Shown in pieces: positions 1 to 35,309 of a stretch of 35,309 bases of DNA. How positions within the stretch are numbered: the first letter of the stretch is position 1; each line of letters begins with the position of its first letter. The notes under the pieces were generated by a model that made no database searches, was not told where the DNA came from, and worked only from the letters and a program-made list of their open reading frames with translations. The stretch spans positions 1 to 35,309 of the forward strand of contig JACRHH010000034.1 in NCBI GenBank assembly GCA_016212095.1, in the 5' to 3' direction. The position numbers and the translations under genes were made by a program. Origin of the DNA: Nitrospirota bacterium. Its GTDB lineage: Bacteria > Nitrospirota > Thermodesulfovibrionia > SZUA-242.

Positions 1-1
1 C

Positions 2-289
<288 letters not shown>

Positions 290-299
290 GGGTGATATT

Positions 300-605
300 G
301 TGAGCCAGAAGATTCGGATAAAACTTCGCTCGTACGACAATCGAGTGTTGGATCAGTCTGTGCAGGAGATTGTCGATGCGGCGAAGCGCACAGGCGCGCG
401 CATCTCAGGGCCGATTCCGCTTCCCACCCGTATTAATAAATTTACGGTGCAGCGCTCGGTGCATTGCGACAAAAAGTCGAGGGAACAGTTCGAGGTGCGA
501 ACACACAAGCGTCTTGTAGATATTCTGGAACCAACGCCACAGACGGTCGATGCTCTCATGAAGCTGGATATAGCCGCTGGCGTTGACGTTGAAATCAAGC
601 TATAG
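300..605 (+). CDS. rpsJ: 30S ribosomal protein S10 (NusE)
   Basis: A 101-aa protein of the normal S10 length, starting at GTG with a GGGGTG purine stretch just upstream. [15 protein letters not shown], the [18 protein letters not shown] loop and the [11 protein letters not shown] segment are the family core. S10 sits in the 30S head and also acts as NusE in transcription antitermination. It is the first gene of the S10 operon, and rplC follows after 17 nt. Confidence 0.98.
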
Positions 606-622
606 CCGGGCGGAGGAGACTC

Positions 623-1243
623 ATGCGTGAAGGTATATTAGGCAGGAAGATCGGGATGACCCAGATCTTCATGGAAGACGGCAGAATGGTGCCGGTAACT
701 GTTGTGGAGGCTGGGCCATGCTCGGTGGTGCAGGTGAAGAACCGTGAACGAGACGGATATGTTGCCGCACAGATTGCGTTTGGAGCCTATAAAAACGATA
801 ACAAGGTCAACAAGCCGATGGCCGGACATTTCAAGAGTGCCGGAGTGAAGCCGGGCAAGCATCTTGTTGAAATACCTGCGGGCGAATTCAAGGTTGGCGA
901 TGAGATCAATGCCACGATTTTTGAAGCGGGAAAGCTTGTGGCGGTAACCGGCAAGTCTATCGGCAAGGGATTTCAGGGTGTCATGAAGCGTCATAACTTC
1001 AGCGGCGGCCCCGATACTCATGGATCCATGTTCAACAGGGCTCCCGGTTCAATAGGACAGTGTTCGCAGCCTTCCCGTGTGTTTAAAAATCTGGGAATGC
1101 CGGGCAGGATGGGCGGCGAACGCGTGACTGTAAGGAAGGTTGAAGTTGTTGGTGTCAAGGCTGAGCAGAACCTGATACTTCTTAAGGGTGGCGTGCCGGG
1201 GCCCAAGGGCGGAATTCTCTTTATAGGGAAGGATGACAAGTGA
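623..1243 (+). CDS. rplC: 50S ribosomal protein L3
   Basis: A 206-aa protein whose N-terminus ([13 protein letters not shown]) and central [13 protein letters not shown] and [13 protein letters not shown] segments are typical of bacterial L3, an early-assembly protein near the peptidyl transferase centre. A strong GGAGGAG ribosome binding site precedes the ATG. Its TGA overlaps the start of rplD, which suggests translational coupling. Confidence 0.98.
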
Positions 1244-1869
1244 TGCATCGGATCGATGTGGTTGATAAAACCAATAAGGTGGTTTCGCAGGTCGATATGC
1301 CTGATGGTGTGTTTGCCGTCAAGTCGAACAGGGGACTGGTGCATGAGGCCGTGATAGGCCATCTGGCCAATTCCCGTCAGGGCACGGCATCAACCAAGAC
1401 CCGCGGTTTTGTAAGCGGTGGAGGCCGGAAGCCGTTCAAGCAGAAGGGAACCGGTCAGGCTAGGGCTGGAAGTACGCGATCACCTCTTTGGAGGGGTGGG
1501 GCAATACTTTTTGGGCCTACGCCTCGCTCGTATGAAACCTTCATGCCCAAGAAGATGAGGCGTGCGGCACTACTTTCAGCTTTGAGCGCTAAATATGCCG
1601 ACGGTGAAGTTCTGGTGGTCGATAGTGTAAGCGTGAGCGAGCCGAAGACGAAACGTGTTGTAGAGTTTTTGAAGGGCCTTCAACTGAGCGGCAAGCTTAC
1701 ATTCATCATTCCTGAGAAGAATGAGGTGTTCGAGAGGGCTGCGCGCAATCTGCAGGGTGTTGCAGTGAGGCGGCTTGGTCAGTTTGGAGCATATGATATT
1801 GCCAATGGCGGCAAGCTTGTCATAGATTCGGGTGCCCTTGCCAAGATGGAGGAGGTTTACCTGAAATGA
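1243..1869 (+). CDS. rplD: 50S ribosomal protein L4
   Basis: About 208 aa. The loop around KQKGTGQARAGSTRSPLWRGG is the extended L4 arm that lines the exit tunnel. I prefer the ATG that overlaps the rplC stop (TGATG); a GTG one codon earlier (1240) is equally open. In enterobacteria L4 represses the S10 operon through a leader upstream of rpsJ. Here only 10 nt separate tuf from rpsJ, so that leader mechanism is unlikely. The stop overlaps the rplW start. Confidence 0.97.
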   Translation: MHRIDVVDKTNKVVSQVDMPDGVFAVKSNRGLVHEAVIGHLANSRQGTASTKTRGFVSGGGRKPFKQKGTGQARAGSTRSPLWRGGAILFGPTPRSYETFMPKKMRRAALLSALSAKYADGEVLVVDSVSVSEPKTKRVVEFLKGLQLSGKLTFIIPEKNEVFERAARNLQGVAVRRLGQFGAYDIANGGKLVIDSGALAKMEEVYLK

Positions 1870-2156
1870 ACGTGCATGACGTAATACGGAAACCAATATT
1901 CACGGAGAAAGGCTCCATGCTGAATGAGGCTCTCAATAAGGTGCTTCTTGAGGTTGCTCAGGATTCCAATAAAATTGAGATCAAACGCGCTGTTGAGGAG
2001 CTGTTCAAGGTCGAAGTAAAGAGTGTGCATACTGTTAATGTTCGCGGAAAGCTGAAACGGGTTGGGCGACATGTCGGGACAACACGAAGCTGGAAAAAGG
2101 CGCTTGTAACTCTAAAGCCCGGCCAGAAGCTCGATTTTCTTGAAGGAGTGAAATAG
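1866..2156 (+). CDS. rplW: 50S ribosomal protein L23
   Basis: A 96-aa protein with the L23 pattern: an N-terminal [12 protein letters not shown], a central [18 protein letters not shown], and the basic loop [21 protein letters not shown]23 lies at the tunnel exit and is the main docking site for trigger factor and SRP. Its ATG overlaps the end of rplD by 4 nt, and rplB starts 4 nt after its stop. Confidence 0.97.
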
Positions 2157-2160
2157 GACG

Positions 2161-2988
2161 ATGGCCATCAGGAATCTAAAGCCCACGTCAGCCGGAACCA
2201 GGCATCAGAGTGTTCAGGACTTTAGCGAGGTTACCAAGTCGAGTCCTGAAAGACGACTTACTGAATCTTTGCGTAAGAATGGCGGGCGCAACAATACCGG
2301 ACGTATAACGTCATGGCAGAGGGGCGGCGGGCATAAGCGGAAGTATCGTGTTATTGATTTCAAGCGTGACAAGTTTGGAATTGCGGGAGTTGTCGAGGCG
2401 ATAGAGTATGATCCCAACCGTTCATCCAGAATTGCGCTGATTAAATATATCGACGGAGACAGACGTTATATTATTGCTCCCAAGAACGTTAATGTTGGTG
2501 ATGCGATAATGTCTGGTGAGAACGCGGAAATCAAGCCGGGAAACGCGCTCAGGCTTAAGGATATGCCGGTTGGCTCAATAATCCATAATGTTGAATTGAG
2601 GCCCGGTCAGGGAGCAAAATTCGCGCGTAGCGCTGGATGTTATGCCCAGCTTATAGCCAAGGATGTCAAGTATTGCCAGGTCAAGCACGCATCTGGCGAG
2701 GTTCGGCTGGTGCCTTCCGAATGCATTGCCACAGTCGGCGAGGTCGGCAATTCCGAACGCGAGAACGCAACAAAGGGCAAGGCCGGAAGAAATCGCTGGC
2801 TTGGTAAAAGGCCCAGTGTGCGCGGCGTGGCCATGAACCCTGTTGACCATCCGCTTGGCGGCGGCGAGGGCAGGTCAAGTGGCGGGCGTCCTCCCTGCTC
2901 TCCATGGGGAAAGCCTGAGGGTGTCAAAACGCGTACCAACAAGCGTACTAGCAGGTTCATTGTCAGAAGGAGGAAGGCCGGTGCCTAG
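2161..2988 (+). CDS. rplB: 50S ribosomal protein L2
   Basis: A 275-aa protein of normal length. [19 protein letters not shown] and [22 protein letters not shown] in the N-terminal RNA-binding half, and [17 protein letters not shown] with [15 protein letters not shown] in the C-terminal half, are L2 signatures. The His of NPVDH corresponds to the conserved E. coli His229 near the peptidyl transferase centre. The last 8 nt overlap the start of rpsS. Confidence 0.98.
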
Positions 2989-3259
2989 ATCGTTAAAAAA
3001 AGGGCCATTTGTAGACGGACACCTTGCCGAAAAGGTTGAGGCAATGAATTCAGCGGGTGGTAAGAAGTTGATCAAAACGTGGTCGCGTCGTTCCACTGTG
3101 ATGCCGGAGTTCATTGGGCATACCATAGCTGTGCATAATGGTCATAAATTCGTTCCGGTCTATGTTACTGAGAACATGGTTGGACACAAGCTTGGCGAGT
3201 TTTCGCCGACACGCACCTTCAAGGGTCATGCCGGTGCTGCCAAGACAACCGGGAAATAG
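2981..3259 (+). CDS. rpsS: 30S ribosomal protein S19
   Basis: The frame is open far upstream, but the family start is [14 protein letters not shown], so I place the start at GTG 2981. This gives 92 aa and an 8-nt overlap with rplB. An AGAAGGAGGAAGG ribosome binding site lies inside the end of rplB. Conserved segments include [38 protein letters not shown] and GHAG. S19 binds the 30S head next to S13. Confidence 0.97.
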
Positions 3260-3268
3260 GTGAATCGG

Positions 3269-3601
3269 ATGGAATCGAAGGCAATCTTGAAATTCGCCCA
3301 CGTATCGCCCCGCAAGGCAAGGCGAATTGTGGATACTGTGCGAGGCAAGCAGGTGGAGCAGGCTATTGTAGTGCTCAAGTCGTATCCTCATGCGGCAGCC
3401 CGTACAATAGAAAAAGTGCTGAAATCCGCAGTGGCTAATGCGGAGCATGAAAATGTGCGCAACCCTGAGGAGATGTTCATAAAACTGGCGCTTATAGATC
3501 CGGGGCCGGTTATGAAGAGGATTATGCCAAGGGCGCAGGGTAGAATGAACCGCATTTTGAAGAGAACCAGCCATATTACACTGGTTCTTTCCGAAGACTA
3601 A
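3269..3601 (+). CDS. rplV: 50S ribosomal protein L22
   Basis: A 110-aa L22. The start at ATG 3269 ([19 protein letters not shown]) fits the family N-terminus and has an AGGTG site 7 nt upstream; an in-frame GTG directly after the rpsS stop (3260) would add three residues. RMMPRAQGR-like sequence ([20 protein letters not shown]) near the C-terminus forms the beta hairpin that reaches into the exit tunnel. Confidence 0.96.
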
Positions 3602-3614
3602 CGGAGGTAGATTT

Positions 3615-4274
3615 TTGGGACAGAAAACTCACCCGATCGGTAATCGGCTTGGAATAATCAAGGGATGGGAGTCCCGCTGGTTCGCCACCAAGCGTGTCTA
3701 TGTCGATCAGCTTCATGAGGATGTAACCATCAAGAAGCTGGTGAAGAATCGTCTTTATCATGCCGGAGTATCGCGGATAGAGATCGAGCGCAGAGGGCAG
3801 GACATGCGCGTGATAATTTTCACGGCGCGACCGGGTATTATAATCGGCAAGAAGGGCGCCGAGGTGGACAAGTTGCGGAAGGCTCTTGAAATGATGAGCA
3901 ACCGAAAGGTCAGCATCGATATCAAGGAAATCCGCAAACCGGAGCTTGATGCTCAACTGGTTGCCGAGAACGTTGCCATGCAGATTGAAAAGCGTGTCGC
4001 ATTCCGCAGGGCAATGAAGAAGGCGATTTCATCGGCCATGCGTTTTGGAGCGTTGGGTGTAAGGATTACAAGTTCAGGAAGGCTGGCCGGGGCTGAAATC
4101 GCCCGGACTGAATGGTACAGGGAGGGACGGGTTCCCCTTCATACGTTCAGGGCGGATATTGAGTTCGGTTTTGCCGAGGCTCATACAACTTACGGCGTGA
4201 TCGGAATAAAGGTCTGGATTTACAAGGGCGATATACTGCCTGAGCATCGTGTCCGCAAGGAAGCTGCGGCATAG
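3615..4274 (+). CDS. rpsC: 30S ribosomal protein S3
   Basis: A 219-aa S3 with a TTG start behind a GGAGG site (ACGGAGGTAG), giving the typical [13 protein letters not shown]-terminus. The KH domain loop is visible as [14 protein letters not shown]. The C-terminal half ([23 protein letters not shown], then [23 protein letters not shown]) is canonical. S3 lies at the mRNA entry tunnel. TTG is an uncommon start for rpsC. Confidence 0.97.
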
Positions 4275-4300
4275 ATAGCCTGACGGGAGATTGAATAACA

Positions 4301-4720
4301 ATGTTGCTGCCTGCGAAGGTTAAACACAGGAAAGTACAAAAGGGCCGAATGAATGGTACGGCCTATCGTGGTGGTGAGGTGAGCTTCGGTGAATTCGGGC
4401 TAAAAGCGCTTGAGCCAGGATGGATCACATCACGGCAGATCGAGGCCGCCAGAATTGCCATCACTAGGCATGCGAAACGTGGCGTGAAAGTCTGGATACG
4501 AATATTCCCGGACAAGCCCATAACGAAGAAACCTGCCGAAACCCGTATGGGTAAAGGTAAGGGTGCGCCGGAATATTGGGCTGCGGTTGTTACGCCTGGC
4601 AGGCTCATGTATGAGATATCCGGGGTGACTGAGGCTGTTGCGCGTGAGGCGTTAAGGCTGGCTGCGCATAAGCTGCCGATAATCACGAAGTTTGTAAAAC
4701 GTGACGGGGAGGTAATCTGA
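4301..4720 (+). CDS. rplP: 50S ribosomal protein L16
   Basis: A 139-aa L16, starting [19 protein letters not shown]. It also has [20 protein letters not shown], the [21 protein letters not shown] loop, and the usual C-terminus with [14 protein letters not shown]16 is a late-assembly protein near the A-site tRNA elbow. It lies 26 nt after rpsC and 1 nt before rpmC. Confidence 0.98.
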
Positions 4721-4721
4721 C

Positions 4722-4910
4722 ATGAAGATTGCCGAAACAAGGGGAATGTCATTGGAAGAGCTTGCGCAGCGCGAGGGCGAATTGCGCAAGGAACTGTTCA
4801 ATCTCAGGTTCCAGAAGGCAACTGGCGAGATACTCAATCCGCGAAGGATAAGCGGTGTGAAAAGGGATATCGCTAGGATTCATACTGTACGTACGGAGAA
4901 GGCGGGCTGA
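4722..4910 (+). CDS. rpmC: 50S ribosomal protein L29
   Basis: A 62-aa two-helix protein with the L29 pattern SLEELAQREGELRKELFNL, then FQKATGEILNPRRI and a terminal VKRDIARIHTVRTEK. It sits beside L23 at the tunnel exit. A GGGGAGG site inside the end of rplP precedes it, and one base separates its stop from the rpsQ ATG. Confidence 0.97.
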   Translation: MKIAETRGMSLEELAQREGELRKELFNLRFQKATGEILNPRRISGVKRDIARIHTVRTEKAG

Positions 4911-4911
4911 A

Positions 4912-5181
4912 ATGGCGAGAAAACGCTATAGCGGAGTTGTCGTTAGCGACAAGATGAACAAGACGGTGGTGGTGGCGATCACGAGGCTCTATCAGCATCC
5001 GCGATATATGCGGACGGTAAAGCAGGTGACGAAATTCAAGGCCCACGATGAGGGCAATGTGTGCCGCATTGGTGACAATGTCACAATAGTTGAGTCGAGG
5101 CCGCTAAGCCGTGAGAAGCGGTGGGCAGTCCTTAGCGTTAACGGACGCGATATTAACGAGATGGTTGGTGAACAGAAATGA
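4912..5181 (+). CDS. rpsQ: 30S ribosomal protein S17
   Basis: An 89-aa OB-fold protein: [20 protein letters not shown] at the N-terminus, then [19 protein letters not shown] and [15 protein letters not shown]. These are S17 family blocks. S17 is a primary binder of 16S rRNA. Its stop overlaps the rplN start by 4 nt. Confidence 0.97.
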
Positions 5182-5540
5182 TTCAGCCGCAGACCAAGCT
5201 GGTTGTTGCCGATAATTCCGGCGCCAAGCAAGTGATGTGCTTCAAGGTGTTGCGCGCGGGGAGAACCGCCGGACTTGGCGATATAATCGTTGCCAGTGTC
5301 AAGGAGGCCGATCCGGGTGGCACCGTTAAAAAAGGATCAGTCGTGAAAGCTGTCATTGTGCGCGCCAAAAAGGAGTGCAGACGGCCCGACGGATCATATA
5401 TCAAATTCGATGAGAACGCCGCTGTAATTATAAACGCAGCCGGTGAACCGGTTGGAACACGTATTTTTGGTCCAGTAGCCAGGGAATTGAGGTGGAAGAA
5501 CTTCATGAAGATCGTCTCCTTGGCGCCTGAAGTGCTTTAG
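5178..5540 (+). CDS. rplN: 50S ribosomal protein L14
   Basis: A 120-aa L14. The start [20 protein letters not shown], the core [19 protein letters not shown] and the segment [20 protein letters not shown] are diagnostic. L14 forms an intersubunit bridge and is the docking site for the silencing factor RsfS. Overlap with rpsQ suggests coupled translation. Confidence 0.98.
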
Positions 5541-5549
5541 GAGAATATC

Positions 5550-5867
5550 ATGTCTCTTGGAATAAGGAAAAACGATACCGTAGTAGTGCTTGCCGGCAAG
5601 GACAAGGGCAAGACAGGACGCATATTGGCGATAAATACCGGTAAGGGCAGGGTGATTGTCGAGAAGGTCAACATGATCAAGAAGCATATGAAGCCGAGCA
5701 AGGCGTATGCTCAGGGCGGCATTATTGACAAGGAAGCATCTCTTGACAAGTCCAATGTAATGATTGTTTGTCCGAAATGTGATAAGCCGACCAGAATTGC
5801 CGCCGGTGTTGTTGAGGGCAGCAAGAGCAGGGTATGCAAGAAATGCAAGGAGGTCATAGATAAATAG
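5550..5867 (+). CDS. rplX: 50S ribosomal protein L24 with a zinc-ribbon C-terminus
   Basis: A 105-aa L24. The KOW motif is visible as [20 protein letters not shown], followed by [14 protein letters not shown]. The C-terminal half carries CPKC and CKKC pairs, a probable zinc ribbon that some lineages have and E. coli lacks. It starts assembly of the large subunit by binding the 5' end of 23S rRNA. Confidence 0.97.
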
Positions 5868-5868
5868 T

Positions 5869-6420
5869 ATGGCCAGATTGCTGGAAAAATATAGAAGCGA
5901 GATTGTACCTGCCTTACGTGCTGAGTTTGGGTACAAGAATCCGATGCAGGTTCCCAAGATAACCAAGGTGGTTGTAAACGTTGGTCTTGGTGAAGCGATT
6001 CAGAACCCAAAATTGCTTGACAAGGCAGTAGCAGAGCTGACCGCTGTGACCGGACAGAAACCAGTCATAACGAAGGCCAAAAAATCAATCGCGACGTTTA
6101 AGCTACGGCAAGGTCAGTCAATAGGGTGCATGGTGACTCTTAGAGGGCGCACCATGTATGAATTCCTCGACAGGCTTGTCAGCTTGGCGCTTCCGAAGAT
6201 AAGGGATTTTCGTGGTGTATCGGCCAAGGCTTTCGATGGTCGCGGCAATTATTCGCTGGGACTTACAGAACAGATAATTTTCCCCGAAATAGATTATGAC
6301 AAGGTAGAGCATTTGCATGGCATGAATATTGTCGTATGCACTAATGCAGCTAACGATGACGAGGCAAGATCACTCTTGAGGAAAATTGGAATGCCCTTCA
6401 GGGGCATGAAGGAGAATTAG
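5869..6420 (+). CDS. rplE: 50S ribosomal protein L5
   Basis: A 183-aa L5. [40 protein letters not shown], and [20 protein letters not shown] followed by [13 protein letters not shown] are family blocks. L5 belongs to the 5S rRNA particle and touches P-site tRNA. The ATG comes one base after the rplX stop. Confidence 0.98.
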
Positions 6421-6422
6421 GC

Positions 6423-6608
6423 ATGGCCAAAAAGTCTCTGATAGCCAAGCAGAAGCGTGCGCCGAAGTTTGAGGTGCGAGCCTATAACAGGTGCAAGATA
6501 TGCGGGAGACCGCGCGGATATTTGAGGAAGTTCGGCATGTGTCGTATATGTTTCAGGAACAACGCACTCAAGGGACATGTCCCCGGCGTTACGAAATCAA
6601 GCTGGTAA
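6423..6608 (+). CDS. rpsN: 30S ribosomal protein S14, zinc type (type Z)
   Basis: A 61-aa protein, the short form of S14. It has two CxxC pairs (CKICGRPRG and CRICFRN) that bind zinc, unlike the roughly 100-aa zinc-free form. The C-terminus ([11 protein letters not shown]) is canonical. A lineage relying only on this form depends on zinc for S14; whether a second S14 gene exists elsewhere is unknown. Confidence 0.97.
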
Positions 6609-6630
6609 TGAGGAGCGTGGGCGTTTAGTT

Positions 6631-7026
6631 ATGCTGACAGATCCGATAGCAGATATGCTTACAAGACTCCGGAATGCCAACGGCGTTCGACAGGAGAAGG
6701 TTGACATCCCGGCATCAAGGCTGAAACTTGAGATTGCCAAGATCCTCAAGGAAGAGGGCTATATTAAGGGATATAAGGTTCTCAAGGACAAGAAGCAGGG
6801 AGTTCTGAGAATATCACTTAAATACGGCCCGACTAATGAGCGTGTGATCACCGGTCTCAAAAGGGTTAGTACTCCAGGGCGCAGGATGTATGTCGGCAAG
6901 GAAAAGCTGCCGCGTGTAATGGGTGGTTTGGGTACAAGCATAATATCCACGTCAAAGGGCGTAAAAAGCGACAAGATATGTCGTCTTGAGGGCGTGGGCG
7001 GCGAAGTTATCTGCTACGTCTGGTAG
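6631..7026 (+). CDS. rpsH: 30S ribosomal protein S8
   Basis: The frame is open into rpsN, but the family begins [17 protein letters not shown], so the start is ATG 6631 and the product 131 aa. The C-terminus around [12 protein letters not shown] and GGEVICYVW is the rRNA-binding half. The best purine-rich site (GAGGAG) lies about 15 nt upstream, further than usual. In E. coli S8 regulates the spc operon; no matching leader was sought here. Confidence 0.96.
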
Positions 7027-7039
7027 AAGGGGTTAGTTC

Positions 7040-7582
7040 ATGTCACGGATTGGAAAGAAACCGATCACGCTTCCCAAAGGCGTGAATGTGGATGTCAAGG
7101 GCCGGAGCATATCGGTCAAGGGGCCCAAGGGGAATCTCGGATGGGCATGCCCTGACGGTGTGGATGTAATCATGGAAGATGGCAACCTGCTGGTGAAGCG
7201 TGTTGACGACACGAGAAAGACGCGTGCTCTGCATGGTTTGAGCCGCAGTCTGATCAATAACATGGTTACTGGTGTATCCGAGGGTTTCAAGCAGGAGATG
7301 CAGATAGTTGGCGTAGGTCTTAGAGCCGAGTCAAAAGGGGCATCGATAGTGCTTTCGCTTGGATTCTCCCACCCGGTGGAATTTCCTTTGCCAGCGGGTA
7401 TTGCTGCCGAGGTTGATAAAAAACAGACAGGAATAGTCCTGTCCGGTATTGACAAGCAGTTATTGGGTCAGACCGCTGCCAATTTGAGGTCATTGCGCTC
7501 ACCGGATGCCTACAAGGGCAAGGGTATCAGATACTTGAATGAGACAATCACGCTCAAAGCCGGAAAAACCGGCAAGAAATAA
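7040..7582 (+). CDS. rplF: 50S ribosomal protein L6
   Basis: A 180-aa L6 with the duplicated fold: MSRIGKKPITLPKGVNVDVK in the first half, LGFSHPVEFPLPAGI at the hinge, and GQTAANLRSLRSPDAYKGKG in the second half, which binds 23S rRNA near the sarcin-ricin loop. It sits 13 nt after rpsH behind a GGGG site. Confidence 0.98.
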   Translation: MSRIGKKPITLPKGVNVDVKGRSISVKGPKGNLGWACPDGVDVIMEDGNLLVKRVDDTRKTRALHGLSRSLINNMVTGVSEGFKQEMQIVGVGLRAESKGASIVLSLGFSHPVEFPLPAGIAAEVDKKQTGIVLSGIDKQLLGQTAANLRSLRSPDAYKGKGIRYLNETITLKAGKTGKK

Positions 7583-7597
7583 GGTCGGAGGGCTAAG

Positions 7598-7957
7598 GTG
7601 AACGATAAGACAGTATCAAGGCTCAGAAGGCACGAGCGTATTCGCAAGAAGGTAACCGGTACGCCCGAACGCCCAAGGATCAGCGTTTTCAAGAGCGCCC
7701 GACACATATATGCTCAGTTGATTGATGACGCAACTGGCAATACTGTTGCAGCCGCATCAACACTCGACAATGAGGTTGGTTGTAAGTCTGGCAATGGCGG
7801 GAACATCAGCGCGGCAAAAATGGTTGGAGTTTTACTGGCTAGGCGAGCTGTTGAAAAAGGATTGAAATTGGCAGTTTTTGATCGCGGCGGGTATCCTTAC
7901 CATGGCAGGATAAAGGCGCTTGCGGATTCGGCTCGCGAGGGCGGACTGGAGTTTTAG
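7598..7957 (+). CDS. rplR: 50S ribosomal protein L18
   Basis: A 119-aa L18 starting at GTG behind [26 protein letters not shown], the segment [19 protein letters not shown], and the C-terminal [17 protein letters not shown] are conserved. L18 brings 5S rRNA to the large subunit with L5. Confidence 0.97.
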
Positions 7958-7985
7958 GCGCAAGATGAAAAAGATGGAGGATAAA

Positions 7986-8483
7986 ATGGAGCCAGCGGAA
8001 GGTTTTGCCTTCAAGGAAAAGCTGATATTTATAAATCGTGTCGCCAAGGTTGTCAAGGGCGGCAGGAGATTTTCATTTACCGCCTTGGTTGCTGTCGGAG
8101 ATGGTGAAGGCGGTGTTGGTGTTGGCAAGGGCAAGGCTAACGAAGTTCCTGAAGCCATTAGAAAAGCTGTTGAACAGGCCAAGAAGTCAATGCTTCATAT
8201 CCCAATTATCAATGGAACAATACCACATCCGATTGAGGGTAATTTTGGTGCCGGGAAGGTAATGATGAAGCCTGCTCCTCCGGGAACCGGAGTTATTGCT
8301 GGTGGTGTGATGCGTGCGGTGCTTGATGCTGCTGGTGTGCATAATATTGTTGCAAAATCACTTGGAAGCCGTAATCCGTTCAATACGGTTAATGCAACGA
8401 TGGATGGTTTGTCGCGTGTTAGAAAGCCGGAGTACGTGCTCAGGCTTCGCGGGAAGCTTGGAGACACAGGCAAAGCAGCATAA
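7986..8483 (+). CDS. rpsE: 30S ribosomal protein S5
   Basis: About 165 aa from ATG 7986, which has a GGAGG site 5 nt upstream; an ATG at 7965 in the same frame would give 172 aa but has a weaker site. The dsRBD-like core ([34 protein letters not shown]) and the second domain ([27 protein letters not shown]) are typical S5. S5 affects decoding accuracy. The gene that usually follows, rpmD, is not present. Confidence 0.96.
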
Positions 8484-8539
8484 ATTTCATGCGCCCGTGC
8501 GCTTGAGCTATTGTAAATGGTAGTGATTTCGGAGGAAAA

Positions 8540-8980
8540 ATGAATATATCAGATATTACGCCGACACCCGGCAGTAAAAAATCACCACGCAGAGTCGGGC
8601 GCGGGGTCGGATCCGGTCTGGGCAAGACCTGTGGAAAAGGACATAAGGGGCAGAAGGCACGCTCCGGCGGAAATGTGCATCCCATGTTTGAGGGTGGACA
8701 GATGCCGATGCATAGGCGGTTGCCGAAGCGCGGATTTAAAAATCCATTTCGACGGGAATTTGCGATTATTAATATTCGTGATTTGGCGTTACTGGCTGAC
8801 AATGCTGAAATTACGCCTGAGGTTTTGATCAATCGTGGCTTGGTCAACAGTCCTGAGCTGCCGATAAAATTGCTAGCCGTTGGTGATATCGCCAGACCGG
8901 TTAGTCTGAAGGTTCATGCCGTCAGCGAGGCGGCCAGGAATAAAATTACCGCTGCAGGCGGAAGTGTAGAGGTTATCTAA
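8540..8980 (+). CDS. rplO: 50S ribosomal protein L15
   Basis: A 146-aa L15 behind a GGAGG site. The glycine- and basic-rich N-terminal tail (RRVGRGVGSGLGKTCGKGHK) and the segment MFEGGQMPMHRRLPKRGFKN are signatures. The compact C-terminal domain ends at residue 146. It follows rpsE by 56 nt with no rpmD in between, and runs directly into secY. Confidence 0.98.
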   Translation: MNISDITPTPGSKKSPRRVGRGVGSGLGKTCGKGHKGQKARSGGNVHPMFEGGQMPMHRRLPKRGFKNPFRREFAIINIRDLALLADNAEITPEVLINRGLVNSPELPIKLLAVGDIARPVSLKVHAVSEAARNKITAAGGSVEVI

Positions 8981-8981
8981 G

Positions 8982-10289
8982 TTGGCCCTGCTTTCGTCGG
9001 TTCAAAATATATTCAAGATAGAGGAACTTAAAAGACGAATCGGATTCACAGTCATGATGCTTGTTGTATACCGGATTGGTGCGCATATTCCAACGCCCGG
9101 GATCAACGGCGAGGAACTGAGTAAATTTCTTCTCGATCAGGGTGGAGCCCTTATGGGCTTCTTCGATATGTTTTCAGGCGGCGCGCTTTCGAGGCTAACA
9201 ATTTTTGCTCTTGGAATCATGCCGTATATCAGCGCATCAATTATACTTCAACTGATGACTGTTGTATTCCCGGCTCTCGGCAAGCTTGCCAAGGAGGGTG
9301 ACTCCGGAAGAAAGAAAATCACGCAGTATACGCGATATGGCACAGTTGTGATCGCTGCGATTCAATCTATAGGTATCGCTGCCGGTATTGAGGGAATGCA
9401 GCAGGGCGCTTTCGTCCAGAACCCCGGATGGAGTTTTCGTTTGATGACGATGATAACTCTGACTTCCGGAACTGCATTTATTATGTGGCTTGGTGAGCAG
9501 ATAACGGAACGCGGCATCGGCAACGGAATTTCGCTCATAATATTTGCTGGCATTGTTGCCAGATTTCCGGCCGGAGTGATTAACTCTATTCGCCTGGTTC
9601 GCGATGAGCAGATTCCCTTGCTGTTGATGATAGTTATTGTAGCCATGATGATAGCTGTGATTGCGCTGATAATATACGTGGAGCGCGGCCAGCGAAGGAT
9701 ACCTGTGCAGTATGCCAAGCGCGTTGTGGGGCGCAAGGTTTACGGTGGTCAAAGCACTCACCTTCCTCTCAAGGTAAACACATCCGGAGTTATTCCTCCG
9801 ATATTTGCATCGTCCATAATCATGTTTCCCGCAACGGTAGCCGGATTCATAGCGATACCATGGGTGCAGTCGATAGCAAAGCAGCTGTCGCCGGGCAATG
9901 CCCTGCATACGATTCTCTATGTCACGATGATCATATTCTTTTCTTTTTTCTACACCGCGATAGTTTTCAATCCGGTTGATATTGCAGAAAACTTAAAAAA
10001 GTATGGCGGTTTTATCCCTGGTGTTCGCCCGGGTAAATTCACCTCCGATTATATATACAAGGTGCTGTCCAGAATTACTTTTGGCGGCGCCGTGTATTTG
10101 GCTGCGGTCTGTGTATTGCCTGAGGTTCTTATAACCAGATTTAATGTGCCGTTTTATTTTGGCGGAACTTCATTGCTCATTGTGGTTGGTGTTGCGCTTG
10201 ACACGGTGTCTCAGATCGAATCACATCTTATAACTCGTTCATATGACGGCTTTCTCAAGAAGGGACGACTGCGAGGCAGGCGTGGATAA
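8982..10289 (+). CDS. secY: Protein translocase subunit SecY
   Basis: A 435-aa integral inner-membrane protein with about ten hydrophobic segments, starting at TTG one base after the rplO stop. The N-terminal RIGFTVMMLVVYRIGAHIPTPGI, the plug and TM2 region with MFSGGALSRLTIFALGIMPYISASI, and the cytoplasmic loops GRKVYGGQSTHLPLKVN and FIPGVRPGK are diagnostic. SecY forms the channel through which SecA or the ribosome exports proteins. adk, which often follows secY, is missing; map comes next after 79 nt. Confidence 0.98.
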   Translation: MALLSSVQNIFKIEELKRRIGFTVMMLVVYRIGAHIPTPGINGEELSKFLLDQGGALMGFFDMFSGGALSRLTIFALGIMPYISASIILQLMTVVFPALGKLAKEGDSGRKKITQYTRYGTVVIAAIQSIGIAAGIEGMQQGAFVQNPGWSFRLMTMITLTSGTAFIMWLGEQITERGIGNGISLIIFAGIVARFPAGVINSIRLVRDEQIPLLLMIVIVAMMIAVIALIIYVERGQRRIPVQYAKRVVGRKVYGGQSTHLPLKVNTSGVIPPIFASSIIMFPATVAGFIAIPWVQSIAKQLSPGNALHTILYVTMIIFFSFFYTAIVFNPVDIAENLKKYGGFIPGVRPGKFTSDYIYKVLSRITFGGAVYLAAVCVLPEVLITRFNVPFYFGGTSLLIVVGVALDTVSQIESHLITRSYDGFLKKGRLRGRRG

Positions 10290-10368
10290 TATAGTCCACA
10301 CAGTATCGAGGTCGATTGTTCCGGGGTTTACCCCTTGATTTCAAGTTGTTCCGGTTGAATGAATTGTT

Positions 10369-11115
10369 ATGATAGTTGTGAAGTCGCCTCGCGAGATCGA
10401 GTTGATGGCAATTGCCTGCAGAATTGCTGCTGAGACTCTTGAAAAAGTTTCCGTAATGGCATCCGCAGGAGTCAAGACAAGGGATTTGGATAGTGTAGCG
10501 TATGATTTTATCAGGGGGGCGGGAGCAAAACCTGCTTTCAAGGGGTATCGTGGTTATCCCGCAACACTGTGTGTTTCTGTTAATGATGAGGTAATACACG
10601 GCATCCCATCGCTTAGATCATTGAAAAATGGTGATTTGATCAGTCTGGATGTAGGCGTGTTGACTGATGGATATTATGGTGATTCTGCCCGTACTGTAAC
10701 CATCGGAGCCGTTACACCAGATGCGGAGAAGCTTGTATCGGTAACGAGGGAAGCTCTTTATGCCGGGATTGCTGCTGCGAAGGTTGGCAATCGCGTATCG
10801 GATATCTCTAATGCCGTGCAGACATTGGTTGAGAAAAATGGCTTCTCTGTGGTTAGAGAGTTTGTAGGGCATGGGATAGGAAGGAAACTTCACGAAGATC
10901 CACAGATTCCGAATTATGGAGAGCCGGGGCGCGGTGCTTTGCTGAAGCCCGGTATGACGCTGGCTATTGAGCCGATGGTAAATGCAGGCAGACCCGACGT
11001 TCGTGTGCTTGCAGACAAATGGACTGCTGTAACGCTGGATGGCAGCCTGTCTGCTCACTTTGAGCATACGGTTGCCGTAACGGAAAATGGCCCACGTATC
11101 TTGACTTATTGCTAG
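10369..11115 (+). CDS. map: Methionine aminopeptidase, type I
   Basis: A 248-aa enzyme that removes the initiator methionine from new proteins. The dinuclear metal ligands are all visible: the two aspartates in SLDVGVLTDGYYGDSART, the histidine in FVGHGIGRKLHEDP, and the glutamates in LAIEPM and HFEHTVAV. No N-terminal SH3-type extension is present. It lies between secY and infA. No clear Shine-Dalgarno site precedes the ATG, and the start is chosen by family alignment (IVVKSPREIELM). Confidence 0.97.
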   Translation: MIVVKSPREIELMAIACRIAAETLEKVSVMASAGVKTRDLDSVAYDFIRGAGAKPAFKGYRGYPATLCVSVNDEVIHGIPSLRSLKNGDLISLDVGVLTDGYYGDSARTVTIGAVTPDAEKLVSVTREALYAGIAAAKVGNRVSDISNAVQTLVEKNGFSVVREFVGHGIGRKLHEDPQIPNYGEPGRGALLKPGMTLAIEPMVNAGRPDVRVLADKWTAVTLDGSLSAHFEHTVAVTENGPRILTYC

Positions 11116-11160
11116 TGAGCCATTATAATATCCAGCTATCGTTGCTGGACGGAGGATTGT

Positions 11161-11379
11161 TTGTCTAAGGAAGACGCAATAGAGGTTGAGGGAGAGATTA
11201 TTGAAACTCTTCCGAACGCCACGTTTAGGGTTAAGCTGGAGCAGGGGCAGGAGATAATGGCCTATGTTTCCGGCAAGATGCGGATGCATTTTATAAAAAT
11301 ACTGCCTGGTGACCGTGTGACGGTAGAGCTTTCTCCGTATGATTTGACACGTGGCAGAATTACTTATCGGTACAAGTAG
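11161..11379 (+). CDS. infA: Translation initiation factor IF-1
   Basis: A 72-aa OB-fold protein starting at TTG with a GGAGG site 5-6 nt upstream. [38 protein letters not shown] and [11 protein letters not shown] are near-universal IF-1 blocks. IF-1 occupies the A site of the 30S subunit during initiation. rpmJ follows after 12 nt. Confidence 0.98.
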
Positions 11380-11391
11380 GAGTTTATGGAT

Positions 11392-11508
11392 ATGAAAGTC
11401 AGATCGTCTGTAAAGGCAATATGCGACAGGTGCAAGGTTGTCCGCCGTAAGGGAGTAGTAAGAGTGATCTGCGACAAAAATCCCCGCCACAAGCAGAGGC
11501 AGGGTTAA
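11392..11508 (+). CDS. rpmJ: 50S ribosomal protein L36, zinc type
   Basis: A 38-aa protein: [20 protein letters not shown] followed by [18 protein letters not shown]. Cys11, Cys14, Cys27 and His33 form the zinc site of the C+ form of L36. I chose ATG 11392 because the product then begins like the family and the AGGAG site is 9 nt upstream; an ATG two codons earlier (11386) is in frame but too close to that site. It has the normal position between infA and rpsM. Confidence 0.96.
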
Positions 11509-11532
11509 TAACTTTATAGGCAGGGAGAACCG

Positions 11533-11910
11533 ATGGCGCGAATTGCTGGAGTGGATTTGCCCAAGAAGGAGAGGGTGGAGATTGGGCTGACCCGAATATT
11601 CGGGATCGGCAGAACCGTTTCGGGCCGGATTTTGAGCGAGACGGGTATCGATCCAAACAAGAGAGTCCACGCCCTCACCGACGATGAGGTGATAAGGATA
11701 CGTACAATTATCGATCGTGATCTGAAGGTTGAGGGTGACCTTAGGCGTGAGATAACGATGAATGTTAAGCGGTTGTCTGAAATCGGCTGTTACAGGGGAT
11801 TGCGTCACCGTGCAAATTTGCCGGTGCATGGCCAGAGGACTAAGACCAATGCCCGCACGCGACGCGGGCCGAGAAAGGCTATTGCCGGCAAGAAGAAGGC
11901 AGGTAAGTAA
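11533..11910 (+). CDS. rpsM: 30S ribosomal protein S13
   Basis: A 125-aa S13. [20 protein letters not shown], the helix-two-turn-helix region, and the basic tail [17 protein letters not shown] that contacts tRNA are all present. It starts the rpsM-rpsK-rpsD-rpoA-rplQ group and has a GGGAG site upstream. Confidence 0.98.
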
Positions 11911-11913
11911 CGG

Positions 11914-12306
11914 ATGGCTCAGAAGAAGCGGACGGTAAGGATTAAGCGAGAGAAGAAGGTTATTCCGGTTGGCGTGGCACATGTCAGTGCCAGCTTTAAT
12001 AATACAATCGTGACTATTACTGACACTGCCGGAAATGTTGTCTCATGGGCTACGGCCGGTGGCGCGGGTTTTCGGGGCTCCCGCAAGGGAACGCCATATG
12101 CTGCTCAGGTTGCAGCCGAGACGGCTGCAAAGAAAGCGATGGATTCCGGTATGCGTCAGGTGTCGGTGTTTGTGAAGGGGCCCGGCTCTGGGCGCGAGTC
12201 GTCTATAAGGGCGCTTCAGAGTGTTGGGCTTGATGTGACCATGATTAAGGATGTAACTCCAGTGCCGCACAACGGATGCCGTCCGCCAAAGCGCAGGAGG
12301 GTTTGA
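11914..12306 (+). CDS. rpsK: 30S ribosomal protein S11
   Basis: A 130-aa S11: [60 protein letters not shown] and the C-terminal [17 protein letters not shown]. It forms the platform of the 30S subunit. It is 3 nt after rpsM, and rpsD follows 1 nt after its stop. Confidence 0.98.
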
Positions 12307-12307
12307 T

Positions 12308-12937
12308 ATGGCACGTTATACTGAAGCGGTATGCCGCCTTTGCAGGCGAGAAGGTGTGAAGATGTTTCTTAAGGGCGTGAGATGCTACACTGACAAGTGT
12401 AGTGTCGAGCGGCGTAAGTATGCGCCTGGCCAGCATGGTCAGTCTGCTAGAGGAAAGCTTTCCGACTACGGGGTTCAGCTTCGTGAGAAGCAGAAGGTGC
12501 GACGTATGTATGGTCTTCTTGAGGGGCAGTTCAGGAAGAGCTATCATCAGGCTGTTGCGATGAAGGGCGTTACTGGCGCAAATCTTCTGCAGCTTCTAGA
12601 GCTTCGCCTTGACAATGTTGTTTATCGACTAGGTTTTGCACCAAGCAGGCCTTTGGCCAGGCAGCTTGTAACGCATAGCCATTTCCTTGTGAATGGGCGC
12701 AAGGCCAGCATTCCGTCGATGATACTCAAGCAGGGGAGTGTTGTCGAGGTGCGTGAGTCAGCGCGTAAAATATTGGCCATAGCGGACGGCATGGCCAATG
12801 CGCAACACAAGGGTGTGCCGTCTTGGCTCGCGCTTGATCCTGCTAATTTTCGTGGCACCGTTCAGCATCCGCCGATGCGTGAAGAGATTGATCTGTCGGT
12901 GCAGGAACAGTTTATCGTCGAGCTTTACTCGAAGTAG
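12308..12937 (+). CDS. rpsD: 30S ribosomal protein S4, zinc type
   Basis: A 209-aa S4. The N-terminal domain has four cysteines (Cys9 and Cys12 in AVCRLCRR, then Cys26 and Cys31 in RCYTDKC), the zinc-binding C+ form. The S4 RNA-binding domain is visible at LELRLDNVVYRLGFAPSRP, RQLVTHSHFLVNG and KASIPSMILKQG. S4 nucleates 30S assembly and in E. coli represses the alpha operon. A strong hairpin follows 12 nt after its stop and separates it from rpoA. Confidence 0.98.
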   Translation: MARYTEAVCRLCRREGVKMFLKGVRCYTDKCSVERRKYAPGQHGQSARGKLSDYGVQLREKQKVRRMYGLLEGQFRKSYHQAVAMKGVTGANLLQLLELRLDNVVYRLGFAPSRPLARQLVTHSHFLVNGRKASIPSMILKQGSVVEVRESARKILAIADGMANAQHKGVPSWLALDPANFRGTVQHPPMREEIDLSVQEQFIVELYSK

Positions 12938-12949
12938 GCATGTTTAATA

Positions 12950-12984
12950 GCGCACGGCGGTATGTAAGTCATGCCGCCGTGCGC
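12950..12984 (+). terminator. Strong hairpin between rpsD and rpoA
   Basis: A 15-bp stem with one wobble pair: left arm GCGCACGGCGGTATG (12950-12964), loop TAAGT, right arm CATGCCGCCGTGCGC (12970-12984). The tail GTGTTTGTGATT is only partly T-rich, so it could be a leaky terminator/attenuator or an mRNA processing and stability element. It would lower or separate rpoA-rplQ expression relative to the ribosomal genes upstream. Confidence 0.7.
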
Positions 12985-13062
12985 GTGTTTGTGATTGGAT
13001 GAGATCGGAAATCGCCGCATCTCGGCGGCGTTGCCGCTTGAAAAGGAATGAAGGAGGCCTTC

Positions 13063-14115
13063 ATGGATCTTAGGAAGAAAGGCTTTCAGCTACCCAAAAG
13101 AATACAATTCGATGAGGAAAGCCTTACCGGACGATATGGCAGACTGGTTGCGGAACCCTTTGAGCGTGGTTTCGGTATAACAATCGGTAATTCGCTTCGA
13201 CGGGTAATCCTGTCCTCAATTGAGGGTGCTGCTGTTACCAGTATTCGCATACCGGGTGTTTTGCACGAGTTTGCAAGCGTCGTCGGTGTTCGTGAGGACG
13301 TTACCGACATTATATTGAACGTCAAGAAGCTCAGACTTCTGATGCACGGCTCCGGAGAGCGGAAAATATATGTAAAGGCAAAGGGGCCGAAATCGGTGAC
13401 TGCGGCAGACATTGAAGCCGATAGCGCTATTGAGGTTCTGAATCCGGAACTGTTGCTTGCCACACTCGACAAGGACGCCGACTTCGAAATGGAGATGACG
13501 GTCAGGAAGGGTAGGGGGTTCGTTGCGGCGGAGCAGAACAAGGAAGAGGAGCAACCGCTTGATGTGATTCCGATTGACGCCATTTTTACGCCGATAGAGC
13601 TTTGCAACTATGAGGTTGAGAGCGCTCGCGTCGGACGTTCAACGAATTACGACAGGCTTTACATGGATATTCGGACTGACGGTAGCCTGACGCCTGAAGA
13701 TGCGCTGACTCAGGCTGCCATGATACTCAGCGAGCATCTGGACTACTTCATCATGTCCGAGGAGCCGGAATGTGACGAGTCCGATCCTAACGTTAACTGC
13801 GATGAACGTGATTTTGATGACGAGCCGGCCGTATACAATGATCATCTGCTGAAGAGCGTTGAGGAGCTTGAGCTTTCAGTCCGGGCGTATAATTGCCTGA
13901 AGAACGCCGGCATTAAATCGATAGCCGATCTGGTTCAACGATCTGAGCCGGAGATGCTCAAGACAAAGAACTTTGGACGCAAGTCTCTTAATGAGATTAA
14001 AATGATTCTTAAATCGATGGGCCTTAGGTTCGGTATGCGTATCGACAAGGAGGCTTTTGATAAAGCAATGGCTTCCGGGCTTGTAACCGGAGGAGGTACT
14101 GAAAATGAGGCATAG
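13063..14115 (+). CDS. rpoA: RNA polymerase subunit alpha
   Basis: About 350 aa from ATG 13063, with AGGAGG 6 nt upstream; an ATG 5 codons earlier is in frame but would place that site inside the gene. The N-terminal dimerisation domain includes GRLVAEPFERGFGITIGNSL followed by RRVILSSIEGAAVTSI. The C-terminal domain has LELSVRAYNCLKNAGIKSIA and TKNFGRKSLNEIKMIL, keeping the Arg and Asn that bind UP-element DNA in E. coli. The linker between the domains is acidic and carries two cysteines, making the protein a little longer than the usual 330 or so. rplQ overlaps its end by 11 nt. Confidence 0.98.
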   Translation: MDLRKKGFQLPKRIQFDEESLTGRYGRLVAEPFERGFGITIGNSLRRVILSSIEGAAVTSIRIPGVLHEFASVVGVREDVTDIILNVKKLRLLMHGSGERKIYVKAKGPKSVTAADIEADSAIEVLNPELLLATLDKDADFEMEMTVRKGRGFVAAEQNKEEEQPLDVIPIDAIFTPIELCNYEVESARVGRSTNYDRLYMDIRTDGSLTPEDALTQAAMILSEHLDYFIMSEEPECDESDPNVNCDERDFDDEPAVYNDHLLKSVEELELSVRAYNCLKNAGIKSIADLVQRSEPEMLKTKNFGRKSLNEIKMILKSMGLRFGMRIDKEAFDKAMASGLVTGGGTENEA

Positions 14116-14512
14116 TGTAGCTGGAAGGAATTTTGGCCGTAATTGTGGACACCGAAAGGCTCTTTTGAGGAATCTGGTGACATCCCTTTTTGAGCATCAG
14201 CGCATCGAAACAACCGTATCGAAAGCGAAGGAAATTCGTTCCATAGCAGAGAAGATGGTTACGCTTGGCGTTCGTGGAGATCAGCACGCGCGGCGCAAGG
14301 TGATGGAGTATGTTTACACCAAGCAGGCAGTTGGCATACTTTTCAATGATGTGGCGCCAAGGATGAAAGGTCGTCCGGGCGGTTATCTGAGGATGATGAA
14401 GACCGGTTACAGGCCCGGAGACTGTTCTGAAATGGCGATACTTGAGTTTGTGGATTATGTCAGGAAGGAGCCGGTTGCAGCGCCGGCGACTGAAGAAGAG
14501 AAAAAGGCTTGA
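14105..14512 (+). CDS. rplQ: 50S ribosomal protein L17
   Basis: A 135-aa L17. RNLVTSLFEHQRIETTVSKA, the segment KEIRSIAEKMVTLG and the C-terminal KTGYRPGDCSEMAILEFVD are typical. The last 15 residues are a low-complexity A/E/K tail. It overlaps rpoA by 11 nt (ribosome binding site GGAGG inside rpoA) and ends the ribosomal superoperon, apart from the small gene that follows. Confidence 0.97.
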   Translation: MRHSVAGRNFGRNCGHRKALLRNLVTSLFEHQRIETTVSKAKEIRSIAEKMVTLGVRGDQHARRKVMEYVYTKQAVGILFNDVAPRMKGRPGGYLRMMKTGYRPGDCSEMAILEFVDYVRKEPVAAPATEEEKKA

Positions 14513-14538
14513 TATTGAGCTGATTTCAGGAGCATGTA

Positions 14539-14679
14539 ATGTCTGACTGGTTGACGGCTTTAGTAGTAATAGGCGTATATCTGGTGCTTCAGTTGGTGGT
14601 GTTCCCACGGCTTGGAGTGCCTACCTGACGAACCGTTGGAACATCGACGTGTTCGGTGGACAAGAAAACGAATAAATAA
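14539..14679 (+). CDS. Small single-span membrane protein; possible selenoprotein (in-frame UGA)
   Basis: ATG 14539 has an AGGAG site 6 nt upstream. The first 29 codons encode MSDWLTALVVIGVYLVLQLV followed by VFPRLGVPT: one transmembrane helix and a short cytosolic or periplasmic tail. UGA at 14626-14628 could simply end the gene. However, the frame stays open for 16 more codons (RTVGTSTCSVDKKTNK) to TAA 14677-14679, bringing in a cysteine and a soluble lysine-rich end. The UGA is followed at once by a 10-bp hairpin. This layout fits selenocysteine insertion, giving a 46-aa product with Sec30. I do not know the function. The gene being real is more certain than the read-through. Confidence 0.55.
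14629..14655 (+). promoter_or_regulatory. Hairpin directly after the in-frame UGA (SECIS-like candidate)
   Basis: Left arm CGAACCGTTG (14629-14638), loop GAACAT, right arm CGACG, a bulged T at 14650, then GTTCG (14651-14655). That is 10 base pairs with one G-U pair, starting immediately after UGA 14626-14628. A bulged U and a G at the first loop position recall bacterial SECIS elements, but the bulge is on the 3' side and the loop starts only 10 nt after UGA, closer than in known cases. An alternative fold (GAACA with TGTTC) puts the loop 15 nt after UGA. Confidence 0.45.
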
Positions 14680-14680
14680 A

Positions 14681-14713
14681 GTGGCGGCGGGTTGATACCC
14701 GCCGTTGCTGTTT
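14681..14713 (+). terminator. Probable terminator of the ribosomal superoperon
   Basis: Arms CGGCGGGT (14685-14692) and ACCCGCCG (14697-14704) around a TGAT loop. Four further outer pairs, mostly wobble, extend the stem to 14681-14708. A short T-rich tail (TGTTT) follows. It lies between the small gene after rplQ and the von Willebrand A gene, so it likely separates the two transcription units. The tail is weak, so some read-through is possible. Confidence 0.7.
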
Positions 14714-14763
14714 CCAGCCCTCTTGCGGGGTAAAGTAACTTCCCGAACTGCCGATCTGATGTT

Positions 14764-16452
14764 ATGACCTCGCGCGCTCGTGTACTTCTTCTATTAATTG
14801 CGGTGCTTATTGCCGCCTCCAATTCATGGGCGTCGGCTGATGCGTCCGACAATCTGGATGTTGTGCTGGTGATGGACAGCTCCGGCAGCATGAAAAAGAC
14901 CGATCCGCGCAGCCTTAGAAAGCAGGCCGCCAAGCTTTTTGTTTCGCTGCTTTCCCCGAAAGACAGGGTGGCGGTTGTAAGCTTCAGCGACAAGGTTGAG
15001 ATTCTGCGAGGCTTTGAGGCCGTCGGAACAGACGTGTCGCGAAAAGCCGTGCTTGGCGCGATCGACAGGATTCATTCTCGCGGAATGTTCACCGACATTC
15101 AGGGCGGATTGGGAGCAGCACTTGCGTTGCAGACGAAGGAGCCTCCATCGGGCCAGAGAAAAATAGTCATTCTGATGACCGACGGAAAGGTTGACACCGG
15201 CAGCAGGCGCAAGGACGAGGAGAGCATTGCGGCGATAACCGGCAATCAGGTGGAGGAGTACAAGGAGGCTTCCACATCGATCTTTTCAATGGCGTTCACC
15301 AAGGGCTCCGATGCGGAGCTTCTTGAACATGTTGCCTTTAAAACCGGCGGCTACATGGAGGTTTCCGAAACCAGCGCCGATCTTCACAGGGTGTTTCTGG
15401 ATTTCTTCAACAAGCTGAAATCGCCTGTTGAGACCACCATCAGCGGCAACAAGTTCCGCCTGGATGAGTCGGTGTCGGAGGCGACGCTAATTGCCCGCAA
15501 GTCTTCGCCCGACGTTAAGGTGGTGCTTGTCGATCCGTCCGGCAATGAGGTGCGTTCCTTCGGACGCGACAGCGGATTCGAGCTTTTTTCGACCGAGGCT
15601 TACGACCTGATAACCATCAAGCATCCAAAAAGCGGCGAATGGAGCATAAAATTCAGCCACGGCGACGGCAACAAGGTTGTGCTGATAACCGACCTGAAGC
15701 TCGAATGCCCGGTGCATGAATCATTCGTTTCGCGCGGCGCGCGTCTTCCGGTGGAGATGCACTTAAGCAGGGGCGACGAGCTTCAGGACGACCATGAGTT
15801 GCTGATGGATACACAATTCGAGCTTGTTATCGAGGGGCCCGGCGAATCGGATCATAAAGCTGTAAGCGTTACCGACGACGGCAACGGCGGCGACCACAGC
15901 GCGGGCGACGGAATCTATTCGGCTGTGGTTGCCTTCGATCAGCCCGGATCGTACAAGCTTGTTGCGAAGGCCGATGGCAAGTCGTTTTCACGGGCCAGGG
16001 AGGCCGGCATACGCGTTAACGACTGGTGGTACAAGCCGAAGATCGAGTACCGCGATGAGCATGAGCAAGGCAGCCTCCTCGTTACGCTTGAGGCAGTTGA
16101 GAAGGGTGTTCCGGAGGTTGTGGCGGTTGAGGGCGAGCTTGCGGGCGAAGGAGAGCACGGCGCGAAACCGTCCTTCACAAAGCACGGCGAGGCGTTTGCC
16201 GCGACGCTCGAACACGGCCTGAAAAGCGGATCGTACCACATGAAACTTAAGGTGAAACCTCGAATCGACAAGTCTGAATACTGGATTGAGTTTCCGGATG
16301 CAGCATTTTCGGCAGGCGGACATTCCGGTTCGGAAGGGCATGGCATAGGTTATGCCCTTCTTCAGCTTGGCATTGCAAACGCTGTTATCGGCATTGTTGC
16401 CGCCAGCTTGATTTACGGCAGACGCTTTCTTGCGGCGAGGAGAAAGAGATGA
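14764..16452 (+). CDS. Secreted, membrane-anchored von Willebrand factor A domain protein
   Basis: 562 aa. A signal peptide (VLLLLIAVLIAASNSWASA) is followed by a VWA domain at about residues 32-215. Its metal-ion site is complete: DSSGS at 38-42, a Thr in GMFTDIQGG, and an Asp in ILMTDGKVDTGS. The middle looks like beta-sandwich domains, including the calcium-type loop DDGNGGDHSAGDGIYSAVV. A C-terminal hydrophobic helix (about 530-552, ending YGRRFLAARRKR) would anchor it with most of the chain outside the cytoplasm. It likely binds a protein or sugar partner through the metal site. No good ribosome binding site is seen before the ATG. The stop overlaps the next ATG, so the two are probably coupled. 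The partner is unknown. Confidence 0.85.
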   Translation: MTSRARVLLLLIAVLIAASNSWASADASDNLDVVLVMDSSGSMKKTDPRSLRKQAAKLFVSLLSPKDRVAVVSFSDKVEILRGFEAVGTDVSRKAVLGAIDRIHSRGMFTDIQGGLGAALALQTKEPPSGQRKIVILMTDGKVDTGSRRKDEESIAAITGNQVEEYKEASTSIFSMAFTKGSDAELLEHVAFKTGGYMEVSETSADLHRVFLDFFNKLKSPVETTISGNKFRLDESVSEATLIARKSSPDVKVVLVDPSGNEVRSFGRDSGFELFSTEAYDLITIKHPKSGEWSIKFSHGDGNKVVLITDLKLECPVHESFVSRGARLPVEMHLSRGDELQDDHELLMDTQFELVIEGPGESDHKAVSVTDDGNGGDHSAGDGIYSAVVAFDQPGSYKLVAKADGKSFSRAREAGIRVNDWWYKPKIEYRDEHEQGSLLVTLEAVEKGVPEVVAVEGELAGEGEHGAKPSFTKHGEAFAATLEHGLKSGSYHMKLKVKPRIDKSEYWIEFPDAAFSAGGHSGSEGHGIGYALLQLGIANAVIGIVAASLIYGRRFLAARRKR

Positions 16453-17438
16453 TTGGAATTCCGCACATACTCTTTCTTGGGCTGATAGAGGCTGTAATTG
16501 TTTCTTTTGGCGCCGCACTGTTCTTCTGGATAAAAAACCGGAAGCTCAGGCGCGCGCTGGCGCAGAAGCCGAAGCCGGAGTTGAAGCCCGAACCTCAGGC
16601 GGAAGCGGTTTCTCAGCCTGAACCGGAACCTGAGCCGGCACTTGCAGAGGCAGACATCCCCTCACTGGTTGAAGATGTCTCGGCTGAGGTTGAAGAGCCG
16701 ATGCTTGATCTTGACGGCTCACTGCAGACTGAGGCTGCGGCTGACGAACAGTTTGCGCTTCCAGTCTCGGCGCTTGAACTGTTGAGGCAGAGAAATCAGT
16801 CAGTCTCGGATGCAATAGGAATGATCGCGGTTGTGATCGAATCGTCTCCGGAGCAGCTTCACGAACTTGATGCGCTGCTTCGGGCCAGTGACGAAATGAC
16901 GCGCGCAATCGCGCTGATATCCGAATCTCCGGCCAGTCCGGATTATTCGCCGGTTCAGATGCCGGTTCCGGAACCGGTCGAGGAGCCGGTTATCGCGGAA
17001 TCGCGGGATTATGATTTTGAGGCTCCTCCCGACATAGAGTTGGAGACCGTTGATGACGATGTAGATGCCACGGATCACACGCTGCAGGACATCATCCTGA
17101 TGAGTTCGCTTCAGGTGCGAATCCTGAAAGAGCAGAGGGAGAAGCTGCTTGCGGCGCTTTCAGGCGATCCGGCGAGCATGGAGACCGATCGGAAAATACA
17201 TGGAGCGATAACGGCGCTCGAAAGAGAGAACGCGGCGCTTCGGCGCATTGCCGAGGAACTGGAGCAGTCCGGTGGCGCGCCAGGCGGCGGAGAGGAACTG
17301 GCGTCTGCGAGAATCGAGATAGCGAACCTGAGGGATGAGCTGAAAAAGGCTCAGAATGAGATCAAGTCTTTAGAGCACGAGTACGATGTTCTTTACAGCA
17401 AGTCTGCGTCGATAGCAGGCGACGATAACATCATGTGA
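16449..17438 (+). CDS. Inner-membrane protein with Pro/Glu-rich linker and C-terminal coiled coil
   Basis: 329 aa of unknown family. An N-terminal transmembrane helix (ILFLGLIEAVIVSFGAALFF) is followed by a basic stretch KNRKLRRALAQKPK, so the bulk faces the cytoplasm. Residues of about 38-70 are a Pro-Glu repeat (KPEPQAEAVSQPEPEPEPAL), which often acts as a stiff spacer. The C-terminal third (from about residue 210) is heptad-rich with charged helices such as RKIHGAITALERENAALRR, a likely coiled coil. It overlaps the VWA gene by 4 nt. It could pass a signal from the outer VWA protein to cytoplasmic ATPases; this is inference. Confidence 0.75.
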   Translation: MIGIPHILFLGLIEAVIVSFGAALFFWIKNRKLRRALAQKPKPELKPEPQAEAVSQPEPEPEPALAEADIPSLVEDVSAEVEEPMLDLDGSLQTEAAADEQFALPVSALELLRQRNQSVSDAIGMIAVVIESSPEQLHELDALLRASDEMTRAIALISESPASPDYSPVQMPVPEPVEEPVIAESRDYDFEAPPDIELETVDDDVDATDHTLQDIILMSSLQVRILKEQREKLLAALSGDPASMETDRKIHGAITALERENAALRRIAEELEQSGGAPGGGEELASARIEIANLRDELKKAQNEIKSLEHEYDVLYSKSASIAGDDNIM

Positions 17439-17461
17439 CTTCCGAAAGGAGAGGATGAATA

Positions 17462-17737
17462 ATGAGCGGACATGCGGCAGCCGAGGGTATTTTTTGCAAA
17501 AAGAGCAGACAGAGGCTTGGAACCGGAATCACTTCCAAAACCTGCACGGTAGAGACTTTATGGCTGCCTTACGCATATGGCGAGGATTACGTTGATCTGA
17601 TGCTTGTGGCGGACAGCCTGGACAATGTTCTGAATCTTAAGGAACGGGTTCCAATTGAACGATTCAACGTGGAATATGAGATAAAGGAAGACAGCGTTGA
17701 TGCGTTTAGAAGGCTCAGGCAGACAGTGGGCGGCTGA
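17462..17737 (+). CDS. Unknown 91-aa soluble protein
   Basis: I do not recognise this family. It has an AGGAGAGG site upstream and no signal peptide or membrane helix. The N-terminal third is basic, with cysteines at about 12 and 28. The rest (TVETLWLPYAYGEDYVDLML, then the segment ADSLDNVLNLKERVPIERFN) looks like a small mixed alpha/beta domain. It lies 23 nt after the coiled-coil gene and 120 nt before the AAA ATPase gene, so it probably works with that group. Confidence 0.65.
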   Translation: MSGHAAAEGIFCKKSRQRLGTGITSKTCTVETLWLPYAYGEDYVDLMLVADSLDNVLNLKERVPIERFNVEYEIKEDSVDAFRRLRQTVGG

Positions 17738-17783
17738 TTGCGCTGCCTTCCGGCCGGGAACGCAAGCCCTGCGGTCGTATCAG

Positions 17784-17837
17784 TATAATGTTAATAACAA
17801 TATAGTCCGGGATAATGATATATTGTTATGTAACGTT
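17784..17837 (+). promoter_or_regulatory. AT-rich inverted repeat and possible -10 box upstream of the AAA-receiver gene
   Basis: Perfect 11-bp arms ATAACAATATA (17794-17804) and TATATTGTTAT (17819-17829) flank a 14-nt centre. With one bulged G the arms lengthen to GTTA and TAAC outside. A TATAAT hexamer lies just upstream at 17784-17789, but no good -35 box is at the right distance. The site sits in the only sizeable gap of the cluster and could be an operator or an mRNA hairpin in the leader of the gene at 17858. Confidence 0.45.
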
Positions 17838-17857
17838 AGACAGGTATCGGAAGGGGT

Positions 17858-19549
17858 ATGTACAGAAAACATTTCGGTCTCAGGGACAAGCCGTTCAATC
17901 TCACTCCTGATCCGGAGTATCTTTATGTGAGCAGGTTTCACAAGGAGGCTCTGGAACGTCTGCTTACGGTTTTGGGCGGTCAGAACCGGCTGGTTGTTTT
18001 CACCGGCGAGATTGGTTCGGGCAAGACGGTCATGCTCCGGACTTTTGCCAAGTATGTTCCGTCCGAGATCGGTTTTGTCCAGTTAAGCTACGCAGGCGAC
18101 AATCCGGCCCAGCTTCTTCAGGTTCTGCTCCACGAGCTTGGAGTTTCAGCCACGGTTTCCGGCATTGAGGCCCTGCGCGCCGAAATTCGAAGGGTGGTTG
18201 CCGAAAGGGCTAAAGACGGCGGCAAGATACTTTTCCTCATCGATGAGGCCCAGAACATTGGTCGCGCCGCACTTGAGGAAGTGGTTGGCCTGCTTGATAT
18301 CGAGGTTGCCGTCCGCCGGCCTGTCTTGATGGTTCTTGCCGGTCTTCCAAAGCTGAAGGAGCATTTTTCGCCGCCTGACGGCATCAATCTCAAGACCGAT
18401 GGCGTCACATGGTATCACCTTGGCCTGCTTTCGCCTGAAGAGGTGTCACGCTACATACGCAGGCGTCTGTCCGTTGCAGGATCCAGAAGCGCATCGATAT
18501 TCAACGATGACGCAATATTGGAGATAGCCAAGGCCTCCGGCGGCACGCCCCGCCTTATCAACATGATATGCGACACGGCGCTTCTGGACGGCTATTTCAT
18601 GGAAGAGAAGGTCATTACCCGTGAAATAGTCAGGGAAGTGCTGGATGAGCTCCTGTACAAGACGATGCCTGCCGCCGATGCGGCTCCCCGGAAGGAGGAG
18701 GTTAGTCTGGTTCCTGACATGGATCAGGCGGTGCCGGCCGAACCTGCGCCTTCGAAGGATTCCGTGCCTTTGGCGAAGACCGATGCTGCTTCCGCCGGGC
18801 GAAAAACCGTTGCTGCGGCAAAGAGCCGGGCGGTTGAATCCGGTCTGCAAACGGTTTCAGTCGTGAACGATCCGGTACGCGGCCTCCGCGACAAGGTTGG
18901 CGAGTTTGTGAAATCTTTGTCCGGCGCAGGGCTTCCGGAGGACGCGGTATTCGAGGCCTTGCGCGAGTATCTATGCATGGGCAAGAAGCCGTCCGACAGC
19001 GTTGTCAGGCATGTTCACGAGTGCAGGGGCGGCGATGCCATCAAGGACAGTGTTGCCCTGCCCTTGACCGTATTCATACTTGAAAAGAATGCCCGCATGA
19101 GCATGCATCTGGAAAACAAGTTCAATGAGATTGACATCGCGGTAAAGGTTTTCCATAACACCGAGGGTTTGTTTGAAGCGTTGGACGAGGCCGATTGCTA
19201 CGGCGTTCATATTCTGGTGGCCGACGTGGAGTTCTTTTCCGGCTCAGGCAGGGGGGATGTCCAAAGCGGAAAATCAGCGCTCGACCGGCTTCGTGGCGAA
19301 TTCCCCTACATCCCGATTATCATGACATCAGTTATTCCGCTTACAGCAATGAGGGCGAGGCTGCTTCAGCTCGGCTTGCCGATACTGTTGCACAAGCCTG
19401 ATCTGGGCAGCATGGATCTTTCACAGGTTCGGGATCACTTCAACCGGTTCTTCGACGAGGTGGCCGGAGTGATGAACGGCATTCATTCTTTAATGAACGG
19501 CTTCTTTTACCGTTTTCATGACTCAGCGAGAACCGCTGGTTACAGGTAA
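17858..19549 (+). CDS. ExeA/GspA-type AAA ATPase fused to a receiver-like domain
   Basis: 563 aa. The N-terminus (YRKHFGLRDKPFNLTPDPEY) is the signature of the ExeA/GspA and MSHA-MshM ATPase family, which helps assemble secretins or pili. Walker A is GEIGSGKT (50-57), Walker B ILFLIDE (124-130). An Ala-rich linker spans about 270-340. The C-terminal part (about 405-530) looks like a response-regulator receiver: Asp456 in LVADVEFF, Thr490-Ser491 in IIMTSV, and Lys513-Pro in LLHKPD match the phospho-Asp, Thr/Ser and Lys positions. The usual acidic pair is replaced by EKN in VFILEKN. Usual ExeA proteins instead carry a transmembrane helix and a peptidoglycan-binding domain, and neither is evident here. 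It lies 51 nt before a GspE-like gene, suggesting they work together. Confidence 0.8.
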   Translation: MYRKHFGLRDKPFNLTPDPEYLYVSRFHKEALERLLTVLGGQNRLVVFTGEIGSGKTVMLRTFAKYVPSEIGFVQLSYAGDNPAQLLQVLLHELGVSATVSGIEALRAEIRRVVAERAKDGGKILFLIDEAQNIGRAALEEVVGLLDIEVAVRRPVLMVLAGLPKLKEHFSPPDGINLKTDGVTWYHLGLLSPEEVSRYIRRRLSVAGSRSASIFNDDAILEIAKASGGTPRLINMICDTALLDGYFMEEKVITREIVREVLDELLYKTMPAADAAPRKEEVSLVPDMDQAVPAEPAPSKDSVPLAKTDAASAGRKTVAAAKSRAVESGLQTVSVVNDPVRGLRDKVGEFVKSLSGAGLPEDAVFEALREYLCMGKKPSDSVVRHVHECRGGDAIKDSVALPLTVFILEKNARMSMHLENKFNEIDIAVKVFHNTEGLFEALDEADCYGVHILVADVEFFSGSGRGDVQSGKSALDRLRGEFPYIPIIMTSVIPLTAMRARLLQLGLPILLHKPDLGSMDLSQVRDHFNRFFDEVAGVMNGIHSLMNGFFYRFHDSARTAGYR

Positions 19550-19600
19550 CATATTCTCCGCCTTCCTTGAAGGCGGCTGCACTTGCCGGGAGGATTTGCC

Positions 19601-21307
19601 TTGAGAAACAAACAGAAGATAGGCGAATTGCTTATCGATCTCAATATCATCAGCCGCGAGGATCTGGATCGCGCCATTCAGGAGCAGAAGCGCACCGGAC
19701 AGCGGCTTGGCGCGGTGCTGCTGAAGCTGAATCTGCTTTCCGAGGAGGATCTGGAGTATCTTCTCAGCCGTCAGTTGAACGTTCCGGCAATTAATCTTGA
19801 GCATTTCGCGATAACCGGCGAACTGCTGAATATCATTCCCGAAAAAATCATACGGAAGCATCTGGTGCTTCCGGTGCAGCTTGAGGGCAAGACGCTGACC
19901 GTTGCCATGGCCAACCCGAAGGATCTGATCCTGCTCGACGATCTGGCGTATGTTACCGGATACAAGATTGCTCCGGTTGTAACAGGCATCAGCGCGCTGC
20001 AGAACAAGATAAGCGAGATATTCGAAAAGCCGTCAGCCGGTTGGGAAAAGACGCTCGAAACCGATTCAACCGCCGATCTGGAAATTATCAAGGTCGAGAA
20101 GGATGTCAAGGAGGAAGACCTCGAAAAGGTATTCCAGTCCGCCGAGGAAGCGCCGGTTATCAAGCTTGTGAACGCCGTCATTCTTGCCTCGCTGGAGCAG
20201 GGCGCGACGCATGTTCACGTGGAACCGAGGGAAGACGGATTCGAGATATATCTGCGGATTGACGGCAAACTGAAACTGCTTGTAAAGCCGCCGCCGGTGC
20301 TGCGCCAGAACTTCATCAACCGCATGAAGATTCTAAGCAGCATCGACATCCTCAAGCGATTTGTGCCGGGCGAGGGCTATTTCAGGGCCAAGTCGAAGAA
20401 CATGTATTTCGACATCGACGTGGCCACTATTCCGTCGCTTCACGGCGAGCGCATGGTGATGACGTTCCAGCAGCCTTTTTCGAAGGAACGCCTTCGCCTG
20501 GACAACCTCGGTTTTGCTCCGGACACGCTTGAGCGGTTCAAGGCGCTTATAGGCCAGCAGAGAGGTTTCTTGCTTGTAACTGGCCCGCCCGACAGCGGAA
20601 AAAGTTCAACGCTATACGCGGCGCTCAACCACATCAAAAGCCCTGACAAGGCCATATTCACCTATGAGCGCACCGTAAAGAATCGCCTTGCCGGAATCAA
20701 CCAGGGCCAGCCGAACGAGAAGGCCGGTTACACCTACGAAATGGGCTTGCAGTCGCTCATCAAGCAGGACATGGATGTTTTGATGGTTGGCGAACTGATG
20801 ACGCGCGATGCGATAATGTCAACGCTCAACGCCTCGCTTTCGAACTCCAAGACGCTTGTGATGGGGCGGATACTCTCGAACGATACCATAGCCAGCATCC
20901 TGCTTATGGTTGACATGGATGTTCCGCCGTTCATGCTCTATTCGGCGCTAACCGCAATGTTGGGGCAGCGGCTTGTCCGCAGGCTTTGCCAGAAGTGCAT
21001 TGAGGATTTCGATCCGCCTGTCGAAATCGCGGCTGAAATAAGAAAACTTACAGGCACGGCGCGCCCAAGGCTGTTTCGGAGCAGGGGATGCCCGGCATGC
21101 GGCCTGACCGGCTACAAGGATCGCATCGGTCTTTTCGAACTGATTGAGCCGAATGATGAACTTCGTGACGCCATCCTCACCCGCGCCGAGCCGGCGGTTC
21201 TGAAAAGGGTTGCCGAGAGCATCGAATACAGGTCGTTCCGCGAGGACGGGCTTATCAAGGCGGCGGAAGGCCTGACCAGCTACGACGAGGTTTTGAGGCT
21301 GATATAG
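19601..21307 (+). CDS. Divergent GspE/PilB/MshE-like secretion ATPase
   Basis: About 568 aa from TTG 19601, with GGGAGG 7 nt upstream; an earlier in-frame TTG (19583) has no such site. The N-terminal MshEN/T2SSE-N region (IGELLIDLNIISREDLDRAI and the following) is followed by a PulE-like motor. Walker A GPPDSGKS (328-335) fits the consensus. Around Walker B it reads DVLMVGELMTRDA instead of the usual VGEIRDxET. The Asp box is altered (TYERTV for IEDPVE), and the His box (normally TLHTND) reads RILSND. The zinc cysteines are kept (463, 466, 497, 500). Such motors power pilus or type II secretion assembly. Loss of these motifs suggests weak or altered ATPase activity, or a structural role. No pilin or platform gene is nearby. 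Confidence 0.85.
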   Translation: MRNKQKIGELLIDLNIISREDLDRAIQEQKRTGQRLGAVLLKLNLLSEEDLEYLLSRQLNVPAINLEHFAITGELLNIIPEKIIRKHLVLPVQLEGKTLTVAMANPKDLILLDDLAYVTGYKIAPVVTGISALQNKISEIFEKPSAGWEKTLETDSTADLEIIKVEKDVKEEDLEKVFQSAEEAPVIKLVNAVILASLEQGATHVHVEPREDGFEIYLRIDGKLKLLVKPPPVLRQNFINRMKILSSIDILKRFVPGEGYFRAKSKNMYFDIDVATIPSLHGERMVMTFQQPFSKERLRLDNLGFAPDTLERFKALIGQQRGFLLVTGPPDSGKSSTLYAALNHIKSPDKAIFTYERTVKNRLAGINQGQPNEKAGYTYEMGLQSLIKQDMDVLMVGELMTRDAIMSTLNASLSNSKTLVMGRILSNDTIASILLMVDMDVPPFMLYSALTAMLGQRLVRRLCQKCIEDFDPPVEIAAEIRKLTGTARPRLFRSRGCPACGLTGYKDRIGLFELIEPNDELRDAILTRAEPAVLKRVAESIEYRSFREDGLIKAAEGLTSYDEVLRLI

Positions 21308-21331
21308 CAGGTTAGCATCTCCGAATGAGAC

Positions 21332-21363
21332 GGGCGCACACACCAGTGCGCCCCTTGTAATTT
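21332..21363 (+). terminator. Terminator-like hairpin after the GspE-like gene
   Basis: Arms GGGCGCAC (21332-21339) and GTGCGCCC (21346-21353) around the loop ACACCA, then CTTGTAATTT. It lies 24 nt after the stop of the GspE-like gene and before the helicase gene. The T-tail is interrupted, so efficiency is uncertain. Confidence 0.6.
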
Positions 21364-21420
21364 AAGGCCCGATACAAACCATATGGGCTGTGTCCGACGG
21401 GGCAGATACAGGGGGGAACA

Positions 21421-24400
21421 ATGCCGCGCATCTTCGACAACATCGAACTCGATCTTCTTCCGGCGCTGCGGGAAACTCTGGAGCTTGCCGAACGCTCCGA
21501 TTTCTGCGTCGGCTACTTCAACCTGCGCGGCTGGAAATCTATTGACGATCTTGTTGAGCAATGGGCGGGCGGGCCGGACAAGCAATGCCGATTGCTTGTC
21601 GGCATGCAGCGGCTGCCGCAGGATGATCTGCGTGAGGCCTACAGCCTCCTGCCAAACGAGGATCAAATGAGCAACCAGACGGTAATTCGTCTGAAACGCC
21701 GTTTGGCGGAGGAGTTCCGAGCCCAACTCACGATCGGCGCTCCCACAGATGGCGACGAAGCAGGCTTGCGGCGACTGTCCGGGCAGCTCAAAACAGGCAA
21801 GGTGGTCGTGAAGCTTTTTCTCCGGCACACGCTCCACGCAAAGCTCTACCTCTGCTTCCGTACAGACCCGAACAATCCTGTCACAGGTTTTCTAGGTTCC
21901 AGCAATCTCACTCTGTCCGGCCTTTCAAGACAGGGCGAACTGAATGTCGATGTGCTCGACCACGACGCCACGCGGAAGCTTGCCAAATGGTTTGAAGACC
22001 GCTGGGGCGACAGGTGGTGCGTGGACATCACGAAGGAACTGATTCAAGTCATCGACGAAAGCTGGGCGCGCGAGCTGCCGATTCCGCCATATCACATTTA
22101 TGTGAAGATGGCCTACCATCTGGCCGAGGAAGCGCGGGCCGGCCTGTCGGAGTTCAGTATTCCGGCTGATATGCGCGGAATTCTCCTTGAATTTCAGTCC
22201 GCGGCTGTTCGCATTGCGGCAAGGCATCTGGAAAAGCGCGGCGGCGTCATCCTCGGCGATGTCGTCGGGCTTGGCAAAACCCTGATGGCGACCGCGCTGG
22301 CGCGCATGTTTCAAGACCCGCCGCGCTCACTTGAAACGCTCATTCTTTGCCCGAAGAATCTCGTCGGCATGTGGGAGGACTACGGCTATCGCTATCGACT
22401 TTTCCCAAAAGTGGTCTCAATAACGCAAGCGCAAAACGTTCTGCCGGATCTTCCTCGTTACCGCCTGGTTATTATTGACGAGAGCCACAATCTGCGAAAC
22501 CGGGAAGGCAGGCGATGGTCTGTCATCCGGGATTACATTGTCCGAAACGACAGCCGCTGCATCCTGCTTTCGGCCACGCCGTACAACAAGGCCTATCTCG
22601 ATCTGGCCAACCAGCTTCGCCTTTTTCTGAGTCCCGATGACGTTGTCGGCATTAGGCCCGAAGAATACCTTCGTCGTGATTGCGACGGACGCGCCGACGA
22701 ATTCACGCGCCGTCATCAATGCCCGCTCAACTGTCTTGCCGCTTTTGAAAAGAGCGAGCACCCAGACGACTGGCGGGAGTTGATGCGCCTGTTCATGGTT
22801 CGCCGCACCCGCAGTTTTGTGGAGAGGAATTATGCGCTCACCCAGTGTCCGTCATGCTCCGCCAATTTGATGGCCACTCAGTCACGGTGTCCTCAATGTG
22901 GCCGGTGCAGGGAAGCCACTGATCGTCGTTTTCTGGCGCTTGAAGGCGGAACACGGTTTCATTTTCCGAAGCGGCAGCCCATGGCGCTTACCTTCAGCAT
23001 TCGTGACAACGATCCGGACGACCCATACGCCAGACTTTACTCGGACGCGGTTGTGGATCATATACGTCATCTCCATCTGCCGCGCTACGGTCTGGGCAAT
23101 TACCTGAAACCTGCATTCAACGCGCCGCCACATTCTTCGCAACTTTATCTGCCTGCACGCGCTGGAAAACGGCCTGCCGCTTCCAGTGGGCACGCAGGAT
23201 TCCGTGCTGTTCGACACGCGCGCCGACGACGCCGATCACGATGCCCAGACCACCGGCGCGCTCTTTGGAGGGGATGACAACGGCAGCGACGACCCGGATA
23301 ATGAGGCATCCGGACTTGATGCGTTTGCCGCTGAGGCCGCCAACGCCTATCGGCTTCTCCGCGAGGAACGCCGGAAACTCTTCGACTGGCTCCGGTCTGA
23401 CCTGTTCATCGAAAACCTTGCGAAGCATCTTCGCGAGGATGCGGAAAGACTGTATTCACTTCTGCAACTTGCCGGCGACTGGGAACCGGGCAAAGACAGG
23501 AAGCTCGCCAAGCTGGCGGAACTTCTCACGGAAACGCATTCCGGCGAAAAAGTGCTCGTTTTCTCCCAGTTTGCCGACACCGTCTGTTATCTGACCGGCC
23601 AGTTGCGAAGCCAGGGAATCCGGAATCTTGCCGGAGTCACCGGCGACGCCGAGAATCCGACGGAGGCGGCCCGGCGTTTCAGCCCTGAAAGCAACAATGC
23701 GAGAGAACACGTTCCGCCTGCCGACGAACTGCGGGTTCTTGTTGCCACGGATGTGCTTAGCGAGGGGCAGAACCTTCAGGATGCTTCGATCATAGTCAAC
23801 TACGATCTTCCGTGGGCCATCATCCGCCTCATCCAGAGAGAGCGGGCCGCGTGGATCGCATCGGGCAGCGGGCAGAGCGGATTCACTGCTACTCGTTTCT
23901 TCCAGCCGATGGCGTTGAGCGGCTTATCCGCCTGCGGGCGCGCGTTCGCCAGCGTCTTCAGGAGAATGCCGAGGTTGTGGGAACCGACGAGGCTTTCTTT
24001 GAAGACGAACGCCACGACGGCCTGCTTCACGACCTGTTCACCGAAAAGTCCGGCATTCTCGACGACCCGGAGGACAACGAGGTGGATCTTTCGTCACTGG
24101 CCTACCAGATATGGAAGAACGCAACCGACGCTGATTCGTCGCTAAAAAAAATCATTCCCGAACTGCCGGATGTGGTCTTTTCCACAAAAGCCATCGCCTC
24201 CGTTTCCACGAAACCCGAAAAGCCGGCGGGCGTCATGGTGTATGTCCGCACAGCCGACGACAACGACGCGCTGGCCTGGGTGGACGAGGAAGGCCGAACT
24301 GTTACCGAAAGCCAGCATGAAATCCTTCGCGCCGCCGCCTGCGATCCGGTAACGCTGCCGCTCCAGCGGCTGCCAAACCACCACCCGCTTGTGCGGAAAG

Positions 24401-24762
24401 CGGTTGAGGGTATCCAGAGCGAGAATTTCAACACCGGCGGCCAGCTCGGCAAGCCCGCCGCAGCCCGCCGACGGGTATATGACCGCCTCAAGGACTACGC
24501 GGCGGGCGTGAAAGGCACGCTCTTTGACGTCAGGCAGTTGCATCAGGCCATCGCCGCCATCTACGATAATCCGCTGACAGAGGCCAGCCGGGATATTCTT
24601 AACCGCGAGATGCGCGCCGGGATTGCCGACGAAAAACTTGTGGAGCTTGTTCTGTCCCTGCACGAGGAGGATCGCTTGTGTGTTCCGAAAGATGACGCCA
24701 AGGCAAGAGAGCCACGGATTATATGCTCGCTCGGAATCGCCAGGGAAAGGCCAACCACATGA
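21421..24762 (+). pseudogene. PLD plus SNF2-type helicase of a defence/restriction system, disrupted
   Basis: The gene runs through three open segments: 21421 to about 23110 (frame 1), about 23111 to 23840 (frame 2), and about 23840 to 24762 (frame 1 again). The N-terminal part has a phospholipase-D-like nuclease motif (HAKLYLC from His139, then [10 protein letters not shown]). The helicase core has Walker [10 protein letters not shown] (279-287), DESH (353-356), LLSATPYN, a CPSC/CPQC zinc finger, and motif VI split across the second break (LIQR, then RAGRVDRIGQ). Between GLGNYLKP and RHILRNF about 45-50 residues usual in this family seem missing, so the first break looks like a deletion. The second is an extra 2 nt in an AG repeat (23835-23842). 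An assembly error is possible. Partner proteins are usually large adenine methylases, matching the gene at 25290. Confidence 0.85.
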
Positions 24763-25286
24763 AACTTGCACCGCCGCTTGATACGCTAATTCTCACATTA
24801 CGCAAGCAGAGGGTTATTCTGGACGCTGATCTGGCTGAACTTTATGGCGCGACGACCAAGCGTCTCAATGAACAGGTCAAGCGCAATGCCGACCGGTTCC
24901 CGGAAGATTTTATGTTTCAATTGACCGCCGAGGAGTGGAGCAGCTTGAACCCTCTAAGGTCGCAAATTGCGACCTTAGAGGGAGGACGTGGGCGGCATCG
25001 CAAATATCTGCCTTTTGCTTTCACCGAGCACGGCGCACTGATGGCGGCGAATGTGCTCAACAGCCCGGAAGCCGTGAGCATGAGCGTCTATGTTGTGCGC
25101 GCCTTCATTAAACAGCGCGAAATCTTACTGGCCCAGACCGACGTGCTCAAGCGATTAGCCCAGATGGATGCCAAGCTCCTCAAGCATGACGACGCCCTGC
25201 GTATCATCTGGCGCGAGCTTCAGCCCCTTCTAACCCCGCCCGAAAAACCCAAACGGCGAATCGGATTTCACCGAAGCGAGGACTGA
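24759..25286 (+). CDS. ORF6N-domain DNA-binding protein
   Basis: 175 aa, starting at ATG 24759 and overlapping the helicase stop (ATGA). The ORF6N domain is clear: VILDADLAELYGATTKRLNE, the segment NADRFPEDFMFQLTAEEW, KYLPFAFTEHGALMAANVL and VVRAFIKQREIL. These proteins occur in phages and in restriction or defence islands and are thought to bind DNA. The C-terminal third is helical (LKRLAQMDAKLLKHDDALR). It appears intact, unlike its neighbours. A perfect 15-bp inverted repeat lies inside it at codons for NPLRSQIATLEGG. Confidence 0.88.
   Translation: MKLAPPLDTLILTLRKQRVILDADLAELYGATTKRLNEQVKRNADRFPEDFMFQLTAEEWSSLNPLRSQIATLEGGRGRHRKYLPFAFTEHGALMAANVLNSPEAVSMSVYVVRAFIKQREILLAQTDVLKRLAQMDAKLLKHDDALRIIWRELQPLLTPPEKPKRRIGFHRSED
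24951..24981 (+). repeat. Perfect 15-bp inverted repeat inside the ORF6N gene
   Basis: Left arm CCTCTAAGGTCGCAA, one central A, right arm TTGCGACCTTAGAGG: all 15 positions pair. It lies between the DNA-binding core and the FAFTEHG segment of the ORF6N coding sequence. It could be a binding site for the protein itself, an mRNA hairpin, or the mark of an inserted palindromic unit. Confidence 0.85.
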
Positions 25287-25289
25287 CCG

Positions 25290-26246
25290 ATGCCGATAAA
25301 CGTTTCCAGTGTCCGCAATCGACTTCAGGACTTCGATTTCACCAGGTTGTTCATTGAAGAACTTGGCTGGTCGCCTCCTTCCTCCAGCCGGCCGGTCTCG
25401 GCGCGGGCCGGAAGCATTTCTTACAACCGCACACCTATTGCCCAACTATCCGGCATAGGCGTGTTCGAGATCACCACGCCGGAGGACGAAATCCCGGACG
25501 CCAAGGCCCGCGTCGCCATTCACAAGCACGTGTCTGAGAATTGTTACGAAAATCTTCTTATCTTCCTCGACGACCGGCGAACGCAGAGCCTGTGGTTTTG
25601 GGGCAAGCGCGAAGGCTCGAAGATCCACCCCCGCGATCACCTGTATGTGAAGGGTCAGCCCGGTGATCTGTTCATCGGCAAGCTGGCCTCGATGGTCGTG
25701 GACATCAGCGAGCTGGACGCCGATGGCAATATCACCCTGACTGAAGTCGCCGACCGCCTCAAGAAAGCCCTCGACATTGCGCGCGTCACCAAAAAGTTCT
25801 ACGCCGAGTTTCAGGAACAACATCTGGCCTTTCTGGAGCTGATTCAGGGCATCCGCGACGAACGCGACCGGCACTGGTATGCCTCCGTGCTCCTGAACCG
25901 GCTGATGTTCATCTATTTCCTCCAGCGAAAGCTCTTTCTCGATAATGGCGATGGGCATTATCTCCAGAACAAGCTGGAACAGACCCGCGCCGCCTGCCTG
26001 ATCTGCACCACGCCAGAGTTCGACGATTTGGCGAAGGAAGCCGGACTGAAGAGCCACAAGAACGGCGCGGTCGATCCGGTCGAGCGGGCGAAACTCCGGG
26101 CTGAGCTGGATGGCCTGATCGCCCACCTCTACGGCCTGACCGAAGAGGAATTCGCGTACATCCTTACCACCTTCCCGCTGGTGGCCGATTCGGTGAAGGG
26201 AGCCGCTCTCGATGCGTACAGAGCCGTCGCGCGGGAGGGGGACTGA
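25290..26246 (+). pseudogene. Eco57I-like restriction-methylase, reduced to its N- and C-terminal ends
   Basis: 318 codons in one open frame. The first 215 or so (FDFTRLFIEELGWSPPSSSR, HLYVKGQPGDLFIGKLASMV, then YASVLLNRLMFIYFLQRKLF) match the N-terminal region of large (over 1000 aa) Eco57I-type restriction-methylases. The last 100 (RAELDGLIAHLYGLTEEEFA and YILTTFPLVADSVK) match their extreme C-terminus. The join is near EQTRAACLICTTPEF. The adenine-methylase core with its NPPY motif is missing, so an in-frame deletion of many hundred codons is inferred. Without it the protein cannot methylate. The gene lies 3 nt after the ORF6N gene and pairs with the helicase. Confidence 0.8.
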
Positions 26247-26249
26247 ACC

Positions 26250-26411
26250 ATGCCCGCGAAGAAGAAAGCCACAGTTGCAAAACTTTGCCCGCTCATTGTG
26301 GCGGTTCGCAGCCTCATTCAGTCGGCCCGCCATGCCGCCGTTCCGCTTCACTTGTCGAACGACGAGAAAGCTGGCCGGTTCAGACACGCTCCAGCACGTT
26401 TTTCAGCGTGA
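26250..26411 (+). pseudogene. Truncated DUF1016 (YhcG-like) N-terminal fragment
   Basis: A 53-codon frame starting 3 nt after the methylase remnant. MPAKKKATVAKLCPLIVAVR and SLIQSARHAA resemble the start of DUF1016/YhcG proteins (RNA/DNA nuclease-like, about 350 aa), where the next residues would be a QVxTNxEIGRRIVE-type motif. That motif is absent and unrelated sequence follows from about 26338, so the gene is cut short. The match rests on about 25 residues, so this is tentative. Confidence 0.45.
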
Positions 26412-26736
26412 ATATCAGGCGTCTGCGGAACTGCACCGGGCTTTCCACAATGCATATCGCCTTCAAGTTTTCAAAGCCGGAGACAAACCACGGTTGAGCG
26501 AGGGCGGGAACGTCCCATGTCCATGCCGGATTTTCAAGCCCTTGTTCATGGCAGATAAATTCGATGGTTGAGGCCCGGAGAGCGTCCACTTCGGGATTGC
26601 CGCCCGGTGTTGGCGCGGCAATCGCCGACATGTCATGCTCTCTGCGGAAATCGTCCACGAACTGCCTGAACGGCACTTCCCAATGGCCGTCTATTTCCCG
26701 CAATATCTCGTCTCTGTAATCGCGCAACGCCTTCAT
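26380..26736 (-). CDS. Conserved hypothetical protein, possibly toxin-antitoxin associated
   Basis: 118 aa on the minus strand, with good codon structure and no membrane helix. The C-terminal block PAWTWDVPALAQPWFVSGFE then NLKAICIVESPVQFRRRLIF resembles small proteins often found beside nucleotidyltransferase-type toxins; I recall this only loosely. No partner gene is seen on either side: downstream it runs into the truncated DUF1016 fragment. It is the only minus-strand gene in the island, so it may be a leftover of a separate module. Confidence 0.6.
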   Translation of the reverse strand: MKALRDYRDEILREIDGHWEVPFRQFVDDFRREHDMSAIAAPTPGGNPEVDALRASTIEFICHEQGLENPAWTWDVPALAQPWFVSGFENLKAICIVESPVQFRRRLIFTLKNVLERV

Positions 26737-27153
26737 GGGTTGAACAACTTCTCAACGGCAAACTGCGTCGCCGGTTTGATCTGTCGCCGGGGGTAATTCC
26801 ATTTTTAAATCATTCGGACAACCTGTGTCTGTGTGTTCGGCCATGTTTCGGCTCCCCCCGGCTTCGCCACCCCCCTCATTGAGGGGGGCTTGGGGGGGAG
26901 TTATGGAACTGTCGATTCGAGATTGGAATGATAACCCTCGACAATCCGAAACACCTCTTCCGCTTCTAAAAAAACAACAATCGTCGTCTTGCCGCACGCG
27001 CCTGTAGCCTGCGATCCGGCAACACCGGCTCTCAATCGGCTGCCGAACTGCTACAAGCGCGCGGCAGGTTCCATCCGTAAATTTACGACACACCGGTTGT
27101 TGCAAAAAGTATTCACCTTGTGGAATACTGACGACATTCGAGCGAATTCCGGC
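26737..27153. other. Gene-free stretch with a C/G-rich repeat and degenerate remnants
   Basis: No convincing gene lies here on either strand. It holds a C6/G6 inverted repeat with neighbouring C- and G-runs (26853-26899). It also holds a 48-nt piece (27007-27054) that resembles the tail of the helicase gene (24337-24384) at about three positions in four by eye, in the same reading frame sense. It ends at the promoter at 27154. Confidence 0.6.
26870..26888 (+). repeat. C/G-tract inverted repeat
   Basis: CCCCCCTCA (26870-26878), a central T, then TGAGGGGGG (26880-26888). Extra C- and G-runs flank it at 26853-26859 (CCCCCCG) and 26892-26898 (GGGGGGG). This layout is like dispersed intergenic repeats of several proteobacterial genomes, but only one copy lies in the window, so its repeat nature is inferred. 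Confidence 0.5.
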
Positions 27154-27181
27154 TTGACATTCCGCGGATAATAAATATAAT
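27154..27181 (+). promoter_or_regulatory. Sigma-70 promoter of the mltD-like gene
   Basis: TTGACA (27154-27159) and TATAAT (27176-27181) are both exact consensus hexamers with a 16-bp spacer. The expected start of transcription is near 27188, giving a leader of about 75 nt before the ATG at 27262. Confidence 0.85.
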
Positions 27182-27261
27182 GGCGGAAAACATAGGCTCG
27201 TTCCGATACCGCGAATTAATGTGCGAGTTTTAACAAAATAATGTGGAGGCCTGCCTGGAAC

Positions 27262-28773
27262 ATGAAACATATCAGAACCATGAAACATAGTATGCGCCAC
27301 ATGCTTGCAGCTCTGGTCATAGCCGTGCAATGTTCCGGAGTGGCTTTCGCCATGGAAACCGACGGGCGCGCATTTCCGGAAGCGATTGCCGAAGCGTCCT
27401 CGCTGGATGAGCGCAGTTGTCTTGAGGTTGCCGAATCGAACATCACGGAAGACCTTGGCTGGGCATCCGTGCCCCAGACATGCTCTAACGACCGCATCAC
27501 GCCCGATGAGGAGCGCATGGCGCTTGAGCTTGAATTCATTGAAGACATGGCTGCCGAGCGGAATGGCCTGAACGCGAAGGCCAACTTCTCATTCCCGCAT
27601 AATCCTGAAGTCGAGCGCAGCATCGAGTTTTTCCGGTCGGGGCGCATGCGCGACCGCTTCACAAGCTGGCTTGAGCGATCGGGCCGCTACCGCGATGTGA
27701 TGTCCGAGGCCCTCAGAAACGAGGGACTTCCCGATGATCTGGTGTATCTGGCGCTGATCGAGAGCGGATTCAACCCCAAGGCGTTTTCACGCGCCAAGGC
27801 GTCGGGCCCGTGGCAGTTCATCGAGTCAACCGGCAGGCGGTTTGGGCTTGCCATAAACTGGTGGGTGGATGAACGGCGCGATCCTATAAAATCCGCCAAG
27901 TCCGCCGCGCGCTATCTGAAAGACCTCTACGCCCGGTTCGGCGTCTGGGACTTGGCCATGGCCGCCTACAACGCCGGAGAGGGCAGGATAGAGAAGGCGC
28001 GAGCCCGCGCCAGAACGGATGATTTCTGGAAGATACGCAAGACCAATAATATACGCACCGAAACCAAGGATTACGTTCCTTTATATATTGCTGCCACAAG
28101 GATAGCCAAAAATCCTGTCGAGTACGGATTCGACAGCATCGATTATCAGGAGCCGCTGAACTTCGACGAGGTTGTGTTGACGAGCCCTGTCGATCTTGCA
28201 AAAGCTGCCGCTCTTGCCGGTGTGGATGAGCAGGAGATCAAGGATCTGAATCCGGAGTTGAAGCAGGCCTCCACGCCGCCGTATGACAATGAATATGTGC
28301 TGAGGCTTCCAACCGGCTCCGCGGATACTTTCCTCGATAATGTGAGCGGCATTCCTCCGGAGGAGCTTGTCAACCTGCGATCCCATACAGTTGCAAGGGG
28401 GCAGACACTGGCCGGAATCGCCCGCAAGTACGGGGTGTCGATGAAAATATTGAGGGAAATGAATCCGGGCATGCACAAACGCGCGCTTCAGGAAGGCGAG
28501 CTTGTCTATCTGCCGGCCGGATCGGCTGCTTCGAAAGCGGCTGCTTCAAAGAAGTCCGGCGGCGATGGCAAGGCAATGAAGAATATCGAGCCGGAGGCGG
28601 TTGCGGAGACCGGAGAGGCGCTGTCGCACCGCATTCGCAAGGGCGATACCCTTGCCACCGTGGCGAACCGGTACAAGATTCCGGTTCAGACTCTCATAAA
28701 GCTGAATCCGCACCTGAAGCCGAGCAGGCTCAAGATTGGAGATTCCATCCGGGTTCCGGGAAAATCGGCCTAG
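27262..28773 (+). CDS. mltD: Membrane-bound lytic transglycosylase, MltD-like, with two LysM domains
   Basis: About 503 aa. Four in-frame ATGs (27241, 27262, 27280, 27292) compete; 27262 has a GGAGG site 12 nt upstream. A signal peptide (AALVIAVQCSGVAFA) is present. The SLT domain (about residues 145-300) has the catalytic Glu167 in LALIESGFNP, then ASGPWQFIESTGRRFGL and AMAAYNAGEGRI. Two LysM modules follow (HTVARGQTLAGIARKYGVSM and HRIRKGDTLATVANRYKIPV), which bind peptidoglycan. It cleaves glycan strands to 1,6-anhydro ends in the periplasm. No lipobox cysteine is obvious: the Cys in the signal peptide (VQCSG) lacks a good lipobox. It is monocistronic, between its own promoter and a terminator. 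Confidence 0.93.
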   Translation: MKHIRTMKHSMRHMLAALVIAVQCSGVAFAMETDGRAFPEAIAEASSLDERSCLEVAESNITEDLGWASVPQTCSNDRITPDEERMALELEFIEDMAAERNGLNAKANFSFPHNPEVERSIEFFRSGRMRDRFTSWLERSGRYRDVMSEALRNEGLPDDLVYLALIESGFNPKAFSRAKASGPWQFIESTGRRFGLAINWWVDERRDPIKSAKSAARYLKDLYARFGVWDLAMAAYNAGEGRIEKARARARTDDFWKIRKTNNIRTETKDYVPLYIAATRIAKNPVEYGFDSIDYQEPLNFDEVVLTSPVDLAKAAALAGVDEQEIKDLNPELKQASTPPYDNEYVLRLPTGSADTFLDNVSGIPPEELVNLRSHTVARGQTLAGIARKYGVSMKILREMNPGMHKRALQEGELVYLPAGSAASKAAASKKSGGDGKAMKNIEPEAVAETGEALSHRIRKGDTLATVANRYKIPVQTLIKLNPHLKPSRLKIGDSIRVPGKSA

Positions 28774-28823
28774 AGAACTGATATTATACTGCCGGCAGAT
28801 GCCGGTATTTTCACGAAACACCG

Positions 28824-28858
28824 ACGCCCGCCATCGTAACACCGGCGGGCGTTTTTTT
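28824..28858 (+). terminator. Rho-independent terminator after the mltD-like gene
   Basis: Arms ACGCCCGCC (28824-28832) and GGCGGGCGT (28844-28852) around an 11-nt loop, followed directly by seven T (28852-28858). A textbook terminator. It ends only 17 nt before the leuS start codon, so leuS either has an overlapping promoter or this element acts as an attenuator for leuS. Confidence 0.88.
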
Positions 28859-28875
28859 ATATGGAGGTTTGAAAC

Positions 28876-31305
28876 TTGGAAGAGCGTTACAGGCCTGAGG
28901 CCGTCGAGGCTAGATGGCGGAACCACTGGGAAGCAAACGAGAGCTTCAGGCTTGGAGATGTTCCCGCCGACGCCAAAAAATATTACTGCCTTGAGATGTT
29001 CCCGTATCCCTCCGGACGCATCCATATGGGACATGTGCGGAACTATTCCATTGGCGACGTCATAGCCCGCTACAAGCGCATGCGCGGATACACCGTGCTT
29101 CATCCGATGGGTTGGGACGCCTTCGGCCTGCCTGCCGAAAATGCGGCGATAGCCCACGGCGTGCATCCGGCCAAATGGACGATCGACAACACAGACTACA
29201 TGCGCAGCCAGTTGAAGCGCATGGGCCTTTCATACGACTGGTCGCGCGAGGTGCTCACCTGCTCGCCGGAGTATTACCGCTGGAACCAGTGGTTTTTTGT
29301 GCAGATGTACAAAAAGGGGCTTGCCTATCGAAAAACTTCATTTGTGAACTGGTGCGATTCCTGCGGAACAGTGCTGGCAAACGAGCAGGTGCTCGACGGC
29401 GATGTCTGCTGGAGATGCGACAGCCCGGTGATGCAGAAGGAGCTTGAGCAGTGGTTTTTCCGGATAACCGCATACTCCGACGAACTGCTTCAGGGCTGCG
29501 ACACGCTGCCAGGCTGGCCTGAGCGCGTCACCACCATGCAGAGAAACTGGATCGGCAGGAGCGAGGGGCTTGAAGTGGATTTCCGGATCGAAGGCTCGAA
29601 CGAGAGCATACGCATATTCACCACCCGGCCCGACACGCTTTTCGGCGTGACGTTCATGTCGCTTGCCCCCAACCATCCGATGGCCGAGGCTCTGACGGCG
29701 GACAAGGCGGGGCTTGCGCGCGTTCTTTCGCACTATGGCGACCAGACATTAAAAGAAGGCGTGTTCACAGGGCGTTACGCCATCAATCCGCTCACCGGAG
29801 ACCGAGTGCCGATATGGCTTGCCAATTTCGTTCTGCTTGAGTACGGAACCGGCGCGGTCATGGCTGTTCCGGCGCACGATCAGCGCGACTTCGAGTTTGC
29901 CGGAAAATACGGAATCGGCATCAAGGTTGTGATAAATCCGGAAGACAAGCCGGCTGCCGCATCGCTTGCGGAGGCATTCACCGATCCGGGAGTTCTGACC
30001 GCGTCCGGCGATTTCAGCGGCATGAAGTCTGTTGAGGCGAAGCGCGCCATATCGGAATTCGTGGAGGCGAAGGGATGGGGCAAGCGAACGGTCAACTATC
30101 GCCTGCGCGACTGGGGCGTTTCCCGCCAGCGTTATTGGGGCACGCCGATTCCGATTATCTACTGCCGGGACTGCGGCGCGGTTCCCGTGCCGGAGGATCA
30201 ACTGCCGGTGCTTCTGCCCGACGATGTCGAACTGACCGGCAAGGGCGCGTCTCCGCTTGCGCGTTCGGAGGCGTTTGTGAATGTCGCCTGCCCGTCATGC
30301 GGCAAGCCTGCCCGCCGCGAGACGGACACCATGGACACGTTTGTGGATTCTTCGTGGTATTTCATGCGCTACACAGATCATTCGTCAGACAGCCCGGTTG
30401 ATCCGGAGCAGGCCAATAGGTGGCTTCCCGTCGATCAGTACATCGGCGGCATAGAGCACGCAGTGCTGCATCTTCTCTACTCGCGCTTCTTTACGCGGGT
30501 CATCCGCGATCTGGGATTGACGGCGGTTGACGAGCCGTTCCGGAACCTGCTTACGCAGGGCATGGTCTTGAAGGACGGAGCCAAGATGTCGAAGTCCAAG
30601 GGCAATGTCGTCGATCCCGATCATCTTATAGGCCGATACGGGGCGGACACGGCGCGGCTGTTTTCGCTGTTTGCAGCGCCGCCTGAAAACGATCTCGTCT
30701 GGTCGGATCAGGGCGTTGATGGCTCTCACAGGTTTCTTCACCGCGTCTGGGCGCTTGTCTTCAAGAATAATGTTCGTGGCGGTTCATTCGATACGGCGCA
30801 ACTCAATCCTGCTGCGCGGGATGTTTACCGCAAGACGCATCAGACCGTTCGCAAGGTGACGGCGGACATGGAGCGCGATTTCCATTTCAATACAGCCATC
30901 GCCGCGCTCATGGAGCTTGTGAACGCTCTTTCCGCGTTCGAGGCGCATGATGACGCGGATCGCGGCGTGATACGTTATTCGCTTGAGCGTCTGATTCTCA
31001 TGCTCGCGCCGTTTGCCCCGCATATTGCCGAGGAGTTGTGGGATGCGCTTGGAAATACGTCAGGCGGCCTTGTGAACGCTCCATGGCCGCAGTGGGACGA
31101 GGAAGCGGCGCGTGATGATGAAATAGAGCTTGTCATCCAGCTCAACGGCAAATTGCGCGCGCGCGCAATGGTTCCGGCAGACAGCGCGGAGGACGATCTG
31201 AAAAAAATTGCGCTGTCGCATGAGAAGATAGTTGAGGCGCTTGGCGGCACTGAGCCAAGGCGAGTAATCGTGGCGCGAGGCAGGCTTGTGAATATCGTCT
31301 TATGA
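28876..31305 (+). CDS. leuS: Leucyl-tRNA synthetase
   Basis: 809 aa, starting at TTG with GGAGG 8 nt upstream. This class I synthetase charges tRNA-Leu. HIGH is present as HMGH (residues 50-53) in [14 protein letters not shown], and KMSKS at 570-574. The zinc-type pairs are CDSC and CWRC. The CP1 editing domain shows [20 protein letters not shown] and [19 protein letters not shown], including the Asp and Thr-rich site that hydrolyses mischarged tRNA. The C-terminal anticodon-binding part is normal. It overlaps lptE by 4 nt, so the three genes to holA form an operon. Confidence 0.98.
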
Positions 31306-31802
31306 TAAGAATTTTCCCTGCCGCCATGCTCTTTTTTGTTGTTGCGGCGATTCATGGCTGCGGATACCGGCAGATTTCAGGCCGATCCGAATTCTCCTCC
31401 ATCAGGATAATGCCGGTGGAAAACCGCACGCGCGAGCCCGACATTCCGGATATGCTGCGTCAGGCCGTTGCCGAAGAGTTGCTGATCGACCGCCGCGTGA
31501 CGGTTGCAAGCTCCAACTCCGACGCGCAACTGGAAAGCATTGTGACGGCATACAGGCTGAATCCCACGGCTGAAGCCGGAGATCGCGCCACGCAGTACGA
31601 AATAGTGCTTGCCGCCGATTTTCTGGTCAAGGATTCGGGTGGAAAAATTCTCAGCCGGATCAAGGGGCTTGAGCCGCCGGTTCGCGAGGTTTTCAGCGTT
31701 GGAGCCGACGCGGCTGCCGCGAAGATCGGCGAGGAGGCGGCGCGCGGCAAGGCTGTTCGCGCTCTTGCCCGCGAGCTGCGGTTCAGGATGCTGCCGAAAT
31801 GA
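31302..31802 (+). CDS. lptE: LPS-assembly lipoprotein LptE
   Basis: 166 aa. A lipoprotein signal with the cleavage region AAIHGCGY (Cys at residue 20; His at -2 is unusual) leads to the LptE fold: CGYRQISG, then [20 protein letters not shown] and later [12 protein letters not shown]. LptE plugs the LptD barrel and helps place lipopolysaccharide in the outer membrane. The position between leuS and holA is conserved in several proteobacteria. It overlaps both neighbours by 4 nt. Confidence 0.88.
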
Positions 31803-32695
31803 GCCTCAAGAAAGTCATCGAGGAGATAGGTAAAGGGCTGCCGTCTCCGCTCTATTTTTTTTACGGCACAGGTTTTCTTGTTGACGAGATGGCCGAAAGC
31901 GCTGTGAGGCGGATTTTCCCGTCCGGCCCGGACGACTTCAGCTTCACAGTGTTTCATGCCTCCGGAGCCGCGCCAGCCGAGATCGTGAGCGTGGCCGACA
32001 CGCTGCCGTTCATGTCGCCGCGCCGCATGGTTATTGTGCGGGAGGCGGAAGCCTTCCGCGCGGCAGACAAGAAGCCGTTCGAGCGTTATCTGGCCAATCC
32101 GTCGCCGTCCACCTGTCTCCTGTTCCTGACCGGCGTGTTCGACAAGCGGAGCGCGTTTCTCAAGCTGGTGATGTCATCCGCGTGCAAGTCGTTCGAGATA
32201 ACGCTGTCGGAGCGCGACATCCCGGCATGGGCTGGCCGCAGGGCGTCTGAACTTGGCGTGAGGTTGACGTCTGACGCGCTTGCCCTTCTGCTTGAGCTGA
32301 TCGGGCCGGAGCCCGCCATACTGGCGCGTGAGATCGAAAAACTGTCGCTGCTTGGCGTGAAGGAGATCGGCGTCGAGCAGGTGGAGCAGGGAGTTGGCGG
32401 AATGCGCGAATATACGCCGTTTGCCATTGTTGCCGAGCTTGGCAAGGGAAATATCGAACGCGCGCTACGCATAACGAAGGCGCTCTTTGAATCTGGGCAG
32501 GAGGCTGTGTCCATTCTGGGCGTTATTGCGTGGCATTACCGCCAGATCTACAACCGCGCCCAAAACAAAAAGGGCTTCAGAGAAATCTTTGAAGCCCTTC
32601 ACGATACCGATGTTCAGTTAAAATCCTCCGGCAAGCCGGAAAATCTGCTGATAGAATCGCTGCTTTTTAAGCTGATGGCGCTGCGGCTTTATTGA
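31799..32695 (+). CDS. holA: DNA polymerase III subunit delta
   Basis: 298 aa. The N-terminal half has the delta pattern PLYFFYGTGFLVDEMAESAV and PFMSPRRMVIVREAEAF. The second half has IGPEPAILAREIEKLSLLG and AVSILGVIAWHYRQIY. Delta opens the beta clamp in the clamp loader. The length is slightly short (usual about 330). Its 3' end overlaps the 3' end of rpsT on the other strand by 29 nt. Confidence 0.93.
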   Translation: MSLKKVIEEIGKGLPSPLYFFYGTGFLVDEMAESAVRRIFPSGPDDFSFTVFHASGAAPAEIVSVADTLPFMSPRRMVIVREAEAFRAADKKPFERYLANPSPSTCLLFLTGVFDKRSAFLKLVMSSACKSFEITLSERDIPAWAGRRASELGVRLTSDALALLLELIGPEPAILAREIEKLSLLGVKEIGVEQVEQGVGGMREYTPFAIVAELGKGNIERALRITKALFESGQEAVSILGVIAWHYRQIYNRAQNKKGFREIFEALHDTDVQLKSSGKPENLLIESLLFKLMALRLY

Positions 32696-32960
32696 ACCGC
32701 TTTGTGAGGCGCGAAATGCGTCTTGAAGCGGTGTTTCTGTGAAGAACGCCCTTGGAAGCTGCCTGATCGATGGTCTTGATCGCCAGACGCAGCTTTTCCT
32801 GAGACTGCGCGGCGTCGCCTGTTGTCATTGATGCGTCGGCGGCCTTGATGGCTGTCTTCATTGTCGATATTTCATGACGGTTCCGAACATTGCGAGCCTC
32901 AGACTGGCGCGCTTTCTTCATAGCCGATTTGTTGCGTTTAACCTTACCCTTGACTGCCAA
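32667..32960 (-). CDS. rpsT: 30S ribosomal protein S20
   Basis: 97 aa, starting at TTG with GGGAGG 7 nt upstream. The basic N-terminus (KRNKSAMKKARQSEARNVRN) and the C-terminal LHRNTASRRISRLTKRFN are S20. It binds the bottom of 16S rRNA and helps assembly. It is transcribed alone, towards holA, and the last 29 nt are shared with it on opposite strands. Confidence 0.96.
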   Translation of the reverse strand: MAVKGKVKRNKSAMKKARQSEARNVRNRHEISTMKTAIKAADASMTTGDAAQSQEKLRLAIKTIDQAASKGVLHRNTASRRISRLTKRFNKAAAPSA

Positions 32961-32992
32961 GAAGTTACCTCCCGATTACAATACGATTACCC

Positions 32993-33008
32993 CCGTGATT
33001 TCTCACGG
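32993..33008 (-). promoter_or_regulatory. Small hairpin in the rpsT leader
   Basis: CCGTGA (32993-32998), loop TTTC, TCACGG (33003-33008): six pairs in the leader between promoter and start codon of rpsT. In E. coli S20 represses its own translation; whether this stem plays that role here is open. Confidence 0.4.
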
Positions 33009-33017
33009 TGAGACAGA

Positions 33018-33047
33018 TTTATACCAGCCGCGAGGGCTAAAAGTCAA
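33018..33047 (-). promoter_or_regulatory. Promoter of rpsT
   Basis: On the minus strand TTGACT (33042-33047) and TATAAA (33018-33023) are spaced 18 bp, with TGG just before the -10 giving an extended -10 pattern. Transcription would start near 33011, about 50 nt before the rpsT TTG. Confidence 0.75.
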
Positions 33048-33056
33048 TAGCAGGGG

Positions 33057-34394
33057 TTATCTTTCCCTTGCGCTTTCCTTCAGCCCCTGAAGCATTGGGG
33101 CGAGGAAGTATTCCATCAGCCGCCTGTTGCCGGTCTTGATCTCAGCCGAAACATTCATGCCCGGAGCCAGGTTTACCGGTTTGCCGTCAGCCGAAATGGT
33201 GGTTTTGCCCATTGTTATCCGCGCGGCGTACAGAAAGCCCCTTTTATCGACCGGAACGGCGTCGCGGGAAAGCGAGACAACGCGGCCCGGAACAATACCG
33301 TATTTTGTAAACGGAAACGATTCTATCTTGATCTCCGCCTCTTGCCCCTCGCTAACAAAGCCGATGTCCTTGTTTTCGATCAGCGCCTCCACCTCGACTG
33401 TCTCGCCATCCGGCGCGATCACCATAAGCTCCTGCGCCGGATTGACCACGCCGCCGATTGTATGCACCGCAAGCTGCTGAACCGTGCCGTCGATTGGTGC
33501 GGCTATTGTGAGAATACCCTTGCGGCGATCCGCCTTGACGAGTTCCTCACGAAGTGAAGCCGCCTTTGTTTCGGACTCGGACAGCGCCGCCAACGCATTC
33601 CTGCGGAATTCATGCCGCAATGTTTCACAATTTATCCGAGCTTCATCGAGCGCCGCCGTATCCGCCTTTATCTCTTCCACCATGGCGTCGTGCCGCTGCC
33701 GCTGGTCAAGATACTCCTTTTCGTGATCGAGATAATCGATCCGCGATGCAAGCCCTTTGTCCATTAACGACCTGAATGCGCTCCTGCGCTCATCGAGAAT
33801 ATTCAGCACTGCCTCAAGACCGGGCAATTGAGACTTGCCGGAATCTACTTTCGCGCTGAATTTATCTATTGACGACTGCGCGGCATCAAGCCGCGACCTG
33901 TACCCATCGAGTTCCTGCCGGAGCATCCGCCGCTGAAGTTCCATAAACGAAGATGGCACTCCGTCGGGAGGTGTAAAGTCGTCGTGTTCATCGACAAGCG
34001 CCCGCAGTCTGGCGGTCTCAGTTGCTGCGGCCAGATATTCGTTGCTCAACCGCTCGCGCTCGGCTGTGCTTTCAGTGGTGTCGAGTTCCACAAGCACGTC
34101 GCCCTCATGAACCTCCATGCCGTTTTGGGCATGAATTGCATTTATCACGCCTGCCGCCGGAGCTTGAACCACCTTGCTGTGGCCTGTCGGAATGATCTTG
34201 CCCTGCGCCGTGGCGGTTATGTCGATGCTTGCAAGCGATGCCCACAAAATGCCTGTTGAAAATGCGGCAATTATCACTCCGATCAGAATTCTGCCAAGCG
34301 GCGAGGGCGGCGACTCCTGAACTTCGAGCACTGCCGGAAGGAACTCAGTTTCCTCAAGCGGCTTGCCGCTTCCTGTTGATCTTAGTGTAAGCAC
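33057..34394 (-). CDS. HlyD-type membrane fusion protein of a type I secretion system
   Basis: About 445 aa from GTG 34394, one base after the ABC gene stop. A short cytoplasmic N-terminus is followed by one transmembrane helix (ILIGVIIAAFSTGILWASL), then the lipoyl-like half (GKIIPTGHSKVVQAPAAGVI and NGMEVHEGDVLVELDTTES), a long coiled-coil hairpin (about residues 105-290), the second lipoyl half (ILTIAAPIDGTVQQLAVHTI) and the beta-barrel to MNVSAEIKTGNRRLMEYFLA. This is the HlyD/PrtE topology. It links the ABC exporter to a TolC-like outer-membrane channel. No TolC or substrate gene is in the window. Confidence 0.93.
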   Translation of the reverse strand: MLTLRSTGSGKPLEETEFLPAVLEVQESPPSPLGRILIGVIIAAFSTGILWASLASIDITATAQGKIIPTGHSKVVQAPAAGVINAIHAQNGMEVHEGDVLVELDTTESTAERERLSNEYLAAATETARLRALVDEHDDFTPPDGVPSSFMELQRRMLRQELDGYRSRLDAAQSSIDKFSAKVDSGKSQLPGLEAVLNILDERRSAFRSLMDKGLASRIDYLDHEKEYLDQRQRHDAMVEEIKADTAALDEARINCETLRHEFRRNALAALSESETKAASLREELVKADRRKGILTIAAPIDGTVQQLAVHTIGGVVNPAQELMVIAPDGETVEVEALIENKDIGFVSEGQEAEIKIESFPFTKYGIVPGRVVSLSRDAVPVDKRGFLYAARITMGKTTISADGKPVNLAPGMNVSAEIKTGNRRLMEYFLAPMLQGLKESARER

Positions 34395-34395
34395 G

Positions 34396-35309
34396 CTATG
34401 CCGCCACGCAAACGCCGTTTTGTATTGCGTTAAGTCGGGCGTAATAGCCGCCGGTTTCCACAAGTTCGGAATGCGCGCCTTCCTCGACTATCGCCCCTCT
34501 GTCGATTACGAAAATCCTGTCAGCCCCTCGCACAGTAGAAAGTCTGTGCGCGATGATGAAAACAGTCCGGTTGCGGCATATTTCCTTCATGTTTCGCTGA
34601 ATCATGCTTTCAGATTCATAGTCGAGCGCGCTGGTTGCCTCATCGAAAATCAGTATTCGCGGATTTGTGATAAGCGCTCTGGCGATGGCAATGCGCTGCC
34701 GTTGGCCGCCGGAAAGGGATGAGCCGTGCTCGCCGACCATGGTGTCGTACCCGCCGGTCAGTTCGGATATGAAATCATGCGCTCCGGCAAGCTTCGCCGC
34801 TTGAATGACCCGTTCCATCGGAACTCCCGGATCGGCGAGCGCGATATTGTCACGAACAGAGCTATTGAACAGGAAATTCTCCTGCAAAACCACGCCGGTT
34901 TGGCGCCTGAGCCACGCCGGATGCATATGCGAAACATCAAGGCCGTCTATCATAATGCGTCCGCCTTCCGGCACGTAAAGCCGCTGGATGAGTTTCGCCA
35001 CGGTGCTCTTGCCGGAACCCGACCGCCCCACAATGCCGATCACCTCTCCTGCCTGAATATCGAACGATACGTTGCGCAGAATGGCCGGGCCGTCATGGCG
35101 ATATCTGAAAGTAACGCCGTCGAAGACCACATTTCCGTTAACGCACGACGGCATCGCCCGTCCGCCTCCAAACGAAGGTTCCGCCGGGGTGTTCAGAACA
35201 TCGCCCAATCTGTTCACCGAAACGCCTGTCTGCTGGAAATCCTGCCAGAGGCGGACAATTCGAAGCACCGGCCCGCTTACCCTGCCGGAGAGCATATTGA
35301 ATGCGACAA
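34396..35309 (-). CDS. Type I secretion ABC exporter, C-terminal part (partial)
   Basis: The frame is open to the window edge and encodes the last 303 or so residues of a HlyB/PrtD-type permease-ATPase. The end of the membrane domain ([20 protein letters not shown]) is followed by the ATPase: Walker [11 protein letters not shown]-loop VLQENFLFN, signature [15 protein letters not shown], Walker [13 protein letters not shown], and AHRLSTV. It drives export of an unfolded protein through HlyD and an outer-membrane channel. The N-terminal domain (C39 or C39-like) lies outside, so HlyB type and PrtD type cannot be told apart with certainty. Confidence 0.94.

Follow-up and report, generated by a model that had tools for sequence, protein, structure and literature searches.

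The window analysed here is the whole stretch of 35,309 nt of contig JACRHH010000034.1 from a Nitrospirota bacterium. It holds a ribosomal-protein cluster that includes secY (8982-10289, assigned from its translation) and is closed by rplQ. After a gap of 26 nt, rplQ is followed by the ATG of a very short gene (Table 1), which consists of 29 codons, an in-frame UGA and 16 further open codons leading to TAA. The first-pass annotation of this DNA had singled out the gene as a candidate selenoprotein, in view of a good ribosome binding site and the open stretch beyond the UGA; AGGAG indeed precedes the ATG, and translation bears out the coordinates of the UGA, the open codons and the TAA. With the UGA counted as residue 30, the read-through product translated from the window is MSDWLTALVVIGVYLVLQLVVFPRLGVPT-U-RTVGTSTCSVDKKTNK. 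The mean Kyte-Doolittle value of its hydrophobic helix is 2.41 (2.50 across the family described below), and the charge is -0.9 before the helix and +3.8 after it. Residues P23, G26 and U30 are invariant among 30 aligned homologs.

Table 1. Features of the predicted selenoprotein locus in the window
Feature	Positions	Strand	Basis
rplQ (ribosomal protein L17)	14105..14512	+	Open reading frame; closes the ribosomal-protein cluster; used as tblastn query
Shine-Dalgarno-like CAGGAG	14528..14533	+	Sequence, 5' of the start codon
Predicted selenoprotein gene, 46 codons with UGA as Sec, plus TAA	14539..14679	+	Translation; 135 homologs
Single hydrophobic helix LTALVVIGVYLVLQLVVFP, probably transmembrane	14551..14607	+	19 residues scored
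Conserved motif RLGVPT-U (family FP[RK][LFM]G[VI]xT-U)	14608..14628	+	Aligned homologs
UGA, predicted to be read as selenocysteine	14626..14628	+	TGA in 135/135 homologs; Cys in homologs from other phyla
10-bp hairpin with bulged U	14629..14655	+	Minimum-free-energy fold; not conserved
Predicted bacterial SECIS, stem CAUCGA/UCGGUG, loop CGUGU (14648-14652)	14642..14658	+	Covariation; 19 nt after the UGA
UGU codon for tail Cys (U+8), within the SECIS loop	14650..14652	+	Sequence
Predicted true stop codon TAA	14677..14679	+	Homologs terminate with TAA, TGA or TAG

Homologs and the in-frame UGA codon

When the read-through protein was compared with 100 relatives, the matches continued across one in-frame TGA. 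Profile A1, built from 30 homologs and searched over 230 genomes of the bacterium's class, yielded 135 homologs, which belong to 15 taxonomic families; the raw tally of 136 includes one chance match, and each of the 135 loci kept was read in frame. The Sec position is occupied by TGA in all 135, and by TAA or TAG in none. A preference for TGA as stop codon would not account for this, because the final stops of these genes are spread over TAA (53), TGA (41) and TAG (39), with two unreached in the sequence read. If each of the 15 families is counted once and the TGA stop frequency is taken as 0.31, the chance of an all-TGA column is about 2e-8, a rough figure that assumes independence of the families. 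In all, 135 of the 230 class genomes hold a very small predicted membrane selenoprotein of this family, whose product is 43-46 residues long in many members. In a sample of 396 genomes from the phylum, no homolog at E <= 0.001 fell outside the class. One match with a TAA, in genome G030, has coordinates similar to those of the ribosomal cluster; it lacks the motif and was set aside as chance; weak stop-free matches inspected as candidate Cys paralogs inside the class likewise look like chance.

The sequence after the UGA behaves as coding sequence. In the continuing frame, 135/135 homologs have 13 or more open codons (in the other two frames 118 and 51), which is far beyond the chance opening that the first pass had allowed for with 16 codons, and the outcome in which all homologs end at this position with nothing conserved behind it did not hold. 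Substitutions between near relatives number 120/117/229 at tail codon positions 1, 2 and 3, and synonymous changes make up 39% of the changed tail codons, where random single changes would give 22%. A tail Cys is present in 125 of the 135 homologs, and ten tails are without one. The first tail Cys stands at U+8 in 50 members (motif K-G/E-T/S-C-S-P), at U+13 to U+15 in 70, whose tails end in KKC or KKCK, and at other positions in five. The tail is divergent across homologs, and the 29-residue part is the better conserved of the two; some of the tail conservation may reflect RNA rather than protein constraint.

A motif scan of named genomes, with Cys encoded in the motif, revealed homologs (L047-L054 and L056) in MAGs labelled Deltaproteobacteria (Zodletone and others), Acidobacteriia/Bryobacterales, Chloroflexi and Cyanobacteriota; L055, from Sphaerisporangium, was left out of the real relatives. 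An example is MNDLALYGIILGIWFVLQLWVFPKLGIPTCMSGACGVP, where Cys stands at the UGA position in the string PTCMSGAC. These proteins share with the window gene the helix and the FP/LP[RK]xGxPT motif, and have Cys exactly where it has Sec, which is the substitution that the first-pass annotation had proposed to look for at position 30. They differ in the Cys pattern, which is Cys-x4-Cys in place of the U-x7-C or C-terminal Cys of the window family. In profile-profile comparison, columns 1-33 align (E 9.8e-22), with U30 opposite Cys, and a profile of the Cys proteins, with no class member in it, recovers the UGA genes in 120/230 class genomes. The same profile found no separate Cys copy in the 230 class genomes.

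Selenocysteine machinery and the predicted SECIS element

The source genome, of 2.97 Mb in 39 contigs and listed as 100% complete, contains all four genes selA, selB, selC and selD, of which the absence of selB or selC would have spoken against the first-pass proposal. SelA and SelB match at 620.9 and 362.8 bits, respectively, and tRNA-Sec, with anticodon TCA, at 73.8 bits; SelD (G000:C31:24107-25033) has an in-frame TGA of its own. Two genes of the FdhA family (formate-dehydrogenase type) also have in-frame TGA, in the contexts VEHQARI-U-HSATVA and VDHCARY-U-HSATVA, and in both a hairpin stands 3' of the TGA, ~18-23 nt from it. Since selA, selB, selC, selD and the FdhA-type TGA genes are all present, this organism very probably recodes UGA. 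SelB is found in 127 of the 135 homolog-positive genomes, and tRNA-Sec in 6 of the remaining 8; this co-occurrence adds little, because SelB is present in 206/230 class genomes.

Class families f10 (genus g15) and f4 have SelB in nearly all genomes and tRNA-Sec in many, and none of their genomes has the selenoprotein gene (one weak match in f4 is due to chance); its absence there is therefore a loss, or the gene a late gain, within a Sec-using class. The source genome also holds a second tRNA-Sec-like gene (G000:C5:13412-13509, or L002:1501-1598), which scores 50.6 bits, above the Rfam cut-off, and was not called by ARAGORN. It has a long variable arm and the loop CTGCAAA, which gives the anticodon GCA (Cys), and presumably resembles the selC*-type tRNA-Cys.

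Two hairpins can form after the UGA. The one noticed in the first pass, of 10 bp, exists and begins at the base after the UGA, and it is not the recoding signal. Its minimum free energy is -12.4 kcal/mol (z = -1.14), 24/200 shuffled sequences fold at least as well, and across the 135 homologs its positions pair in 45.8% of cases against 47.2 +/- 0.9% in shuffled sequences, i.e., at background level; as a SECIS it was rejected. Alignment of the post-UGA sequence of 24 diverse members revealed another hairpin, with a conserved stem of 5-6 bp and a loop CGUGY or CGGGN. Its covariation scores 0.722, shuffled alignments give 0.203, and 0/500 shuffles reach 0.722; all six stem pairs have two-sided changes, and sliding the partner strand destroys the covariation. 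Over all 135 homologs, the pairs of this stem form in 78.8% of cells versus 57.8 +/- 1.0% after shuffling, and a hairpin scan by fixed rules places the start of the best loop 19-20 nt after the UGA in 88/135. Lineages with the CGGGN loop have Gly at the loop codon and Cys mostly at the C-terminus. A scan of the window with Rfam gave nothing at the gathering threshold.

The model of bacterial SECIS calls for a loop of 3-9 nt, a stem of 4-16 bp, a G as first or second loop nucleotide, a spacing of 16-37 nt from the UGA, and an energy of -7.5 kcal/mol or below (PMC13188914). The window hairpin fits the geometry, with a 5-nt loop, a 6-bp stem, G as second loop nucleotide and 19 nt of spacing; its energy is borderline, at -5.9 kcal/mol for the core, which is weak alone, and about -7.4 with outer pairs. 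The objection that the loop lies only 10 nt from the UGA falls away, because it concerned the 10-bp hairpin, and the loop of the overlapping one, taken here as the SECIS, is 19 nt distant. The two hairpins overlap and are mutually exclusive, and masking at least the first 6 nucleotides, counted from the UGA, leaves the SECIS as the best fold. A ribosome with the UGA in its A site would presumably leave the SECIS region free; covering the first nucleotides after the UGA, it would block the 10-bp hairpin and so allow the SECIS to form. SelB with Sec-tRNA(Sec) would then decode the UGA, directed by this element.

Could the UGA be an ordinary stop, which ends a 29-residue membrane peptide and is followed by a conserved 3' RNA element, such as a terminator or a regulator of the ribosomal operon? 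The hairpin is genuinely conserved, most copies of the gene (112/135) lie directly behind rplQ, and the 29 residues are better conserved than the tail, all of which would suit such an arrangement. We nevertheless regard it as very improbable, given the uniform TGA with no TAA or TAG, the always-open frame in which changes favour synonymous sites, the homologs elsewhere that continue through the position with Cys, and the hairpin itself, which is kept where the gene follows a secG, DsbC-like or FKBP gene instead of rplQ. In favour of readthrough of the UGA as Cys or Trp, by an altered code or a suppressor tRNA, one can cite the Cys homologs and the tRNA-Sec-like gene with the GCA anticodon. That anticodon cannot read UGA, however, and TGA terminates 41 homologs of the same gene; SelA, SelB, SelD and the canonical UCA tRNA-Sec are encoded in the genome, and the hairpin fits the SECIS model, so that decoding by Cys or Trp seems extremely improbable. 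The homology, the conserved UGA and tail, the covarying hairpin and the Sec machinery are established by computation. We strongly infer, with a probability of about 0.95, judging from sequence, that the 46-residue gene encodes a single-helix membrane selenoprotein, the UGA of which is decoded as Sec.

Relation to known selenoprotein families

In its general features, i.e., an in-frame UGA, a hairpin 3' of it whose small loop contains G, and a full Sec machinery, the predicted gene resembles other bacterial selenoproteins, such as FdhA of the same genome. These are, however, large enzymes or proteins of thioredoxin fold, and the window gene has 46 residues, one helix, no thioredoxin fold and no family model. 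No Pfam or NCBIfam model matches the family (30 members scanned against NCBIfam). Among the 119 prokaryotic selenoprotein families of a 2026 inventory (PMC13188914, Table 1), no single-helix PT-U entry was found by name or motif; the distinction from these entries is one of name and motif, with sequences compared only through NCBIfam. Families from the two Haft papers are included in that inventory, many with NCBIfam accessions, and are thereby covered indirectly. KCU-star, CC/Se-motif and similar families (PMC13188914) were likewise predicted from in-frame UGA in genes that annotation tends to truncate, but their motifs are different and the 30 members compared against NCBIfam show no sequence match to them. 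A literature search on selenoproteins with rplQ, Nitrospirota or Thermodesulfovibrio returned nothing relevant, and a PDB sequence search gave only chance helix matches, which were discarded.

This is apparently an unlisted family of bacterial selenoproteins, of a very small membrane type. It escapes standard annotation because, with the UGA taken as stop, only a 29-residue ORF remains. At 43-46 residues, many of its members would rank among the smallest selenoproteins, and the selenocysteine of the family would lie where a bare membrane helix ends, not in a thioredoxin fold. The family also indicates that a SECIS and the codon of the putative partner Cys can share nucleotides; lineages with a different loop usually put that Cys near the C-terminus.

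Gene neighbourhoods and possible function

The usual place of the gene behind rplQ suggests a housekeeping role rather than specialised catabolism. Copies away from rplQ belong mainly to two families. In one of these, the order is tpiA-secG-gene in the members inspected; in the other, the gene lies behind a DsbC/DsbG-like gene in two members and behind an FKBP isomerase gene in one. In four MAGs, the Cys homolog stands immediately before a CcdA/DsbD gene and not by ribosomal genes, and upstream, where clearly readable, are thioredoxin and DUF6132 genes. One further Cys homolog (L053) adjoins genes for a rhodanese and a metallo-beta-lactamase/rhodanese protein.

The predicted Sec would sit just outside the helix, and its usual partner would be the one Cys of the short lysine-rich tail. 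The SECIS loop itself supplies the codon of this Cys where it stands at U+8; in the other arrangement, the Cys is close to the C-terminus. The motif and the gene neighbours are what points to a selenol/thiol relay, anchored in the membrane, that would exchange electrons with partners of the thioredoxin and CcdA/DsbD types and take part in the handling of disulfides in the envelope, and we put the odds of such a function at roughly even. The charge distribution suggests that Sec faces the cytosol. Such an orientation would suit transfer between thioredoxin in the cytosol and a reductase in the membrane; it is less easily reconciled with a disulfide role in the periplasm.

In the alternative, the selenoprotein is real, and its Sec/Cys pair binds metal or detoxifies sulfide, persulfide or peroxide. 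The rhodanese-type neighbours of L053 and the ten tails that have no second Cys are in line with this, but the thioredoxin, CcdA/DsbD, Sec-containing DsbC-like, secG and peptidyl-prolyl isomerase neighbours favour thiol-disulfide and envelope functions, and we consider a metal or detoxification role possible though rather unlikely. A relay function can be spelled out more fully: the minimal membrane selenoprotein, usually encoded behind rplQ, may act as a selenol relay that links thioredoxin in the cytosol with the disulfide chemistry of the envelope, at the Sec translocon or close to it, with the SECIS loop doubling as the codon of the resolving Cys. In this complete form, the proposal is tentative, and less likely than not.

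Several observations concern other genes. The DsbC/DsbG-like gene upstream of the family member in L120 and L138 (family f18) has an in-frame TGA in its active site (FDDPE-U-PYC or FDDPD-U-PHC), and is probably another selenoprotein. In one CcdA operon, a small DUF6132 membrane protein is encoded between thioredoxin and the Cys homolog (L047:2767-2973), and possibly belongs to the same redox module. Elsewhere in the window, at 21421-24762, a gene for a SNF2-like helicase, assigned by eye from translations, is spread over overlapping ORFs in different frames (21421-23277, 23186-24145 and 23812-24762), a breakage that we attribute to frameshifts or sequencing errors.
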